A stretch of DNA of 64,000 nucleotides from a virus. The notes beneath the pieces were generated by a model. The model saw only the letters and a list, made by a program, of their open reading frames with translations. It was not told the origin of the DNA and searched no databases. Every line of letters starts with the position of its first letter. Position 1 is the first letter of the stretch. This document shows positions 1 to 64,000 of this stretch, in pieces. The translations under genes and the position numbers were made by a program. The stretch spans positions 79,096 to 143,095 of IMG/VR virus record IMGVR_UViG_3300027963_000041; one strand, given 5' to 3'.

Positions 1-254
1 TTAATACAGATATTGTAGACATTGATCAACTTGAAACAGATTACAGTTTGTCTACAAGCAATGTTCCTAGAACACTTACTGAAGATGGTGATGCCTTACT
101 TGCTGAAGAAGGTGGGTACTTGATGGAAGAGAGCAATATGGTAGAAGAAAAAGACGATACCGCACAGAATGATTATATCACAGGGCGTATCAATGACGAT
201 GACATTTTGGATTTCTCAGAGAAGAATCCATTTGCTGAAACGAGGGTGTGGTAA
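1..254 (+). CDS. 14: Neck protein gp14, C-terminal fragment (partial)
   Basis: The reading frame is open from base 3 to the TAA at 252-254, so this is the 3' end of a gene that begins before the window. The visible 83 residues are acidic and end in an aromatic residue. I do not recognise it from sequence alone; the assignment rests on synteny, because the next genes are 15, 16, 17 and 18 in the T4 order. In T4, gp14 joins gp13 to form the neck that seals the filled head before the tail attaches. The internal TTG at 48 is not needed as a start. Confidence 0.55.
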   Translation, partial: NTDIVDIDQLETDYSLSTSNVPRTLTEDGDALLAEEGGYLMEESNMVEEKDDTAQNDYITGRINDDDILDFSEKNPFAETRVW

Positions 255-985
255 TGTTTGGACACGATTTTTATCACGGTACGTTAAGACGCCATGTAAT
301 TATGTTTGGCAATCTCTTCAATGATATGCAGATTAAGCGTTTTGACCAGAACAATAATACTATTCAAACAGTCAATGTGCCGATTGCATATGGACCAAAA
401 CAGCGTTATATTGAACGTGAACTAGGCGACCCAACAGGTCTGCGTAGCGTATCGATTGTGCTACCACGCATGTCGTTTGTAATGTCTTCAATGTCATATG
501 CACCAATTCGCAAGTTGAATAGCACACTCAAATACAAGAGTAATTTTAACGCAACAAACAAAGAGTTTTCTTCAGTCTATGCGCCTGTGCCATACGACAT
601 GAACTTCACGTTATCAATCATGACAAAGAATGCTGAAGATGGCATTCAATTGTGCGAAAAAATTGTTCCGTTCTTTACACCAGACTTTACAGTTACGGTG
701 AAAGCATTGCCAGAACTAGGAGTTAATCTTGACGTTCCAATCGAACTTACGAATGTTTCGTCAGATGATAGTTATGAGGGGCAATATGAAGACCCACGCA
801 TTATGACATGGGATTTAGATTTTATTGTCAAAGGCTATCTGTTTGGACCTGTCACAAAAACAAAATACATTTCAAGTCTTGAAGTTAATACATTCAATGA
901 TGATGGTAATGATAACTTTGACTTAGACGCAACTCAACTTTTCACAGGAAATTCGAACTTTGAAACTTCGAATACTATATCATGA
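254..985 (+). CDS. 15: Tail sheath stabiliser / tail completion protein gp15
   Basis: Start is the ATG at 254, overlapping the TAA of gene 14, with GAGGG upstream. The 243-residue product matches T4 gp15 in length and pattern: an N-terminal MFG..F motif with nearby paired Arg, a short IQIKR-like stretch (here MQIKRF), a central LPR motif, a PVPYDMNF-like segment and a C-terminal W.L.F.V.G strand near residue 200. gp15 forms the terminal hexamer that caps the tail tube and sheath and docks to the neck. The gene overlaps gene 16 by 4 bases (TGA within ATGA). Confidence 0.9.
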   Translation: MFGHDFYHGTLRRHVIMFGNLFNDMQIKRFDQNNNTIQTVNVPIAYGPKQRYIERELGDPTGLRSVSIVLPRMSFVMSSMSYAPIRKLNSTLKYKSNFNATNKEFSSVYAPVPYDMNFTLSIMTKNAEDGIQLCEKIVPFFTPDFTVTVKALPELGVNLDVPIELTNVSSDDSYEGQYEDPRIMTWDLDFIVKGYLFGPVTKTKYISSLEVNTFNDDGNDNFDLDATQLFTGNSNFETSNTIS

Positions 986-1380
986 AACAAACAATAGATC
1001 AAAAGATAGAAACTGTTTTAGACATTGCGCCTGTCGCATCTAACATCGTACCAAAAAAGAATACGGTTGTGATTGAAAATACTACAGTTGATGATGACTA
1101 TGAGTACGCAAGAAAGAATTTGCGAACTTTAATTGACAATGGTAAAAATGCAATGGAAGATTTAGCATATCTCGCAAGAGAAGGTGAGTCACCACGCACA
1201 TATGAAGTACTAGGACAATTGATTAAAACCATTGCCGAAACAAATAAAGACTTGTTGGACATTGCAAAGAAAAAGAAAGATATTCAACAAGAAAAAGGTA
1301 GCGAACAACCAACGCATGTTACAAATGCACTATTTGTTGGAAGTACCGCAGAATTACAAAAATTAATAAAGGGAACTTAA
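982..1380 (+). CDS. 16: Terminase small subunit gp16
   Basis: 132 residues, between gp15 and the large terminase as in T4. The central part (residues about 40-100) is helical and charged, with the DYEYARKNL motif and a LGQLIK helix typical of T4-like small terminases, which form rings that regulate DNA cutting and stimulate the gp17 ATPase. The C-terminal 30 residues carry a short conserved-looking VGSTAELQKL segment, probably the gp17 contact. The start ATG overlaps the stop of gene 15. Function is by family and position. Confidence 0.88.
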   Translation: MKQTIDQKIETVLDIAPVASNIVPKKNTVVIENTTVDDDYEYARKNLRTLIDNGKNAMEDLAYLAREGESPRTYEVLGQLIKTIAETNKDLLDIAKKKKDIQQEKGSEQPTHVTNALFVGSTAELQKLIKGT

Positions 1381-1381
1381 C

Positions 1382-1810
1382 ATGTATCAGTACAGAGCAA
1401 AAATTTTAAAAGTACTTGACGGCGACACAGTAGAAATTGATTTAGATTTAGGATTTAAAATTGTTCTATCGAATCAAAAAGTGCGCTTGGCTGGCATCGA
1501 TACGCCAGAATCTAGAACTGCAAATACTGAAGAGAAACCAAGAGGGGTATTGTCAAAGAAAAAATTGCAAGAAAAACTACCAGTTGGTTCATGGGCTATA
1601 ATTGAAACAATGCGCCCTGATAGCAATGACGATAAATTTGGTCGTATTCTAGGCGTATTCATTACTGAAGACGGCACAAGAGTTAATCAATGGATGATTG
1701 ACAATAATTATGCAGTTTTGTACATGGGCGAGAATAAAGAATTAGTGCAAGAAGCACATCAACAAAACAAAAAGATTCTCATTGAAAGAGGCGAACTGCC
1801 AAACAAATAA
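1382..1810 (+). CDS. Staphylococcal-nuclease-like (TNase) protein inserted between terminase subunits
   Basis: 142 residues with the full SNase-fold signature: VLDGDTVEID with D15, R35 in VRLAGIDTPE, D40 and E43, and R88 in KFGRILG. These correspond closely to the Ca2+ ligands and catalytic Arg/Glu of staphylococcal nuclease (D21, R35, D40, E43, R87), so it is probably active on DNA or RNA. No signal peptide is seen, so it should act in the cytoplasm or with the packaging machinery. In T4, genes 16 and 17 are adjacent; here this gene sits exactly between them with 1-3 base gaps. It may process DNA during packaging, degrade host DNA, or be a mobile insert. Confidence 0.85.
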   Translation: MYQYRAKILKVLDGDTVEIDLDLGFKIVLSNQKVRLAGIDTPESRTANTEEKPRGVLSKKKLQEKLPVGSWAIIETMRPDSNDDKFGRILGVFITEDGTRVNQWMIDNNYAVLYMGENKELVQEAHQQNKKILIERGELPNK

Positions 1811-1813
1811 TTT

Positions 1814-3436
1814 ATGGCAACTAAAACATATCTTGGCAACGCGAATTTAAAAGCGATTGGTGTAGACCTTGAATTTACTGAAGATCAAATTCAAGAATAC
1901 CTCAAGTGCGCCAAAGACCCAATTTACTTCATTGAATCTTACTGTAAAATTGTAACGCTGGACCACGGGCTTCAGCCTTTCAAACTTTACGATTGTCAAA
2001 AGAATAAAGTCAATATCATTCACAACAATCGCAAAATAATTTTGATGGAAGGGCGTCAGCAAGGTAAGACTACTACATCTGCGGCATACATTCTTTGGTA
2101 TACTCTTTTTCAAGAAAGCAAAACAGTTGCAATTCTTGCAAACAAAGCATCAGCGGCGCGAGAGGTTTTATATCGTTATCAGTTGATGTATGAGAATCTT
2201 CCAATCTGGTTGCAACAAGGTGTGTCAACATGGAACAAAGGTGACATTGCACTAGAGAATGGCTCTATTGTCTTCACAGCCGCAACAAGCCGTCAAGGTA
2301 TTCGTGGTAAATCCGTAAACATGTTGTACGTTGACGAAACTGCAATCATTCCAAACAATCTTGCTGAAGAATTCTTTACCGCAGTTTATCCTACAATTTC
2401 TGCTGGTGAAACTACAAAGATTCTTCTTTCATCTACGCCACTTGGTTACAATCACTTTTGGAAATTCTGGAACGATGCAAAGAATGATCGTAATGGTTTT
2501 GTGCCGTTGTTTATTCCGTATTGGGAGATTCCTGGTCGAGATGAGAAATGGGCAGAGACCCAAAGAAAACTTCTTGGTGAATTAAAATATAATCAAGAGG
2601 TTCTCTGTAATTTTCTTGGTTCAAGTCTCACACTCATTGCCGCAGATACAATCGCGCAGTTGTCAGCAGATCAACCAATTCACAGCAAAGACGGATTGGA
2701 TGTATACGAAAGAGCAGAAAAGAATAAAACTTATGTCATTGTTGCTGATACAGCAAAAGGTGTTGAGGGTGATTATTCAGCATTTCAAATCATTGATGTT
2801 ACTGAGATGCCATACAAACAAGTTGGTAAGTATAGAGACAACAAAATTAGTCCATTGCTTTATCCATCCGTTATTTACAAACTAGCAAAAGAATTCAATG
2901 ATGCATATGTTCTGGTAGAAATAAATGTTTCTGAGCAAGTTGCAGACATTCTCTACAATGAGTACGAATATGAAAACATCATTTTTGTAAATAGAAATAC
3001 AAACGGGCAAGTTGTTTCAGGCGGCTTCGGTGGTGGTAAAACACAACTTGGCGTAATCACGGATAAGAAGGTCAAAAGAATTGGGTGCTCTAACTTTAAG
3101 TCAATGGCTGAAGAGAAGAAACTGCTTATTCGTGATGCAGATACTATTTCAGAAATTTCAACATTCATTCAAAAAAGAAACAGTTATCAAGCCGATGAAG
3201 GCTATCATGATGATCTTGTCATGCCTTTTGTTTTATTTTCATGGCTCACGACTAACCCATATTTCAAAGACCTAACAAACATAAATATACGAAAAGAATT
3301 ATATGAAAAGCGTATTCACGACATTGAACAAGAATTGACTCCATTTGGAATTATCAATGACGGACAAGATGAAGGCGCTTTTGTAGATTCAACAGGTCAA
3401 ATGTGGCAAAGTGAAAATTCATTTTTTTATAAATAA
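1814..3436 (+). CDS. 17: Terminase large subunit gp17 (packaging ATPase-nuclease)
   Basis: 540 residues. The N-terminal ATPase has Walker A GRQQGKTT (about residues 79-86), Walker B MLYVDET with the catalytic acid, and the coupling motif LLSSTPLG. The C-terminal RNase H-like nuclease has its acidic residues in VADTAKGVEGDYSAF and in the YHDDLVMP region. In T4, gp17 is the motor that pumps DNA into the prohead and cuts concatemers. The last codons overlap a late promoter box (TATAAATA at 3428-3435) for the sheath gene. Confidence 0.96.
   Translation: MATKTYLGNANLKAIGVDLEFTEDQIQEYLKCAKDPIYFIESYCKIVTLDHGLQPFKLYDCQKNKVNIIHNNRKIILMEGRQQGKTTTSAAYILWYTLFQESKTVAILANKASAAREVLYRYQLMYENLPIWLQQGVSTWNKGDIALENGSIVFTAATSRQGIRGKSVNMLYVDETAIIPNNLAEEFFTAVYPTISAGETTKILLSSTPLGYNHFWKFWNDAKNDRNGFVPLFIPYWEIPGRDEKWAETQRKLLGELKYNQEVLCNFLGSSLTLIAADTIAQLSADQPIHSKDGLDVYERAEKNKTYVIVADTAKGVEGDYSAFQIIDVTEMPYKQVGKYRDNKISPLLYPSVIYKLAKEFNDAYVLVEINVSEQVADILYNEYEYENIIFVNRNTNGQVVSGGFGGGKTQLGVITDKKVKRIGCSNFKSMAEEKKLLIRDADTISEISTFIQKRNSYQADEGYHDDLVMPFVLFSWLTTNPYFKDLTNINIRKELYEKRIHDIEQELTPFGIINDGQDEGAFVDSTGQMWQSENSFFYK
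3428..3435 (+). promoter_or_regulatory. T4-type late promoter box before gene 18
   Basis: Perfect TATAAATA, the -10 box read by the T4 late sigma factor gp55. It lies inside the last codons of gene 17, 74 bases before the sheath start. An AAGAT/ATCTT inverted repeat follows in the leader (about 3474-3488). Confidence 0.75.
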
Positions 3437-3508
3437 AACAAGAATAATGAATGAATACCCTTTAAGTGAACGAAAAGATATAACATCTTACAATCAAGGA
3501 GAAAAAGA

Positions 3509-5407
3509 ATGGCAATCAATTTAATCTCACCAGGAATTAAGATTACCGAACAAGATCAGGTAGCGACAATTCCCGCTTCCGGCGCATCTGTAGGTGCAGT
3601 AGTCGGTATGCACAGATGGGGTCCAGTTGAGAAAGCAACACTGGTAACAAGCGAAACAGAATTGGTCGCCCGATTCGGTGCGCCAAATGCAACCAACGCT
3701 GTTGACTTCCTAACCGGAGCAAACTATCTATCATACGCAGGCGCATTGTACGTTTCCCGTGCAAATACTACAGGTTTGCTTAACGCAACCGCAGAATCAA
3801 GCACAGGTTCAGGTAATACAGGTACAGGTCTTCTAATTAAGAACGAAGATGTATATCTTAACACATATACAGATGGTTCTGGTAACGTAGGACCATGGGT
3901 TGCTCAGTACGCTGGCGCACTTGGTAACTCTCTAAAAGTTTCTACATGCCCTTCAGCAACGGCATGGCAGTCAACTTTGACTGGTACTTTCACCGTAGCC
4001 GCAGGCGCAACAACCGTTGTCGGTACTGGCTCAACCGCGAATACTCAAATTACTGTAGGTGACATTCTAGTAATTGGCGGTCGTTCAATTCAAGTTGCGG
4101 CAGTTACAAACGCAACTCACCTAACACTTGAGTCAGCACACTTGACTGGCGCAACAGCCGCAACAGTAGTTCGCCGTTGGGAATATTTCGATTCATTCGA
4201 TCTAGCACCAGGCACATCAACATATGCGGCCGCAAAAGGTGGCGCAAACGATGAAATGCACATTGCAATTGTTGACGAAGACGGATTGATCACTGGCACA
4301 TCAGGCACATTGCTTGAAAAATTTGCCGCTGTCTCAAAAGGTAGCGATGCAAAAGGCGAACAAGGTGGTAACAACTTCTACAGAGATGTAGTGAACAATG
4401 GTTCTAAATATGTTTATTGGATGGACAAAGATGCCGCTGGTGTAAACTGGGACACAACTGTAGTAAACAAGACTTTCACAGCAGTTACAGCACCAAAGAA
4501 CTACTCACTCGCTGGTGGCGCTGATGGTTCAACACCAACCGATGCACAAAAGATTACAGCATTTGACGTATTCAAGAACAAAGCAACAGTCAAGATTGAC
4601 TTGATTGCAATGGGTGCCGCATCTGCTACAGTAATTAACACAGTTATTGCAGACATTGCTGAAAAACGTAAAGATTGCGTAGTTGTATTCTCTCCAGAAC
4701 AAGCAGACGTTGTTAACAACGTAGGCAATGAAACAACAGACGTAAATGCATTTGCCGATACAATAACACGTTCAACATATGCGTTCATGGATGGTAACTT
4801 CAAGTACCAGTACGACAAGTACAACGATACATATCGTTGGGTACCTGCAAACGGCGACACCGCTGGTTGCATGGCTAGAACAGACAGCGAAAGCGCACCA
4901 TGGTTCTCACCAGCAGGTTTCGCAAGAGGTAGAATCCTCAACGTAACAAAACTTGCTTGGAATCCAAACGAAGCAGAGCGCGATCTTCTTTACAAGAATG
5001 CAGTTAACCCAATCTTCTCACAGCCAGGTCGCGGTGTAGTATTGTTTGGTGACAAGACATTCACAACAAAGACTGGTTCATTCAGCCGTATCAATGTTCG
5101 TAGATTGTTTATCACAATCCAGCGTTCAATTGGAACATTTGCTGAAGACGTATTGTTCGAACAGAACGATGCCGCAACCCGTTCATTGTTCCTAAATACT
5201 GTAGAGCCATACCTAAGAAGTGTGCAAGCACAGCGCGGTATGACCGACTTCCGTGTAATCTGCGATGACACAAACAATCCAGATGACGTTGTAAATGCAA
5301 ATGAATTTGTGGCAGACATTTATGTTCGCCCAATCGCATCTATCAACTTCATTCAGTTGAACTTTGTTTCTGTGCGTGGAGCGGCGGCGTTCGCAGAATT
5401 GGGTTAA
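3509..5407 (+). CDS. 18: Tail sheath protein gp18
   Basis: 632 residues. The N-terminus (INLISPGIKITEQD) and the GAVVGMHRWGP segment are typical of T4-like sheath proteins, and the C-terminal region (NVRRLF..IQRSI, residues about 530-560, to the end) is the conserved sheath-subunit core that interlocks around the tube. Residues about 155-222 form a module (GTFTVAAGAT..VGDILVIGG..LTGAT) that resembles the small virion protein at 56409-56894 and may be a surface-exposed insertion. A strong AAGGAG ribosome site precedes the ATG. Product: contractile sheath. Confidence 0.95.
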   Translation: MAINLISPGIKITEQDQVATIPASGASVGAVVGMHRWGPVEKATLVTSETELVARFGAPNATNAVDFLTGANYLSYAGALYVSRANTTGLLNATAESSTGSGNTGTGLLIKNEDVYLNTYTDGSGNVGPWVAQYAGALGNSLKVSTCPSATAWQSTLTGTFTVAAGATTVVGTGSTANTQITVGDILVIGGRSIQVAAVTNATHLTLESAHLTGATAATVVRRWEYFDSFDLAPGTSTYAAAKGGANDEMHIAIVDEDGLITGTSGTLLEKFAAVSKGSDAKGEQGGNNFYRDVVNNGSKYVYWMDKDAAGVNWDTTVVNKTFTAVTAPKNYSLAGGADGSTPTDAQKITAFDVFKNKATVKIDLIAMGAASATVINTVIADIAEKRKDCVVVFSPEQADVVNNVGNETTDVNAFADTITRSTYAFMDGNFKYQYDKYNDTYRWVPANGDTAGCMARTDSESAPWFSPAGFARGRILNVTKLAWNPNEAERDLLYKNAVNPIFSQPGRGVVLFGDKTFTTKTGSFSRINVRRLFITIQRSIGTFAEDVLFEQNDAATRSLFLNTVEPYLRSVQAQRGMTDFRVICDDTNNPDDVVNANEFVADIYVRPIASINFIQLNFVSVRGAAAFAELG

Positions 5408-5412
5408 ACTCG

Positions 5413-5420
5413 GATAAATA
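5413..5420 (+). promoter_or_regulatory. Late-promoter-like box (GATAAATA) before gene 19
   Basis: One mismatch to TATAAATA, 25 bases before the tail tube start and just after the stop of gene 18. Plausible weak late promoter. Confidence 0.45.
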
Positions 5421-5444
5421 GATAAAAGAATCTAAGGAGATAAA

Positions 5445-5978
5445 ATGGCCGTTAATACACTATCACAAATTAAGACTGCGATTGGAGTTGGTGCGCGCCC
5501 TAATCTCTTCCGAGTTTCATTCTCAGGTGGGTTTGCTCAAGGTTTTGATTCAGCAACATATTCAATTCTTTGCAAAGCAGCCCAAATCCCTGGTTCGACT
5601 CACGGAACGATTGAGGTGCCAACCGGCGGTGGACGTAGATATAAAATTGCAGGCGACAGAACTTTTGCAGAGTGGACCACAACAGTTATCAATGATTCAA
5701 ATATGAATGCACGAAGACTCATTGAAGCATATCAAACATCTTTCGTGTACGCAGATTTTGAAACATTCACATCAGTTAGTGCTGGCGGTAGAAGCACAGA
5801 CAGTCAATTAACTACTGTTACAGTACAACATTTAGACCAGTCTGGCTCACCAGTTAGAACTTACACATTGAGCAACTGTTTCGTAAGCGATATTTCTGCA
5901 ATCGACCTATCATATGACAGTACAGATGCAATCTCTGAGTTTACTGTCACATGGGTTTACGATTACTTTACCGTTTAA
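5445..5978 (+). CDS. 19: Tail tube protein gp19, first copy
   Basis: 177 residues, close to the usual T4 gp19 length. The N-terminus contains the GARPNLF motif and the C-terminus the ID.SYD.TDAISEFTVTW pattern of T4-like tube subunits. gp19 hexamers stack to form the rigid inner tail tube. It has its own AAGGAG ribosome site and is followed after 26 bases by a paralogue. Confidence 0.93.
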   Translation: MAVNTLSQIKTAIGVGARPNLFRVSFSGGFAQGFDSATYSILCKAAQIPGSTHGTIEVPTGGGRRYKIAGDRTFAEWTTTVINDSNMNARRLIEAYQTSFVYADFETFTSVSAGGRSTDSQLTTVTVQHLDQSGSPVRTYTLSNCFVSDISAIDLSYDSTDAISEFTVTWVYDYFTV

Positions 5979-6004
5979 CGCATAACGAAATAGGAGATTA
6001 ATAA

Positions 6005-6523
6005 ATGTCAGTTTTTTCAATTACCGCTTTCAGAAGTGCGTTAGCAGGTGGCGCAAGACCTAACCTGTTCAAGTTTACATTTGGTGCATTGCCATCGGGT
6101 GTAAGTTTGACAGGTGCAGATGTTCTTATAAAAGCAGGTGCAATTCCTGGTTACACCTTGGGTGTTATTGAAGTTCCGTTCAGAAGCCGTAGAATTAAAG
6201 TTCCAGGCGACAGAACATTTGCGGAATGGACAGTAACAGTAATCAATAATGAATCACAGTCAATTCGCAAGGGCTTTGAAGATTGGATGTCCTACATTGC
6301 AGACAACAATTTTGCAAACTCAAACTTGAGAAGAGCAGGTGCTGGTATTGATTACACCACACAGATTACTGTAGATCAGTTAAAAGATGATAACAGCGTA
6401 TCTAAGTCAACCAAATTGTTCCATGCTTTCCCAACTGATGTAAGCACTATCGACTTGTCTTACGACACAACAGACGCGGTGGAAGAGTTTACAGTAACCT
6501 TCCAATACGTCTATTCTGCTTAA
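6005..6523 (+). CDS. Tail tube protein gp19, second copy (paralogue)
   Basis: 172 residues, same fold signature as the gene just upstream: GGARPNLFKF near the N-terminus, PGDRTFAEWT.TVIN in the middle and IDLSYDTTDAVEEFTVTF at the end. The two copies are clearly related along the whole length but diverged, especially between residues about 95 and 140. T4 has one gp19 plus the related gp54. This copy could be a second tube subunit, a tube-initiator or terminator ring, or a mixed-tube component. Own ribosome site TAGGAG. Confidence 0.88.
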   Translation: MSVFSITAFRSALAGGARPNLFKFTFGALPSGVSLTGADVLIKAGAIPGYTLGVIEVPFRSRRIKVPGDRTFAEWTVTVINNESQSIRKGFEDWMSYIADNNFANSNLRRAGAGIDYTTQITVDQLKDDNSVSKSTKLFHAFPTDVSTIDLSYDTTDAVEEFTVTFQYVYSA

Positions 6524-6544
6524 TTGACGAAACCTTTTCGCGAC

Positions 6545-6552
6545 TATAAATA
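6545..6552 (+). promoter_or_regulatory. Late promoter box before portal gene
   Basis: Perfect TATAAATA in the 91-base gap between the second tube gene and the portal gene. The predicted start (about 6558) falls at the beginning of the CGTAATAG arm described for the hairpin downstream. Confidence 0.75.
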
Positions 6553-6556
6553 GTTG

Positions 6557-6593
6557 CGTAATAGTTTTAATGGGGGCTATTACGCCCCCTTTT
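6557..6593 (+). terminator. Intrinsic terminator with a competing upstream arm
   Basis: GGGGGC (6572-6577) and GCCCCC (6584-6589) form a 6-bp stem with a 6-base loop followed by TTTTCTT, a good intrinsic terminator for the tail operon. An upstream 8-mer CGTAATAG (6557-6564) is perfectly complementary to CTATTACG (6577-6584), which covers the loop and one base of each arm, so an alternative hairpin excludes the terminator. Confidence 0.7.
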
Positions 6594-6614
6594 CTTATGG
6601 AAAGAGAATAAAAT

Positions 6615-8279
6615 ATGGCAATCAAACTGTTCGGTTTTAAAATCGGTAAGGATGAACCTGCAAGTGAACAGGTAAGATCATTCGTACCACCAAATGATGA
6701 TGATAATGCAGTCAACATTGTCGGTGGCGGAGTATATGGAACTTATGTTGATCTTGAAGGTACAGTCAAGAACGACTCAGAACTAATCCGCAAGTATCGT
6801 GAAATGTCGCTTCAAGCAGAGTGCGACACAGCGATTGATGATATTGTAAACGAAGCAATCGTCTATCAACCTGATGAGTATCCAGTACAAATTGTATTGG
6901 ACAAATTAGAGCAACCAGAATCAATCAAAAAGAAAATTCGCGATGAGTTTAAGCACATTCTTAAACTTCTTGATTTTGGTAATCAAGGATATGATATATT
7001 TCGTAGATGGTACGTTGATGGACGTTTATACTATCACCTAATCATTGATGAAAAACAACCTCGCGCTGGATTGAAAGAGGTTCGTTATATTGACCCTCGC
7101 AAAATTCGCAAAGTACGCGAGACACAAAAATCAAGAGCAGTAGCAGGTCAAACAGAATTATATGTTAGACCTATTGAATACTTTGTTTTTTCAGAAAAAG
7201 GATTTGCTAAAGATGCAAATCAAGGTTTAAAAATTGCACCAGACTCTATCTGCTATGTTCATTCGGGCATTTCAGATAAAGATGGTAAAGTAATTATTTC
7301 ACATTTAAACAAAGCAATTCGCCCACTTAATCAGTTGCGTATGCTTGAAGATGCAACAGTTATCTATCGTATCTCTCGCGCACCCGAACGTAGAATTTTC
7401 TACATTGACGTTGGTAATTTGCCAAAGATTAAAGCGGAACAATATCTCCGTGATATTATGCAAAAGTACAAGAACAAACTTGTATACGATGCAACCACAG
7501 GAGAGATTCGTGATGACAGACGCTTTCAAACAATGCTTGAAGACTTTTGGTTGCCTCGCCGCGAAGGTGGCAGAGGTACAGAAATTACTACACTTCAAGG
7601 CGGTCAGAATTTGGGTGAGATTGAAGACGTTTTATATTTTCAAAAGAAACTCTACAAATCACTTGGCGTTCCAATTTCACGCTTAGAATCTGATAACGGA
7701 TTCTCTCTCGGTCGCGCATCCGAGATTACACGCGATGAATTAAAATTCTCAAAATTTATTGCAAGACTACGCAATAGATTTACACATCTATTTGACCGTA
7801 TGCTTGAAACTCAATTAGTTCTCAAGGGCATTTGTACTAAGGCAGAATGGAATCAAATTAAAGAAGAAATTTATTTCGACTTTATTACCGATGCACATTT
7901 TGCTGAACTAAAAGATGCTGAAATTCTCAAAGAACGTCTAACACTTCTTTCAGATATTGATCAACACGTTGGTAAATACTTTTCCGTTGCTTATGTTCGT
8001 ACTAAAATTCTACAACAGACTGAAGACGATATTAAGCAAATGGATAAAGAAATGGCAGAAGAAGAAGCAACAATGCCAGATGAAGAACCAGCACCCCCTC
8101 CAATGCCTGTAATGCCTCCTGCACCACCACCGCAACAAGTTGTAGTGAAGGTAAAGAAAGAGGAGGCAGAGCCTCATATTATTGATGATACGGATCAAAA
8201 AGAATTAGCCAAATCAATGACTAAGTTTTTTGATACACTAGTTGAACAAGAGGCAAGAGGTGACAAAGAAAACGAATGA
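6615..8279 (+). CDS. 20: Portal vertex protein gp20
   Basis: 554 residues, near the T4 gp20 length (524). Recognisable portal features include the [16 protein letters not shown] region, [15 protein letters not shown] near residue 75, the [23 protein letters not shown] segment (split here for length) and [15 protein letters not shown]. The dodecamer forms the head entrance, nucleates prohead assembly and is the terminase docking site. The C-terminal 70 residues are acidic with a Pro-rich stretch. The 3' end overlaps the fibre gene by about 20 bases. Confidence 0.96.
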
Positions 8280-11200
8280 TAGCATAATCAACGATGCACT
8301 TTCAGTCGCTACCTCAATAGCGTACACTAAGAAAGAGATTGCAAAACTAAAAGAAGAGTTGCAATCGCAAGTCGTTGAACAAGGTCCTACTGGTCCAGTA
8401 GGTCCGCGCGGTGCTATTGGCGCAAAAGGTGAACAAGGCGCACAAGGTCTTAAAGGCGACAAAGGCGATGTGGGTCCTCGCGGTCCAGTTGGTGATACAG
8501 GACCGCAAGGTCCAAAAGGCGATGTAGGCGAAGTTGGTCCGCAAGGTCCGCAAGGTCCGCAAGGCGAACAAGGTTCAATTGGACCACAAGGCGCACAGGG
8601 CGAACGTGGTTTGCAAGGAGAGCAAGGACCAAAAGGCGACAAAGGCGATAAGGGAGACAAAGGTGAATCTGGTAAAAACGGAGTGGACGGCAGAGATGGA
8701 TCGCAGGGCGCAATGGGTCCCGCTGGCACAACAGGCCCTCAGGGAATTCAAGGTGAACGAGGTCCTAAAGGTGAGCCAGGAAGAGTTGGATCCCAAGGCA
8801 TTCAAGGTGAACGAGGTCCTCAAGGCGAATCCGGACCACAGGGTGTTCAAGGACTGCCTGGTAAGGATGGTAGAGACGGAGACACAAAGCCAATTGAACA
8901 ACAGTTCACAAAGTTCACAAAAAATCTCAACGACAACTTTGCAGAATACAGAACAAAGTTAAACGCACTCATTAGTAAATCACTAGCCAACGATGCATGG
9001 AAAGCAACTGGTTCTGGTGAAGTAAATCTACGCTATCTTGATGACGTAGATCGTAATAGTATTCAAGATGGTTATGTATTATCATACAATTCAACCACAA
9101 AAAAATTCACATTCGTAGAGCAAACCGGTGGTGCAGGTGGTAGTGCAAATCTAATTGGTTATGCAGTTAACACTACAACTGATCTAATTTGGACTACCGC
9201 AAACTCAGCATGGGCAACCGCAAATTCTGCGCTCAACCAACAAAGTGGTGATCTTGATCAATTTGCAAGAGATAGAGCAAATGGTGCATATGGTCAAGCC
9301 AATTCATCATTCAATCAAGCCAATCTTTCTTACACGGTTGCCAACAACTCTTGGGCGGCCGCAAACGCATCTTACATTCAAGCAAACTCCGCATTCAACA
9401 AGGCTAACAATGCACTTGATGTTGGACAAGCCGCTTGGAATTACGCAAACACAATTGTTGTTTCAAGTCTTTCTGGATACGCAGTTAACACAACCACAGA
9501 TTTAATTTGGTCTACTTCAAATTCAGCGTGGCAAAGTGCAAATTCTGCACAATCGTTAGCGCAAGCCGCGTACAATTATGCAAACACAATTGTTTCTGAT
9601 ACTCAGATTGATCCGTTTGCAAGGTCTACTGCCAATGGTGCTTTTGCTAAGGCTAACAATGCTTATGATGTAGCCAATGCCGCATACAATTATGCAAACA
9701 CAATTGTATCAGATACACAAATTGACCCTCTTGCGCGTAGTACAGCAAATGGTGCTTTTGCAAAGGCAAATAACGCTTACGATGTAGGCAACTCTGCGTG
9801 GGCAACTGCTAATGCCGCTTATAATGCCGCAAACAATGTTGTACTGTACAATCAAAATTTAAATACATCAAACTCAGTTTCTTTTGCAGGGCTAACTGTT
9901 ACAGGTAACACTACAGTTCAGGACGTTATACCTTCAGCAAATATTACATACAATCTTGGTTCGTCAACTGCAAGATTTAGAGATTTATATTTAAGCGGAA
10001 ACACAATATATCTTGGTGCAATAACTTTAACTGCCGATAAAATTACAACAACTGCCGCAGTTGCCAATGCATCTTACGCACAAGCAAATACTGCAACTAC
10101 TAATGCCGCTACTGCAAACACTTTAGCAGGTTCAGCATTTGCAAAGGCTAACAATTCTTATGACGTAGCAAATGCGGCTTACAATAAAGCAAATACTGGC
10201 ACTAGTCAATTAGTTAACGGTGCTAGTACAGTTAGCCTTAGTGCAAATGGTAACTTAACAGTACCAGGACCAATTATTGGATTAGGAAATTCTAAACTAG
10301 ACTTTACCACTTACGGTTCTAACACAGCATATCTAACAACTACTGATGATGATGCTACTGCATTGTTTATGGGATTGACAGATTTAAACTTATACGCTCA
10401 TACAACTGTTCAAATTAGGACCAATACCACAGGAGTATCGAACAACTGGACATTTGGTGCAGATGGCACATTAACATTCCCAGATAACACAGTACAAACA
10501 ACAGCATTCACTGGTACTGTAATTGATTCTTTAGCAAGAAGCATTGCAAACTCTGCTTTCGATAAAGCAAATACTTCAGTAACATATAATCAAAGTCTTA
10601 ATACATCAAACTCAGTTTCTTTTGCAGGAGTAACAGTAACAGGAAATACAACAGTTCAACATGTTATTCCTAGCGCAAACATCACATATGATTTAGGAAC
10701 GCCAACTGCTAGATTCAGAGATTTATATTTAAGTGGAAATACTATTAATTTAGGTGGTGCTACAATTAAAACAGATGTTGGTACCGGAGCGATTGCACTA
10801 ATTCCGGTACCAACTGTAGCAAATCCAAACCCAACAGGTATTGTTGTGTCGCCGACCGGAACTATAAGTACGGTATCTACCATCGGTGGCACCTTAACTG
10901 CAAATGCAGTTAGCAATTCGTCTAATAATACAGCAATTACTGTAACTGAATATGGCGGTATTTTATTAGCAGAAGATTCAGGCACTTCAATTTTAGAAAG
11001 AAGAATCTACAAAAATAGGCCGCTATCAGATTTACAAAATACTACAATTTCTACAGCGCAGTCAGCAACATTTAATGACCAAATTGGATCATTAGTTCCT
11101 GTTAGCAAACATTTTGTATGCAACAATGCAACAGAATCATTGTTTGTTTTGCCATCAGCAAATGGTGTAAGCCAAGGATTCAATTTAACATTCGATATAG

Positions 11201-11457
11201 TAAATAGTGGCAATTTAATTTTCGAAGTAGCATCATCAAATACAGAGGTTATTAGGTTTGGACCAAATCGTGCAACGCAAGTTAAAATCGTTAATATAAA
11301 TTCTATAGACGCAGACACTATTGGTAATAAACAATTCAATTCGTCTACGGCAGGCATTTCATTCTCAAATTCAATTCTTACATTCAGCGGGCAACAAAAC
11401 ATATATACACTAAAATTTGTACGCATAAATTCTACTGATTATATGTTGTCAAGATAG
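8260..11457 (+). CDS. Collagen-like long tail fibre / virion protein
   Basis: I choose GTG at 8260, preceded by AAGAGG with 6-base spacing, over the upstream TTG at 8242. The product has about 1065 residues: a short helical N-terminus, then 55 uninterrupted Gly-X-Y triplets (encoded by 8383-8880), then Ala/Asn-rich heptad-like repeats (AN.AY, AN.AW) and two copies of a [19 protein letters not shown] module, ending in a beta-rich tip. This is the architecture of a trimeric fibrous virion protein. It sits between portal and prohead core genes, an unusual place for a fibre in T4. No peptidase S74 chaperone domain is apparent. It may be receptor-binding or decorate the head or neck. Confidence 0.85.
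8383..8880 (+). repeat. Collagen-like Gly-X-Y coding repeat
   Basis: 166 codons with glycine at every third position and frequent Pro, Lys-Gly-Asp and Gln-Gly-Glu triplets. Local base composition is G-rich compared with the flanks. The opposite strand reads as a long proline-rich open frame that is an artefact of this repeat. Confidence 0.9.
9585..9800 (+). repeat. Tandem imperfect repeat in fibre gene
   Basis: Two adjacent units of about 105-110 bases encode nearly identical 35-residue blocks ([17 protein letters not shown] followed by [14 protein letters not shown]). Differences are mostly silent, so the protein repeat is under selection or was recently duplicated and diverged in DNA. Confidence 0.75.
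9847..10755 (+). repeat. Two dispersed copies of the [17 protein letters not shown] module
   Basis: The blocks at about 9847-10020 and 10586-10755 encode almost the same 57-residue module ([19 protein letters not shown], then SANITY.LG, then [13 protein letters not shown]). Such modules recur in fibres of T4-like marine phages. Confidence 0.75.
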
Positions 11458-11474
11458 CCAAAAATACCGAATTT

Positions 11475-11482
11475 TATAAATA
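11475..11482 (+). promoter_or_regulatory. Late promoter box before core genes
   Basis: Perfect TATAAATA 20 bases upstream of the gp67-like start, in the 44-base gap after the fibre gene. Confidence 0.75.
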
Positions 11483-11501
11483 CTAACAAAGAGGAGTTAT
11501 T

Positions 11502-11720
11502 ATGAGTGAACACATTCAAGCGGCAATAGATGCCGCATTAAACGCGAAACCTACAGATTTTAAAGACAGCATTTACAATGCAATTCAGCAAAAAGTAGAT
11601 GACGTAATGTTCTTGAAAAAAATGCAGGTTGCTAACCAGATTTTCAATAACCAAGAAGAATCATCAACAAACGATTCGGAATTAAGTCCAGAAGAGGAAA
11701 ATATAGATGAAGACCTTTAA
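11502..11720 (+). CDS. Prohead core protein, gp67-like
   Basis: 72 residues with a helical N-terminal half and an acidic C-terminal tail rich in Glu, Asp, Asn and Ser. Size, composition and position right after the portal/fibre block and before the protease match T4 gp67, a small internal core protein of the prohead needed for head shape. Sequence identity to T4 is not obvious, so the call is mainly positional. Ribosome site GAGGAG; the next gene overlaps its end by 14 bases. Confidence 0.6.
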   Translation: MSEHIQAAIDAALNAKPTDFKDSIYNAIQQKVDDVMFLKKMQVANQIFNNQEESSTNDSELSPEEENIDEDL

Positions 11721-12087
11721 AAGTTTTCTTTTTAGTCTAGACGAAGTTAAGACCGTTGGTCTTAAAAATAAACTCGCTAAGACTACTTACATGGCACAAA
11801 TGAAGGACCCTGGAGACCTTGAGGATGTAGGTCCTGAAGAGGTTGGTCCAGCGAGCGTTAAATCTGGTAGCGGTAAAAGACCTGCGGACAGACTTGACAA
11901 CAAGCAAGCATTTGGCGAAGAAGCATACGCAACTATCAAAGCAAAAGTAAAAGAAGAAAAAGATCAAGACGCTTTGATTGCATTGTACGATTCACTTACA
12001 GAAGAAAATCAAAAAATCTTTTTAGAAAATTTTCAAAAAGATTCAGATAAAATTCTTCAGTTTGCTCTCTCATTAGTCGAGGAGTAA
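11707..12087 (+). CDS. Prohead core protein, gp68-like
   Basis: 126 residues. It begins MKTFKSFLFSLDEV, which resembles the N-terminal capsid-targeting sequence of T4 core and internal proteins (MKTYQEFI-like) and contains a possible gp21 cleavage triplet L-D-E (residues 11-13). The rest is Lys/Glu-rich and helical. Position between the gp67-like gene and protease gene 21 fits gp68, which builds the scaffold core and is degraded on maturation. Confidence 0.6.
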   Translation: MKTFKSFLFSLDEVKTVGLKNKLAKTTYMAQMKDPGDLEDVGPEEVGPASVKSGSGKRPADRLDNKQAFGEEAYATIKAKVKEEKDQDALIALYDSLTEENQKIFLENFQKDSDKILQFALSLVEE

Positions 12088-12091
12088 TTAA

Positions 12092-12541
12092 ATGGCTGAT
12101 ACAGTAACCTCACAAAAATTAAAAGACCATGCAACAGCATGGGCGTACAAGTTTACAAATGAATCTGATGGTACAGGTGAGACTAATGTTCTCAAGGTTG
12201 ATGTATCAGGTTTAACTGCCGCGGCAAATAGCGCACTTACTAATCAGAGAGTAAACATTAATAAAATTACTTGGTCGATTGCAGGCGCAAATACCAAAGT
12301 AAAACTCATGTGGTCTGGCGATGCACCAAACACAATTGTCTATCTATCAGGCACAGGTACAATGGACCTTGCAACAAACTTAAATGCACCAATTACAAAT
12401 AATATTGCAAACACAATCGGCGATATTTACTTGTCAACATTTGGACATGTTGCAGGTGCTGGTTATACAGTCATTGTCGAAGGCAAGAAAACCGCAGGCT
12501 TCACAAGCCGCGAGACAACAGACGATGGAGAGTCCCCATGA
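12092..12541 (+). CDS. Small structural protein of unknown function
   Basis: 149 residues, rich in Ala, Thr, Asn and Gly with alternating hydrophobic residues suggesting a beta-sandwich (for example INKITWSIAGANTKVKLMW and a Gly-rich AGAGYTVIVEGKK strand). No Cys or catalytic motif. It lies between core and protease genes under the same late promoter, so it is probably a capsid-associated or decoration protein. The 3' end overlaps the start of gene 21 by 4 bases. Confidence 0.6.
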   Translation: MADTVTSQKLKDHATAWAYKFTNESDGTGETNVLKVDVSGLTAAANSALTNQRVNINKITWSIAGANTKVKLMWSGDAPNTIVYLSGTGTMDLATNLNAPITNNIANTIGDIYLSTFGHVAGAGYTVIVEGKKTAGFTSRETTDDGESP

Positions 12542-13188
12542 GATTAATTTCAGAAATTAACGAAGAAGTTAAATTCATTACCGAGGCTACAGAAGCCGGT
12601 AAGAAAGAACTTTTTATTGAAGGTATCTTCATGATGGCTGAAGAGCCAAATCGTAACAAACGAATCTATCCAATGGAAATTTTGAAGCGCGAAGCAAATC
12701 GTTACATTAACGAGTATGTTAATAAAAGTCGTGCATATGGTGAACTAGGACATCCAGAAGGTCCTACAATCAATTTAGAACGTGTCTCACACATGATTAA
12801 AGAGTTGCGCCAAGATGGTAATAATTTTATCGGCAAAGCAAAGATCATGGACACACCATATGGTAACATCGTAAAAAATCTAGTTGGTGAAGGTGCATCA
12901 CTTGGTGTATCTACAAGAGGACTTGGTTCTCTCACACAAACTAAAGAGGGTTACAATGTTGTGCAAGACGATTTTTATCTTGCAACAGCCGCAGATATTG
13001 TAGCGGACCCATCAGCACCGAACGCATTTGTACATGGTATCATGGAAAACAAAGAATGGGTATTTGTAAACGGTCGCTGGACAGAACAACATATTGAAGA
13101 ATCAAAAACAGCAATTAAGAAGGCTAGTTCGAAAGATTTAGATAAAATCAAAATCAAAATTTTCGAAAACTTCATTAATAAACTGTAA
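12538..13188 (+). CDS. 21: Prohead maturation protease gp21
   Basis: 216 residues, the size of T4 gp21. Conserved prohead-protease features: FIEGIFMMAEEPNRNKR near residue 30, the histidine in AYGELGHP (about residue 72) and the serine in ASLGVSTRG (about residue 125), the His and Ser of this herpesvirus-assemblin-like family. It should cut scaffold, gp23 and internal proteins after (L/I)-x-E. The ATG overlaps the previous stop. Confidence 0.94.
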   Translation: MRLISEINEEVKFITEATEAGKKELFIEGIFMMAEEPNRNKRIYPMEILKREANRYINEYVNKSRAYGELGHPEGPTINLERVSHMIKELRQDGNNFIGKAKIMDTPYGNIVKNLVGEGASLGVSTRGLGSLTQTKEGYNVVQDDFYLATAADIVADPSAPNAFVHGIMENKEWVFVNGRWTEQHIEESKTAIKKASSKDLDKIKIKIFENFINKL

Positions 13189-13194
13189 AAATAT

Positions 13195-13202
13195 TATAAA
13201 TA
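13195..13202 (+). promoter_or_regulatory. Late promoter box before gene 22
   Basis: Perfect TATAAATA 40 bases upstream of the scaffold gene, just after gene 21. Confidence 0.75.
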
Positions 13203-13241
13203 GATACTAGAAACCTCAAATACTCAAAAGGAGAGAGCATC

Positions 13242-14156
13242 ATGACAGAACAAGTAAAAGACAAGGTCGAAGACCTTGAAAAGAAAAACTTAGAAGAAGG
13301 TGAGATGCCTGCCGCTCTGAAAGCCTATATCGATAAAAAAGGTAAAAAAGGCGAAAAAGAGAAAGAAGATGACGCAGAGGACGATGATGGCGAAGACAAC
13401 AAGGAAGTAAAAGAAAAAAAAGCAAAAATGAAAGAAGACATTGACGCTATTTTTTCTGGTGAAGAACTTTCTGAAGAATTCAAAACCAACGCCAAAGCAA
13501 TCTTTGAAGCAGCCGTAGCATCCCGCATTTCAGAAATTGAAACAGACCTTCAGGAACAATTTGATACCAAACTTAACGAACAGGTAGGCGAAATTGTTTC
13601 AGGTATCGTTGACAAAGTTGACGAATATTTGGAATATGTTGTTGCTGAGTGGACAGAAGAACACAAAGTTGGTATTGAGAAAAATCTAAAAGCAGAAGTT
13701 ACCGAAGACTTTATGGTAGGTCTAAAGAATCTATTCGTTGAAAACTACATTGACATTCCAGAAGACAAAGTAGACTTAGTAGACGAAATGACAAAGAAAC
13801 TGCAAGACGCAGAAACCGATTTAGATAAAAAAATCACAGAAAATGCTGATTTAGTTGCAGAATTGAATTCTTATAAGAAAGACCAGGCTATTCACACAGT
13901 AACAGAAGGATTGTCTGAAATTCAAATTGCAAAATTAAAATCACTTGCAGAAAATATTGAATTCATTTCTGAACAAGATTACAAAAACAAACTTACTCTT
14001 ACAAAGAAAAAGTACTTTGAATCTAAAGAAACTGAAAAAACCGCTGTTTCTGAGTCAAAGAAAGATTTAGATTCTGCTGATTCTGAATTGGAAGAATCGT
14101 TTACCCCTATCATGGAACACTATGTGAAGAATATTTCCAAGATAGTGAAAAGATAA
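13242..14156 (+). CDS. 22: Prohead core scaffold protein gp22
   Basis: 304 residues, highly charged and almost entirely helical/coiled-coil, with an acidic-basic stretch at residues about 28-65. T4 gp22 (269 residues) is the major scaffold around which gp23 assembles and is then degraded by gp21. Several (L/I)-x-E triplets fit processing sites. Located directly before the capsid gene with its own AGGAGAG ribosome site and late promoter. Confidence 0.9.
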   Translation: MTEQVKDKVEDLEKKNLEEGEMPAALKAYIDKKGKKGEKEKEDDAEDDDGEDNKEVKEKKAKMKEDIDAIFSGEELSEEFKTNAKAIFEAAVASRISEIETDLQEQFDTKLNEQVGEIVSGIVDKVDEYLEYVVAEWTEEHKVGIEKNLKAEVTEDFMVGLKNLFVENYIDIPEDKVDLVDEMTKKLQDAETDLDKKITENADLVAELNSYKKDQAIHTVTEGLSEIQIAKLKSLAENIEFISEQDYKNKLTLTKKKYFESKETEKTAVSESKKDLDSADSELEESFTPIMEHYVKNISKIVKR

Positions 14157-14161
14157 GAAAT

Positions 14162-14169
14162 TATAAATA
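14162..14169 (+). promoter_or_regulatory. Late promoter box before gene 23
   Basis: Perfect TATAAATA 36 bases upstream of the major capsid start, as expected for the most strongly expressed late gene. Confidence 0.8.
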
Positions 14170-14205
14170 ACATCAGAGTTTATCAAATACTCAAAGGAGA
14201 AAAAT

Positions 14206-15528
14206 ATGTCAGACGCATTACTTAAAAAATGGGCACCCGTTCTTGATCACTCAGAACTTCCAGCGATCAAGGATTCCCACAGACGCGCAGTTGTAGCACA
14301 ACTTCTTGAGAACCAAGAATTAGATGGTCGCTCGAATTCCTCAGCAGGCTATCGTAATCCTACTAGCCTTCTTAACGAAGATGCACCAACTAACGCAATG
14401 GGCGCTTCATCTTCAACCGCAGGCGATGGTAACATCGACCTTTACGATCCAGTACTTATCAGCCTAGTACGCCGTGCGGCACCTAATCTTATCGCTTACG
14501 ATATTTGCGGTGTTCAGCCAATGACAGGACCAACTGGTCTTATTTTTGCTATGCGCTCACGTTACTCAGGTCAGAACGGTACTGAAGCGTTGTTCAACGA
14601 AGCAAACACTGGCTTCTCTGGCACCGTAGGCGATCAAACCGGCGCAACAGCCGCACTTGCAAACGCAACCAACTACACAGTTCAGACTGGTATGACTACA
14701 GCGATCGCTGAAGGTCTTGGCGGTGGCGGTTCAAACGCGGATTTCAACGAGATGGCATTCAGCATCGAAAAGATTTCCGTTGTTGCTAAGAGCCGTGCGC
14801 TAAAAGCAGAATACACAATGGAACTTGCACAAGACTTGAAAGCAGTTCATGGTCTTGATGCAGAGCAAGAACTTGCTAACATTCTTTCAACAGAAATTCT
14901 TGCAGAAATTAACCGCGAAGTAGTTCGTCAAGTTAACATCTCTGCAACAGTAGGCGCACAAGAAAACGTGGCAACTGCTGGTACTTTCGACCTTGACGTT
15001 GACGCTAACGGTCGTTGGTCAGTTGAAAAATTCAAAGGCTTGATGTTCCAATTGGAGCGTGAGTCTAACGCAATTGCTAAGGCAACTCGCCGTGGTAAAG
15101 GCAATGTGATGATCTGTTCTTCAGACGTTGCATCAGCACTTCAAATGGCTGGCGTTCTAGATTACACACCAGCACTTGCATCTAACAACCTACAAGTTGA
15201 TGACACAGGCAACACATTCGCAGGTGTTCTAAACGGTCGTATCAAGGTTTACATTGACCCATACTTCGCATCTTCATCTGGCGTACACTACGCAACTATC
15301 GGCTACAAGGGCACTTCAGCATTTGACGCTGGCTTGTTCTACTGCCCATACGTTCCTCTACAGATGGTTCGTGCAGTTGGTCAAGATTCATTCCAGCCAC
15401 GTATCGGATTTAAGACCCGTTACGGCATGGTAGCGAACCCATTCGCAACTTCTGCGGCTGACGGTGTAATCAACTTTACAAACAAGAACATCTACTATCG
15501 TAGATTCGCGATCACAAACTTGATGTAA
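14206..15528 (+). CDS. 23: Major capsid protein gp23
   Basis: 440 residues, shorter than T4 gp23 (521) but typical of T4-like marine phages. The motif LVRRAAPNLIAYDICGVQPM (residues about 86-105) is diagnostic for gp23. A predicted gp21 site lies after L-L-N-E58, before D59, removing an N-terminal delta domain. HK97-like fold by family. GC content and codon use are more optimised than in neighbours, fitting high expression. Followed by a strong intrinsic terminator. Confidence 0.97.
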   Translation: MSDALLKKWAPVLDHSELPAIKDSHRRAVVAQLLENQELDGRSNSSAGYRNPTSLLNEDAPTNAMGASSSTAGDGNIDLYDPVLISLVRRAAPNLIAYDICGVQPMTGPTGLIFAMRSRYSGQNGTEALFNEANTGFSGTVGDQTGATAALANATNYTVQTGMTTAIAEGLGGGGSNADFNEMAFSIEKISVVAKSRALKAEYTMELAQDLKAVHGLDAEQELANILSTEILAEINREVVRQVNISATVGAQENVATAGTFDLDVDANGRWSVEKFKGLMFQLERESNAIAKATRRGKGNVMICSSDVASALQMAGVLDYTPALASNNLQVDDTGNTFAGVLNGRIKVYIDPYFASSSGVHYATIGYKGTSAFDAGLFYCPYVPLQMVRAVGQDSFQPRIGFKTRYGMVANPFATSAADGVINFTNKNIYYRRFAITNLM

Positions 15529-15556
15529 TCATTAAGCCGGCACAGATCGGATTTGA

Positions 15557-15583
15557 GAGGGACCTTCGGGTCCCTCTTTTTTT
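15557..15583 (+). terminator. Intrinsic terminator after gene 23
   Basis: GAGGGACC (15557-15564), TTCG tetraloop, GGTCCCTC (15569-15576), then seven T. Very strong Rho-independent terminator ending the capsid operon. Confidence 0.95.
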
Positions 15584-15587
15584 GTCT

Positions 15588-15595
15588 TATAAATA
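15588..15595 (+). promoter_or_regulatory. Late promoter box after gene 23
   Basis: Perfect TATAAATA directly behind the terminator and 23 bases before the next gene. Confidence 0.75.
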
Positions 15596-15618
15596 TATGA
15601 TGACAATAAGGCACAAAT

Positions 15619-16134
15619 ATGGCAACGTATAATCAAACACCTACCAACAAAAGTTTTCTTTCGAATAACAAGTATGAATTTGTTATTCAAAGACTGCCTC
15701 ACGTTACATTTTTTATACAGTCTGTTGTAATACCGGACGTATCACTTGTTGGAACACAGGTTCCATCTCCATATGTTTCTGTACCAATTCCAGGTAACAT
15801 TCTAACCTATGGTGAATTGCAAGTCACTTACATCATGGATGAAGACATGCAATCATGGCGTGAAATATATGACTGGATGTACAATCTAGGTAATCCAGAA
15901 TCAAAAAATAAAATAGGTGATCTTACGCAAACTCCAGGTAGACGCAATAGCGTTACCTCTGATGCATCATTGTTAGTTAAATCAAACTCAAACAACCCTC
16001 GCGTAAAATTTACCTTTAAAGATATGTTTCCTACCACTCTTGGTGGAGTTACATTGTCTAGCGCAGAAGGGCAAGAATTTATTACATCAACTATTTCTTT
16101 TATATACAGTCATTACACAGTAGATTCGATTTGA
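15619..16134 (+). CDS. Virion protein, possibly tail-tube-fold family
   Basis: 171 residues. Hydrophobic/polar alternation, an early FVIQRLPHVTFFIQSV strand, a VSVPIPGN segment and a central MDEDMQSWREIYDWM helix recall small tail proteins of the gp19/gp54 tube fold found after gene 23 in T4-like marine phages. I cannot name the T4 counterpart. Own late promoter, so it is structural. Its TGA stop lies within the -35 hexamer of the uvsY promoter. Confidence 0.45.
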   Translation: MATYNQTPTNKSFLSNNKYEFVIQRLPHVTFFIQSVVIPDVSLVGTQVPSPYVSVPIPGNILTYGELQVTYIMDEDMQSWREIYDWMYNLGNPESKNKIGDLTQTPGRRNSVTSDASLLVKSNSNNPRVKFTFKDMFPTTLGGVTLSSAEGQEFITSTISFIYSHYTVDSI

Positions 16135-16159
16135 CATTTATATCAGTTTGTGTTATTAT
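16131..16159 (+). promoter_or_regulatory. Sigma70-type promoter for uvsY-uvsW operon
   Basis: TTGACA (16131-16136), 17-bp spacer, TATTAT (16154-16159). The -35 contains the TGA stop of the preceding late gene. A perfect 8-bp palindrome TGGATCCA (16170-16177) lies near the predicted start. Confidence 0.8.
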
Positions 16160-16191
16160 GATATGTAATTGGATCCATATGGAGGAGTGTG

Positions 16192-16629
16192 ATGACGTTA
16201 GATCAATTGATGGAAGAATGGAAGAAAGATGCGCCAGTAGATTCTACTGAGTTAGCCATTGCTTCACTTAAAATACCAGAACTGCATAGTAAGTACCTCA
16301 AAATTTATTTTGAAGAAAGACGCAAACTCAAAGGTTTAGAGTTTCAGTCTAAGGAATTGTTTTTGAAGAAATATGAATATTATAACGGACGTATATCTGA
16401 AGAAGAGTTAGAACAACTTGGTTGGGAACCTTTTATGAAACGTCTAATGAAAAATGAAATTGACATGTATATTGATTCTGACAAGGAAATTATTGAGAAG
16501 AATATGAGAATCGTCATGCAAAAGGAAAAACTAGATTTCCTTGAAGAGGTGATCAAGAATCTCAATCAAAGAAACTTTCAAATTAAGAATGCAATTGAAT
16601 GGAGAAAGTTTACTCAAGGTGTCGCATAA
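16192..16629 (+). CDS. uvsY: Recombination mediator UvsY
   Basis: 145 residues, close to T4 UvsY (137). Start ATG at 16192 is favoured by GGAGGAG at 16181-16187; a GTG directly before it is possible. Helical and charged throughout, with an N-terminal LMEEWKKDA motif and LHSKYLKIYFEERRKLK segment seen in UvsY. UvsY loads the UvsX recombinase on gp32-covered single-stranded DNA. Overlaps the start region of uvsW, as in T4. Confidence 0.9.
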   Translation: MTLDQLMEEWKKDAPVDSTELAIASLKIPELHSKYLKIYFEERRKLKGLEFQSKELFLKKYEYYNGRISEEELEQLGWEPFMKRLMKNEIDMYIDSDKEIIEKNMRIVMQKEKLDFLEEVIKNLNQRNFQIKNAIEWRKFTQGVA

Positions 16630-18076
16630 CTCTATCACTATATCTAAGGTAAATGAAGTATATGCTAAGATACATTGCGAACGTGGAGAAGCAATGGAAC
16701 TTAGCGAGTACTTCACCTTTTACGTTCCCGGTTATAAATTTATGCCTGCATTCAGGAATAAAATCTGGGACGGAAAGATTCGCCTATTCAATACACAAAA
16801 CCATACCATCTATTATGGCTTAATGCCGTACATAGAAAAGTTTTGTCATGAACGCGAGTACCTTATAGAATATGATGCATCAGTTGATCTTGCAGATGAA
16901 TTTTCGGAGAATGAAGCAGATGAGTTTATTGCTAAACTCAAACTGCCGCATGAAGTAAGAGACTATCAAAAGAAAGCATTTATCTACGCTATAAGAAATA
17001 GAAGAGGGCTTCTAGTTTCACCAACTGCGTCAGGTAAATCTCTTATCATCTATCTCATTACAAGATACCTCAAAGGTAAGACACTTATCATTGTGCCTAC
17101 CATTTCTCTTGTATCGCAAATGTTCAAAGACTTTAAAGACTATGGACTTGATAGCGAAACATACATGCACAAGATTACTGCTGGCGCAGATAAAGAATCA
17201 AACAAACCAATCATTGTATCAACGTGGCAGTCAATCTACAAGATGCCAAAAGAATGGTTTGCACAATTTGATTTAGTCATTGGTGACGAAGCGCACTTAT
17301 TCAAAGCACAATCACTTACAAAGATCATGACAAATCTAACAGAGTGTGGCTATCGCTTTGGACTGACTGGTACGCTTGATGGAACACAAACTCATCGATT
17401 GGTGCTTGAAGGTTTATTCGGTAGAGTGAAGAATGTAACCACAACTAAAGAACTGATTGATACCAAAAGACTTGCAGATTTTAAAATCAAAGCATTGGTA
17501 CTCAAGCATGATGAAGTTTCATGTGAAGCAATTAAGAAAGCAAAGTACCAAGAAGAGATTGACTACTTGGTATCATCAGAAATACGGAACAAATTTATTA
17601 CAAACTTGACTATTTCCCTCAAAGGGAATACACTAGTATTGTTTCAGTTTGTACACAAGCATGGTGATGTACTTCACCCTATGATTCTCAATAAGGCTAA
17701 AGATAGAAAAGTCTTCTACGTTCACGGTAATGTGGATGTAGATGAACGTGAACTTGTACGAGAAATTACTGAGAAGGAATCTGACGCTATCATCATTGCG
17801 TCATATGGGACGTTCTCAACAGGTATAAATATAAGAAACTTACACAACATTGTTTTTGCGTCCCCTAGCAAAAGCAAGATTCGCACACTACAATCGATAG
17901 GGCGTGTACTCAGACTTGGTGAAAACAAAGAGACTGCAACGCTATTTGATATAGCGGACGATTTAACTTACAAAAGTAAAAAGAACTTCACCCTTGATCA
18001 TTTCGTAGAAAGAATGAAAATATACAATGAAGAAAAGTTTGAATATAAAATTTATTCAATCAACCTAAAAGGCTGA
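16589..18076 (+). CDS. uvsW: RNA-DNA / branched-DNA helicase UvsW
   Basis: 495 residues from ATG 16589; a GTG at 16619 would align better with the T4 N-terminus and overlap uvsY by only 11 bases. N-terminal double-stranded-DNA-binding domain (YF.F..PGYKFMPAFRNKIWDGKIRL, split), then SF2 motifs: SPTASGKS Walker A, GDEAH box, LTGT motif III, and the C-terminal SYGTFSTGI and QSIGRVLR motifs V and VI. UvsW unwinds R-loops and branched DNA, switching replication from origin- to recombination-dependent initiation. Confidence 0.95.
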   Translation: MQLNGESLLKVSHNSITISKVNEVYAKIHCERGEAMELSEYFTFYVPGYKFMPAFRNKIWDGKIRLFNTQNHTIYYGLMPYIEKFCHEREYLIEYDASVDLADEFSENEADEFIAKLKLPHEVRDYQKKAFIYAIRNRRGLLVSPTASGKSLIIYLITRYLKGKTLIIVPTISLVSQMFKDFKDYGLDSETYMHKITAGADKESNKPIIVSTWQSIYKMPKEWFAQFDLVIGDEAHLFKAQSLTKIMTNLTECGYRFGLTGTLDGTQTHRLVLEGLFGRVKNVTTTKELIDTKRLADFKIKALVLKHDEVSCEAIKKAKYQEEIDYLVSSEIRNKFITNLTISLKGNTLVLFQFVHKHGDVLHPMILNKAKDRKVFYVHGNVDVDERELVREITEKESDAIIIASYGTFSTGINIRNLHNIVFASPSKSKIRTLQSIGRVLRLGENKETATLFDIADDLTYKSKKNFTLDHFVERMKIYNEEKFEYKIYSINLKG

Positions 18077-18078
18077 CC

Positions 18079-18477
18079 ATGCAAGAAGAAAAGGGTGTTT
18101 CACCCAATACAACAATTTGCAAAGTGTTGAAACTGTCAAACGGAGAGACAATCATTGGTAATATCACCAAGGAGACTGTTTCTTATATTGATGTGAATAG
18201 ACCTTTGAAGATTCTTATTATGGTTCGTCAAGACATGTCTGCTATCAATATGTCTGTTATGAGGTGGGACCCTACTTTTGATTATGCTCTTCCAATAAGA
18301 GTATACAAGAATTCAATTGTAGCATGTGCAGAACCAAATGAATTAATGGTAAGGAATTATAATGAAGTATTAGAACAGGCTGATAAGCCCGAAGAAGATC
18401 AAAGCGATGAGACTACAGAGGTTGGTGATATGATGCAAGAGATACTTAAAAGGATTAAACCTAGTACTATGCATTGA
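18079..18477 (+). CDS. Small protein with Sm-like N-terminal motif
   Basis: 132 residues. Residues about 13-32 (CKVLKLSNGETIIGNITKET) follow the Sm1-like pattern of hydrophobic residues, G-E/D-x-I-x-G; a second gene in this window (39786-40097) starts with the same pattern (LISGEEIVGEE). The rest predicts beta strands, followed by an acidic tail. Sm-like folds have been described for proteins of marine phage origin; an RNA-binding role is an inference. Sits between uvsW and gene 55. Confidence 0.5.
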   Translation: MQEEKGVSPNTTICKVLKLSNGETIIGNITKETVSYIDVNRPLKILIMVRQDMSAINMSVMRWDPTFDYALPIRVYKNSIVACAEPNELMVRNYNEVLEQADKPEEDQSDETTEVGDMMQEILKRIKPSTMH

Positions 18478-18491
18478 AAGGCAACACCCTG

Positions 18492-18520
18492 ATTGTACAC
18501 ACATGTCAAGTAAATGTCAA
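18492..18520 (-). promoter_or_regulatory. Candidate antisense promoter between 18079 gene and gene 55
   Basis: On the minus strand: TTGACA (18515-18520), 17-bp spacer, TACAAT (18492-18497). It would transcribe into the 3' part of the Sm-like gene. The heptamer ATGTCAA occurs twice, 11 bp apart (18503-18509 and 18514-18520), like a two-site operator. Confidence 0.4.
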
Positions 18521-18537
18521 TAAAATGAGAGGTGAAT

Positions 18538-19101
18538 ATGGGAACAAATCATTATGTAAACAACGAGCAATTTCTCCAAGAGATGGTTGCTTATAAAAAT
18601 TTAGTTAAGGCTGCCGTTAGCAATACTACAGAACGACCAAGAGTGCCAGAATACATCGGCTCTTGTTTGTTTAAGATCGCCACGCACTTAGCACGAAAAC
18701 CAAACTTTGCGAATTATACCTTTAAAGAAGATATGGTTTCCGATGGTGTAGAAAACTGTTTGCTCTACATCGATAACTTTGATCCTGAAAAGTCAAAAAA
18801 TCCATTCGCGTACTTCACGCAAATTATTTATTTTGCTTTCTTGCGAAGAATCCAAAAAGAAAAAAAACACATGTACATCAAGTACAAGAGCATGGATAAC
18901 GTAATTATAAATGCTCTAATTGAAAACAATGGCGAAGATGTTGTTGGATCACACATGCAAGGCATGATGCATGAATCTTACAGCGAACATTTCATTAGTG
19001 ATTTTATTCAAACCTTTGAAGATACCAAACGTAAGAAAACAGACGCCAGAAAGAAGAAAAAGGAGGTGGAAAATGCAGACGCCGATTCCAGTACAACTTG
19101 A
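18538..19101 (+). CDS. 55: Late-transcription sigma factor gp55
   Basis: 187 residues, matching T4 gp55 (185). ATG 18538 has GAGAGGTGA upstream. Contains the sigma region 2-like segment (FKEDMVSDGVENCLLYIDNF, then KSKNPFAYFTQIIYFAFLRRI, shown in parts) that contacts RNA polymerase core and reads the TATAAATA box; region 4 is absent, as in T4 where gp33 supplies it. With the gp45 clamp it directs transcription of the late boxes listed here. The C-terminus is Lys-rich. Confidence 0.94.
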   Translation: MGTNHYVNNEQFLQEMVAYKNLVKAAVSNTTERPRVPEYIGSCLFKIATHLARKPNFANYTFKEDMVSDGVENCLLYIDNFDPEKSKNPFAYFTQIIYFAFLRRIQKEKKHMYIKYKSMDNVIINALIENNGEDVVGSHMQGMMHESYSEHFISDFIQTFEDTKRKKTDARKKKKEVENADADSSTT

Positions 19102-19255
19102 ACAATGGATTAAGACGGTACAAAACAAAAGATCGCCATACGATTTGCGCGAATCATCTATCTTGCATTTAAAGAACATTCGTGATATAATTGATCAGGT
19201 AATCCGTGAAAATGGAAGAAGTAACACTACTTGGAAGAATAACATTAAGAGATGA
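19073..19255 (+). CDS. Conserved small protein between genes 55 and 47
   Basis: 60 residues from ATG 19073, which has a strong AGGAGG at 19061-19066 inside the end of gene 55. Helical, amphipathic, with Ile-rich C-terminal half (SILHLKNIRDIIDQVI). Unknown function; the frame overlaps gene 55 by 29 bases and touches gene 47, so it is translationally coupled to both. It has no recognisable motif. Confidence 0.65.
   Translation: MQTPIPVQLEQWIKTVQNKRSPYDLRESSILHLKNIRDIIDQVIRENGRSNTTWKNNIKR
19163..19191 (+). promoter_or_regulatory. Possible internal promoter before gene 47
   Basis: TTGCAT (19163-19168), 17-bp spacer, TATAAT (19186-19191), inside the small gene and 60 bases before gene 47. Confidence 0.4.
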
Positions 19256-20310
19256 AAATTGCCCTACTTGGAGATACACATTTTGGCGTAAGAAACGATG
19301 CACGACACTTCCACGAATACTACGAGAAGTTTTATAGCGAAGTTTTCTTTCCATACTTAGAAGAGCATGGTATTGATACCATTATTCAACTTGGTGATTT
19401 GTTTGATCGTAGAAAATATATCAATTTCCTTTCTCTTGCAGAAAGCAGACGATATTTTTTCGATGAGTGTAAGAACAGAAACATTCGCCTTCATGCGTTG
19501 ATTGGTAATCATGATATTTTCTGGCGCAACAGTTTGGAGATTAATTCTCCAGATTTGCTTTTGCGCGACTATGACAACATTACATTATGGGCTAAGCACG
19601 GCACACTTGAACTAGATGGTGCTGTGTTTGATATGATTCCTTGGATGTGTAACGAGAACGAAAACGAGATTCGTGAATTTGTTTCAAAGAGTACATCGCC
19701 GTATTGTGTTGGTCACTTTGAACTTGTTGGTTACTATATGCAACGTGGTCAAGTCAGTCATGAAGGCTATGAAGATGTATTTCTGAAAAACTATGATCAA
19801 GTTTATAGTGGACACTATCATTCGCGTTCGGCATCAGTAGATGGTAAGATTGCATATCTCGGCACACCATACGAATTGTTTTGGTCAGACTATAAAGATC
19901 AAAAAGGCTTTGGTGTGTTTGATACACAAAGTAACGTGTTTAAGTTTGTGACAAATCCAAATCGTATGTTCTACAAGTTAACTTATGACGATACAAAAGA
20001 ATTGGACGAAGACTTTTCTAATCTAAAAAACAAATACATAAAGATAGTAGTCGTACAAAAAACAAACCCTCAAAAGTTTGATACCTTTATGGATGATATT
20101 TACAAGATGAATCCTATTGATGTTACTATTGTTGAAGATGTAAATGAGATGGTGAACAATGAAGAAGATGTAGTTGACCAAGCACAAGACACTTTGACGA
20201 TTTTATCTAACTATATTGATCAGCAAACAATTCAAGTTGAACCGCAAAAACTAAAAACAGTCATGCGTGAACTTTATCTTGAAGCATTGTCATCGGAAAC
20301 TATTGAATGA
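19252..20310 (+). CDS. 47: Recombination nuclease subunit gp47 (Mre11-like)
   Basis: 352 residues, T4 gp47 length about 339. Calcineurin-like phosphodiesterase motifs in order: GDTHFG, GDLFDRR, GNHD, and YSGHYHSR, giving the two-metal site. Forms the Mre11-Rad50-type complex with gp46 that resects DNA ends for recombination-dependent replication and degrades host DNA. Stop overlaps the start of gene 46. Confidence 0.96.
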   Translation: MKIALLGDTHFGVRNDARHFHEYYEKFYSEVFFPYLEEHGIDTIIQLGDLFDRRKYINFLSLAESRRYFFDECKNRNIRLHALIGNHDIFWRNSLEINSPDLLLRDYDNITLWAKHGTLELDGAVFDMIPWMCNENENEIREFVSKSTSPYCVGHFELVGYYMQRGQVSHEGYEDVFLKNYDQVYSGHYHSRSASVDGKIAYLGTPYELFWSDYKDQKGFGVFDTQSNVFKFVTNPNRMFYKLTYDDTKELDEDFSNLKNKYIKIVVVQKTNPQKFDTFMDDIYKMNPIDVTIVEDVNEMVNNEEDVVDQAQDTLTILSNYIDQQTIQVEPQKLKTVMRELYLEALSSETIE

Positions 20311-22019
20311 TTTTATTTCGTAAACTTCGTTGGAAAAACTTACTTAGCACAGGCAATCTTTTTACCGAACTGAATCTAAACAATGAATCAACAACATTGA
20401 TTGTTGGTACAAACGGATCAGGTAAATCAACGATGCTTGATGCGCTATGCTTTTGCCTTTTCGGTAAGCCTTTTCGCAACATTAACAAATTACAACTTGT
20501 TAATTCAATTAACACAAAAGATACTGTAGTTGAAGTAGAGTTTGATATTGGTAGCAAGTCATACAAAGTGGTGCGTGGCATCAAGCCCAACCTGTTTGAA
20601 ATTTATTGTAATGGTAATCTGCTATCGCAAGATGCCGCAATCAAAGACTATCAAGAGTACCTTGAGAAGTTTATTCTCAAATTAAACTACAAATCATTTA
20701 CACAGATTGTGATTCTTGGTAGTGCATCATTCACTCCGTTCATGCAATTGTCTGCATCAGATCGTAGATCAATCATTGAAGACTTGCTTGACATTCAAAT
20801 CTTCTCGCGCATGAATGGCATTGTAAAAGACAAAGTGCAAATTGCTAAAGAGAATATCTCAGAAAAGAAACATGAGATTGGCTTGCTTGAACAAAAGTAC
20901 AATCTTAAAAAAGAATATGTTGATGAATTAAAACGAAACAACGAAGATAGGATTGCAGAATATGTTGAAGAGATACAGAGTAATCAGAGTGCTATACAAA
21001 CCCTTCATGAAGAAATATTTACCTTCACCGAGCAGGTTGAAGCCCTCAATGCCATTGTGGAAAATAAAATTGAAATTGAAAGTAAGGTCAAGAAACTTAC
21101 AAAACTTGAATCGCAAATTGAAAGCAATGTATCCAAATTTCGAAAGGATATACATTTCTTCGGGCACAATGACGATTGTCCAACCTGTAGGCAAGCCATT
21201 GCCGTGGAGTTTAAAGAAGCGCAACTTAGCGGTCTTACCACCAAAGCCGAAGAATGCAACACCGCTCTTGAACAACTCTTGACAAAACTTACTTCGGAAC
21301 AAAACAAGTTAGACAAAATTACAGAGACACAGAAAAAAATCAATACACTTCAAGTAAAGGTTGCATCTGACAACTCATCCATTACTGAGATGAACAAACA
21401 GATTACCAAGTTGAACAAACAGATTGAAGACATTCGTAATGCATCAACTGTATCTGATAAAGATGTGCAAGAATTAAACGCTATAAAAGAGCAGTTAAGT
21501 GAGATAAAGATTAATATAAACACCTTTATCGATGAGTTGAACTATTACAGTACTGCCGCGTTGATGCTAAAAGATACTGGTATTAAAACAAAAATTGTTA
21601 AGCAATATCTACCAGTTATCAATAAACTTGTCAACAAATATTTGACTACATTGGATTTCTTTGTGAACTTCAATTTGGATGAATCGTTCAAAGAAACTAT
21701 TAAGTCTCGCCACCGCGATGACTTTAGTTATGCATCATTCTCTGAGGGTGAGAAACAACGTATTGATATGGCATTGATGTTGACATGGCGTGCGGTTGCT
21801 AAATTGAAAAACTCTACCAATACAAACATTCTGATATTGGATGAAATTTTTGATTCGTCACTTGACACAAATGGTACAGAAGATTTGATGAAAATTCTTT
21901 CTATGCTTGAGAACACAAATCTCTTTGTGATTAGTCATAAAGGTGATATACTACAAGACAAGTTTAGAAATGTGATTCGATTTGAGAAGGTAAATAATTT
22001 TTCGAGGATTATAAAATGA
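20307..22019 (+). CDS. 46: Recombination ATPase gp46 (Rad50-like)
   Basis: 570 residues, like T4 gp46 (560). ABC/SMC layout: Walker A GTNGSGKST near residue 38, long coiled coils (residues about 170-260 and 300-420) around a zinc-hook CPTCR (about residue 290), then the signature SFSEGEKQR and Walker B ILILDEIFD. Partner of gp47. Overlaps the following small gene by 4 bases. Confidence 0.96.
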   Translation: MILFRKLRWKNLLSTGNLFTELNLNNESTTLIVGTNGSGKSTMLDALCFCLFGKPFRNINKLQLVNSINTKDTVVEVEFDIGSKSYKVVRGIKPNLFEIYCNGNLLSQDAAIKDYQEYLEKFILKLNYKSFTQIVILGSASFTPFMQLSASDRRSIIEDLLDIQIFSRMNGIVKDKVQIAKENISEKKHEIGLLEQKYNLKKEYVDELKRNNEDRIAEYVEEIQSNQSAIQTLHEEIFTFTEQVEALNAIVENKIEIESKVKKLTKLESQIESNVSKFRKDIHFFGHNDDCPTCRQAIAVEFKEAQLSGLTTKAEECNTALEQLLTKLTSEQNKLDKITETQKKINTLQVKVASDNSSITEMNKQITKLNKQIEDIRNASTVSDKDVQELNAIKEQLSEIKININTFIDELNYYSTAALMLKDTGIKTKIVKQYLPVINKLVNKYLTTLDFFVNFNLDESFKETIKSRHRDDFSYASFSEGEKQRIDMALMLTWRAVAKLKNSTNTNILILDEIFDSSLDTNGTEDLMKILSMLENTNLFVISHKGDILQDKFRNVIRFEKVNNFSRIIK

Positions 22020-22204
22020 AAACACTTAGTGAATATTATGGAACAGATATAGACAGAGAAGCGCATATCTACTTAGATGAGAATTTCTATAAAGTTAGAA
22101 TGCGAAATGAATTAGGATCTTGGTTTGTTGCATTCTTCAAAACGCAAGATGAAGCACAAAATTATGCAGAAAATTATGTATTAGGAGAAACACATGAACC
22201 TTGA
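22016..22204 (+). CDS. Small protein of unknown function
   Basis: 62 residues, starts by ATGA overlap with gene 46 and overlaps the deformylase gene by 11 bases. Mixed alpha/beta with aromatic residues (YYGTDIDREA, GSWFVAFFKTQDEA). No motif recognised. Confidence 0.6.
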   Translation: MKTLSEYYGTDIDREAHIYLDENFYKVRMRNELGSWFVAFFKTQDEAQNYAENYVLGETHEP

Positions 22205-22709
22205 ATTTGTTCCAGAAAGTTCTTCGATGCTATTACAGCCATCGAAAGAGTTTGACTTTGCTAACCCACCTTTTGATCCAAAAGAGTTTGCAGAGAGCCT
22301 ATATAATACAATGGCTCGACATGACGGACTTGGATTGTCTGCTGTGCAAGTTGGACATCCATATCGCGTCTTTGCGATGCGTAATGATAAAGACCCAATC
22401 GTATTGTTCAATCCACGCATTGTGTTTCAGTCTGAAAACATTCTATCAATGAAAGAAGGATGCTTGAGTTTTCCATTATTGTTTTTGAGTGTGAAGCGAC
22501 CCGATTCAATTCGCATACGCTATCAGACATGGGAAAACACTACAGACACTTCTACTTTTATCGGTATGACTGCGCGAGTAGCATTACATGAATATGATCA
22601 CCTTGAGGGCAAATTGTTTACACAAGTTGCTTCATCTTTTGAAGTAGAACGATCAAAACGCAAACGAATGATTCTTCAGCGAAAAGTAAAGAGCGCCAAG
22701 AAGGGATAA
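22194..22709 (+). CDS. def: Peptide deformylase
   Basis: 171 residues with all three deformylase motifs: GLSAVQVG (motif 1, GLAAxQVG variant), EGCLSFP (motif 2, metal Cys) and HEYDHLEG (motif 3, HExxH metal site). Removes the formyl group from nascent proteins. Phage versions are known in T4-like marine phages, where they are usually short at the C-terminus; this one still has a Lys/Arg-rich C-terminal helix. ATG 22194 has GGAG upstream. Confidence 0.93.
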   Translation: MNLEFVPESSSMLLQPSKEFDFANPPFDPKEFAESLYNTMARHDGLGLSAVQVGHPYRVFAMRNDKDPIVLFNPRIVFQSENILSMKEGCLSFPLLFLSVKRPDSIRIRYQTWENTTDTSTFIGMTARVALHEYDHLEGKLFTQVASSFEVERSKRKRMILQRKVKSAKKG

Positions 22710-22712
22710 ACA

Positions 22713-22931
22713 ATGAAATATTGGACTATTATTTTTCCCGGAGAATTAGGTCAGCATGTACAAGAAACATGGTCAGAAGATCAAATTCTCAAATCATATT
22801 TTCCTCATTGGTGTAAGATGATGGTAGAAGCAGGCAAAGGAGATTTTGTCAACGAACAAGATTGCCTAAATGATTGGACTGTAGTGCATTGGGCAGAAGA
22901 AACAACTCAATTTGGAGAGAAGTTGAAATGA
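22713..22931 (+). CDS. Conserved small phage protein, unknown function
   Basis: 72 residues, Trp-rich (MKYWTIIFPG, ETWSEDQILKSYFPHWC, NDWTVVHWAEE). The same pattern of a YW start and ETWSE.QIL..Y.P.W is familiar from marine T4-like phages, but no function is known to me. It ends in an ATGA overlap with the hydroxylase-like gene. Confidence 0.65.
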   Translation: MKYWTIIFPGELGQHVQETWSEDQILKSYFPHWCKMMVEAGKGDFVNEQDCLNDWTVVHWAEETTQFGEKLK

Positions 22932-24040
22932 AAGATTGGCAACATGGATTTGACATAGACTATCTCAAGGGTCTAGAAAAAAAGTACGAAGAGTACAATC
23001 GCTATACACTCTCGCCTTTTGCAAAGTATAAGAAAAATAACATTGCAGAGTCTTTGTTTAAAGGTACGCTAACAATTCTTGATGATGCAATGCTTGAAGT
23101 ATTTGAATCAAAGTCTGCATCTAACATTACCATGCACGGTGATACTGTTATCGCAAAGAAACAAAAAGGCGACATGACAGTAAGCAAGTTATCAGGAAAT
23201 TTGAGTACACTTAAAAAATGTCTTGAGCCTATAACAAATGTTTTTGGACTACCTTTAAAAGATGTTTGGCTCATTGTGTGGGCTGAGAATAAAGATCATT
23301 GCAAGTTAGCAGAAGAATCTGGTTTCTGTTACGTTGGTCCAAAGATTACAACATACGGCGAAGTGTATGCCATCTACTATCGTGGTAAGCAGAGAGATTT
23401 TCCTAAAGTTGATCGCGCTGAATATTTGTCAATCAAAAAAGTTGAGAATATCGATGCTAAATTGATTGAAGCAATTTACAATAAACTTACTGAGTTGCCT
23501 AGTTTTACGAATCACTATAGCAACTACAACAAAGGTAAGTCATGGGGTGCATTATCATTGCGTGGCTATACATTAGACCCATCGTTCATTACAAAACCAA
23601 TTGAAATGAATGATACTTGGATAGAAGAAAACAAAGGCCAAGTATTTTGCCTACAAGATACACCTTTGTTTGATTTGTTTCCTGAAGTGCGTGAATTGAT
23701 TCGCCCGTATGGTGAGACTGTTCACCGAGTGCGATTCATGAGATTGAAACCTAATGGGGGTGAACTTTCAAGACACACCGATCAAGTTGATCCAGATTCT
23801 GGTGGGTCATTAGGTAAGTTAGCAAGGTTGCATTTCCCAATCAAAACAAATTCAGATATGTTATATACTGTATGGAACACAAAAGGTGAACCAGAAAACA
23901 TACATATGAAAACGGGCGAGTGTTGGTTTCTTGATACACGCAAGCCTCACATGGCTGTCAATGGTGGAGATGAAGAACGTATCCATCTTGTCGTAGATAT
24001 TATTACCGAGAAAAAATTACATGATAAACTTGTCAACTGA
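22928..24040 (+). CDS. 2OG-Fe(II) aspartyl/asparaginyl hydroxylase-like protein with extra N-terminal domain
   Basis: 370 residues from ATG 22928. The C-terminal third has the metal/2OG site of the Asp/Asn beta-hydroxylase type: H283-T-D285, distal H341 in KPHMAVNGG, and R351 for 2-oxoglutarate. Residues about 110-155 (VWLIVWAENKDHCKLAEE, GEVYAIYYRGK) look like a GNAT-type beta-alpha segment, suggesting a two-domain fusion; that part is uncertain. Substrate unknown: a phage or host protein, or a modified base. It overlaps the PLP-lyase-like gene by 20 bases. Confidence 0.7.
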   Translation: MKDWQHGFDIDYLKGLEKKYEEYNRYTLSPFAKYKKNNIAESLFKGTLTILDDAMLEVFESKSASNITMHGDTVIAKKQKGDMTVSKLSGNLSTLKKCLEPITNVFGLPLKDVWLIVWAENKDHCKLAEESGFCYVGPKITTYGEVYAIYYRGKQRDFPKVDRAEYLSIKKVENIDAKLIEAIYNKLTELPSFTNHYSNYNKGKSWGALSLRGYTLDPSFITKPIEMNDTWIEENKGQVFCLQDTPLFDLFPEVRELIRPYGETVHRVRFMRLKPNGGELSRHTDQVDPDSGGSLGKLARLHFPIKTNSDMLYTVWNTKGEPENIHMKTGECWFLDTRKPHMAVNGGDEERIHLVVDIITEKKLHDKLVN

Positions 24041-24782
24041 TGAATTACTTGATACAATAAAGGGATGGGAAGACCCAAACCCACCGCCTATCATTGAAGA
24101 ATACAATGGCTTTCATGTTGTGCGCGATGATAAGTTAGGCTATGGTAGCAAAGCAAGATTCATTGATTATCTTATTGCAACTGAAGGTGACGAATGGGTT
24201 TTCGGTGGTGCAAACAAAGTGGGATGGGGACCAATTTCTCTAACACACGTTTGTAATAAATATGGAAAGAAAGCAACCTTCTTCATGGCTAAGCGCAAAG
24301 AGCCAACATGGCATCAACAGCAAGTCTTAGACATGGGCGGCACAATTCATTGGGTAGCAAATGGCATGTTAAATGTAACGAAAGCGAAAGCAAGAAACTA
24401 CTACGAAGAAGATACAAAGAGTCGTAGAGTCTTGCCACTTGGTCTTGAACATCCAACTGTGCTTGCATCAATCGTCAAAGTAGCACGAAACTTAAAAATC
24501 AAACCGACTGAAATTTGGACTGTAGCATCAAGCGGCACTCTCAACCGCGGGTTACAATTAGCATTTCCTACTGTTCCTGCTTATGCAGTAGAAGTAGGAC
24601 ACAAGATGAGTGATTATGAAAAAGGTCGTGCTATCACAATGCGTTCATCATATGCTTACGATCAGAAAGTAGAACCTGATCGAATGCCCCCATATCCTTC
24701 AGAACCATACTATGACGCGAAGTTATGGGATTTTGTAATTGCTAATGGAAAGAAAGGAGCATTAATCTGGAATGTAGCCTAG
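24021..24782 (+). CDS. PLP-dependent lyase-like protein (ACC deaminase/D-cysteine desulfhydrase superfamily)
   Basis: 253 residues. Shows the fold-type II PLP pattern: YGSKARF with candidate Schiff-base K44 (family GGNKxR), FGGANKVGWG (like the GG.QSN loop), GKKATFFMA...GGTIHWV, and VASSGTLNRG near residue 168 for phosphate binding. It is about 80 residues shorter than bacterial ACC deaminases. Function inferred only at superfamily level: deamination or desulfuration of a small amino acid, or an evolved new role. Adjacent to the hydroxylase-like gene with overlap, so they are probably co-expressed. Confidence 0.6.
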   Translation: MINLSTDELLDTIKGWEDPNPPPIIEEYNGFHVVRDDKLGYGSKARFIDYLIATEGDEWVFGGANKVGWGPISLTHVCNKYGKKATFFMAKRKEPTWHQQQVLDMGGTIHWVANGMLNVTKAKARNYYEEDTKSRRVLPLGLEHPTVLASIVKVARNLKIKPTEIWTVASSGTLNRGLQLAFPTVPAYAVEVGHKMSDYEKGRAITMRSSYAYDQKVEPDRMPPYPSEPYYDAKLWDFVIANGKKGALIWNVA

Positions 24783-24803
24783 TTTTCAATTAAGGAGAAA
24801 TTA

Positions 24804-25049
24804 ATGAGTAACGACAAAGACAAAGAGAAACATGGCAAGCGTATCATGAGAGATGAAAACGCTATTCGTAAACAGGTTAAAATTGCAAAAGTGTTTGGGT
24901 TACCAGTAACCGAAGCGCATCGATTTGCAAAACATCACGCCACAAATTGTGGTATCCCAGGTTGTGTGATGTGTGCAAATCCAAGAAAAACATTTAAAGA
25001 AAAAACAATTCAAGAAAAGAAATTTGAACAGAGAGAATTATATGACTAA
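24804..25049 (+). CDS. Small putative zinc-binding protein
   Basis: 81 residues, very basic. A cluster KHHATNCGIPGCVMCANPRK (residues about 44-63) has two His and three Cys with C-x4-C-x2-C spacing, suited to bind one zinc. Similar small proteins with this signature are widespread in phages. Function unknown; nucleic-acid binding is likely. Overlaps the cupin gene by 8 bases. Confidence 0.7.
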   Translation: MSNDKDKEKHGKRIMRDENAIRKQVKIAKVFGLPVTEAHRFAKHHATNCGIPGCVMCANPRKTFKEKTIQEKKFEQRELYD

Positions 25050-25413
25050 ACTTAATGGATTGGTGCCAAAAGGTTGGGGTTCAGAGTTTATTTTTGCCAC
25101 CAACGATAAGTATTGTGGTAAATTTTTAAACTTTGAAACAGGCGCTAAATTTTCAATGCATTTCCATGCAGTCAAAGATGAAACATGGTATGTACAAAGT
25201 GGCAAATTTATTGTTCAGTACATTGATACTACTAACGCAGAAGTAAAAGACAAATATCTTGAGGTTGGTGATACATGGCATAACCCGCCATTGTTGCCTC
25301 ATCGCTTGATTTGTGTTGAAGAAGGTAGTATAATTGAAGTAAGTACACCTGATTCGGTGGAAGATAACTATAGGGTGATGGCAGGTGATAGTCAAAAAGA
25401 GAATATTCGTTAA
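25042..25413 (+). CDS. Cupin-domain protein
   Basis: 123 residues from ATG 25042. Small beta-barrel cupin: motif 1 FETGAKFSMHFHAVKDETWYV with two His and a Glu ligand and motif 2 G(D)TWHNPPLLPHRL, like sugar isomerase/epimerase-type cupins. Since it directly precedes the heptose kinase and nucleotidyltransferase genes, a role in making or modifying a sugar nucleotide is plausible. Overlaps the next gene by 29 bases. Confidence 0.8.
   Translation: MTKLNGLVPKGWGSEFIFATNDKYCGKFLNFETGAKFSMHFHAVKDETWYVQSGKFIVQYIDTTNAEVKDKYLEVGDTWHNPPLLPHRLICVEEGSIIEVSTPDSVEDNYRVMAGDSQKENIR
25306..25334 (+). promoter_or_regulatory. Possible promoter before the HldE-like genes
   Basis: TTGATT (25306-25311), 17-bp spacer, TATAAT (25329-25334), inside the cupin gene and 51 bases before the nucleotidyltransferase start. 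Confidence 0.4.
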
Positions 25414-25792
25414 TGGTTCATTTGATGTTCTGCATCTTGGTCATCTACGGCTTCTAAATTTTGCAAGAAGCCTAGGTGATCATCTTTGCGTTGCAATAGA
25501 TACAGACAGACGAATTAAAGAACTGAAGGGCGAGAGTCGCCCTATAAATAATTTGTACGAACGAAAAACATTCTTAGCAAACTTAAAGTGTGTTGATGAA
25601 GTTTTAGTTTTTGATAGTGATATGGATTTAATTCACATCATGGAAGCATACAAGCCAGACATTATTGTTAAGGGTAGTGATCACAGAGAGACAAGTCAAC
25701 TCTCTAAAAAATATTGTAAAGAGGTTATATTTTATGAACGATTTGGTGAATACTCTTCAACAAGAAAAATACAAGATATTGCTAGTCGGTGA
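25385..25792 (+). CDS. HldE-like nucleotidyltransferase (ADP-heptose synthase domain)
   Basis: 135 residues, GTG start. Cytidylyltransferase fold with VNGSFDVLHLGH (HxGH at residues 17-20), DTDRRIKELKGE and the C-terminal YSSTRKI (ISSTxxI-like) motif. It matches the C-terminal domain of bifunctional HldE/RfaE, which adenylylates heptose-1-phosphate for LPS. The kinase domain follows as a separate gene, so the bacterial fusion is split and its order reversed. Confidence 0.85.
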   Translation: MIVKKRIFVNGSFDVLHLGHLRLLNFARSLGDHLCVAIDTDRRIKELKGESRPINNLYERKTFLANLKCVDEVLVFDSDMDLIHIMEAYKPDIIVKGSDHRETSQLSKKYCKEVIFYERFGEYSSTRKIQDIASR

Positions 25793-26504
25793 TGCTTGCA
25801 TTGATCGATACATCTACGGCACAGTAGAAAGAATCTCGCCTGAGGCGCCCGTTCCTGTTCTAAAGATGAATGGGAAAGAAGAGTTTCGGCCAGGTATGGC
25901 AAGCAATGTGTACGAGAATCTAAAAGCATTGTATTGTGACGTACAACAATTAAGTGGCATACCCTCTAAGAAAACAAGATTCGTTGATGTGAAGAGTGGC
26001 TATCAATTGCTACGGGTCGATGAAGATCATAAGAATGCACCAATCAGTTTTGCTACACTCATACCCAACTATGATGCGGTTGTAATTTCAGACTACAACA
26101 AAGGTAGCGTTACATATGAAACTGTGCGAGAAATTCAATCGATGTTTAGAGGACCAATCTTTATTGATACAAAGAAGCCAAGCATGATTGAGTTTGATGG
26201 TTGCTATGTAAAGATCAATGAATTAGAATGTAGTCTAGCGCAGACATTACCTAGTTCTAATTACTTGATTGTTACGAAAGGTGCAGAAGGCACTCAGTAC
26301 AATGGTAAGACATACCCAACAAAAAAAGTAGAAGTGCATGATGTAACTGGCGCAGGTGATGTTCATCTAGCCGCTCTTGCCGTGTTCTATTTGTTGACTG
26401 GTTCAATTGAAAATGCATTGCCTTACGCAAACAAACTAGCATCTATCTCTGTACAGCATCAAGGTTGTTATACAATCACAAACGAAGACTTGGTTACACT
26501 ATGA
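25734..26504 (+). CDS. HldE-like heptose kinase (PfkB family)
   Basis: 256 residues from ATG 25734, with GAGGTT at spacing 8. N-terminal VGDACIDRYIYGTVERISPEAPVPV (two parts) is the hallmark of the HldE kinase domain, and DVTGAGD (203-209) holds the catalytic Asp. It is shorter than bacterial HldE kinase domains (about 315), with loss mainly in the middle lid region. Would phosphorylate D-glycero-D-manno-heptose-7-phosphate at C1. The partners GmhA and GmhB are not in this window. Confidence 0.85.
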   Translation: MNDLVNTLQQEKYKILLVGDACIDRYIYGTVERISPEAPVPVLKMNGKEEFRPGMASNVYENLKALYCDVQQLSGIPSKKTRFVDVKSGYQLLRVDEDHKNAPISFATLIPNYDAVVISDYNKGSVTYETVREIQSMFRGPIFIDTKKPSMIEFDGCYVKINELECSLAQTLPSSNYLIVTKGAEGTQYNGKTYPTKKVEVHDVTGAGDVHLAALAVFYLLTGSIENALPYANKLASISVQHQGCYTITNEDLVTL

Positions 26505-26935
26505 TTAAAGAAAAGTACCTTGATACTTACATGAAGACTGCGAAATTATTCGCAGAGCATAGTAGTGCAGTTAGAAAAAAAGTTGGTGCTGTTGTTGTTA
26601 AGAATGACAGAATCATCTCTATCGGTTACAATGGTATGCCAAGTGGATGGGATAATGATTGTGAAAATTATTTTGGATTAGATTTAAGCGGTAATCCAAC
26701 ATTAGTAACAAAACCCGAAGTTCTACATGCAGAGTCTAATGCGATTGCCAAACTAGCAAAGTCTACTGAGAGTGGCGATGGTGCGAGTATGTTTATCACT
26801 TGCAGTCCATGCATAGATTGTGCTAAAATGATATATCAATCTGGCATTAAAGAAGTTTTTTATGGCGAAGAATATCGTAACAATGACGGCATTGATTTCC
26901 TAAATAAATGTGGGCTATCAGTAAGAAAATTATGA
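26501..26935 (+). CDS. cd: dCMP deaminase
   Basis: 144 residues from ATG 26501 (ATGA overlap). Zinc-dependent deaminase motifs HAESNAIAK (His ligand and catalytic Glu) and CSPCIDCAK (two Cys ligands), plus the SGWDNDCE.Y loop typical of dCMP rather than cytidine deaminases. Converts dCMP to dUMP, feeding the ThyX encoded at 62252. T4 gene cd is the counterpart. Confidence 0.9.
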   Translation: MIKEKYLDTYMKTAKLFAEHSSAVRKKVGAVVVKNDRIISIGYNGMPSGWDNDCENYFGLDLSGNPTLVTKPEVLHAESNAIAKLAKSTESGDGASMFITCSPCIDCAKMIYQSGIKEVFYGEEYRNNDGIDFLNKCGLSVRKL

Positions 26936-27114
26936 AATACAAGTACGAAAAATTTGAAGACTATTTTGATGAGGTAGAAAATTATGCCACTAGAGGCGAA
27001 AGATTTTATGATGAGTTTTCCGATCCAATGAAAGTGGATCGTGCCATTCAATGGCTTGAAGCCGCGTTCAAGTGTGGGCGTGAAATGCAAAGTGAGAAAG
27101 AAATTAATGACTAA
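26932..27114 (+). CDS. Small acidic protein, unknown
   Basis: 60 residues from ATG 26932 (ATGA overlap with the deaminase gene). Acidic and aromatic N-terminus (KYEKFEDYFDEVENYA), helical. Overlaps the methyltransferase start by 8 bases. No motif recognised. Confidence 0.6.
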   Translation: MKYKYEKFEDYFDEVENYATRGERFYDEFSDPMKVDRAIQWLEAAFKCGREMQSEKEIND

Positions 27115-28660
27115 ACATTTTTATGAACGAAACGATTGGTTGCTGAATCATGAGACAAACAAGTCGTTCGAAGAAATACAAAGGATGACTGATGATGAAT
27201 TCAGACAATGGTTTATTGACCTCCGTAAAGCGGTTGTCTATGCATGGGATACTCTTAATCAGCCTCCGCGGGTTGGTTGGGATGAGAACGAGATTCGAAA
27301 ACAGTTTAGGGAAATGTACGGATTTCCTGTTCACGGATTTGAACAAACAGACGAACTTACCGGAGAAAAAGACGTAATTCGAAACACTAGCGTAGTTGGC
27401 AATGCCGCGAATCAATGGTTTCCTACCATGATGAAGACACGCATTAACTATACTAAGAACGATGATGGTTTGTCTATCTACGATCACTTTGTTCGCGATG
27501 ATCTACTTGAGAAGACTTTAAAGTATGCGCGAAGACATTACAAGCGCGATTCATTCTATCACTACTCAAACACTATCAGAGTAGGCGAAGTAGTTGAGAT
27601 TGGTAGTCACCAAAAGAAATTTAAAACTGGTGATGAATTTGTTCAGTATTTTGAACAAACTAACTTGCGCGAGTATGGCTATGATTATTGGATAGAATCG
27701 CGTGATGATGAAGAAGAGTACACCGGTTATAATGAAGACTTGAAGAACGCCAAGTATCTAGAGATTGCAGACTTGTCTTTGTGTGCAGAGCATACTACAA
27801 AAAACATTCAATCGAAACAATCAAAGTATCGCATTCGTATGTACAAGATGGGTCAGAAGATTTTTCCTCTTGGCTTCAAAGCATTCCGAGTATCGTGGTG
27901 TCAATACGCAGTTAACTTTCCTCCACTCACAGCAAAGTACCTTTATGAAAAATTTACTAAACACATTAAAGACCAAGACAGAATTGTGGTTTACGATCCC
28001 TCTAGTGGTTGGGGTGGCCGTATTCTCGGCGCTATGTCTACTCGCCTTAGCACCCCTTTGCATTATGTTGGTACTGATCCTAATACTGACCATAGCATTG
28101 CCGGTGATTCTACTAAGTATGCCGATTTGGCTAATTTTTATAATGCCTCCAAAAACTCAGGAGTATTGTTCCAAAGCGCCAATACTTTCGACATATATCA
28201 ATTGGGTTCAGAAGTTATCGGATCCGATGAGCGATTTTATGCCTACAAAGATAAGTTAGATATGGTCTTTACTTCACCGCCATACTTTGCAAAAGAGGCG
28301 TATAGTGAAGACCCAACACAATCGTACAAAAAATTTACTGGTTATGATTCTTGGCGCGAAGGTTTTCTACGCCCAACATTGAAGACTGCTGTTGAGTGGT
28401 TACGCAATGATCGTTATCTGTTATGGAATATTGCAGATGCAAAGTTTGGCGCTGACATGCTACCACTTGAAAAAGATAGCCGAGACATTCTTGAAGAGTT
28501 AGGTATGGAGTACAGAGGCGTTTTGAAAATGTCACTTGCACAAATGCCAGGCGGCAATCGCATTGATTCTGATACTGGACTACCCAAAGCAAAAAACTTC
28601 TGCAAGGTCAACGGCATGTGGCTCAAGTATGAGCCGATTTTTGTGTTTTATAAGCCGTAA
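27107..28660 (+). CDS. DNA methyltransferase (N4-cytosine/N6-adenine type)
   Basis: 517 residues from ATG 27107. Motif I is DPSSGWGGRILGA and motif IV is FTSPPYF, in the order I then IV with the target-recognition region likely in the long N-terminal part (residues 1-290). Members with this exact motif I occur in T4-like marine phages. Methylates phage DNA, probably against host restriction, or acts as an orphan regulator. Relevant to the missing AGCT and depleted GCWGC words, but its target cannot be read from sequence. Followed by an intrinsic terminator. Confidence 0.88.
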   Translation: MTKHFYERNDWLLNHETNKSFEEIQRMTDDEFRQWFIDLRKAVVYAWDTLNQPPRVGWDENEIRKQFREMYGFPVHGFEQTDELTGEKDVIRNTSVVGNAANQWFPTMMKTRINYTKNDDGLSIYDHFVRDDLLEKTLKYARRHYKRDSFYHYSNTIRVGEVVEIGSHQKKFKTGDEFVQYFEQTNLREYGYDYWIESRDDEEEYTGYNEDLKNAKYLEIADLSLCAEHTTKNIQSKQSKYRIRMYKMGQKIFPLGFKAFRVSWCQYAVNFPPLTAKYLYEKFTKHIKDQDRIVVYDPSSGWGGRILGAMSTRLSTPLHYVGTDPNTDHSIAGDSTKYADLANFYNASKNSGVLFQSANTFDIYQLGSEVIGSDERFYAYKDKLDMVFTSPPYFAKEAYSEDPTQSYKKFTGYDSWREGFLRPTLKTAVEWLRNDRYLLWNIADAKFGADMLPLEKDSRDILEELGMEYRGVLKMSLAQMPGGNRIDSDTGLPKAKNFCKVNGMWLKYEPIFVFYKP

Positions 28661-28673
28661 ACCAAAGTGTACA

Positions 28674-28700
28674 CTACTGTATGCATGTACAGTAGTTTTT
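28674..28700 (+). terminator. Intrinsic terminator after the methyltransferase gene
   Basis: CTACTGTA (28674-28681), loop TGCATG, TACAGTAG (28688-28695), then five T. A second imperfect hairpin (ATCCGTT..AACGGAT, about 28708-28735) follows just before the next promoter. Confidence 0.85.
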
Positions 28701-28740
28701 ACCCCCAATCCGTTGTTTTTATGCAACAAACGGATATCGC

Positions 28741-28768
28741 TTGACCTGTTCTCCCATTGTGCTATACT
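28741..28768 (+). promoter_or_regulatory. Sigma70-type promoter for 28800-29698
   Basis: TTGACC (28741-28746), 16-bp spacer, extended -10 TGCTATACT (TATACT 28763-28768). Confidence 0.7.
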
Positions 28769-28799
28769 AGAGTCTGTAGTGAGTGATATGGAGAATCTA

Positions 28800-29033
28800 A
28801 TGACTGATAAAGAGCAATTGATGTACGGAATGTCTACTGAAGACATTCGCGAAGAGTACATGGAATCCTTGACGGCTCGCCTGTCTGGACTTGAAATGGT
28901 TGTTGCTGGCATTCTTTCTGACTGCCAAGAACTTGGTGCTATGGGTCGCACCGAAGCCGTTCGCAAGCAATTGAATATTGCGAAATTTGTTTTGTTTGAA
29001 ATGATGGATGCCAAGCGTAAGGAGATTGCATAA
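28800..29033 (+). CDS. Small helical protein, unknown
   Basis: 77 residues from ATG 28800, with GGAG 7 bases upstream; ATG 28788 is also possible. Amphipathic helices (DIREEYMESLTARLSGLEMVV, shortened here) suggest a helical bundle. First gene behind a strong host-type promoter, so expressed early. Stop TAA overlaps the next ATG. Confidence 0.6.
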   Translation: MTDKEQLMYGMSTEDIREEYMESLTARLSGLEMVVAGILSDCQELGAMGRTEAVRKQLNIAKFVLFEMMDAKRKEIA

Positions 29034-29698
29034 TGATCAAGTTTACTCGCACCACTGGTTATACACCAGAAGGTACCGCCATTAAGGTCACCGACACCCT
29101 CGGTGTTGGCACCACTCTTTACACCTATGCACAATCCGAACGGATAATGTCCGACATTTGGGAATGGGTCACCAGTGTTTACTATTGGGATCCAGCAACA
29201 GGTTCTATCAAGTCCATGTGGCTTGGCGAAGAAACCACATACACTATTGATTGTGACTTTGCTACAATTGCCGATGATGTTCGCAAGTCAATCTTTGACC
29301 GCAATTTTAAATACCAGTTGGGTATTGCAAGTGCCGAGGCTGAAGTTCCTACCAAAGGTCGCATGGTTCGAGTTGTGCGCGGTAGAACCGGCAAAGGTTC
29401 CGAAGGCAAGGTTGTTGTTTCGATTGAACGTCCCTACGGCATGGGCTATCATACCAGTTATGAAAACAAACTTGGCATTGCCCTTGATGATGAAATGACA
29501 ACCTATGTTGCCAAGAACGGAAAAACTTATCCTACCCATAAAAACATGATTTGGGTTTGGGCGCGTAATTGCGAAGTGATTGAACCTCAAGTTGATATTG
29601 AGGATGTTACTTATCGCGCAAATAGCGTGACGGATCGTGAAGTTGCAGGTTTACAACAAAAATGCAAATTCAAAGATGCTGAATTACTTGCCGCTTGA
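29033..29698 (+). CDS. Early protein with KOW-like motif
   Basis: 221 residues. Residues about 108-128 (KGRMVRVVRGRTGKGSEGK) follow the KOW pattern (hydrophobic, basic, G-x-G-K-x-G) found in NusG/Spt5 and ribosomal proteins; the rest is not recognised. It could bind RNA or modulate host transcription or translation. Co-transcribed with the preceding small gene. Its TGA stop is inside the -35 of the next promoter. Confidence 0.6.
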   Translation: MIKFTRTTGYTPEGTAIKVTDTLGVGTTLYTYAQSERIMSDIWEWVTSVYYWDPATGSIKSMWLGEETTYTIDCDFATIADDVRKSIFDRNFKYQLGIASAEAEVPTKGRMVRVVRGRTGKGSEGKVVVSIERPYGMGYHTSYENKLGIALDDEMTTYVAKNGKTYPTHKNMIWVWARNCEVIEPQVDIEDVTYRANSVTDREVAGLQQKCKFKDAELLAA

Positions 29699-29723
29699 CA
29701 CAAAGTTAAAACCATGATAGAAT
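29695..29723 (+). promoter_or_regulatory. Sigma70-type promoter for the VWA gene
   Basis: TTGACA (29695-29700), 17-bp spacer, TAGAAT (29718-29723). -35 contains the TGA stop (29696-29698) of the preceding gene. Confidence 0.8.
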
Positions 29724-29748
29724 ACATACATACTGAAAAAGGCACCGT

Positions 29749-31893
29749 ATGTTGACAACACAAAATACCAAGACCAATCTAGCCAGGCTTCTGGCAACAG
29801 AAAACATTAACGTAGAGTATCGTAAGACTGATACCGCGTCCTTCAATGTAGAGTCTCGCACCCTTACTCTTCCTGTCTGGAACGATATGACGCCAGAGAT
29901 GGAAGACTTATTAATCGGGCATGAAGTTGGTCACGCCCTTGATACCCCTAGAGAATATGGCAATGAAGACTTGCAAAATTATGGCAAGGGCTTCAAAGGA
30001 TTTCTTAACGTGGTTGAAGATGCGCGAATTGAACGCCGCATTAAAGACCGCTATCCAGGTCTCAAGCGATCCTTCTCGAAAGGTTATGCCGAGTTTGCGG
30101 CGCGTGATTTTTTCAAAGTGAAGAATCAAGACGTAAGCCGCATGTTACTGATTGACCGTATTAATCTTTATTACAAGATTGGTCCTTTCTTCAATGTTAA
30201 ATTCAACGAACAGGAAAACACATTCATTCGTAAAATTGATACTGTTGATTCCTTTGATGGCGTAGTTGCAATTTGCAAAGAATTGTATGATTACTGCAAA
30301 GAAGAGTTAGAAGAAAAACGTCAAGAAGCCTTAGAGCAATTGAAACAAGACCTTGCCGCTGGCAATGACGAAGACTTTGACGATTTTGAAGACTATGATT
30401 CTGACGGTTTTGGTGATGATGAGAATGATGTAGAGTATCAAAATCCAAAAGACTTTAAACCTTCCGATGAAGAAGGCGAAGAAGACAATGACGAATTTGG
30501 TTACAGTAACGAATCAGGAGGCAGTCTGCCTCAAGAGTTAGAACAGTATGACAATGAAGTGAAGTCCGCTACCGATGAAGCCTTGCAAAACTCTCTTCAA
30601 CAAATGACTGAGAAAAAGCAAATTGCTACTGGTAAGATGCCTTCTACTAGCGAATGGAAGTATGATGATGTAATTGTTGATTACAAAAAATTCCTTGGTA
30701 AAATCTTTGATGAGTCTCTAGAAAAATTCGAAGACTACAAGCCAAACATGCTAATGGAATTCGAAGCCAAGAATAAGAATGCTATTCTGTACTTGGTCAA
30801 AGAATTTGAATTGCGTAAGAAAGCCGCTGAGTTGCGCCGTGTGGTTGTCTCTGATACTGGTGTGCTTGATACAAACAAATTGCACACTTACAAATTCAAT
30901 GACGATATTTTCCGCAAGGTTGGTTCAGTAGCCGCTGGTAAGAACCACGGTGTTGTGATGTTCATTGACTGGTCTGGTTCGATGACTGACAACATGAAAG
31001 GTACCATTGAACAGTTGATTACATTGACCACGTTCTGCCGCAAAGTGAATGTGCCGTTCGATGTATACGCATTTACTACTGAATGGAATTGTGAAGCGTT
31101 TAGTGCCGTTGATCCCAAGGATGGTCAACTTGACTTTAGTGGAAAGTTTAATCTACTGAATCTGTTCTCAAGCCGTATGCGTAACCAAGAATATCGCCGT
31201 ATGGGTAATGACTTGTTGAACTATGGTGAGACTATCGGTAATTATTACAAGCGTAGTTTCATTTCAGAAAACATGGGTCTTGGCGGCACTCCGTTGAACA
31301 GCACCATTGCAATTGCAAGTGGCATTGTGAATCGTTTTCGCAAAGCATACAAGGCTGAAGTAGTTGATGTAATCTTTTTGACTGATGGCGAAGATAGTGC
31401 TAGTCTCTATACCAAGTCACCTGAATTTTATGGCTCAATGCGAATTGGTCCTGCACAATACAATTCAATTTCTTATATTGAAGACACGGACACTCACAAG
31501 CGTTATCGCGTTGAGAATGCTGGTGTTACACCAACTCTGCTAGAAATTTTGAAAGACAAGACTGGTTGTGGTTTGATTGGATTCTATATCATGCCACGCG
31601 GCCGCAGAAACTTTGACAATGTGTTAACACGATTGAATGTATTTTCAGTTGATGGTTTTGCAAAATTCAAAAGTGAAAAGTTTTTCGCGATTGATAGTTA
31701 TGGCTATGATCAGTACTTCCTGATTCCTGGCGGTGCCGCTTTGTCTACCGAAGATGAAGACTTGGATGACTTGTTGGGTGAAAACAACAAAGAAGTTACT
31801 ACTCGAAAACTTAAAGGTGCATTTCTCAAGATGAACCAGAACCGATTGACAAACCGCGTCCTACTGTCCAAAGTGATTGAGGAAATGGCTTGA
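29749..31893 (+). CDS. VWA-domain protein with N-terminal zincin motif (CobT-like)
   Basis: 714 residues. Residues 55-66 contain HEVGH (58-62), a zinc-metallopeptidase HExxH, with NVVEDARIERR about 35 residues later as possible third-ligand region. A long acidic linker (residues about 205-270) leads to a VWA domain whose MIDAS starts FIDWSGSM (D407). This arrangement resembles CobT and other VWA partners of MoxR-type ATPases. T4-like marine phages carry cobS/cobT-named genes, but metal chelation is not shown here; a chaperone or protease-like remodelling pair is as likely. Works with the AAA+ gene downstream. Confidence 0.8.
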   Translation: MLTTQNTKTNLARLLATENINVEYRKTDTASFNVESRTLTLPVWNDMTPEMEDLLIGHEVGHALDTPREYGNEDLQNYGKGFKGFLNVVEDARIERRIKDRYPGLKRSFSKGYAEFAARDFFKVKNQDVSRMLLIDRINLYYKIGPFFNVKFNEQENTFIRKIDTVDSFDGVVAICKELYDYCKEELEEKRQEALEQLKQDLAAGNDEDFDDFEDYDSDGFGDDENDVEYQNPKDFKPSDEEGEEDNDEFGYSNESGGSLPQELEQYDNEVKSATDEALQNSLQQMTEKKQIATGKMPSTSEWKYDDVIVDYKKFLGKIFDESLEKFEDYKPNMLMEFEAKNKNAILYLVKEFELRKKAAELRRVVVSDTGVLDTNKLHTYKFNDDIFRKVGSVAAGKNHGVVMFIDWSGSMTDNMKGTIEQLITLTTFCRKVNVPFDVYAFTTEWNCEAFSAVDPKDGQLDFSGKFNLLNLFSSRMRNQEYRRMGNDLLNYGETIGNYYKRSFISENMGLGGTPLNSTIAIASGIVNRFRKAYKAEVVDVIFLTDGEDSASLYTKSPEFYGSMRIGPAQYNSISYIEDTDTHKRYRVENAGVTPTLLEILKDKTGCGLIGFYIMPRGRRNFDNVLTRLNVFSVDGFAKFKSEKFFAIDSYGYDQYFLIPGGAALSTEDEDLDDLLGENNKEVTTRKLKGAFLKMNQNRLTNRVLLSKVIEEMA

Positions 31894-31918
31894 CATGCCG
31901 CCCCTTTTGGGGTATACT
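31890..31918 (+). promoter_or_regulatory. Sigma70-type promoter for the MoxR/CobS gene
   Basis: TTGACA (31890-31895), 17-bp spacer, TATACT (31913-31918). The TGA stop of the VWA gene lies inside the -35. The spacer contains CCCC-TTTT-GGGG (31901-31912). Confidence 0.8.
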
Positions 31919-31958
31919 ATGTGTATTGTGATTGATAATTTGATGAAGGACTTATATT

Positions 31959-33137
31959 ATGATTTCCCAAAGTGAAAAGGTTGCGTTTCTGACTGAAGCC
32001 GCCAAGCGTTATGGCAACACCGCCACTCGCCAACAACTTGTTGCATTGTCGAGTGAAGGCTACGGCCGCCAGTTCTGGCTTGAGGCTGATAAATATCGGG
32101 TTGGTCGTGGCACCTATCAGTTGCCGCTTGATGAATTCAATATCAATTTAACCGGTGCTACTGCAACCGTTATCGAAATGCCTAAAAAAGAATACATTGC
32201 ACCGGTTGCAAAACCCGTAGCAAAAATTTCATCCGTTGGTCGCGTTGAAGAAGGTGCGATTGTTCCAAAAGTGAATAGTCTGTATGTGCCGTTTGGCTTC
32301 TTTGACAAGATGAAAGCAATTGTTGCTAGTCAACGATTCTATCCTGTTTTCGTTTCTGGCTTGTCTGGTAACGGCAAGACCTTCATGGTCGAACAATCTT
32401 GCGCCCAAGCAAAACGTGAATTCTTGCGAGTGAATATCTCGCCTGAAACCGATGAAGATGATTTGATCGGTGGCTTCCGTTTGATTGATGGCGAGACCAA
32501 GTGGTTCGATGGTCCTGTTATTCAAGCAATGAAACGTGGTTCAGTTTTAGTGCTTGATGAAATTGATCGTGGCTCTAACAAACTTATGTGTATGCAAGGC
32601 GTCCTTGAAGGCAAGGGCATCCTAGTCAAAAAGACTGGTGAGTATGTTGAACCTGTTACGGGTTTCAACGTGGTTGCTACTGCAAACACCAAAGGTAAAG
32701 GTGATGAGACTGGTCGCTACATGGCGGCTACGATTCTTGATGACGCCTTTCTTGAGCGTTTTCCAATTACTGTTGAACAGGAATATCCTGACACTAAGAT
32801 TGAGACTAAGATTCTCGCCAAAGTGTTTGATAGCCTCGGTATCAAAGACAAAGACTTTGTTGACAACCTTGTGAAGTGGGCTGACATTATCCGTAAGACC
32901 TTCCAAGAAGGTGCGATTGATGAATTGATTTCCACTCGCCGTCTTGTCCACATTGCTGAAGCCTACACTATCTTTAATAACAAGATGGATGCAATTCAGT
33001 ATTGTATCAACCGATTCGATGCTGAAACAAAGTCTGCCTTTCTTGATTTGTACACCAAGATTGATGCTGGCATTGATCCTACTGCACAACCTGAAGTGAT
33101 GGCAGAAGAACCTAAGCGTGATGAAGTTCCGTTCTAA
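31959..33137 (+). CDS. MoxR/CobS-type AAA+ ATPase
   Basis: 392 residues. A 110-residue N-terminal extension, then Walker A GLSGNGKT (134-141), Walker B SVLVLDEIDR (D200/E201), the sensor-1 segment VVATANTKGKG and an arginine finger region ATILDDAFLERF. Best described as the MoxR family, of which phage CobS is a member. Forms hexamers and pairs with VWA proteins such as the one upstream. Substrate unknown. Confidence 0.9.
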   Translation: MISQSEKVAFLTEAAKRYGNTATRQQLVALSSEGYGRQFWLEADKYRVGRGTYQLPLDEFNINLTGATATVIEMPKKEYIAPVAKPVAKISSVGRVEEGAIVPKVNSLYVPFGFFDKMKAIVASQRFYPVFVSGLSGNGKTFMVEQSCAQAKREFLRVNISPETDEDDLIGGFRLIDGETKWFDGPVIQAMKRGSVLVLDEIDRGSNKLMCMQGVLEGKGILVKKTGEYVEPVTGFNVVATANTKGKGDETGRYMAATILDDAFLERFPITVEQEYPDTKIETKILAKVFDSLGIKDKDFVDNLVKWADIIRKTFQEGAIDELISTRRLVHIAEAYTIFNNKMDAIQYCINRFDAETKSAFLDLYTKIDAGIDPTAQPEVMAEEPKRDEVPF

Positions 33138-33157
33138 TTAAAGCGGTACTAATTAGA

Positions 33158-33183
33158 AGTGGTCACAATTTGTGACCACTTTT
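33158..33183 (+). terminator. Intrinsic terminator
   Basis: 10-bp stem AGTGGTCACA (33158-33167) / TGTGACCACT (33171-33180) with loop ATT and a short T run, ending the VWA/MoxR transcripts. Confidence 0.85.
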
Positions 33184-33189
33184 CGCATA

Positions 33190-33197
33190 TATAAATA
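33190..33197 (+). promoter_or_regulatory. Late promoter box before glycosyltransferase
   Basis: Perfect TATAAATA 28 bases before the ATG at 33226. Confidence 0.7.
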
Positions 33198-33225
33198 TAC
33201 TACAATTCTTTTTTATGGAGAAATT

Positions 33226-34065
33226 ATGCAACTTGAGATGAATATTGAACAATTGCGCGGTAAGAAAATCTTCCTCGCCACACCAATGTATGGTGGAGTT
33301 TGTCATGGTGCTTATACCAAAGCACTTGCAGACTTGATGATTCTAGCAACCAAACATGCCATTGATGTTAAACTGTATTTCATGTTTAACGAATCCCTAA
33401 TCACCCGCGCACGAAACTATCTAGCAGATGAATTCCTGCGAAGTGGTTATGACTATTTGCTATTCATTGATAGCGATATTCATTTTGAAGCACAAGACGT
33501 TTTAGTGCTTTCGCACTTTGCTATCAACAATGATAATATGGATGTTATCTGTGGTCCATATCCAAAGAAAGCAATTTCTTGGGAGAAGATCAAGCAAGCA
33601 GTTGACCGTGGATTCGCAGACAAGAATCCATTATTGCTTGAAGAATTTGTTGGTGACTATGTTTTCAATCCTGCTGATGGTATCACACAATTCAAAATTG
33701 ATGAACCAGTCGAAGTGAAAGAAGGCGGCACAGGCTTCATGCTTATCAAGCGTACTGCATTCGAAGCATGGGATAAAGCATATCCAGAAAGATCATACAA
33801 GCCTGATCATGTGCGTACAAAATCGTTTGATGGTAGCCGTGAGATTATGGCTTACTTTGATTGCGTTATTGATCCAGAATCAAAGCGTTATCTTTCCGAA
33901 GATTATATGTTCTGCCAACACTCAAGAGCAATTGGTTTGAAAGTTTGGATGCTTCCTTGGATTAAATTGAAACACGCAGGTACTTATATCTTTGGCGGTT
34001 CTCTTGCCGCACTCGCCGCAGTTGGTGCATCACCTACTGCAAGTGATAATGCACCTAAAAAATAA
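33226..34065 (+). CDS. Putative GT-A glycosyltransferase
   Basis: 279 residues from ATG 33226. The N-terminal FLATPMYGG, the ARNYLADEFL helix and YLLFIDSDIHFE with the DxD motif (D-S-D) are those of GT-A, Anp1/family-2-like enzymes; MLIKRTAF and LSEDYMFCQ sit at acceptor-binding positions. Could glycosylate phage DNA, a virion protein or host surface sugar. Behind a late promoter, so more likely acts on virion components. Confidence 0.75.
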   Translation: MQLEMNIEQLRGKKIFLATPMYGGVCHGAYTKALADLMILATKHAIDVKLYFMFNESLITRARNYLADEFLRSGYDYLLFIDSDIHFEAQDVLVLSHFAINNDNMDVICGPYPKKAISWEKIKQAVDRGFADKNPLLLEEFVGDYVFNPADGITQFKIDEPVEVKEGGTGFMLIKRTAFEAWDKAYPERSYKPDHVRTKSFDGSREIMAYFDCVIDPESKRYLSEDYMFCQHSRAIGLKVWMLPWIKLKHAGTYIFGGSLAALAAVGASPTASDNAPKK

Positions 34066-34072
34066 AGGATGA

Positions 34073-34426
34073 ATGATGCCTAAACTAGATGATGAAGTTG
34101 ATACTTTTCCAATGTTCAGAGATGCACCTCGACTAGAAAAGACATACATGGTTGCAACACCATACAAATTCAACGAAGGCGATATAATCGCCGAAGTGAA
34201 AAAATATGTGGATTCCACATATGAAGAACACTATGCAAGAACTAAATTTCAAGCCACGGAGTTTATTCTTGATGGTGGGCATGGTGATGGTTTTTGCATT
34301 GGTAACATCATGAAGTATGCACAACGCTACGGAAAGAAAGATGGATACAATCGCAAAGACTTGCTAAAAATTATTCACTATGCTATAATTGCTATACATA
34401 ATCATGATATGAATGAGAGGAAATAA
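34073..34426 (+). CDS. DUF3310-like small protein
   Basis: 117 residues. Residues about 73-110 (GFCIGNIMKYAQRYGKKDG, NRKDLLKIIHYA) show the GN..KY..R...K.G...DL.K...Y pattern of DUF3310, common in phages and sometimes fused to nucleotide kinases. Function unknown. A sigma70-like promoter for gene 45 lies in its 3' end. Confidence 0.75.
   Translation: MMPKLDDEVDTFPMFRDAPRLEKTYMVATPYKFNEGDIIAEVKKYVDSTYEEHYARTKFQATEFILDGGHGDGFCIGNIMKYAQRYGKKDGYNRKDLLKIIHYAIIAIHNHDMNERK
34361..34389 (+). promoter_or_regulatory. Possible sigma70 promoter for gene 45
   Basis: TTGCTA (34361-34366), 17-bp spacer, extended -10 TGCTATAAT (TATAAT 34384-34389), about 41 bases before gene 45. Confidence 0.55.
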
Positions 34427-34429
34427 ATT

Positions 34430-35095
34430 ATGAAATTATCTGAAAACACGGTCAATGTTCTCCGCAACTTTGCAACAATCAACCAAGGGCTAGTCTTCAA
34501 GTCTGGCAACACCTTGCGTACTGTAAGCAAACAACAAAACGTACTTGCAAAGGCAACTGTCACAGAATCTTTTGACAATAACTTTGCAATCTATGATTTG
34601 AATCGTTTTCTTGCGGTTCTATCTTCAATGAACGATCCTAACTTGACTGTTGGTACCGGCAACGTGAAGATTGCATCTGGCACATCAAAAACAACTTATG
34701 GTCTTTCTGATGAGACTATGGTCGTATCTGCACCAGACAATGACATTTCGGTGCAAAATGCCGAAGTGAAATTTACACTCACAAAAGACAATCTTGCACA
34801 GGTTCTCAAATTGTCAGGCGTTCTCGGCTTACCTAACATTGCTGTGCGAGGTAATCGTAAGAAAATTTCTATCGCCGCAGTTGATGTAAAGAATCAAGAC
34901 TCTGATGTTTTCTCGGTTGACGTAGGCGATACTGATGCAGAATTCCAATTCATTTTTGTTACAGAAAACTTCAAGATGATTCCTGGTGACTATGAAGTAC
35001 AAATCTCTTCAAAGGGTGTTGCACACTTCAAGTCTAAGAAAGATCCACTAGAGTATTGGATTGCAACCGAAGTTGGTTCTAAGTTCGAGGCGTAA
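34430..35095 (+). CDS. 45: Sliding clamp gp45
   Basis: 221 residues, T4 gp45 is 228. Starts MKLSENTVNVLRNFATIN, typical of the family, with repeated clamp-fold strands. Trimeric ring holding the polymerase on DNA and the mobile enhancer for late transcription with gp55. Neighbouring genes 44 and 62 encode its loader; here two extra genes separate 45 from 44. Confidence 0.95.
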   Translation: MKLSENTVNVLRNFATINQGLVFKSGNTLRTVSKQQNVLAKATVTESFDNNFAIYDLNRFLAVLSSMNDPNLTVGTGNVKIASGTSKTTYGLSDETMVVSAPDNDISVQNAEVKFTLTKDNLAQVLKLSGVLGLPNIAVRGNRKKISIAAVDVKNQDSDVFSVDVGDTDAEFQFIFVTENFKMIPGDYEVQISSKGVAHFKSKKDPLEYWIATEVGSKFEA

Positions 35096-35096
35096 T

Positions 35097-35306
35097 ATGA
35101 AAATTGCTGATGGTATTTTTGATTTGACTCGCGAAGAGTATGTTGCCGTTTTACAAAACGAAATTGAAACTTTACGCCGTTACTACTTCAAGCCTCAAGA
35201 AGAAGGAACAGGACAGTACAATACTGCAATTTCTGTTCTAGAATCTAGAGTGCAAGAGATTAATGAACAACTAAACCACTTGGTTCAAAGTTATGGTCAA
35301 CTATGA
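35097..35306 (+). CDS. Small protein between clamp and loader genes
   Basis: 69 residues from ATG 35097. C-terminal half is a heptad-like coiled coil (SVLESRVQEINEQLNHLVQ). No motif known. Overlaps the next gene by 4 bases. Confidence 0.6.
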   Translation: MKIADGIFDLTREEYVAVLQNEIETLRRYYFKPQEEGTGQYNTAISVLESRVQEINEQLNHLVQSYGQL

Positions 35307-35689
35307 ACTCAAGAAGAAACTTTCTGACAGGATCAGCGAAGGGGGCGAGTATCTTTGGGGCGTTCTTGGGAGGTTTGGCGGCTCCTGTGATTGTGGAACG
35401 TGTAGTGGAAACACAAGTGCCCTTTTCACCTCCCTCTCTACCGACAGTCGATCCGAAAGTCGTAGAGAAGATTAAAGAGTCTGCGCCATCAGGTATTTTA
35501 GAACTTCATAGAACCTATGGTGAAGTTGTACCGCCTAAACCTAACTCATCACCATTTGTGATCACCAATGGTGAACCAAAATTTGTTCCTGGTACAGAGA
35601 ACAATGTTCGTGTTGGTATGATGGTCGGACCTGATGGTGAACTTTATATCAGAGTTAAAGACGATTGGAAAAGAGTTTTAACAACCTGA
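35303..35689 (+). CDS. Protein with twin-arginine-like signal
   Basis: 128 residues. Begins MNSRRNFLTGSAKG followed by a 20-residue hydrophobic, Gly/Ala-rich segment (about 15-32): S-R-R-x-F-L fits the Tat signal consensus. The rest is Pro-rich with a short C-terminal beta segment (GPDGELYIRVKDDWKRV). No catalytic motif. It may be exported by the host Tat pathway or anchored in the inner membrane, odd for a gene among replication genes. The hydrophobic stretch could also be a plain membrane anchor. Confidence 0.6.
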   Translation: MNSRRNFLTGSAKGASIFGAFLGGLAAPVIVERVVETQVPFSPPSLPTVDPKVVEKIKESAPSGILELHRTYGEVVPPKPNSSPFVITNGEPKFVPGTENNVRVGMMVGPDGELYIRVKDDWKRVLTT

Positions 35690-35718
35690 TTGCACTCTAA
35701 CATGTTTTATGTTAGAAT
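35690..35718 (+). promoter_or_regulatory. Sigma70-type promoter with palindromic operator before gene 44
   Basis: TTGCAC (35690-35695), 17-bp spacer, TAGAAT (35713-35718). A perfect 8-bp inverted repeat TCTAACAT (35696-35703) / ATGTTAGA (35709-35716) with 5-base loop fills the spacer and the -10. Confidence 0.75.
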
Positions 35719-35747
35719 ATATTTTTATGTTATGAATGAGGTGCTAT

Positions 35748-36686
35748 ATGATGGAAAACTTTTTATGGGTAGAAAAGTATCGCCCTAAAAAAATTGCAGA
35801 CACAATTCTGCCAACTGATCTAAAACAAACTTTTACTGAGTTTGTAAATCAAAAAGAAGTACCCAATCTTATCCTCGCTGGCGGTCCTGGCGTTGGTAAG
35901 ACTACTGTTGCAAAAGCAATGCTTGAAGAACTTGGCTGTTCTTACATTGTGATCAATGGTTCTATGAATGGTAACATTGACACACTACGCAATGAAATTA
36001 AAAACTTTGCATCAACTATATCTTTTAAAGGTGGAAGAAAATATGTCATTCTTGACGAGGCTGACTACCTTAACCCACAGTCTACGCAACCTGCCTTGCG
36101 TAACTTCATGGAAGAGTATTCTGCTAATTGTGGTTTTATACTCACTTGTAACTTTCTTAACCGTATCATTGCTCCCCTACATTCCAGATGTTCCGTTATA
36201 CAGTTTAAAATAGCGGCATCTGATAAGCCAAAACTCGCGGCACAGTTTATGAAGCGAGTGGAGATGATTCTCAAAACCGAAAAGGTTGAATACGATCAGA
36301 AGGTTGTAGCAGAATTAATTCTCAAACACTTTCCTGATTGGCGCAGGGTTCTCAATGAACTTCAGCGTTATTCTGCTACAGGTAAAATTGACACCGGCTT
36401 GCTTGCAAACATCTCTGATGTTTCGATGAAGAAACTTATGCAAGCGATCAAAGACAAAGACTTTTCAACTGCGCGTAAGTGGGTTGTTGATAATTTAGAT
36501 AACGACCCCGCGGTTCTGTATCGCAACTTCTTTGATAATGCTGTTGAATACTTTACGCCGCAATCTGTTCCACAACTTGTGGTTCTTCTTGGTGAATATC
36601 AATACAAGTCTGCATTTGTTGCTGATCAAGAAATTAACATGGTTGCGTTTCTCACCGAAGTGATGGCGTCATGTGAAGCAAAATGA
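35748..36686 (+). CDS. 44: Clamp loader large subunit gp44
   Basis: 312 residues from ATG 35748 with GAGGTG upstream. AAA+ ATPase: FLWVEKYRPKKI start, Walker A GGPGVGKTT, Walker B ILDEADYL, SRC arginine-finger motif (HSRCSVI). With gp62 it opens and loads the gp45 ring. Stop overlaps the next start. Confidence 0.96.
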   Translation: MMENFLWVEKYRPKKIADTILPTDLKQTFTEFVNQKEVPNLILAGGPGVGKTTVAKAMLEELGCSYIVINGSMNGNIDTLRNEIKNFASTISFKGGRKYVILDEADYLNPQSTQPALRNFMEEYSANCGFILTCNFLNRIIAPLHSRCSVIQFKIAASDKPKLAAQFMKRVEMILKTEKVEYDQKVVAELILKHFPDWRRVLNELQRYSATGKIDTGLLANISDVSMKKLMQAIKDKDFSTARKWVVDNLDNDPAVLYRNFFDNAVEYFTPQSVPQLVVLLGEYQYKSAFVADQEINMVAFLTEVMASCEAK

Positions 36687-37168
36687 CAAGACGAAAATTG
36701 TCAGGTTTTGATAGACTGCATAACACAATCAAACGCAATGCAATTTACTTAGATGAACGCACACAAGAGTGGAAGATAGATTCTTCTACAAACCATAAGC
36801 GTTGGAAAGATGTAGCAAATGATTGGCAACCAAAGAAACTTTTTCTTACAGTAAAAAACTTAGAAGACATTTGGAATGCACAAGGCAGAGTTTGCTACTG
36901 GTTTAAAATTCCATTAGACTTTAATCTACTCAATGCTACTTACACTCATTATGTGCGTAAACATCCTCTAGCGCCATCAGTAGATCGAATTGACGATAGT
37001 GGAGACTACACAAAAGAAAACGTAGTCATATGTTGCCGTCTTGCGAACTACGGAAGGAACGAATATCCTTATGATAAATTTCATGATATAATCAATGTAG
37101 TGACTCGAAAGAAAGAACACTATGTTCCTGATATTATTAATTTTATAACTGGACCTTATACATCATGA
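36683..37168 (+). CDS. HNH-like endonuclease between genes 44 and 62
   Basis: 161 residues. C-terminal half has the pattern CYWFKIPLDF, then PSVDRIDDSGDYTKENVVICC followed by N-Y-G-R-N (split), as in HNH-type phage nucleases with a S-x-D-R-I-D-x-S core. The first His of the classical motif is replaced, so activity is unsure. In T4, 44 and 62 are adjacent; this gene overlaps both by 4 bases. It could be a freestanding homing endonuclease. Confidence 0.6.
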   Translation: MTRRKLSGFDRLHNTIKRNAIYLDERTQEWKIDSSTNHKRWKDVANDWQPKKLFLTVKNLEDIWNAQGRVCYWFKIPLDFNLLNATYTHYVRKHPLAPSVDRIDDSGDYTKENVVICCRLANYGRNEYPYDKFHDIINVVTRKKEHYVPDIINFITGPYTS

Positions 37169-37578
37169 ATCCTTTTGACTATATCAATGCAATTAATCAG
37201 AGCAAAGAGAACCTCATGGTCGGCTCTGATAACGATGAATTGGCAGAAAAGGTGTACGATCCTTACATCACAAATCGTGGATTATCTTTTTTTGCCGATA
37301 CGATTCTCTATGCTAATGAGATGAATCGCCTATGTTTACTAGATAAAAAACCTCAATTCTCCTATTTACTAAATAGTGTGAGACCACGGAAGCGTTGGAG
37401 CAAGTGGTTGAAAAAAGAAAAGATTGAGGAAGTGGATATCATTTCGGAATATTTTGGCTATAGCAAATCTAAGTCTAAGGATATCATTAAACTTCTCACC
37501 GATGAACAAATAAAAATTATAAAATCTAAATTAGAAAAAGGTGGGCCTACCACTAAGGAGAAGAATAATGAGCGTTGA
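37165..37578 (+). CDS. 62: Clamp loader small subunit gp62
   Basis: 137 residues, short as in marine T4-like phages (T4 187). Diagnostic segments: NPFDYINAINQ, YDPYITNRGLS, DTILYANEMNR and LDKKPQFSYLL. One gp62 with four gp44 make the loader. Its last codons overlap the RegA start, so RegA binding could affect this junction. Confidence 0.9.
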   Translation: MNPFDYINAINQSKENLMVGSDNDELAEKVYDPYITNRGLSFFADTILYANEMNRLCLLDKKPQFSYLLNSVRPRKRWSKWLKKEKIEEVDIISEYFGYSKSKSKDIIKLLTDEQIKIIKSKLEKGGPTTKEKNNER

Positions 37579-37966
37579 AAATTTGTTAGAGGTGACGCTG
37601 AAAGAAGAAGATGATTTTCTAAAAGTGAGAGAAACATTGACCCGCATAGGCGTTGCATCCAGAAAAGATAAAAAACTATTCCAGTCTTGCCACATTCTAC
37701 ATAAGAAGGGCAAGTATTACATTGTACATTTTAAAGAACTATTTGCATTAGATGGCAAAGGAACAGACTTTGATGACAATGATATGGGTAGACGAAATAC
37801 AATTGCCAAACTACTCGAAGAATGGGGTTTGGTAAAAGTTGTAAATAAAAATGCAGTAGAAGCACCTGTTGCGCCATTGTCTCAAATTAAGATTCTATCT
37901 TATGGCGAAAGAGATGATTGGGAACTCATTACCAAATATAGCATCGGAACTAAAAAGAGAGTATGA
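37568..37966 (+). CDS. regA: Translational repressor RegA
   Basis: 132 residues from ATG 37568. Very close to T4 RegA in its first 90 residues: EDDFLKVRETLTRIG, KKLFQSCHILHKKGKYYIVHFKE (in parts) and LLEEWGLVKVV. Binds initiation regions of many early mRNAs, including 44, 45 and its own, and blocks translation. Order 44-62-regA is as in T4. Confidence 0.95.
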   Translation: MSVENLLEVTLKEEDDFLKVRETLTRIGVASRKDKKLFQSCHILHKKGKYYIVHFKELFALDGKGTDFDDNDMGRRNTIAKLLEEWGLVKVVNKNAVEAPVAPLSQIKILSYGERDDWELITKYSIGTKKRV

Positions 37967-38403
37967 TGGAAGAACTTATTAGCGAAATGAAGGTTGCACT
38001 TGCAACCGCCTTTACATACCAACTCAAAGCACACTACTATCATTGGAATGTAGAGGGTCCAGATTTCCCTCAGTACCACGAATTACTTGGTAAAATTTAT
38101 CAAGATGTGCATGATAGTGTCGATCAGTTTGCCGAAGAGATTCGCGCACTTGATGCATATGCGCCTGGCAGTTATACCAGATTCTCAGAACTTTCTCTAG
38201 TCGAGGAAGACAATACACTTGTACCAGCAAATGTCATGTTTAGTCGTTTGTTGAATGATACATATATTGTAGTCGAACATTTAACTGCTGTATACGAATT
38301 GTGTGAGAACAATAAAAAATATGGGTTGAACGATTTTATTGCAGGTAGAATTGACACCCTAAATAAATTTGCGTGGCAGTTAAAAGCAACGCTAAAAATT
38401 TGA
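37963..38403 (+). CDS. Dps/ferritin-like protein
   Basis: 146 residues. Residues about 20-65 contain AHYYHWNVEGPDFPQYHELL and a following D....EEIRALD, the ferroxidase-site pattern of Dps proteins (His from one helix, Asp/Glu from the next). Dps dodecamers bind iron and protect DNA from oxidative damage. Rare in T4-like phages. It directly follows regA by overlap, so it is expressed with replication genes. TGA stop lies in the next promoter's -35. Confidence 0.88.
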   Translation: MMEELISEMKVALATAFTYQLKAHYYHWNVEGPDFPQYHELLGKIYQDVHDSVDQFAEEIRALDAYAPGSYTRFSELSLVEEDNTLVPANVMFSRLLNDTYIVVEHLTAVYELCENNKKYGLNDFIAGRIDTLNKFAWQLKATLKI

Positions 38404-38428
38404 CAATAGCATAGTAATATGTTATAAT
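38400..38428 (+). promoter_or_regulatory. Sigma70-type promoter for 38488 gene
   Basis: TTGACA (38400-38405), 17-bp spacer, TATAAT (38423-38428): full consensus. -35 overlaps the TGA stop of the Dps gene. Confidence 0.88.
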
Positions 38429-38435
38429 CACCTTT

Positions 38436-38459
38436 GGCGATGGGTTACATCGCCGTTTT
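38436..38459 (+). terminator. Leader hairpin at the transcript start (attenuator-like)
   Basis: GGCGATG (38436-38442), loop GGTTA, CATCGCC (38448-38454), then GTTTT. It begins at the predicted start site, so the RNA would open with a terminator-like hairpin that may attenuate or protect its 5' end. Confidence 0.6.
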
Positions 38460-38487
38460 AATCATTAACTTTGAATGGAGTAATACT

Positions 38488-38715
38488 ATGTCTTTTGTAA
38501 ATACCACTAAAACTCAGGTTGAGTATCTTGTTTCTTACCTTCGCGGTACGAATCGTGGTTTGAGCGCACCACAGGCTCGCGCCCTGTTCGGCATCAAGAA
38601 CCTTCGCGCACGAATCTCTGACCTTCGTCAGATGGGATTCAAAGTTCGCAAGAACACAAATACTGAAGGTCGTACCACATATTTTGTGTCACGCCGCATG
38701 ATTGGCCAAGCATAA
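38488..38715 (+). CDS. Small helix-turn-helix protein
   Basis: 75 residues from ATG 38488, with GGAG upstream. Winged-helix-like: GLSAPQARALFGIKNLRARI then a SDLRQMGFKV segment and a basic wing (RRM). Phage proteins with this compact HTH occur in many T4-like genomes. Alone behind a full-consensus promoter, so abundant early; likely a DNA-binding regulator. Confidence 0.75.
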   Translation: MSFVNTTKTQVEYLVSYLRGTNRGLSAPQARALFGIKNLRARISDLRQMGFKVRKNTNTEGRTTYFVSRRMIGQA

Positions 38716-38718
38716 TCA

Positions 38719-38726
38719 TATAAATA
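38719..38726 (+). promoter_or_regulatory. Late promoter box with structured leader
   Basis: Perfect TATAAATA. The transcript would have a leader of about 105 nt before the ATG at 38837, carrying the pseudoknot below and a small ATCC-TCG-GGAT hairpin (38732-38742). Confidence 0.75.
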
Positions 38727-38747
38727 AGTATATCCTCGGGATGGGGA

Positions 38748-38777
38748 CCTGTGGGGTGCGACACAGGAAAAACGCAC
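38748..38777 (+). ncRNA. H-type RNA pseudoknot in late leader
   Basis: Stem 1 CCTGTG (38748-38753) pairs with CACAGG (38762-38767), 6 bp. Its loop holds GTGCG (38756-38760), which pairs with CGCAC (38773-38777), 5 bp. Loops are GG, A and five A. All pairs are Watson-Crick. It ends 59 bases before the start codon, a spacing like the T4 gene 32 autoregulatory pseudoknot, although the downstream gene is not gene 32. Confidence 0.7.
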
Positions 38778-38836
38778 ATTACCGTCACGCCTTCGGGGTG
38801 GCATTTTAACTTTACTCGCTTAATAAGGAGCAAACT

Positions 38837-39049
38837 ATGCTAATGTACGCAAACATGGCTATTGACGCCATTCAATCTGGTAAGACCGCTTGGTTGAACC
38901 AATACGTTCAGGACAAATCTGTCCGCGAACCTCTCCAACAATTTGTAACTGCTCAAACTGAGTTTACTAAACAAATCGCTAAAACTTTTTGGGAAGTAAC
39001 TGGTTCTGCAACGCAAGCCGCTGTAGGCAAAGTATTTACATCTAAGTAA
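38837..39049 (+). CDS. Small late protein, unknown
   Basis: 70 residues, AAGGAGC ribosome site. Helical with conserved-looking aromatic residues; the pattern (LQQFVTAQTEFTKQIAKTFW) faintly recalls phasin helices, but I do not assign it. First gene after the structured leader and followed after 10 bases by Hsp20, so likely co-expressed with the chaperone. Confidence 0.65.
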   Translation: MLMYANMAIDAIQSGKTAWLNQYVQDKSVREPLQQFVTAQTEFTKQIAKTFWEVTGSATQAAVGKVFTSK

Positions 39050-39059
39050 GGAGAACACC

Positions 39060-39557
39060 ATGACACACTTATCAGTATTTGGTCCTGGCTTTAAGGACTT
39101 CGATAAATTCTTTGTAGGCTTTGATGACACTTACAGTCGTCTTGCAAAAATGCATGATGACTTGACTAAGAGCATTCCTAACTATCCACCATACAATATT
39201 CGTAAGACTAGCGATAACACATACGTTATTGAACTTGCTGTTGCTGGTTTCGGAAAACAAGAAATTGACATTACACTAGATGACAATAAACTTGTGATTT
39301 CTGGAAATACGAAAGATGATGGTGATAATTTCTTGTTCAAAGGAATTGCAAACCGTGCTTTTACTCGCACATTTGCTTTGGATGATCACATCGAAATTCA
39401 AGATGCCGCACTTGTAAACGGCATGTTAAAAATCGCGCTTGAGCGTATCATTCCTGAACACAGAAAGCCAAAGAAAATTGAAGTTAAGGACGTAGAAGAA
39501 AAGAAAACTTCCAAGCGTCAACTCTTAACTGAAGACCCACTAGATCGTAACCTGTAA
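39060..39557 (+). CDS. hsp20: Small heat-shock protein (Hsp20/alpha-crystallin)
   Basis: 165 residues. Alpha-crystallin domain from about residue 45 to 135: PPYNIRKTSDNTYVIELAVAG (in parts), FGKQEIDITLDDNKLVI, RAFTRTFALDDHI, GMLKIALERIIPE. Hsp20 genes are typical of T4-like marine phages and are thought to aid folding of virion proteins. The C-terminal tail is Lys-rich, with an R-K-P in place of the IxI motif. Confidence 0.93.
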   Translation: MTHLSVFGPGFKDFDKFFVGFDDTYSRLAKMHDDLTKSIPNYPPYNIRKTSDNTYVIELAVAGFGKQEIDITLDDNKLVISGNTKDDGDNFLFKGIANRAFTRTFALDDHIEIQDAALVNGMLKIALERIIPEHRKPKKIEVKDVEEKKTSKRQLLTEDPLDRNL

Positions 39558-39566
39558 GGTGCAACC

Positions 39567-39743
39567 ATGTGGAAAAAAGTTAAGAACGTATTTACAGGTA
39601 TACTAGAAGGTATTGCTGAAAGTAAAAGATATAAGTTACAAGGCTATGATGAATGGTACAGAAACTATTATCTTTCGCAATCCGCGGACGCCGCAGATTT
39701 TGAAAAAAGGCAATCGGACCTAAAGTCTAAAGGGTATCTGTAA
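39567..39743 (+). CDS. Small basic protein (DUF3563-like)
   Basis: 58 residues from ATG 39567 to TAA 39743. The end (YYLSQSADAADFEKRQSDL) resembles the YL..S.D..DLE.R pattern of DUF3563 proteins of bacteria. N-terminus is basic and amphipathic. Sits before an intrinsic terminator, completing the Hsp20 operon. Confidence 0.55.
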   Translation: MWKKVKNVFTGILEGIAESKRYKLQGYDEWYRNYYLSQSADAADFEKRQSDLKSKGYL

Positions 39744-39747
39744 TCTT

Positions 39748-39770
39748 GGGGGCGCAATGCCCCCATTTTT
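39748..39770 (+). terminator. Intrinsic terminator after Hsp20 operon
   Basis: GGGGGC (39748-39753), loop GCAAT, GCCCCC (39759-39764), then ATTTTT. Confidence 0.92.
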
Positions 39771-39785
39771 ATTTTGGAGAATATA

Positions 39786-40097
39786 ATGGGTAATATTAGA
39801 TTATTTCGTTTGATTAGTGGTGAAGAAATTGTTGGTGAAGAAATTGGCACCAGCCAAGGTATGCCAAAACGCGCAATTAAAAATCCTTGCCTTATTGGAC
39901 TTATGCCGACACCAACTGGTGGTGCAACATTGAACATGCAACCACTTCTACTCTTTTCAGACACAAAAGAAATTAACATTAAAGAAGATCACATTCTGTA
40001 TGATACGGGTGTTGACATTAAGATTCTAAACAAGTATAATGAGATATTTGGATCAGGGATCGTAATTGCTCAACAAACCCCAACTTATACACGATGA
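39786..40097 (+). CDS. Second Sm-like small protein
   Basis: 103 residues from ATG 39786 (TTGGAGA site). Starts NIRLFRLISGEEIVGEE, the same Sm-like pattern as the gene at 18079-18477, followed by beta-rich segments. It overlaps the DNA polymerase start by 4 bases and contains its promoter. Possible RNA binder. Confidence 0.5.
   Translation: MGNIRLFRLISGEEIVGEEIGTSQGMPKRAIKNPCLIGLMPTPTGGATLNMQPLLLFSDTKEINIKEDHILYDTGVDIKILNKYNEIFGSGIVIAQQTPTYTR
40012..40040 (+). promoter_or_regulatory. Sigma70-type promoter for gene 43
   Basis: Full-consensus TTGACA (40012-40017), 17-bp spacer, TATAAT (40035-40040) inside the Sm-like gene, 54 bases before the polymerase start. Confidence 0.75.
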
Positions 40098-41536
40098 AAT
40101 TCTATACACACTTTACACGATATGGTAACTATATTCTAGAACGCGGCTATGAAAATGGCAAGCGTTACGCTAATAAAGTAGAATATAATCCAACATTGTT
40201 TGTTCCGTCAAAAACGGAAACTGAATTTAGTACATTGGAAGGCTATCATGTGGCGCCCGTTGAAATGGGAACGATGCGTGATGCAAATGACTTTATTAAA
40301 AAGTATGAAGAAGTAGAAAACTTTCCAATCTACGGCTCTACAAACTATCCATATGTGTATATCAATGAGCAGTATCCAGATGAAGTATACTACGACAAAG
40401 ATTTAATTCGTGTTGCAAACATTGATATTGAGGTTGGTTCTGAGAACGGGTTTCCTGAGCCAGACAAAGCGAGTGAACCAATCACCGCAATCACAATAGA
40501 GATTGATGGTACGTTTTTCGTCTTTGGTTGTGGCGACTATGAAACACATCAAGATAATGTATCATATCTCAAATGCAAAGATGAGAATCATTTGATTGAA
40601 CAATTTCTAAACTTATGGGAATTAAAATCACCAGACGTAGTGACTGGTTGGAATATTCAATTCTTTGATATTCCATATATCTACAATCGCATTAATCGCT
40701 TGATGGGTGAGAAGACAGCAAAGCGTTTGTCCCCATACAAATCGATTGGCGAACGCACAACAACAATCCACAACAGACAGCAAACTGCGTTTGATCTTGT
40801 GGGTATTGCAATTCTAGATTATCTAGAACTGTACAAGAAATTTACTTATTCGCAACAAGCATCTTATCGCCTTGATCATATCGCATACATCGAACTTGGT
40901 GATAAAAAATTAGACTATTCTGAGCATGAAACTTTACACCAACTCTATAAAAACAACTATCAAAAATTTATTGAATACAACATCAAAGATGTGGAACTTG
41001 TCGACCGCCTCGATGAAAAAATGAAATTCATTGACATGGTGCTGGCGCTGGCATACGATGCAAAGGTCAATATGACTGATGTATTCACGCAAGTACGCAT
41101 GTGGGACACTCTAACACATAATGCCTTGTGGAAGAAAGGTGTTGTTGTACCTCAAAAGAAATTCTCATCAAAGAATGAGAAGTATGAGGGTGCCTATGTG
41201 AAAGAGCCGGCACCAGGCAAATATGATTGGGTTGTATCGTTTGACTTGAACAGTCTTTATCCACACTTGATTATGCAATACAATATTTCGCCTGAGACTA
41301 TCATCAACGGCAAACACGCCAGCGTAAGTATTGAAGATTTACTGCACAGTAAATATAACAATGATAGCGAATATGTTATGGCTGCCAATGGCCATTATTT
41401 TAGAAAAGATGTGCAAGGCTTTCTGCCTGAGATGATGCAACGCATGTATAATGATCGTGTTCTATATAAAAATAAGATGATTGAATCACAGAAAGAACTT
41501 GAGAAAGTCAATGCACAGTTAAAGGAATTAGCATGA
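40094..41536 (+). CDS. 43A: DNA polymerase gp43, N-terminal half (43A)
   Basis: 480 residues. Family B polymerase up to motif A: proofreading exonuclease motifs NIDIEV (Exo I), GWNIQFFDIPYI (Exo II) and YNIKDVELVDRL (Exo III), then SFDLNSLYPHLIM (motif A, first catalytic Asp). It stops after a Lys/Glu-rich helix (SQKELEKVNAQLKEL), before motif B. The remaining polymerase is encoded from 42038. Stop codon overlaps the start of the dioxygenase gene (ATGA). Confidence 0.95.
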   Translation: MKFYTHFTRYGNYILERGYENGKRYANKVEYNPTLFVPSKTETEFSTLEGYHVAPVEMGTMRDANDFIKKYEEVENFPIYGSTNYPYVYINEQYPDEVYYDKDLIRVANIDIEVGSENGFPEPDKASEPITAITIEIDGTFFVFGCGDYETHQDNVSYLKCKDENHLIEQFLNLWELKSPDVVTGWNIQFFDIPYIYNRINRLMGEKTAKRLSPYKSIGERTTTIHNRQQTAFDLVGIAILDYLELYKKFTYSQQASYRLDHIAYIELGDKKLDYSEHETLHQLYKNNYQKFIEYNIKDVELVDRLDEKMKFIDMVLALAYDAKVNMTDVFTQVRMWDTLTHNALWKKGVVVPQKKFSSKNEKYEGAYVKEPAPGKYDWVVSFDLNSLYPHLIMQYNISPETIINGKHASVSIEDLLHSKYNNDSEYVMAANGHYFRKDVQGFLPEMMQRMYNDRVLYKNKMIESQKELEKVNAQLKELA

Positions 41537-42045
41537 TACAAACTTATACAGAAATTTTACCAAAAGATTTTTGCGAACATTTGATGCGTAAATTTGATGA
41601 ACAGGAGACAAAAGATTTGTCTCATGGTATGTTTGAACAAATTGAAATTGATTGGGAAGATGAAGTAAAGGCATTGATCGATACCACAAAACATGTGGCC
41701 GAACACTATAAAACTTTATATGATTCGCATAATATGATGCCACGGCGCAGACGTATTGAAGGGTTTCGTATCAAGCGGTATGAACCTAACAAACATTCTT
41801 TCCCATTACATTCCGATGCGTCAAGTTTAGAATCATGCACAAGGTATCTTTCCTTTTTGTTTTACTTAAACGATAGCGAAGCAGGAACAAGATTCCATGG
41901 ACCTTTAGGCATGGAGCCCTTGACAATTGAAGCAAAACAAGGTAACCTATTAGTGTTTCCTCCTATGTGGATGTATCCACACGAAGGCATTATGCCTACT
42001 GAAAAACCAAAGTATATTATGAGTACCTATTTCCATTATGTCTGA
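41533..42045 (+). CDS. 2OG-Fe(II) dioxygenase inserted between polymerase halves
   Basis: 170 residues. Prolyl-4-hydroxylase-like fold: H93-S-D95, YLSFLFYLN strand, GNLLVFPP, distal H150 in YPHEG and K160 as 2OG anchor. Not a homing endonuclease of any family I know. ATGA overlap on the left and an 8-base overlap on the right couple its translation to both polymerase halves. Substrate unknown. Confidence 0.85.
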   Translation: MIQTYTEILPKDFCEHLMRKFDEQETKDLSHGMFEQIEIDWEDEVKALIDTTKHVAEHYKTLYDSHNMMPRRRRIEGFRIKRYEPNKHSFPLHSDASSLESCTRYLSFLFYLNDSEAGTRFHGPLGMEPLTIEAKQGNLLVFPPMWMYPHEGIMPTEKPKYIMSTYFHYV

Positions 42046-43129
42046 TAAAACAGAACTACTGAAAAGAAAACGTCAACTAGAAAACGAAATATCACGTTAC
42101 AAGAATTTGCAACTTGCAAAGAAGGTGCAACTAAACTCAGCGTATGGTGCGCTAGGTAACGAATATTTTAGATTCTTTGATCTGCGTCAGGCAGAAGCAA
42201 TTACCTTTTCTGGTCAACTTTCAATTCGTTGGATTGCTGACAAACTCAATATGTACATGAACAAACTATTGAAGACTGAAGGAATTGATTATGTCATTGC
42301 GTCAGATACGGACTCTGTATATCTCCATCTTGGTCCGTTGGTGGATATGGTCTACGGATCGAAGAGTATCGAAGAAGAAAAGATTGTTGATTTTATCGAC
42401 AAAGCCTGCCAAGAAAAGATTGAACCGTTTATTGATAAGGCGTATGAAGAACTAGCGAACTACATGAATGCGTTTGATCAAAAGATGTTCATGAAGCGCG
42501 AAGTGATTGCGAACAAAGGTATTTGGACTGCAAAGAAGCGGTACATTCTGAACGTGTGGGACTCAGAAGGGGTTCGTTATAATGAACCAAAACTGAAAAT
42601 GTCTGGCATTGAAGCAGTCAAGTCTTCTACACCAGGATCATGCAGAACAAAAATTAAAGAAGCACTCAAGGTAGTCATGAAAGGCACCGAGGCAGAGTTT
42701 CATGAATTCAATCGCAAATTCAAAGAAGAGTTTTTTACTCTGCCATTTGATGATGTAGCATTCCCGCGCGGTGTTTCTGAACTGACTAAATATCAGAGTA
42801 AGACTGATCTTTATCAGAAAGGCACACCAATTCACGTTCGCGGCGCATTGATATATAATAAACTTATTGAAACAAAAAAGTTGTCTCGCAGATATGAGAC
42901 AATCAAAGATGGGGACAAGGTCAAGTTTTGTTACATGAAACTACCAAACCCTACGCAAGAGAACGTGCTATCTGTTCTCAATGTTTTACCAAAAGAGTTT
43001 GCTTTGGAGAAATATATCGACTATGAAACACAATTTGAGAAGGCGTACTTAGAGCCGCTCAAAATTATTGTGAACACTTTTGGATGGAGTGCCGAACCAG
43101 TTTCATCACTAAAAGGATTTTTTACATGA
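42038..43129 (+). CDS. 43B: DNA polymerase gp43, C-terminal half (43B)
   Basis: 363 residues. Begins with a charged helix (LLKRKRQLENEI) and then motif B KVQLNSAYGALGN and motif C ASDTDSVYL, followed by KKRYIL and the thumb. Catalysis needs association with 43A, probably through the complementary helices at the break. It ends with the GWSAEP..SLKGFF-type C-terminus expected to bind gp45. Confidence 0.95.
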   Translation: MSDKTELLKRKRQLENEISRYKNLQLAKKVQLNSAYGALGNEYFRFFDLRQAEAITFSGQLSIRWIADKLNMYMNKLLKTEGIDYVIASDTDSVYLHLGPLVDMVYGSKSIEEEKIVDFIDKACQEKIEPFIDKAYEELANYMNAFDQKMFMKREVIANKGIWTAKKRYILNVWDSEGVRYNEPKLKMSGIEAVKSSTPGSCRTKIKEALKVVMKGTEAEFHEFNRKFKEEFFTLPFDDVAFPRGVSELTKYQSKTDLYQKGTPIHVRGALIYNKLIETKKLSRRYETIKDGDKVKFCYMKLPNPTQENVLSVLNVLPKEFALEKYIDYETQFEKAYLEPLKIIVNTFGWSAEPVSSLKGFFT

Positions 43130-43527
43130 GTACAATACCACAAGAATATTTAATTCCAAGATCACAAGAAGATTTTGGATTCACCGCAGTCGATGAAGGA
43201 GACTTAACTCCTTCATACGATCCTAACACATTAGAAACAGAAGTAATTCGCACTCAAGTAGGCGCGTCTGCTGAAGGCGTTGCTCGACTTGAATCTAAGA
43301 TAGATACTATTTTAGATTTATACAACAATGGTAAATTAGGTTTAGATGCTGATCGTGCAAAAATGTTGACCGAAGTTAAATCTAATCTTACACAACTGGA
43401 ACAATTAGTTGTGCCATTGTTAGTCAATTTGATGAAGAATCCTGAAAAGGAATACATTTACTGGCCTAATCGTAAAGAAAAAATTCAGGAACAAATTGAC
43501 AAAGTGCTTAAACTCACTAGAGGTTAA
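43126..43527 (+). CDS. Conserved small phage protein
   Basis: 133 residues from ATG 43126 (ATGA overlap with 43B). Helical middle, and a C-terminal NPEKEYIYWPNRKEKI motif seen in many T4-like marine phages. Function unknown. Confidence 0.7.
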   Translation: MSTIPQEYLIPRSQEDFGFTAVDEGDLTPSYDPNTLETEVIRTQVGASAEGVARLESKIDTILDLYNNGKLGLDADRAKMLTEVKSNLTQLEQLVVPLLVNLMKNPEKEYIYWPNRKEKIQEQIDKVLKLTRG

Positions 43528-43529
43528 CT

Positions 43530-44486
43530 ATGTTATTTGCGATCCTTACTTTACTGTGCGCGTTAAGCGTATCAGCAATTGCCGCTTACTATTCTGTTAT
43601 AGGACTTATAGCGATCTTCTCTGCCGCACCAATTCCAATTGCAGTTATGGGCGGCACACTTGAAGCGGCTAAACTTGTTGTTGCATCGTGGGTATATAAG
43701 AATTGGAATGTTGCACCCAAACTGTTGAAGTATTATTTTGTATGTGCTATAATTGTATTAATGTTCATTACGTCATTGGGCATCTTTGGTTTTCTATCAA
43801 AGGCGCATAGCGATCAAAGTCTTGCCACAGGTGATGCAATATCAAAGTTAGAAATTATTGATGATAAGATTCGTGTAGCAAAGGATACGATTGATGCAAA
43901 CCGTAAGGTACTTAAACAATTGGACGAAAGTGTGGACCAAATTATGGCACGAAGCACTTCAGAAGAAGGTGCCAGAAGGGCGAATGCTTTGCGTGTTTCT
44001 CAGAAAGCAGAGAGGAACCGTATCGCTAACGAAAACGAAGCCCAACAAAAAATTGTTGCTAAACTCAATGAAGATAGACAGCCATTCGCTACGGAAGTAC
44101 GAAAGGTTGAATCTGAGGTAGGACCACTCAAGTACATTGCCGCAATGATATATAATGAGCAAGTCACACAGACTATGCTTGAGCAGGCAGTACGATGGGT
44201 AATTATTTTAATCGTTTTAGTTTTTGATCCACTTGCAGTTTTGCTTGTCATCGCAGGTAACTTCTCATTAAAACAAGCGCGAGAAGAAAAAGAAAATCTA
44301 GAACCTATTTTACCATTCGTTGCAGACGTAGGCGAAAAACCTACAAAAGAAGAATTAGAAGAGACAGAGTACGAAGTAAAAGAAAAAATTGATGTAACAT
44401 CTTTTGATCCTGTGCCAATGAATAAAGATGAAATAGAAAAAGTTTCTGAGGTTCGCCGTACACAAAAATATCCACTAGATAAGTAA
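43530..44486 (+). CDS. Membrane protein with central coiled coil
   Basis: 318 residues. Hydrophobic segments at residues about 2-22, 27-50, 68-90 and 228-250 flank a long charged coiled coil (about 100-200). The GGTLEAAKLVVASW motif in the second segment is typical of a family found in T4-like marine phages. It could remodel or tether replication to the host membrane, but this is a guess. A promoter-like TTGAAG-17-TATAAT lies at 43725-43753. Confidence 0.75.
   Translation: MLFAILTLLCALSVSAIAAYYSVIGLIAIFSAAPIPIAVMGGTLEAAKLVVASWVYKNWNVAPKLLKYYFVCAIIVLMFITSLGIFGFLSKAHSDQSLATGDAISKLEIIDDKIRVAKDTIDANRKVLKQLDESVDQIMARSTSEEGARRANALRVSQKAERNRIANENEAQQKIVAKLNEDRQPFATEVRKVESEVGPLKYIAAMIYNEQVTQTMLEQAVRWVIILIVLVFDPLAVLLVIAGNFSLKQAREEKENLEPILPFVADVGEKPTKEELEETEYEVKEKIDVTSFDPVPMNKDEIEKVSEVRRTQKYPLDK
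43725..43753 (+). promoter_or_regulatory. Possible internal promoter for 44491/uvsX
   Basis: TTGAAG (43725-43730), 17-bp spacer, extended -10 TGCTATAAT (TATAAT 43748-43753), within the membrane protein gene. Confidence 0.35.
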
Positions 44487-44490
44487 TATT

Positions 44491-44991
44491 ATGAAAATTG
44501 GTTTTAATTGTTCGTCATTTGATTTATTCCATGCTGGTCATGTGACAATGCTAAAGATGGAAAAAAAGTTGTGTGACTATTTGATTGTTGCACTACAGGT
44601 CGACCCTACTGTGGATAGACCTAGCACAAAAAACAAGCCTGTACAATCGGTATATGAAAGATATGTTCAATTGCAGGCATGTAAGTATGTGGATGAAATT
44701 CTTGTGTATCATACCGAAGAAGACTTAGCCAATCTGATTATGACACAGACAATGCACATAAGGTTTCTCGGTGAAGAATATAAAAATAAAGACTTTACTG
44801 GTAAACAATATTGCATTGAAAACGGAATTGAGTTATACTATCATGTGAGGAATCATAGTTATAGTACATCGGAACTTCGTCAACGTACATATGAGTTAGA
44901 ATTGCAGAAGAAAAGCGAACCTGCTATCGTTGAATATGAACAGCATTCGCCAAAGTTATTAAACAAATATTATGAAGGAAAAACACAATGA
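44491..44991 (+). CDS. Cytidylyltransferase-like protein (TagD type)
   Basis: 166 residues. Nucleotidyltransferase fold with [14 protein letters not shown] (HxGH), a [15 protein letters not shown] loop and a C-terminal [11 protein letters not shown] (ISTSxLRxR). Resembles glycerol-3-phosphate cytidylyltransferase, distinct from the HldE-like gene at 25385. May activate a small polyol or sugar phosphate. ATGA overlap with uvsX. Confidence 0.85.
44811..44839 (+). promoter_or_regulatory. Weak promoter candidate before uvsX
   Basis: TTGCAT (44811-44816), 17-bp spacer, TATACT (44834-44839), inside the preceding gene. Confidence 0.3.
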
Positions 44992-46052
44992 GTAATTTTT
45001 TTACAGATTTAGTTAGTCAATTGAAAGATGAAGACACAAAAATTTTATCTGACGGTGGTGCATCTGCTGAGTATAGTGGATGTATTGATACTGGTTCATA
45101 TGCATTGAATGCTGTTTTATCAGGTAGCATCTATGGCGGTGTACCTAACAATAAAGTAACTGCATTTGCTGGTGAATCGTCAACAGGCAAAACATTCTTT
45201 GTGCTTGGCATTGTCAAACAATTCCTTGACGCAAATCCTGAAGGCGGTGTTATCTACTTTGATACAGAAGCCGCAGTCACAAAACAAATGATGGAATCCC
45301 GTGGTGTTGATACTAAGCGGGTTGTTATCTCTGAGCCAGATACAATTCAAAAGTTTCGTCATACTGCATTGCAAATCATTGAGAAGTATCAAGCGCAACC
45401 AGAAGCGAAGCGCAAGCCAATGATTATGGTTCTTGATTCTCTTGGTCAGTTATCTTCAACTAAAGAAATGGAAGATACTGCTGAAGGTAAAGAAACTAAA
45501 GACATGACCAAGTCTGCTATTCTTAAAGCAACATTCCGTGTATTGAATTTGAAACTTGCTAAGATTGGTGTACCATTGCTTGTAACGAATCACGTTTATG
45601 ATGTAGTTGGTGCATACATTCCAACAAAAGAAATGTCTGGTGGTTCTGGTTTGAAGTACACCGCATCCACAATCGTTTACTTGTCCAAGCGTAAAGATAA
45701 AGATGGTACTGCTGTTATTGGTAACATCGTTCGCGCTAAGTTGCACAAGTCGCGCCTAACAAAAGAAAACTCACAAGTTGAAGTAAAGATTACTTACAGC
45801 ACAGGTTTGGATCGTTACTACGGGCTACTTGAAATTGCTGAGAAATATGATATAATTAAGAAAGTATCAACCCGATACGAACTGCCAGATGGCACAAAAG
45901 TATTCGGTAAGTCAATCAACGATGATCCTGAAAAATATTTCACAAAAGAAATTTTGGACGCAATTGATGAAGCGTGTAAAAAAGAATTTTTGTATGGGCA
46001 AGATGGTGTTGGCTTCTCCGATGAAGAAGAACTTGTAGAGGAAGAAGCATGA
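44988..46052 (+). CDS. uvsX: RecA-like recombinase UvsX
   Basis: 354 residues, T4 UvsX is 391. RecA core with Walker [10 protein letters not shown] near residue 64, MVLDSLGQL Walker B-type strand and the TNHVYDVVG / [10 protein letters not shown] loop 2 region. Forms filaments on ssDNA with UvsY help. Precedes helicase gene 41 as in T4. Confidence 0.95.
45830..45857 (+). promoter_or_regulatory. Possible internal promoter for gene 41
   Basis: TTGAAA (45830-45835), 16-bp spacer, TATAAT (45852-45857) inside uvsX. Confidence 0.3.
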
Positions 46053-46381
46053 AATATGATGTAGATTTTCGAGTAACAGACAGACTCTATACATACAAAG
46101 AAAAACATGATTTAGCAAGCATTGAAATTCTGACTGGACCTTACAAAGAAGTAGAGTTTACATTCGGTTCAATTCATGTTAATGAAAAGATTGAAGATGG
46201 CGAAGCAACTATTTCTTTTGATTATACAGTACACAACGATGAAACTTTAGAAGGCAATGAAGAGTTTGAAGAAGTACTTGGTGAAGTGATGAATTCATTG
46301 CTTCAGCATTCTTTAGAAGAGGCTGAGAAACGATATGATGATGAGCGTAGAAAAGAAAATACTGAAACACCTACTGAATGA
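46049..46381 (+). CDS. Small acidic protein, unknown
   Basis: 110 residues between uvsX and gene 41; 4-base overlap upstream and 47-base overlap downstream. Beta-rich N-terminal half ([19 protein letters not shown]), acidic C-terminus. No motif recognised. Confidence 0.6.
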
Positions 46382-47747
46382 TGATGCGTACACTAGAAAG
46401 ATTCTTCCGTTTCTTTCTGGTGATTACTTTTCAGATCATTCAGAAAAAGTTATTTACGAAGAAATTCATAAGTACATCACGAAGTATAACAACTTACCAA
46501 CAGTTGAAGCACTTACAATTGAGGTTGATGGTCGTTCAAACTTATCTGGTGACCAACATAAGAAAGTCACAGGACTTTTAGATGAATTAAATTCCACAGA
46601 GTTTGATACAAGAGATGGTGCGTGGCTTCTAGATGCAACAGAAAAATTCTGTCAAGAGAAAGCAATCTACAACGCAATCATGGAATCAATTCAGATTCTA
46701 GATGAAAGCGGTAACAGCAAAAAAGAAAAGGGTGCAATTCCTGACATTCTATCTGATGCACTTGCAATTTCATTTGATAATCATGTTGGGCATGACTTTA
46801 TAGATGACGCAGAAACTCGCTATGAGTTTTATCATACAGTTGAAAAGCGTATTCCGTTTGATCTAGACTATCTCAATCGAATCACTAAAGGCGGCTTGCC
46901 AGAAAAAACTTTGAACATTATTCTTGCCGGTACTGGTGTTGGTAAGTCAATGTTTATGTGTCATTGTGCCGCGGCTAATCTTTCAATCGGCAAGAATGTA
47001 TTGTATATCACACTTGAGATGGCTGAAGAAAGAATTGCAGAACGTATTGATGCGAATCTTATGAATGTTGACATAGACAAGTTGATGGCACTACCTAAAG
47101 AATCGTATCTTAAAAAGATTGAACGACTGAAAGAAAAAACTCTCGGTCGGCTAATCATTAAAGAGTATCCAACGGCAAGCGCAAATGTAATTCACTTCAA
47201 GCATTTGCTTAACGAACTTAAACTGAAGAGACAATTTGTTCCTGACATAATCTATATCGACTATCTGAACATTTGTGCGTCATCTAGAATGCGCCAAGGT
47301 GCCAATGTCAATTCATATTCTTTCATTAAAGCGATTGCAGAAGAATTGCGTGGGCTTGCAGTTGAACATAAAGTGCCTGTTATTTCAGCGACACAAACAA
47401 CACGAGGCGGTTACTCAAATTCTGATGTTGACATAACAGATACAAGTGAATCGTTTGGTCTGCCAGCAACAGCAGATTTTATGATTGCATTGATTGCTAC
47501 TGAAGAACTTACTGATCTGAATCAGATGATGGTCAAGCAATTAAAGAATCGTTACAACAATCCAGACACAAACAAACGATTCATGATTGGTGTTGATAAA
47601 GCAAAAATGAAGTTGTATGATGTAGAACAGACTGCACAAAATCATATACATGATAGCGGGCAGGTCCAACCAGATGAACCACTTTTTGATAAATCGGACT
47701 TCGGAAGAAGAGAGAAACAACGTAAATTTGAAGGATTCAAAGTATGA
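46335..47747 (+). CDS. 41: Replicative helicase gp41 (DnaB-like)
   Basis: 470 residues, T4 gp41 475. N-terminal helical domain, Walker A LAGTGVGKS near residue 198, Walker B DIIYIDYLNI, and the QTTRGGYSNSDVD loop characteristic of DnaB-family helicases. Unwinds the fork 5'-3' and recruits primase gp61 (61227). Three tandem ATG (46335, 46338, 46341) are possible starts. Confidence 0.95.
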   Translation: MMMSVEKKILKHLLNDDAYTRKILPFLSGDYFSDHSEKVIYEEIHKYITKYNNLPTVEALTIEVDGRSNLSGDQHKKVTGLLDELNSTEFDTRDGAWLLDATEKFCQEKAIYNAIMESIQILDESGNSKKEKGAIPDILSDALAISFDNHVGHDFIDDAETRYEFYHTVEKRIPFDLDYLNRITKGGLPEKTLNIILAGTGVGKSMFMCHCAAANLSIGKNVLYITLEMAEERIAERIDANLMNVDIDKLMALPKESYLKKIERLKEKTLGRLIIKEYPTASANVIHFKHLLNELKLKRQFVPDIIYIDYLNICASSRMRQGANVNSYSFIKAIAEELRGLAVEHKVPVISATQTTRGGYSNSDVDITDTSESFGLPATADFMIALIATEELTDLNQMMVKQLKNRYNNPDTNKRFMIGVDKAKMKLYDVEQTAQNHIHDSGQVQPDEPLFDKSDFGRREKQRKFEGFKV

Positions 47748-47962
47748 GAACTATTCCAGAAATTGTAGCACAAATGCGCGAGTTGATCGAAGAACTTGAA
47801 CAGCATACGGGTAAACCTGCCCCAAAAGAAGAAAGTGTGAAATTTACCTTATATGGACAAGACTATATGGCAGGAAATTATTCAGCAACAGATACTATCT
47901 CACTTACGAACTATGATCTTAAACCCTTAACGCCTAGCGATATTAGTTCCTTTAAGATTTAA
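47744..47962 (+). CDS. Small protein after gene 41
   Basis: 72 residues, ATGA overlap with gene 41. N-terminal helix (IPEIVAQMRELIEELEQ) and a beta-rich end. No motif known; ends the replication operon just before a late promoter. Confidence 0.6.
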   Translation: MRTIPEIVAQMRELIEELEQHTGKPAPKEESVKFTLYGQDYMAGNYSATDTISLTNYDLKPLTPSDISSFKI

Positions 47963-47967
47963 AAACA

Positions 47968-47975
47968 TATAAATA
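47968..47975 (+). promoter_or_regulatory. Late promoter box
   Basis: Perfect TATAAATA, 28 bases before the fibre-like gene. Confidence 0.75.
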
Positions 47976-48002
47976 GTAGAAGACTTTTTACAGGGGCATA
48001 CC

Positions 48003-48644
48003 ATGGCGGCAACAGCAAATTTAGAACTAGCCAACACATTCAATGAATGGCGAACTACGATCAACCAAGTAATTCTCAAAGTGAATAGCCTTGAGAATGG
48101 CAACGCTGATCTTGTGGTTGACACCATTGTTTCTAATACAACAAATACGATTATATCTACAGCGAACAATACATTCAATGTAGCGAATGCCGCCTGGTTT
48201 ACCGCTAATGCCGCTTATCTAACTGCTAATGCCGCCTATGCACAAGCAAATACTGCGAATAATCTTACTCAATCAAATACAGTATTTAAAACATCATATA
48301 ATGTAGTAACAACTAAAGATGCATATAGCGCAACAATTGCTTATAATTTAAACGATGGACCTGTTTTCTATCAGTCAAATTTGAGTAGCAATGTTACTGC
48401 AAACTTTGTGGGCATTAAGAGTGGTGTGAGTTTTGTTACTGATGCTAAGGTTGTAATTGCACAAGGTGCAACCCCCTATATTATCAATGCAGTACAAACT
48501 GATGGTACTGTAAGAACAATTAAGTGGAAAAATAATACAGTTCCTTCTGGCAATTCAAGTGCCGTAGATTCAATGACATTTACCATTATTAAAGACGCAA
48601 ATAGCGTATTTACTGTTCTTGGCAGTCTAGATACTCACAAATAA
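48003..48644 (+). CDS. Fibre-like virion protein
   Basis: 213 residues. Residues about 52-82 carry the same AN.AY/AN.AW alanine-asparagine repeat as the big fibre (NAAYLTANAAYAQANTANN), the rest is beta-rich with a C-terminal VFTVLGS strand. Late promoter upstream. Probably an accessory fibre or whisker-like subunit that shares a coiled-coil module with the 8260-11457 protein. Confidence 0.75.
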   Translation: MAATANLELANTFNEWRTTINQVILKVNSLENGNADLVVDTIVSNTTNTIISTANNTFNVANAAWFTANAAYLTANAAYAQANTANNLTQSNTVFKTSYNVVTTKDAYSATIAYNLNDGPVFYQSNLSSNVTANFVGIKSGVSFVTDAKVVIAQGATPYIINAVQTDGTVRTIKWKNNTVPSGNSSAVDSMTFTIIKDANSVFTVLGSLDTHK

Positions 48645-48645
48645 C

Positions 48646-48674
48646 TTGACAGAATTGTGGTAATCTGCTATACT
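48646..48674 (+). promoter_or_regulatory. Sigma70-type promoter with palindrome at the start site
   Basis: TTGACA (48646-48651), 17-bp spacer, extended -10 TGCTATACT (TATACT 48669-48674). A perfect inverted repeat ACTAGAA-G-TTCTAGT (48672-48686) covers the -10 end and start. Confidence 0.85.
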
Positions 48675-48701
48675 AGAAGTTCTAGTGTAGAAAGATTTGC
48701 C

Positions 48702-49040
48702 ATGATTATTCACGCATACTTCAAGAAACCCAAAGCAAAGAAAAAGCCTGGCTGGCAAAAAGCGCAGGCTGAGTATGATGCATGGCTCAAATCCCATGGC
48801 ATTAATAAGAACAATTCAAAGAAAAAAGAGTTTGTCTCTTACGCGCCTGCGCCCGACCCTCATCGTAGGCAAACTCCACACTATCCCTCACTCAATTCAT
48901 TTGTAGGTTCTGCTACGAAAAAAGAATCGCCCAAGTACACGGGTAGCAATCTTTTGGGTATCGGAACACTACACAAATCGAATGCCGTGCCAATTTTCTC
49001 AAAAGAAGATGCAGAAGATCAAGCCAAAATGCGCCGGTGA
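48702..49040 (+). CDS. Conserved basic phage protein
   Basis: 112 residues from ATG 48702. N-terminus MIIHAYFKKPKAKKKPGWQ is strongly basic, the C-terminus has YTGSNLLGIGTLHKSNAVPIF; both parts recur across many unrelated phages. Function unknown. Host-type promoter, so early. An early gene placed inside a late region. Confidence 0.7.
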   Translation: MIIHAYFKKPKAKKKPGWQKAQAEYDAWLKSHGINKNNSKKKEFVSYAPAPDPHRRQTPHYPSLNSFVGSATKKESPKYTGSNLLGIGTLHKSNAVPIFSKEDAEDQAKMRR

Positions 49041-49048
49041 CATAAATA
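49041..49048 (+). promoter_or_regulatory. Late-promoter-like box (CATAAATA)
   Basis: One mismatch to TATAAATA, overlapping the stop of the basic protein and 14-26 bases before the possible starts of the ligase-like gene. Confidence 0.5.
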
Positions 49049-49061
49049 GTCTATCATAACG

Positions 49062-50303
49062 ATGGGCTTCTTTATGCTGAAATTCAAAGAGTATTTAAAC
49101 GAACAAAAAAACACGCACATGGAACATGCCGAAGACGATGTTCTTAATGGCGGTGTTAAGGGTGCCCGCGACAGTATCAATGCACTCCGTGCTGTACGCG
49201 ATATGTTAGCCGGCCACTCAAAACAAAGAGTAAGCGTCACAGTTAAATGGGATGGCGCGCCAGCAATTTTCGCAGGCAAAGACCCTAGCGATGGTAAATT
49301 CTTTGTAGCGAAGAAAGGTGTATTCAATAAGAATCCCAAAGTCTACAAAACCAACGCAGAAATTGATGATGATACATCAGGTGACCTTGCGGCTAAACTC
49401 AGAGCATGTCTTGCTGAGTTGCCAGCACTTGGCATCGATGGCGTCATTCAAGGTGACTTGCTTTTTACTAAATCCGATATAAAGAACGTCACGATTGATG
49501 GTGAAGATTATGTTACGTTTCATCCAAACACTCTAGTCTATGCAGTTCCAGCGCAAAGTGAACTTGCTAAAAGTATCAAATCCGCTGAAATTGGCATTGT
49601 GTGGCATACGTTTTATGAAGGTTCTTCATTTGAAACAATGAAAGCAGTCTTTGGTAAAAATATTTTATCCACACTCAAGAAAACGAGCCGAGTTTGGTCT
49701 ACAGATGTAGACTACAAAGATGTTTCTGGCAAAGCAACATTGACCAAAGAAGAAACAAACAAGATTACAGACATACTTTCTGACGCAGGAAAGATTTTCT
49801 ATAAGATAGACGCTAAGGTTCTGAATCACATCAGAGAGACAGACGAACTGCGCGAGAAAATCAAAACATTCAACAATACAAAAGTCAGAAACCAACTCAA
49901 AATTACAAATGTAAAGAGTCATGTGGCTGAATTGATTCAGTTTATGACTGCATATTTCGACAAAGAAATTGAAACTCGCAAATCTGCAAAGTCAAAGGCA
50001 GAATGGGAAACAAAAAAGATGGATGGTTTGAAGTTCTTTAACGCAAAGAACAAAGCGCAACTTGAAAATATCTTTACGTTAATTAATTTGCTTGCTGAAG
50101 CGAAGTTGATTCTAGTAAATAAACTAGATGAGGTGAAGAGTCTTCAAACTTTCTTGTTGACCAAGAATGGTTACGAAGTGACTGGTGTTGAGGGGTACGT
50201 TGCGATTGATCACCTGACAGGAAATGCTGTAAAACTAGTTGATAGAATGCGTTTCAGTTACGCAAACTTCTCTCCAGAGGTGATTAAAGGCTGGCAGAGA
50301 TAA
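49062..50303 (+). CDS. Covalent nucleotidyltransferase (RNA/DNA-ligase-like) protein, candidate head cargo
   Basis: 413 residues from ATG 49062; ATG 49074 is equally likely and would start MLKFKEYLNEQ. Ligase-superfamily motifs: K62-W-D-G (motif I, AMP-accepting Lys), FFVAKKGVF (motif III-like), E377-G-Y-V (motif IV) and KLVDR (391-395, motif V). A helical insert of about 150 residues separates motif III from IV. The N-terminus resembles T4 capsid-targeting sequences, and L-N-E14 before Q15 fits a gp21 site. Predicted: a ligase or capping-type enzyme packaged in the head. Known databases list such phage proteins as a domain of unknown function. Confidence 0.65.
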   Translation: MGFFMLKFKEYLNEQKNTHMEHAEDDVLNGGVKGARDSINALRAVRDMLAGHSKQRVSVTVKWDGAPAIFAGKDPSDGKFFVAKKGVFNKNPKVYKTNAEIDDDTSGDLAAKLRACLAELPALGIDGVIQGDLLFTKSDIKNVTIDGEDYVTFHPNTLVYAVPAQSELAKSIKSAEIGIVWHTFYEGSSFETMKAVFGKNILSTLKKTSRVWSTDVDYKDVSGKATLTKEETNKITDILSDAGKIFYKIDAKVLNHIRETDELREKIKTFNNTKVRNQLKITNVKSHVAELIQFMTAYFDKEIETRKSAKSKAEWETKKMDGLKFFNAKNKAQLENIFTLINLLAEAKLILVNKLDEVKSLQTFLLTKNGYEVTGVEGYVAIDHLTGNAVKLVDRMRFSYANFSPEVIKGWQR

Positions 50304-50359
50304 TCTTCAAAGGCTACACTCCTACTTATAATAACAAGAAGAAAAAATAGGGTAATAAT

Positions 50360-51415
50360 ATGGCAAAACTGAATGAAGGTGATGTGATCGAAGGTATCTT
50401 TACCATTGCACTTAGCCTCTATCTTGCATACGGATCAGTAGACAAGAAAAAACTAAATGAGATTCGTACCAAAGTTGATACGAAGATGTTTGGTACAGGA
50501 AGATTCAAGCATAAAGTTGTTGAGGGGCATATGCGTCAAAGAGCAAAAAATCCTCCAGACTTTTTCAATGTAAACTTTGAGATGAGACTGAAGCCTGAGT
50601 CAGTACAAGGCGCGTTTGATAAAGAATATGAAGTACTTTATAAATCATCAAAAGACGTTGGTAATATTGATAAGAAAATTGATCAGTTAATCAAGGCAAT
50701 TGAAGGTGCAAGTTTCAGCCGCAAAGCAGGCGCCGCAGTTGATCATTTCTTAAATAACAGTACTGGTGAAGTAGTCACATTCACAGTCATTGCAGATGGT
50801 ATCGCCGGCGAATCTTCTGGTGGTGAAGTTAAAGGTGACGTTACGCTAGAAGTGTACGCTACAAAAAAAGGCGGCAACCAAAGAATCATTAGCGGCAGCC
50901 TACCATTCTCACTTAAATCAGAATCAGTCACGGTTGCAAACCTATCGCCATATCGCGGTATGCTTGATATTGCAAAAGCAATTGGTATTCAATGGGATGC
51001 TGAAGAAAAGTATGTTCGATTAGCAAAGCCATTTATTGGACCAGTCGAACAAGCCGCTAAGTTTGCTTTGATTGAAGAGATGTATAGTGATTTAAAAAGT
51101 AGAATGATACAAGAATCTGTTAAGTCTACGTTCACGAATAGAGCATTAGACTTTTTAGCAAAAAGCATTTTTGGTTCAGATTTGGCTGACGTAGTTGACG
51201 TACAATCAGGCACAGTCAAAGAGATTACAGTTGACTACTACAATGAACTACGCAAAAACGTCACATTAATTGCAAAATCAAACGGCAATAATTTAGTCTT
51301 TTCAGACAAAAAAACTGATGTTGCAATTTTTCAGATACGCACTAAATTGCGTCCTCCACCGGCAAACGAAGCAAAATTTTACCTAGAAGTTGGTAAAGGC
51401 ATATATTCAAAGTAA
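50360..51415 (+). CDS. Late structural or cargo protein, unknown
   Basis: 351 residues. N-terminal ALSLYLAYG hydrophobic segment, a beta-rich middle (residues about 130-190) and a C-terminal strand pair ending QIRTKLRPP. Same neighbourhood and T4-like marine phage distribution as the ligase-like gene. No motif recognised. Gap upstream (50304-50359) has only a weak TATAATAA. Confidence 0.6.
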   Translation: MAKLNEGDVIEGIFTIALSLYLAYGSVDKKKLNEIRTKVDTKMFGTGRFKHKVVEGHMRQRAKNPPDFFNVNFEMRLKPESVQGAFDKEYEVLYKSSKDVGNIDKKIDQLIKAIEGASFSRKAGAAVDHFLNNSTGEVVTFTVIADGIAGESSGGEVKGDVTLEVYATKKGGNQRIISGSLPFSLKSESVTVANLSPYRGMLDIAKAIGIQWDAEEKYVRLAKPFIGPVEQAAKFALIEEMYSDLKSRMIQESVKSTFTNRALDFLAKSIFGSDLADVVDVQSGTVKEITVDYYNELRKNVTLIAKSNGNNLVFSDKKTDVAIFQIRTKLRPPPANEAKFYLEVGKGIYSK

Positions 51416-51421
51416 AAATCT

Positions 51422-51429
51422 TATAAATA
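51422..51429 (+). promoter_or_regulatory. Late promoter box
   Basis: Perfect TATAAATA, 59 bases before the 875-residue protein; TAAGGA ribosome site. Confidence 0.75.
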
Positions 51430-51487
51430 AGATGTAACGCAGTTAGGCTACGGCAAACCTGTAAGGGATAAGTCTAAGGAAAACTCC

Positions 51488-54115
51488 ATGAAAAAAACAG
51501 TTGTATTCTCATTCGGTCGAATGAACCCCATGACAAATGGGCATGAAAAACTTGCAGAAAAACTCAAGTCTGAAGCATCGAAGCGCAATGCCGATGCAAA
51601 ACTGTTTCTATCCCACAGTCAAAATTCCAAAAAAGATCCACTAGACTACGCAACAAAATTAAGATTTGCGCGTAAAGCATTTGGCACGATTGTGCAAAAC
51701 TCTAGTGCAAAAGTTATTTTTCAGGTTCTTGAAGAACTAAACGGCAAGTACGATAACATTGTAATGGTTGTCGGAAGTGACCGAGTAAAAGAATTTGAAA
51801 CAATCATTAATAAGTATAATGGTAAAGGCGATTACGAATTCAAATCAGTTGAAGTAATTTCTGCTGGCGAACGCGATCCGGATGCAGAAGGAGTCACCGG
51901 TATGTCAGGATCAAAGATGAGAGGCTTCGCCGCATCGAATGATTTTGATAACTTTAAAAAAGGTGTTCCATCAAAATTATCTGATGCAGATGCAAAGGCG
52001 CTTTTTGCCGCAGTTAAAAAGGGGATAAACTTGAAAGAGCAATTCGACAATAACACAGAGATAGACGAAGAGATGGACGAAGCACTTACAATGCAAGGAC
52101 GTAGAAAACGTGCCATGCAAGTAAGACGTTTAAAATCAAAACTATTACGCGCAAGAGAACGTGCGAGTCGCCGCTTTGCAAATCAGCCAACACTTGCTAA
52201 GAGAGCAAGACGCCAAGCAGTCACATTCTTGAAACGTAGAATTGGTGGCGGCCAAGCATATGCAAACCTATCACCTTCACAGAAAATGTCAATTGACAAA
52301 AAGATTGAAAAGATGAAAGGCGTAGTCGGTAAGATTGGTTCTCGCTTGTTACCTCAAGTACGCAGAGCAGAGGTTCAAAGAAAACAAAATCAATCAAGAG
52401 CAAACGAATCATTCATTGCATTGTTTGAGAAGCCAGAACTGCCACAAGATAAACACGTTGGCGGTAAAGAAGGCACACAGCCAAGCAAGTACTACAAAGG
52501 CTTAGACAAAGGCACAAAAGAAAGACGCGATGCACATTTCAAGAGCATGGGTCCAAAATCTGATTCTGATAAGTCTGCATACGCAGACGCGCCAGGCGAC
52601 AAAGAAGCAAGAGAAAAAGGTATGCCACAGTCAAAGCATACTAAAAAATTCAAGCAAATGTTCGGAGAAGAAATTGGTAAGAAAGAAATTTCTCGCTTGG
52701 ATCAATTGGTTCGCTTAGGACTTGCAGACAAGACTTTACTTTCAACGATTAAGAAAGCAATGTCTAAGATTGACACTGGTGATTCACTATCCACATCTGA
52801 AAGACAAGCAACACAAAATCTATTATCTACCTTGCTTGACATGGTAACAAGTCAAGATCAATTGTTCAATCTTGCAAAAATGTCTTTGAGAAAAGAACAG
52901 TTTGATGAACTGAATGAAGCCGCATATGTTGGCAACATTGGTGTTATGGAACTTGCTAAGTTTTATCAGAAAGCAGAGCCACGCCAAGTTGAGATGTTCA
53001 AAAAACTATTGGCGATGAAAGATTACAAACGTGCATGGGCATTGGTTCAAGGCGCGACTGGCACAAAACTTATTGGTAAAGAATTTAGCGAAGAAGTACA
53101 AGCCATTGTTGAAAAAGGTGATTATGACGATTACGAAGAATTAGATGGATTGGAGATGGCGCAGATTGAAGTAGCCAATCTTATTCAAGACGCAGAAATG
53201 CTTGCAGACATTCTATCCGAAATGGATGAAGAGCCAGAAGCATGGGTGCTTTCAAAGATTACAAAAGCAGTTGATTACATTGAATCAGTAACAGATTACC
53301 TAGAATTCGAAGACGATTACGACTACGAAGAAGATGACGATGTTTATGACGATGAAGACGCAGAGTATGGCATGAGCGATACAGACATGTACGAAGCATT
53401 GTCTGATATGTCAAAAGAAGAGATGGGCGAAGACTTATACGAAGTTTATAGCGCACTACATGAAGAAATAGAAGGCTTGAAAAAGAAAGCAGAAAAGTCT
53501 GGCATTGCATACGACATTCTCAAGAAAGTTTACGACCGCGGCATGGCGGCATGGCAAGGTGGTCATCGTCCAGGAACAACACCACAGCAATGGGCTTTTG
53601 CTAGAGTGAATTCATTCATCACAAAAGGCTCTGGTACATGGGGTGGCGCAGATAAAGATTTAGCATCAAAAGCAGGTAGTAAGAACGAAGAGTTTTCTAA
53701 ATTCGCTGAAGCATTAGAGTGGGGCACAGATGAATTGCGTAAGAAGTATGCAAAAGATACGCCAGGACAATCTGAAGAAACATGTTGCGGTGATTGTGAA
53801 AAGGATTCTATTGGGGAAGATGTTGATTGGGAAAAAATTATAAACGAAGCAGAATATCAAGGTAAGTCTGTTAAGTTGAATGATCCATTCAGAACACCTG
53901 ATGGTCCGAAGAAGTTCGGCGTGTACACTATGGGTCCAAACGGCAACGTAGTTATTGTTCGTTTTGGTGATCCTAATATGGAAATCAAACGTGACGATCC
54001 TGAACGTAGAGCAAATTTCAGAGCAAGACATGGATGTGATAATCCTGGACCAAAGTGGAAAGCAAACTACTGGTCGTGTCATCAATGGCGTGCTGGCTCC
54101 AAAGTAGACAGTTAA
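51488..54115 (+). CDS. Modular late protein: nucleotidyltransferase domain + basic/acidic polyprotein
   Basis: 875 residues. Residues 1-170: NMN-adenylyltransferase/cytidylyltransferase fold with FSFGRMNPMTNGH (TNGH as the HxGH box) and GMSGSKMRGF (SGSxxR). Residues 202-300: extremely Arg/Lys-rich, DNA-binding-like. Residues 546-650: extremely Asp/Glu-rich. Residues 690-730: WQGGHRPGTTPQQWAFARVNS module. Residues 790-875: VRFGDPNMEIKRDDPERR / FRARHGC module with paired Cys, seen at the ends of many phage proteins. (L/I)-x-E triplets at domain borders (after E184, E314, E477, E787) fit gp21 processing. Probably an internal head protein delivering an enzyme. Confidence 0.75.
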   Translation: MKKTVVFSFGRMNPMTNGHEKLAEKLKSEASKRNADAKLFLSHSQNSKKDPLDYATKLRFARKAFGTIVQNSSAKVIFQVLEELNGKYDNIVMVVGSDRVKEFETIINKYNGKGDYEFKSVEVISAGERDPDAEGVTGMSGSKMRGFAASNDFDNFKKGVPSKLSDADAKALFAAVKKGINLKEQFDNNTEIDEEMDEALTMQGRRKRAMQVRRLKSKLLRARERASRRFANQPTLAKRARRQAVTFLKRRIGGGQAYANLSPSQKMSIDKKIEKMKGVVGKIGSRLLPQVRRAEVQRKQNQSRANESFIALFEKPELPQDKHVGGKEGTQPSKYYKGLDKGTKERRDAHFKSMGPKSDSDKSAYADAPGDKEAREKGMPQSKHTKKFKQMFGEEIGKKEISRLDQLVRLGLADKTLLSTIKKAMSKIDTGDSLSTSERQATQNLLSTLLDMVTSQDQLFNLAKMSLRKEQFDELNEAAYVGNIGVMELAKFYQKAEPRQVEMFKKLLAMKDYKRAWALVQGATGTKLIGKEFSEEVQAIVEKGDYDDYEELDGLEMAQIEVANLIQDAEMLADILSEMDEEPEAWVLSKITKAVDYIESVTDYLEFEDDYDYEEDDDVYDDEDAEYGMSDTDMYEALSDMSKEEMGEDLYEVYSALHEEIEGLKKKAEKSGIAYDILKKVYDRGMAAWQGGHRPGTTPQQWAFARVNSFITKGSGTWGGADKDLASKAGSKNEEFSKFAEALEWGTDELRKKYAKDTPGQSEETCCGDCEKDSIGEDVDWEKIINEAEYQGKSVKLNDPFRTPDGPKKFGVYTMGPNGNVVIVRFGDPNMEIKRDDPERRANFRARHGCDNPGPKWKANYWSCHQWRAGSKVDS

Positions 54116-54150
54116 TAAAAGATAACCTTAAAAATAGTAGAGGACTAAAA

Positions 54151-54798
54151 ATGAAACCAACAACATTAGCACAGAAATTTGGCGTACCACAATCTCTTGT
54201 AGATTACATTTCTAAATCAATTGAAGAAGAGACTGAGTATCAATCCAAAGTAAAAGCGCACATGGCAAAAAAAGGCATCAAGTCTTTAGGTGATTTGACG
54301 CCTGACGAAAAGAAAAAATTCTTCAACGATCTAGATGCCGCACACAAAGCAAAGAACGAAGAAGTAGAAACAGTTGACGAAGCAGAATCGCATCAGTCTA
54401 AGACTACAATGAAACATATTAGCAACCCTAACGCGGCCGAAAAGAAAGCCTCTAAGGATATCAAACCTGGTATTAAAGGTGTTGGTGATAGATTAGCAAT
54501 GCTTAAAGCCGCAAAAGATCGTGGTGCTTTAAAAGAAGAAGAAGTAGAACAAACTGACGAAGCAGTTGTAAAAGGCAAAGGCTACGACAAGCCAGAGAAT
54601 GAGCGTAAAGGTCCAGAAGGCAAAGTGCCAATGACAAGTCTATTGCCAGGTCACAATGACAAGGCAGCCCGTCTTGCGGCTGTTCAAGCCAAAGGCAAAC
54701 TTGTTAAAGGTAAAGCACAAAGCGCACCTCAGAAGGAAGACTACGAACTGACTCAAGAGGATATGGATTTCATCAATTCGCTTAACGAGAAGAAATAA
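54151..54798 (+). CDS. Late modular protein with E-A linkers
   Basis: 215 residues from ATG 54151. Helical N-terminus, then three blocks separated by Glu-rich EA-type linkers (EVETVDEAES, LKEEEVEQTDEA). Block MKHISNPNAAEKKA...GVGDRLAMLKA is a recurring phage module. Highly charged like the neighbours; a weak late box (TTAAAAATA) lies at about 54128. Probably processed and packaged. Confidence 0.6.
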   Translation: MKPTTLAQKFGVPQSLVDYISKSIEEETEYQSKVKAHMAKKGIKSLGDLTPDEKKKFFNDLDAAHKAKNEEVETVDEAESHQSKTTMKHISNPNAAEKKASKDIKPGIKGVGDRLAMLKAAKDRGALKEEEVEQTDEAVVKGKGYDKPENERKGPEGKVPMTSLLPGHNDKAARLAAVQAKGKLVKGKAQSAPQKEDYELTQEDMDFINSLNEKK

Positions 54799-54799
54799 A

Positions 54800-55909
54800 A
54801 TGAAAAACGCATTCACATCACAACAAATCGCTAAGATGCGAGATGAGTACGGAAAGATTAGCACAATCGATCCGTCAGGTCCAGAATATAAACAATTGAT
54901 TGCTATGCTCGACAAAATGCATATTGACAATCTTAAATCACTTGCAGGTGCAAAGATTAAATTTGTTTCTGGACTCGCACAGAATCGTGTGAATCGCGCC
55001 GCAATGAAGAAGGAAGAAGTGGACCTTGAAGAAGCAAAGTCTGCGAGTGGATATGAAATTTATCACAAAGATTATTCTTCAGCAGTACAGACGGCTATCA
55101 AACAAGCAGAGAAGCGTGGCTTTGAAGTAGACATGGATGATTGGCACGACAAAGTTGCTACTGGTCCTAAGAAGCCATCATCTGGTAAAACAAATTCATT
55201 CTCTGTCAAGTTGAAGAAAGACGGCAAAGAATCTAAGAAAGCATTGCACCTTCAAGTGTATAACATGGACAATCAAAAGTATGAATTGAACATGTACATC
55301 GAATCTGTAGAAGAAGCGTCTTCACCTGCACAGCAAGCGGCTATCGCTATTGCTATGAAGAAGGATGGTAAGAAGCCTAAAGACATGAAAGACGAAGAAA
55401 AGCATCCTGAAGATGTAGCAACATCAGCAAATAAATTAGAACCAGAAGGCACAAAGAAGTGGCTTGCTACAAAGTTTAAAAAAGATATTAAAGAAGCAGA
55501 GGGTGGTGGCACATCAATCAGTTCTACTGGTGATGCATCTACCGCAGTCAAGAGAGCGCAAGTATTGCTCAAGTCTACTCAATTGCGTTTAAAGCATGAT
55601 AAAGAACGTGAAGCAATGGCAAAGCAAAAACAAGCGTTACGAAAAGAAGAAGAAGACAAAGAATATCCAGAAGTTAAAACTGGAGGCAAGCCGCTTGCGA
55701 AGAAATTCGAAAAGGCTTTTGCGAAGATGGGAATCAAAACCAACATCAAAATGAAAACTGTTGGTAACGTATCCATCAACGAAAAAGAAGATAAAAAAGA
55801 AGAAAATGGCAAAGAAGCACCCGCAAAGCAGAAAGCAGTTAAAAAAGGCGAGACACTAAGCGGAAAGCAAGAGCCAATTAAGATTGATCCAGAAATTGAA
55901 TCAAGATAA
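54800..55909 (+). CDS. Late modular protein, three recurring phage modules
   Basis: 369 residues. N-terminal domain (1-70) with MRDEYGKISTIDPSGPEY; a beta-rich module at 84-168 (GYEIYHKDYSSAVQ ... DWHDKV); a SSPAQQAAIAIAMKKDGKK segment at 174-192; and a Lys/Glu-rich tail. Linkers L-E-E78/A and I-K-E232/A are candidate gp21 cuts. These modules appear singly or joined in other phages. Confidence 0.65.
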   Translation: MKNAFTSQQIAKMRDEYGKISTIDPSGPEYKQLIAMLDKMHIDNLKSLAGAKIKFVSGLAQNRVNRAAMKKEEVDLEEAKSASGYEIYHKDYSSAVQTAIKQAEKRGFEVDMDDWHDKVATGPKKPSSGKTNSFSVKLKKDGKESKKALHLQVYNMDNQKYELNMYIESVEEASSPAQQAAIAIAMKKDGKKPKDMKDEEKHPEDVATSANKLEPEGTKKWLATKFKKDIKEAEGGGTSISSTGDASTAVKRAQVLLKSTQLRLKHDKEREAMAKQKQALRKEEEDKEYPEVKTGGKPLAKKFEKAFAKMGIKTNIKMKTVGNVSINEKEDKKEENGKEAPAKQKAVKKGETLSGKQEPIKIDPEIESR

Positions 55910-55910
55910 C

Positions 55911-56396
55911 ATGCTACCAGAAATTTACTGTGACATGGACCAAGTCCTTGTCAATTTTATGGGAGGTGCGAACGAAGCACTCAGACAGCAAGGGCTGCCT
56001 GATTTTGTTCGTGCAGGAAAAGAAGAGAAGTGGGAAGCGATAAAAAATGTGCCTAAGTTTTGGGCAAATCTACAACCAATGCCTGATGGGCTTGCGTTGT
56101 GGAGATTTATCAAACCATACAATCCAGCAATTCTTTCTACACCTTCTAAGAGAATGCCCACATGCAGACCAGAAAAAATTGAATGGATACGCAAGCATTT
56201 GGGTACTGTAAAGGAAATTCATCTTGTTCCTAGAGAACAAAAGCAGAATTATGCCCTTACAGTTGATGGTAAACCGAATCTATTGATCGATGATCACATA
56301 AAAAACATCGATGAGTGGGTCGCAAAGGGCGGCATTGGAATTCGACATATAAATACAATGAGGACAATTTCCGAACTTAGAAAATTAGGATACTAA
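55911..56396 (+). CDS. HAD-type 5'(3')-nucleotidase-like protein
   Basis: 161 residues from ATG 55911. HAD motif I CDMDQVLVNF (DxDxV), Thr motif STPSKRM, and C-terminal IDDH (motif IV). Resembles phage and bacterial 5'(3')-deoxyribonucleotidases (NT5C type). Could dephosphorylate a deoxynucleotide, or conceivably the sugar bisphosphate of the HldE pathway. Confidence 0.8.
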   Translation: MLPEIYCDMDQVLVNFMGGANEALRQQGLPDFVRAGKEEKWEAIKNVPKFWANLQPMPDGLALWRFIKPYNPAILSTPSKRMPTCRPEKIEWIRKHLGTVKEIHLVPREQKQNYALTVDGKPNLLIDDHIKNIDEWVAKGGIGIRHINTMRTISELRKLGY

Positions 56397-56408
56397 AAGG
56401 AGAACACC

Positions 56409-56894
56409 ATGGCACTATGGGGAACAAGAGATTCATATTCAATCACGGGTACTGCTAACGTAAGCAATTCTGTAGCAACAACTACAGTTACGGGAAGCAA
56501 TACAGCAACATTTACAACTCAGATAGATATTGGCGATGCGCTAGTTATCGCTGGTAAGCGTAGAAAAGTTACTGCAATTTCTGCGGCTAACTCTTTGACT
56601 ATTGCTACTGCATGGGATGGTGCAAACCAGACCGGCGCAACGATTACAGGACAAGACGTACCTAAGTATGTTACTGCCGCAGAAATTGCGTCAAATAACA
56701 TCATTGGTGTTGACACTACTGAGGCGGCACTTGCCGCAAACAAGGCTCGCGGTATTAACACACCAGGCTGGACTAAATTCGTCACTTATACAGACATGCA
56801 CGGAACCACACGCTACAAGACAGAACCACTAGTTGTAATGTCTTCAGGAGTTACATCCGATGCACCTGACGATACTATCGCCGCAGATAGTTAA
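56409..56894 (+). CDS. Virion protein sharing a module with the tail sheath
   Basis: 161 residues. Residues about 12-80 (ITGTANVSNSVATTTVTG ... DIGDALVIAGKRRKVTAI ... QTGATITG) follow the same strand order as residues 155-222 of the sheath protein gp18. The rest is not recognised (WTKFVTYTDMHGTTRYKTE). Late, virion-associated in T4-like marine phages. It may decorate the tail or capsid. Confidence 0.7.
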   Translation: MALWGTRDSYSITGTANVSNSVATTTVTGSNTATFTTQIDIGDALVIAGKRRKVTAISAANSLTIATAWDGANQTGATITGQDVPKYVTAAEIASNNIIGVDTTEAALAANKARGINTPGWTKFVTYTDMHGTTRYKTEPLVVMSSGVTSDAPDDTIAADS

Positions 56895-56928
56895 TCGACA
56901 CATTGGCCTGAGTCCCAGGAGTAGCATT

Positions 56929-56947
56929 CCCCTTTAATGGGGTTTAT
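56929..56947 (+). terminator. Short intrinsic terminator
   Basis: CCCC (56929-56932), loop TTTAAT, GGGG (56939-56942), then TTTAT. A late-box-like TATAAGAT (56945-56952) starts within it. Confidence 0.55.
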
Positions 56948-56965
56948 AAGATATAGGAGAAAAAG

Positions 56966-57526
56966 ATGGCAGATAAAAAAGTCACGCAACTAACAGCATT
57001 AACAGCGCCAGCAAATACAGATTTGTTGTTGATCGTTGATGATCCAACAGGTACACCAGTTTCAAAGAAGATTGAACTTGGTGATTTGTTTGGTGAATCA
57101 TCACAAACAGTATTCAGCAATATTGATATTACTGCAAATACTTCATCAGCAACCGGCACAACAAAGATTGGTGGTAACACAGTTATTGTTACAGCGCCAT
57201 CAGGTTCTACATTTACCGCAGGCGTTGTAATTAACGAAGACGGTACTGCAAGTAACACTCGCATCGAATCTGATACACAAACCAATATGTTCTTTGTTGA
57301 TGCAATGAACAATCGAATCGGTGTTAAAACTAATGCGCCTACCGTTGCATTTGATGTAAACGATAGCAAGATTCGTATTCGTGGTATTAGTTCTGTTGCT
57401 ACATCAAATGCGGCCGCAGAGGGTTGGAACACAGGTGAGATTGGTTGGAATTCCAACTACATTTATGTTGCGGTTGGTTCTACTGGCGCAAATTCGATCC
57501 TGAGGGCTACACTAACCGGATTCTAA
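56966..57526 (+). CDS. Tail-fibre-like virion protein
   Basis: 186 residues, AGGAGA ribosome site. N-terminal ADKKVTQLTALTAPANTDLLLIVDDP is a common phage fibre/structural start. Beta-rich, ending in an IYVAVGSTGANSI tip. Probably a small receptor or neck fibre. Confidence 0.75.
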   Translation: MADKKVTQLTALTAPANTDLLLIVDDPTGTPVSKKIELGDLFGESSQTVFSNIDITANTSSATGTTKIGGNTVIVTAPSGSTFTAGVVINEDGTASNTRIESDTQTNMFFVDAMNNRIGVKTNAPTVAFDVNDSKIRIRGISSVATSNAAAEGWNTGEIGWNSNYIYVAVGSTGANSILRATLTGF

Positions 57527-57528
57527 AA

Positions 57529-57888
57529 ATGATTCATAATGAAGATGAATTTGATGAGTATGCAATTAACAATTATAGAAATCCTAATTGCATATCCGTA
57601 CTAGAGTATCTTGAAGACTTGAATAAAATCAAGTACATTAAGAGACTTGTTAACAAGTACGCAGAAAAAAATGAATTGAGAGAAAGGTTGATTTTAAATC
57701 ACATAATCTTTCTCTCAAATGTTTTTGGTGCAGAAGCGACAGTACATATGTTGACGTTTAAGATAGAAGATAAGAACAAGTATATTCTGAATAGTTTTTT
57801 GATTTTCTTAGGCTACATTTCAAACACAAATGTTTTGTATGATGAACCATTATTAACAGAGATACAAAAAAGAGTATGGCAAACTTAG
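57529..57888 (+). CDS. Conserved late protein, unknown
   Basis: 119 residues from ATG 57529. Helical: NEDEFDEYAINNYRNPNC, then RLILNHIIFLSNVFGAEA with hydrophobic helices. Members occur in many T4-like marine and pelagic phages near head genes. Overlaps the next gene by 13 bases. Confidence 0.7.
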   Translation: MIHNEDEFDEYAINNYRNPNCISVLEYLEDLNKIKYIKRLVNKYAEKNELRERLILNHIIFLSNVFGAEATVHMLTFKIEDKNKYILNSFLIFLGYISNTNVLYDEPLLTEIQKRVWQT

Positions 57889-58535
57889 TAGATTTATATG
57901 TTGTGTATCGAATCTTGCGTAGATTGACGCAACCATTTACCGATTGGGAAGCATACAAACTCGGTGTGATTGATGCTGAAGGAAACATTCTAAAAAAAGG
58001 TTCAGATAGACGCACAATGGCAGAGCAAGAATCATTGACTACGTTTGACGTATTGATGATCAAATTAAAAAAGTTACTTGCACTAGTGCCAGGAGGCAAG
58101 ACTAAATTTGCATCATATGCGGCCGCATTGTTTTTGATTAAAGAAGGCAAAGATTTAACTGAAGAAAATCTTGATGAGAAGTGGGAAGCGTTTATTGATA
58201 GTGGTGAATATCTTATCGAAGATGTAGCCGCAAACTCAGTAAGTGCAGGCGGTGTTGCAGGTATCACAGGTGATCCTCCACGCCCACCCAAATACATGAT
58301 GCGCCGTTTTGCGAATAGTGACGTATTTGTAGTTGATACAGAGCGTTATCTAAAAGCAAGACTAGGTAAAAGAAAATATCTCAAGTATGAAAAGTATGTG
58401 GGGAGTGATGATGTGGGAAATGCGATTCGTGAATACGGCCGCAAGTACCCAAAGAAGCCTATCATTCTTCAAGATGATAAAACAGGCGCGATGATTTTTT
58501 TGAGATACGGTAAAGGCGGAATGTTTAAAGAGTAA
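57876..58535 (+). CDS. Conserved virion-associated protein
   Basis: 219 residues. N-terminus VYRILRRLTQPFTDWEAYKLG with IDAEGNILKK is a widespread T4-like marker of unknown role; a Gly-rich GVAGITGDPP patch near residue 129 and a C-terminal basic KYPKKPI segment. Likely a head or neck structural component. Confidence 0.65.
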   Translation: MANLVDLYVVYRILRRLTQPFTDWEAYKLGVIDAEGNILKKGSDRRTMAEQESLTTFDVLMIKLKKLLALVPGGKTKFASYAAALFLIKEGKDLTEENLDEKWEAFIDSGEYLIEDVAANSVSAGGVAGITGDPPRPPKYMMRRFANSDVFVVDTERYLKARLGKRKYLKYEKYVGSDDVGNAIREYGRKYPKKPIILQDDKTGAMIFLRYGKGGMFKE

Positions 58536-58539
58536 TTAT

Positions 58540-58977
58540 ATGTGGATATTACAATGGCTACCATTCTGGATATTCTATGCAATTTTGTTTGTAGGGATCA
58601 TTGGATTCGCAAGTACATATTTACTTAGATTCATACCAATACCTGCCGTCTATATGTACAAGACGCCAATACAGTTGGTGTCTATTGTTTTTATTGTCAT
58701 TGGCGTTTATATGGCAGGGTCCATAGCCAATGAAGAAGCATGGCTTGCAAAAGTAAAAGAACTAGAGGTGAAAGTTGCACAAGCAGAGGCAAAATCACAA
58801 CAAGTCAATGTTAAAGTTGTGGAGAAAGTTGTAACGAAAACGCAAGTTGTTCGTGAACGAGGTGATGATATTGTTCGTTACGTTGACAGGGAAGTAGTGA
58901 AGTACGATTCTAAATGTGAAATTCCTAAGGAAGCAGTATCGGCAGTAAATCAAGCGGCAGAAGGGGTGAAGAAATGA
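58540..58977 (+). CDS. Probable inner-membrane spanin (i-spanin)
   Basis: 145 residues. Two hydrophobic segments (about 4-28 and 44-62), then a periplasmic-type coiled coil (KELEVKVAQAEAKSQQVNV), VRERGDDIVRYVDREVV and a final C-E-I-P with NQAAE. The latter pattern is frequent in phage i-spanins. It overlaps a lipoprotein gene by 4 bases, as spanin pairs do. Two membrane segments instead of one are unusual. Confidence 0.6.
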   Translation: MWILQWLPFWIFYAILFVGIIGFASTYLLRFIPIPAVYMYKTPIQLVSIVFIVIGVYMAGSIANEEAWLAKVKELEVKVAQAEAKSQQVNVKVVEKVVTKTQVVRERGDDIVRYVDREVVKYDSKCEIPKEAVSAVNQAAEGVKK

Positions 58978-59237
58978 AATACCTTCTAGTTGTATTGATC
59001 ATTATGTTATCAGGTTGCAGTACTGTTGTGCCAGTGAAGCGTAAGTTTCCTGACGCACCAGAAACTCTTTTAAGATCATGTTCTGAGTTGAAGAAACTTG
59101 AGAAAGACGAACCACTTCTTAGTGAAGTGATAAAGTCTGTAACTCAAAATTATACTCTCTATCATGAATGCTCATTGAAAAATGACGCATGGATTGAGTG
59201 GTATAATCAGCAGAAAAAAACATTCGATATTAAATAG
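58974..59237 (+). CDS. Outer-membrane spanin lipoprotein (o-spanin)
   Basis: 87 residues. Signal peptide with lipobox LSGCS (Cys about residue 15). The mature part has NYTLYHECSLKNDAWIEWYNQQ, the typical o-spanin/Rz1-like ending with Cys. Fuses the inner and outer membrane with the i-spanin in the last step of lysis of a Gram-negative host. Confidence 0.8.
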   Translation: MKYLLVVLIIMLSGCSTVVPVKRKFPDAPETLLRSCSELKKLEKDEPLLSEVIKSVTQNYTLYHECSLKNDAWIEWYNQQKKTFDIK

Positions 59238-59245
59238 GAGAGCAA

Positions 59246-59869
59246 ATGGAATTAACACTAGAACAATTGAAGCAGTTGTTGCCAAAGAATCCATACGTGG
59301 AGTATTGGCACAAAGCATTGTCTCAATTACTACCAGACTACGAAATTAATACGCCACAAAGAGTAGCGGCATTTATTGCTCAATGCGCTCATGAGTCAGG
59401 TGGCTTTATGGTTCTCAAAGAGAATCTAAACTACAAAGCGGCAAGTCTTAGAAAGATTTTTCCTAAGTACTTTCCAGACGATGCAATAGCGCAACGCTAT
59501 GCTTCAATGCCTAATAAACAAGAAGCGATTGCAAATAAAGTTTATGCAAATCGTATGGGTAACGGACCTGAAGAGTCTGGTGATGGCTACAGATATTGTG
59601 GTCGTGGTTTGATTCAATTGACTGGTCGCCAGAACTATACATGGTTTGCGGCTTCATTAGAAATTACACCTGAAGAAGCAACAGAATATCTCGGAACATT
59701 TGAAGGTGCGGCTCAGTCTGCATGTTGGTTCTGGGAAACAAACAAGTTAAATCAATGGGCAGATGCAGGAGATATTGTCACATTGACTAAAAGAATTAAC
59801 GGTGGTACAATTGGTCTTGAAGACCGAATTAAACACTACGAACACGCTTTACATGTATTAGGAGTATAA
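59246..59869 (+). CDS. Endolysin (GH19 chitinase-like muramidase)
   Basis: 207 residues. GH19 catalytic core: AQCAHESGGF (catalytic Glu), LNYKAASLRKIFPKYF, then DGYRYCGRGLIQLTGRQNY. Cleaves peptidoglycan. No signal peptide or SAR segment, so it relies on a holin. AGGAGAG ribosome site. Confidence 0.93.
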   Translation: MELTLEQLKQLLPKNPYVEYWHKALSQLLPDYEINTPQRVAAFIAQCAHESGGFMVLKENLNYKAASLRKIFPKYFPDDAIAQRYASMPNKQEAIANKVYANRMGNGPEESGDGYRYCGRGLIQLTGRQNYTWFAASLEITPEEATEYLGTFEGAAQSACWFWETNKLNQWADAGDIVTLTKRINGGTIGLEDRIKHYEHALHVLGV

Positions 59870-59872
59870 GTC

Positions 59873-59992
59873 ATGTTAGAAACACTATTTTGGTTAGCAC
59901 TAGGCGCATTTGTTGGATGGAATTTTCCTCAACCCGAATTTGCAAAACGCATACAGGCTAAAGTTCTGATTGCGTTTAAAAAGGATCAATAA
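59873..59992 (+). CDS. Small single-pass membrane protein
   Basis: 39 residues. N-terminal hydrophobic segment (TLFWLALGAFVGW), then PQPEFAKRI and a basic tail. Small proteins of this kind lie beside endolysins in other T4-like phages and may be holin partners. GGAG site before the ATG. Confidence 0.6.
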   Translation: MLETLFWLALGAFVGWNFPQPEFAKRIQAKVLIAFKKDQ

Positions 59993-59993
59993 A

Positions 59994-60500
59994 ATGACCG
60001 AACAAATTAAACTAAGCGAAAGTGAACAAAAGAAAGAAGATTGGATGAACTCAAAGTGGCGTCCAATGATGGGTTGGATGTACATGGTAGTTTGTACCAT
60101 GGACATGGTTATATTTCCAATCCTGTGGAGTCTATTACAGTCTTTAAATCATGGCCAAGTTACAAGCCAATGGCAACCTCTAACACTACAAGGTGCTGGA
60201 CTATTTCATATTGCAATGGGTGCAGTTCTTGGTCTTGCGGCATGGGGTCGAACACAGGAAAAACTAGGTGGAGCAAACAATGGCGGTATTCAGATGCCAT
60301 CTAATGCTGGTACAACTTATATTCCACCAGGTCAAGGTCAAGTTAATGTAAACAATCAATCTGGTTATTCACAACCACAAAGTAATTTTAACAGTCGATT
60401 CAACGGCACTTCCGCATCGGATTTAAATCAACCAGTTTCAGTAACAGTAGGATTTGGTGGTAAATTTGCACCACCTCCTGCGCCGCAACCATTAATCTAA
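59994..60500 (+). CDS. Holin-like membrane protein
   Basis: 168 residues from ATG 59994. The KWRPMMGWMYMVVCTMDMVIFPILW segment (split) and GAGLFHIAMGAVLGLAAWG form two or three transmembrane helices like the 3TM (GTA-type) holin family. The C-terminal half is disordered, Gly/Gln/Asn-rich. Position in the lysis cassette supports a holin. Confidence 0.78.
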   Translation: MTEQIKLSESEQKKEDWMNSKWRPMMGWMYMVVCTMDMVIFPILWSLLQSLNHGQVTSQWQPLTLQGAGLFHIAMGAVLGLAAWGRTQEKLGGANNGGIQMPSNAGTTYIPPGQGQVNVNNQSGYSQPQSNFNSRFNGTSASDLNQPVSVTVGFGGKFAPPPAPQPLI

Positions 60501-60509
60501 GGAACTAAT

Positions 60510-60725
60510 ATGAAGAAAATATTTGCATCAGTTTTGCTTGCATCCCTTGCATTATTCAGTTATAATGTAGGTGTTGCCGCTGAAACAAAAAAAGTATGTG
60601 TAGACAAGATTACCAAAGACGGTAAGCCAGTCTTAGACAAAGCAGGTAAACCAGTACAAGAGTGTAAGGAAATGAAAGTCCACAAGAAACTCGAAGGTAC
60701 TGAAGTTCCTCCAGCAAAGAAATAA
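60510..60725 (+). CDS. Small secreted/periplasmic protein
   Basis: 71 residues. Sec signal peptide (residues 1-23, AxA-type VAA/ET cleavage), mature part very basic with two Cys (KKVCVDKI, VQECKEM) that could form a disulfide. Unknown role; lysis timing or periplasmic protection possible. Confidence 0.65.
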   Translation: MKKIFASVLLASLALFSYNVGVAAETKKVCVDKITKDGKPVLDKAGKPVQECKEMKVHKKLEGTEVPPAKK

Positions 60726-60727
60726 TC

Positions 60728-61162
60728 ATGTCTGACAATACGGTCGAAATAAAAATTGATGTTGAAGTACTTAAAGAAAAAGTAGAACACATCACTCATC
60801 TTTGTTCAAAGATGGATCAAATTATAGAAAAACTAGTCGATAATCAAGACCGTATTGTCACGCAAATTTACAACGATATGGAACAGAGAAAAAGGGACAC
60901 CGTGGAAGACGTAAAAGAATTACATTCGCGAATTACTACAGTTGACAGAAACCTATCAGATAAGATAGAATTAACTGAACGTAGGATCATGGATGAGATT
61001 AAATCTCTTCGCCATGCGATGGATGCACATAATAGAAAAGAAGATGAAGATTTGAAAAAAATCTCCCAATGGAAATGGATGATTGCAGGTGGTGTTGTAG
61101 TTTTAGCATGGTTAATTTCAAACGTAAATATGACAGTTTTGGCAAAGTTATTCGGGGGTTGA
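60728..61162 (+). CDS. Tail-anchored coiled-coil protein
   Basis: 144 residues. Long helical coiled coil with DNQDRIVTQIYNDMEQRK and DEIKSLRHAMDAHN, ending in a membrane segment (WMIAGGVVVLAWLISNVNM). Common near lysis genes of T4-like phages. Stop TGA is inside the -35 of the primase promoter. Confidence 0.7.
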   Translation: MSDNTVEIKIDVEVLKEKVEHITHLCSKMDQIIEKLVDNQDRIVTQIYNDMEQRKRDTVEDVKELHSRITTVDRNLSDKIELTERRIMDEIKSLRHAMDAHNRKEDEDLKKISQWKWMIAGGVVVLAWLISNVNMTVLAKLFGG

Positions 61163-61187
61163 CTTTCCCTTCATTGTTTAGTATAAT
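61159..61187 (+). promoter_or_regulatory. Sigma70-type promoter for primase-thyX-nrdA
   Basis: TTGACT (61159-61164), 17-bp spacer, TATAAT (61182-61187). TGA stop of the upstream gene in the -35. Inverted repeat ATAGACA (61186-61192) / TGTCTAT (61207-61213) spans the start site. Confidence 0.85.
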
Positions 61188-61226
61188 AGACAGAATGCTA
61201 TAGTTTTGTCTATAATGGGATACATT

Positions 61227-62255
61227 ATGAGTTTGTGGGTTGATCAACAGTACATCGGTACAATTTCCGTAAGATTAGATAAGTTTAAGAGAAAAAGCGA
61301 CTATCTCTATAACTTCCGTTGCCCTATTTGTGGCGACAGTCAAACCAATCGCAATAAGGCGAGGGGTTATCTTTTCGCGCAGAAAGGCGGCATGTTTTAT
61401 AAATGCCACAACTGTTCCGCAAGTATGTCTCTTGGCACTCTTATCAAAGAGTTAGACCAATCACTCTACAAACAATATTGTCTTGACCGATACAAAGAAG
61501 GTGAGACAGGACGCAAATCACACAAAGAACATGGCTTTATTTTTAAGCCTGTGACATTTCAAACTACAAAAGAAAATAACGCATTCAAAGGCTTACTTTC
61601 GCCAATAAAAAAATTGGCAGAAGAGCATGAAGTGTGCGAATATCTACGGAGTCGAAAGATTCCCGAACATAGATATGATGACCTATATTTTGTAGACGAT
61701 ATTCAAAAGTTTAAGCAATTCGCGGATGGCTATGACGATAAAATTGTCGGTAGCGAACCGCGTTTAGTTTTGCCTTTCTTTGATTTGAATGATGATCTAA
61801 TCGGCTTGTCTGGTCGTGCTGTTCGTGGCGAGAAGTTACGATATGTAACGATTAGAATTAAAGATGATGCACCTATGATATTTGGTCTGAACAATGTAGA
61901 TAAATCTAAAACAATCTACGTTACTGAAGGTCCTATCGATAGTTTATTTTTACCTAATGCAATTGCGTCAGGTAATGCGAATCTTAAATCAGTCGGAGAT
62001 GTATTTGCGAAAAGTAATTTGGTATTAATCTACGACAATGAACCTAGAAATAAAGAAATTGTTAGAGAAATAAAGTCAGCAATTGATGACGGCTTTAGCG
62101 TCTGCATTTGGCCTAAGGCAATAATCGAAAAAGATATAAATGATATGGTAGTAAAGCAAAAATTAAGCGTAGATGAAATTCAATCTATTATAGATAAAAA
62201 TACTTTCGCGGGACCTGAAGCGTTGATGCAATTTAATGTATGGAAGAAATTATGA
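61227..62255 (+). CDS. 61: DNA primase gp61
   Basis: 342 residues from ATG 61227; ATG 61215 possible. Zinc-binding N-terminus CPICGDSQTNRNKARG / CHNC (four Cys), then a Toprim-like core with VTEGPIDSLF and LIYDNEPRN. Works with gp41 helicase. T4 gp61 is 342 residues. Starts the last operon of the window. Confidence 0.95.
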   Translation: MSLWVDQQYIGTISVRLDKFKRKSDYLYNFRCPICGDSQTNRNKARGYLFAQKGGMFYKCHNCSASMSLGTLIKELDQSLYKQYCLDRYKEGETGRKSHKEHGFIFKPVTFQTTKENNAFKGLLSPIKKLAEEHEVCEYLRSRKIPEHRYDDLYFVDDIQKFKQFADGYDDKIVGSEPRLVLPFFDLNDDLIGLSGRAVRGEKLRYVTIRIKDDAPMIFGLNNVDKSKTIYVTEGPIDSLFLPNAIASGNANLKSVGDVFAKSNLVLIYDNEPRNKEIVREIKSAIDDGFSVCIWPKAIIEKDINDMVVKQKLSVDEIQSIIDKNTFAGPEALMQFNVWKKL

Positions 62256-62926
62256 AAGTAAGGTTAGTCTCTTATTCACAAATGTCAGAGGAATTGAAGA
62301 ATGATATTCGATACTCAATGGATGCACAGGAACTTGTCGCGTATTGTGCCAGGGTATCAAATCCAGCCAGTCAGTCCAGTAATGAAAACTCAGAACGACT
62401 TATTCGATACCTCGCAAGACACAAGCACTGGTCACCATTCGAAATGGTCTCAGTCTGCCTCGAAGTTGAAACCACAAGAGATATTGCAAGACAATTCCTA
62501 CGACACAGAAGTTTTTCCTTTCAGGAATTTAGCCAACGATACGCTGATCCAACGAAAGATTTGGATTTCGTATGTCGAGAGGCACGCCTTCAGGACACCG
62601 CTAATAGACAAAACAGCGTAGAAGTAGATGATCAACTATTACAAAACGATTGGTATCGCGCACAGCAAAGAGTGATCTATGCGGCTAGAAGAGAATATGA
62701 ATGGGCTATTGCAAATGGTATTGCAAAAGAACAAGCAAGAGCAGTTTTACCTGAGGGTCTAACTGTATCTAGACTCTATGTGAATGGAACACTCAGATCA
62801 TGGTTACATTACATTGAACTGAGAAGCGGAAATGGAACTCAAAAGGAACACATTGAAATTGCAAAGGCTTGCGCTGAAGTGATTGTAAAAATATTCCCAA
62901 TGGTTAAAGAATTTGTACAAGAATAA
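62252..62926 (+). CDS. thyX: Flavin-dependent thymidylate synthase ThyX
   Basis: 224 residues from ATG 62252 (ATGA overlap). Signature RHRSFSFQEFSQRY (RHRxxSxxxxSxR). Makes dTMP from dUMP using FAD; replaces the ThyA (td) of T4. dUMP comes from the dCMP deaminase at 26501. Confidence 0.96.
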   Translation: MKVRLVSYSQMSEELKNDIRYSMDAQELVAYCARVSNPASQSSNENSERLIRYLARHKHWSPFEMVSVCLEVETTRDIARQFLRHRSFSFQEFSQRYADPTKDLDFVCREARLQDTANRQNSVEVDDQLLQNDWYRAQQRVIYAARREYEWAIANGIAKEQARAVLPEGLTVSRLYVNGTLRSWLHYIELRSGNGTQKEHIEIAKACAEVIVKIFPMVKEFVQE

Positions 62927-62938
62927 TAAAGGAAGAAA

Positions 62939-64000
62939 ATGAAAATTGATTTTTCTAGGGACGCATTATTTGACGAATTAGGTTTAAAGCGTTTAAAAGA
63001 AAGTTACATGCGCGAGGATGAAGAGAGCCCTCAGGAAAGATTTGCATATGTGTCAAAAGCGTTTGGAAGTAATGATGCACACGCACAACGTCTTTATGAT
63101 TATGCTAGTAAGCACTGGCTTTCATACTCTACTCCAATTCTTAGTTTTGGTCGTAGCAAGCGTGGTCTTCCTATCTCTTGTTTCTTACCTTATCTAGATG
63201 ATAGTGCAGAAGGTTTAGTTGATTGTTTGGCTGAAGTAAATTGGCTTTCAATGTTAGGAGGTGGAGTTGGAATCGGTGTTGGAATACGTTCCGCTGATGA
63301 TAAGTCTGTTGGTGTTATGCCTCACTTACGCACTTATGATGCGTCAAGTCTCGCATATCGCCAGGGTCGTACTCGCCGTGGTTCTTACGCCGCTTACCTT
63401 GATATTAGCCATCCAGATATTCTTCTTTTTCTTGACATGAGAAAGCCAACAGGCGATCCAAACATGAGAGCAATGAACTTGCATCACGGCATCAATATCA
63501 CAGATGACTTTATGCAGATCATTGAGAATTGTATGATTGATTCAAAAGCAGATGACTCTTGGCATTTAAGAGACCCACACAATAACGACATAAGAGAAAC
63601 AGTATCAGCAAGAGAATTGTGGCAACGCATTCTTGAAAATCGCATGATGACTGGTGAACCATACTTGCATTTCATAGATACAAGTAACAAGGCAATGCCT
63701 GAGTTTCAAAAGAAACTTGGTATGTCAATTCGTCAGAGCAACTTATGTTCTGAAATTATTTTACCAACAGGCAAAGATCGAACCGCAGTTTGTTGTTTGT
63801 CTTCAGTTAATTTGGAGTACTTCGATGAGTGGAAAAATAATAAACAGTTCCTCCGTGATGTTGCTGAGATGCTTGATAATGTTTTACAGTATTTTATTGA
63901 TAACGCGCCAACTACCATTCCCAGAGCCATTCATTCTGCTAGGTCTGAGCGTTCTATTGGTGTTGGAGCCTTAGGCTTTCATGCTTACTTGCAGAAAAAT
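62939..64000 (+). CDS. nrdA: Ribonucleotide reductase large subunit NrdA, N-terminal part (partial)
   Basis: Starts ATG 62939 (AAGGAAG site) and is still open at the right edge: 354 residues seen. LPISCFLPY has the first redox Cys, SNLCSEI the active-site thiyl Cys and CCLSSVNL the next Cys, all in the order of class I reductases. No ATP-cone is present at the N-terminus. Makes deoxynucleotides for replication; nrdB is expected after the window. Confidence 0.95.
   Translation, partial: MKIDFSRDALFDELGLKRLKESYMREDEESPQERFAYVSKAFGSNDAHAQRLYDYASKHWLSYSTPILSFGRSKRGLPISCFLPYLDDSAEGLVDCLAEVNWLSMLGGGVGIGVGIRSADDKSVGVMPHLRTYDASSLAYRQGRTRRGSYAAYLDISHPDILLFLDMRKPTGDPNMRAMNLHHGINITDDFMQIIENCMIDSKADDSWHLRDPHNNDIRETVSARELWQRILENRMMTGEPYLHFIDTSNKAMPEFQKKLGMSIRQSNLCSEIILPTGKDRTAVCCLSSVNLEYFDEWKNNKQFLRDVAEMLDNVLQYFIDNAPTTIPRAIHSARSERSIGVGALGFHAYLQKN

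What the first reader, a model, noticed from the sequence alone, without database searches (positions are those of the whole stretch)
49062..50303. Ligase-superfamily enzyme of an unassigned family
Motif I KWDG, motif IV EGYV and motif V KLV are all present and correctly ordered, but a long helical insert separates them, unlike T4 DNA ligase or Rnl1/Rnl2. This suggests a distinct covalent nucleotidyltransferase branch, maybe RNA repair or capping.
Basis: partly seen in the sequence, partly recalled or inferred. Interest (0 to 1): 0.65.

Follow-up and report, generated by a model that had tools for sequence, protein, structure and literature searches.

The report
Divergent ligase-like enzyme of marine phages
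A widespread but uncharacterised protein of marine T4-like phages (Pfam DUF6267) looks like a minimal, strongly diverged cousin of DNA and RNA ligases, and in this phage it carries a signal suggesting it is packed into the virus head and injected with the DNA.

Summary
The ORF at 49062-50303 (probable start 49074) is Pfam DUF6267, function unknown, present in at least 466 phage records. In 105 non-redundant members the putative nucleotidyl lysine (KxDG, K62 of the ORF), a QxD motif and an HTxY motif are invariant; EG(Y/F)V and the lysine of K(L/I)V are 98-99% conserved. AlphaFold gives a confident model with the expected strand/motif order and a helical insert between motifs IIIa and IV. Natural short relatives lack most of that insert; for one of them the best 47 PDB fold matches are all DNA/RNA ligases or capping enzymes, although no single match is significant. 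It belongs to none of the named branches: there is no OB or other C-terminal domain, motif V has one lysine, and no profile similarity to T4 Rnl2 was found.

New here: the first ten residues (MLKFKEYLNE) match the T4 capsid-targeting sequence (MKTYQEFIAE) at all four functional positions. DUF6267 is usually followed by, or fused to, an NMN-adenylyltransferase-like gene whose product has been found in cyanophage virions. A nuclease-like gene is often adjacent.

Best reading: a new branch of covalent nucleotidyltransferases, probably a nucleic-acid end-sealing enzyme, pre-packaged in this lineage. Neither activity nor packaging has been shown for DUF6267 itself.

The parts
49074..50303 (+). DUF6267 ligase-like protein, 409 aa (413 aa if the ATG at 49062 is used)
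   Evidence: Pfam PF19782 E=5e-108; phrog_455 E=3e-99; start 49074 shared by most relatives
49074..49103 (+). capsid-targeting-like N-terminus MLKFKEYLNE, predicted prohead-protease cut after the Glu
   Evidence: same register as T4 ipII/ipIII MKTYQEFIAE|A; positions 4, 7, 8 and 10 are the ones tested in T4 (PMC9026906); the only window ORF with the full strict F/Y pattern at its start
49110..49136 (+). family-specific motif NTHMEHAED (N-x-H-x-E-H-x-E-D); many cyanophage relatives start at this point
   Evidence: H15 and H18 100%, E20 and D21 98%; N-termini
49245..49262 (+). motif I KWDGAP, putative nucleotidyl lysine K58 (K62 in the 413-aa ORF)
   Evidence: K, D, G 105/105; end of strand 53-57 in the model
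49314..49316 (+). invariant Lys81, candidate equivalent of the basic residue of motif Ia
   Evidence: 100%; the equivalence to T4 Rnl2 R55 is inferred
49449..49457 (+). QGD, candidate motif III (Asp instead of the usual Glu)
   Evidence: Q and D 105/105; inside strand 124-132
49605..49616 (+). HTFY, candidate motif IIIa
   Evidence: H, T, Y 105/105; strand 173-182
49722..50126 (+). helical insert (residues 217-351)
   Evidence: DSSP on the AlphaFold model; largely missing in short relatives
50190..50201 (+). motif IV EGYV
   Evidence: E and G 99%
50232..50246 (+). motif V KLVDR (one lysine, not KxK)
   Evidence: K 98%, R 96%; 14 residues after motif IV Glu
50360..51415 (+). partner candidate: 351-aa protein with a possible PD-(D/E)xK-like pattern (GDVTLEVY...FSLK)
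   Evidence: motif reading only; no Pfam hit above cut-off
51488..54115 (+). partner: HIGH-type nucleotidyltransferase (CTP_transf_like / NMNAT-like) with long C-terminal extension (DUF5824)
   Evidence: phrog_3041 cytidyltransferase E=2e-87, second half of fusion profile phrog_455 E=3e-22; DUF5824

Best explanation
It is a minimal, strongly diverged member of the covalent nucleotidyltransferase (ligase/capping) superfamily. K62 attacks ATP (or NAD+) and becomes adenylated; D60, D128 and E373 handle metal and substrate; K387 contacts the alpha-phosphate. The AMP is then most likely passed to a nucleic-acid 5' end that is sealed. The missing C-terminal domain would be replaced by the HxEH N-terminus, the helical insert, or partner proteins. 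In this phage lineage the protein is made with a T4-type capsid-targeting peptide, packed into the prohead, trimmed after Glu10 by the gp21-type protease, and injected with the genome beside its NMN-adenylyltransferase-like partner, so it could act on the incoming DNA or on damaged RNA before phage genes are expressed. Shown by computation: family, motif invariance, superfamily-like topology, targeting-like N-terminus, conserved partner. Inferred: catalysis, substrate, packaging, injection.
For: Motif residues invariant over 105 non-redundant members. Models with pLDDT 84.9 and 88.8 place motif I at the end of a strand, motif III and IIIa in strands, and IV and V in the last two strands. For the short relative the 47 best PDB matches are all ligases or capping enzymes. 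The record's 143 kb has no PF01068, PF01653 or PF09414 ligase, and 10 of 12 tested DUF6267 phages also lack them, while T4 has two such families and no DUF6267. Targeting peptide: F4, Y7, L8, E10 match T4 IPIII in register. In S-CREM2 a strict form of the pattern occurs in 5 of 13 MS-detected virion proteins and 0 of 89 others examined (p=1.5e-5; pattern tightened after a first look). The partner NTase was found in S-SM1, S-CREM2 and S-SCSM1 virions and has the same N-terminus in all three. The signal sits on one partner or the other: 79 loci with it on the NTase and a short DUF6267, 64 with it on a long DUF6267 only, 8 on both. Fusions occur (L061, L063, L478, L480, S-PM2).
Against: No single fold match reaches E<0.001 (best 0.024, prob 0.66, TM about 0.25), and the full-length model alone finds almost nothing in the PDB. 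No profile match to T4 Rnl2. Motif III has Asp instead of Glu; motif V lacks the second lysine; no OB domain or motif VI. DUF6267 has not itself been reported in a virion in the papers read: the signal-less copies of S-CREM2 (gp87) and S-SCSM1 (gp257) are not listed or marked as virion proteins. 143 separate-gene loci show the strict signal on neither partner. The absence of other ligases follows phage taxonomy and may be coincidence; hosts carry NAD+ ligases.
Confidence: 0.5

Rival explanations
1. Superfamily member that transfers AMP to something other than a nucleic acid (a protein such as RNA polymerase, or a small molecule), working as an injected host-takeover enzyme like T4 Alt works by ADP-ribosylation.
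For: Minimal core without nucleic-acid-binding OB domain; non-canonical motifs III and V; targeting peptide as in injected T4 proteins; partner is a small-molecule-type nucleotidyltransferase.
Against: Fold neighbours are polynucleotide ligases and capping enzymes; nuclease-like neighbour genes and location in the replication cluster suggest a nucleic-acid target.
Confidence: 0.22
2. NAD+-consuming ligase whose NMNAT-like partner regenerates NAD+ from the released NMN and ATP; the conserved NxHxEHxED segment would be the NMN site, analogous to domain Ia of bacterial LigA.
For: Recurrent adjacency or fusion with an NMNAT-like domain; extra invariant N-terminal motif before the core; LigA adenylation domains are among the highest-probability PDB matches of the full-length model, though weak.
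Against: The short-core model prefers ATP-dependent ligases; the NTase's substrate is unknown; no sequence similarity to domain Ia was noticed.
Confidence: 0.1
3. A catalytically dead or purely structural head protein that keeps the ligase fold.
For: Capsid-targeting-like peptide; neighbours of the partner NTase are virion proteins in S-SCSM1.
Against: Full invariance of the would-be catalytic residues in 105 diverse members is not expected of a dead enzyme; signal-less stand-alone copies persist in other phages.
Confidence: 0.1
4. The KxDG/EGYV resemblance is convergent and the protein belongs to another fold.
For: No individually significant fold or profile match.
Against: 47 of 47 best matches from one superfamily; correct order and strand placement of the motifs.
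Confidence: 0.08

Closest known systems
Pfam PF19782 DUF6267 / phrog_455 / cyanophage cluster T4-GC 71
   Same: It is a clear member (E=5e-108).
   Different: The family has no assigned function in these libraries; no paper in the searched collection mentions DUF6267.
T4 RNA ligase 2 (Rnl2) and T4 Rnl1
   Same: Order KxDG/KxHG - basic residue - acidic motif III - EGYV - Lys; motif IV letters EGYV as in Rnl2.
   Different: No profile match to Rnl2; lacks Rnl2's C-terminal domain, the Glu of motif III, and KxK; motif IV to V distance 11-14 instead of 21 in Rnl2.
ATP-dependent DNA ligases (e.g. Thermococcus 3rr5, human Lig1/Lig4)
   Same: Best fold neighbours of the short-core model.
   Different: No OB domain, no motif VI, weak TM-score (about 0.25).
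NAD+-dependent DNA ligase adenylation domain (1b04, 1v9p)
   Same: Weak fold neighbours of the full-length model; an extra N-terminal conserved segment.
   Different: N-terminal segment unlike domain Ia in sequence; no PF01653 match.
T4 internal proteins IPII/IPIII (capsid targeting sequence)
   Same: Ten-residue N-terminus with aromatic 4 and 7, Leu/Ile 8 and Glu 10.
   Different: Mature part is an enzyme-like fold, not a small basic protein; packaging not demonstrated.

Membership tests
Covalent nucleotidyltransferase superfamily | Motif I KxDG with invariant lysine | tested here: met
   105/105
Covalent nucleotidyltransferase superfamily | Motif III acidic residue, normally Glu | tested here: inconclusive
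   invariant QxD, Asp128 in place of Glu
Covalent nucleotidyltransferase superfamily | Motif IV EGxV | tested here: met
   EG 99%
Covalent nucleotidyltransferase superfamily | Motif V KxK | tested here: not met
   only the first Lys is conserved: K-(L/I)-V. This lowers the superfamily claim; I therefore file it as ligase-like and a probable new branch, not as a proven member
Covalent nucleotidyltransferase superfamily | Nucleotidyltransferase fold | tested here: inconclusive
   47/47 best PDB matches from the superfamily but none with E<0.001
Covalent nucleotidyltransferase superfamily | Covalent lysyl-NMP intermediate | not testable with these tools
   needs biochemistry
Rnl2 RNA ligases | Sequence-profile similarity and C-terminal domain | tested here: not met
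   hhalign prob 0.2; chain ends after motif V
Rnl1 RNA ligases (PF09511) | Profile match | tested here: not met
   no Pfam match to the window protein other than DUF6267 and a sub-threshold DUF5930
ATP-dependent DNA ligase / mRNA capping enzyme | C-terminal OB domain with motif VI | tested here: not met
   model shows no domain after motif V
NAD+-dependent DNA ligase | Domain Ia and PF01653 match | tested here: not met
DUF6267 (PF19782) | Profile match above curated cut-off over full length | tested here: met
   362 bits against cut-off 27, profile 1-373/376
T4-type capsid-targeted protein | N-terminal ten-residue targeting sequence | tested here: met
   MLKFKEYLNE against MKTYQEFIAE (roles of positions in PMC9026906)
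T4-type capsid-targeted protein | Presence in mature virion, cleaved after Glu10 | not testable with these tools
   partner NTase reported in virions; DUF6267 itself not reported in the papers read

The most novel reading that the evidence does not exclude
T4-like marine phages pre-load a DNA- or RNA-break-handling kit into the capsid: a nuclease-like protein, a new-branch ligase (DUF6267) and an NMNAT-like enzyme that feeds it, injected with the genome to repair or process nucleic acid before any phage gene is expressed.
Probability: 0.15. Interest if true: 0.85.

Novelty: new variant of a known kind. Interest (0 to 1): 0.55.

Why it matters
DUF6267 occurs across T4-like cyanophages, pelagiphages and methylophages, among the commonest viruses in the sea, and has no assigned function in the libraries searched. 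Placing it near the ligase superfamily gives an immediate one-residue test (K62) and may bear on which ligase serves phages that lack the T4 ones. The targeting signal turns 'NMNAT found in virions', until now open to the explanation of contamination, into a specific, testable packaging model, and the same ten-residue pattern could be used to list candidate injected proteins in other T4-like phages.

Tried and rejected
Sequence search of the PDB with the protein and with its profile: only chance hits. Foldseek with the full-length model: the helical insert blurs the alignment, only weak ligase hits among noise; answered by modelling a natural short relative. hhalign against a 15-member T4 Rnl2 alignment: no match; both alignments are shallow (Neff about 3), so this is a weak negative. 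Looking for a cellular version: the genome-contig hits are almost all metagenome-assembled genomes, plus a Prochlorococcus contig and a 188-kb contig of a cultured Nonlabens; these look like phage DNA but I did not prove that. Looking for distant relatives of the Xanthomonas phage XaC1 copy gave only two. A link to tRNA repair: no tRNA gene in the window. The PF09511 genome search was uninformative because its controls also failed. I considered DUF6267 as the replacement of the missing T4 gene 30 ligase in cyanophages; it fits the distribution but that pattern follows taxonomy, and DLP6 and XaC1 have both.

Full report
WHAT IS THERE. The ORF at 49062-50303 is intact and matches Pfam DUF6267 (E=5e-108) and phrog_455 (E=3e-99), both of unknown function. 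tblastn finds the family in 466 phage records, mostly T4-like cyanophages but also pelagiphage HTVC008M, methylophage Melnitz, Stenotrophomonas phage DLP6 and Phage C48C1. Close relatives from IMG/VR mostly begin at the internal ATG 49074, which I take as the start. The window is 64 kb of a 143-kb virus record.

MOTIFS. In 105 sequences non-redundant at 80%, K58, D60, G61, Q126, D128, H178, T179 and Y181 never vary; E373 and G374 are 99% and K387 98% conserved; H15 and H18 of an N-terminal NxHxEHxED segment are also invariant. Spacing motif I to III is 69-70 residues in the window protein and the P-SSM2 form; motif IV to V is 11-14 (the S-SM1 value for motif III printed there comes from a wrong pattern match and is not used). 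Two departures from the textbook motifs are constant: Asp for Glu in motif III and no second lysine in motif V. Motif definitions are from general knowledge of the superfamily.

STRUCTURE. The window protein models at pLDDT 84.9, pTM 0.77. K58 follows strand 53-57, motif III lies in strand 124-132, HTxY in strand 173-182, motifs IV and V in the final strands; helices from 217 to 351 form the insert and nothing but a helix follows motif V. A natural 293-aa relative with most of the insert missing models at pLDDT 88.8. Foldseek with it returns 47 superfamily members in a row (archaeal and human DNA ligases, Naegleria RNA ligase, T4 Rnl2, trypanosome REL1, LigA adenylation domains, capping enzymes), rank 1 E=0.024, prob 0.66. 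None is significant alone; the run of 47 is the evidence, and many of the 47 are repeat entries of the same enzymes. The low TM-scores say that the branch is deep.

NOT A KNOWN BRANCH. No PDB or NCBIfam sequence match, no hhalign match to Rnl2, no OB domain. The record has no match to PF01068, PF01653 or PF09414; 10 of 12 tested DUF6267 phages also lack these, T4 has PF01068 and PF09414 but not DUF6267. S-SM1 and S-SCSM1 also carry DUF6267 but were not tested for ligases.

PARTNERS. 147 of 186 loci with at least 3.5 kb of downstream sequence encode a HIGH-type nucleotidyltransferase downstream, 59 of them within 50 bases. Fusions occur in L061, L063, L478 and L480, and in S-PM2, where the frame is interrupted in the older record but a 591-aa joined protein is in BFVD. 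Next to DUF6267 there is often a protein with a (P)xD...S-x-K pattern, suggestive of a PD-(D/E)xK nuclease: P-HM2, Syn10, P-RSM4, S-MbCM6, Melnitz, HTVC008M, DLP6, S-SM1 and, less clearly, window 50360-51415. This is a motif reading; no library supports it.

CAPSID TARGETING. T4 IPII and IPIII begin MKTYQEFIAE|A. In T4, positions 4 and 7 govern targeting and 8 and 10 processing (PMC9026906). The window protein has F4, Y7, L8, E10. Close relatives keep these four positions (FKEYLNE, FKDYLIE, FKEFLAE, FTDYLIE, FSSYLIE) while position 9 varies freely. P-HM2-type relatives begin MSKNTHLEH, right where the cut would leave the mature chain. As a check of the motif, among 102 S-CREM2 genes examined, the pattern is near the start of 5 of 13 MS-detected virion proteins (an SAM hydrolase, a Cas9-annotated protein, a small protein, a kinase and the cytidylyltransferase) and, in its strict form, 0 of 89 others. 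The first, looser form gave 5 (including one accidental hit, gp156) against 2 of 89; the strict form was set after seeing those, so p=1.5e-5 is optimistic. In S-SCSM1 it occurs once in the 69 genes scanned, in the NMNAT, which is a virion protein.

WHO CARRIES THE SIGNAL. Among separate-gene loci, 79 have it on the NTase with a short DUF6267, 64 on a long DUF6267 only, 8 on both, 3 on the NTase with a long DUF6267, and 143 on neither by the strict pattern. The last class includes HTVC008M-type proteins with only an LxE remnant and, in 12 loci, a targeting-like start on the upstream neighbour instead. Many of these counts come from related contigs and are not independent events. NTases were detected in virions of S-SM1 (PMC3037559), S-CREM2 (PMC10665884) and S-SCSM1 (PMC9602691, which also cites S-CBWM1). 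All three checked have the signal: MKKFSAFLNE, MKNFSSFLTE, MKSFLQFLKE. In S-SCSM1 the neighbouring nuclease-like gp90 is annotated as a virion protein. DUF6267 of S-CREM2 and S-SCSM1 lies far from the NTase, lacks the signal, and is not listed or marked as a virion protein.

CONCLUSION. I put about 0.75 on superfamily membership with a catalytic lysine, about 0.65 on packaging in this lineage, and about 0.5 on the main statement including a nucleic-acid target. The substrate is open. It is most likely a new branch of a known kind, catalogued as a family but without a function.

Noticed in passing
L249 7704-10313 (-), S-CREM2 gp12: A Cas9-annotated protein found by MS in the S-CREM2 virion has a capsid-targeting-like stretch (RFASFMAE|A) about 17 residues from its start; a phage may package a Cas9-like nuclease.
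   Followed up: no
window 40094-43129: The DNA polymerase gene (gp43-like) appears split into two ORFs (40094-41536 and 42038-43129) with a 170-aa 2OG-Fe(II)-oxygenase-like ORF (41533-42045) between them; S-CREM2 also has a polymerase annotated as two subunits.
   Followed up: no
window 11707-12087: Small protein in the prohead-core position (between portal-like and protease-like genes) begins MKTFKSFLFSLDE, a near-match to the targeting pattern; possibly a gp67/gp68 analogue.
   Followed up: no
window 51488-54115: The NTase partner has a roughly 600-aa C-terminal extension with DUF5824 and internal LxE sites (e.g. NESFIALFE|K) that could be prohead-protease cuts.
   Followed up: no
L248 8013-8726, S-CREM2 gp156: An MS-detected virion protein two genes after the cytidylyltransferase looks like a minimal Pol-beta-type nucleotidyltransferase (GGNANYNYTPYSDIDLH).
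   Followed up: no
L252 4989-6065: Xanthomonas jumbo phage XaC1 has a distant DUF6267 (about 25% identity) with an NTase about 3.5 kb downstream, so the loose pairing extends beyond T4-like marine phages.
   Followed up: partly
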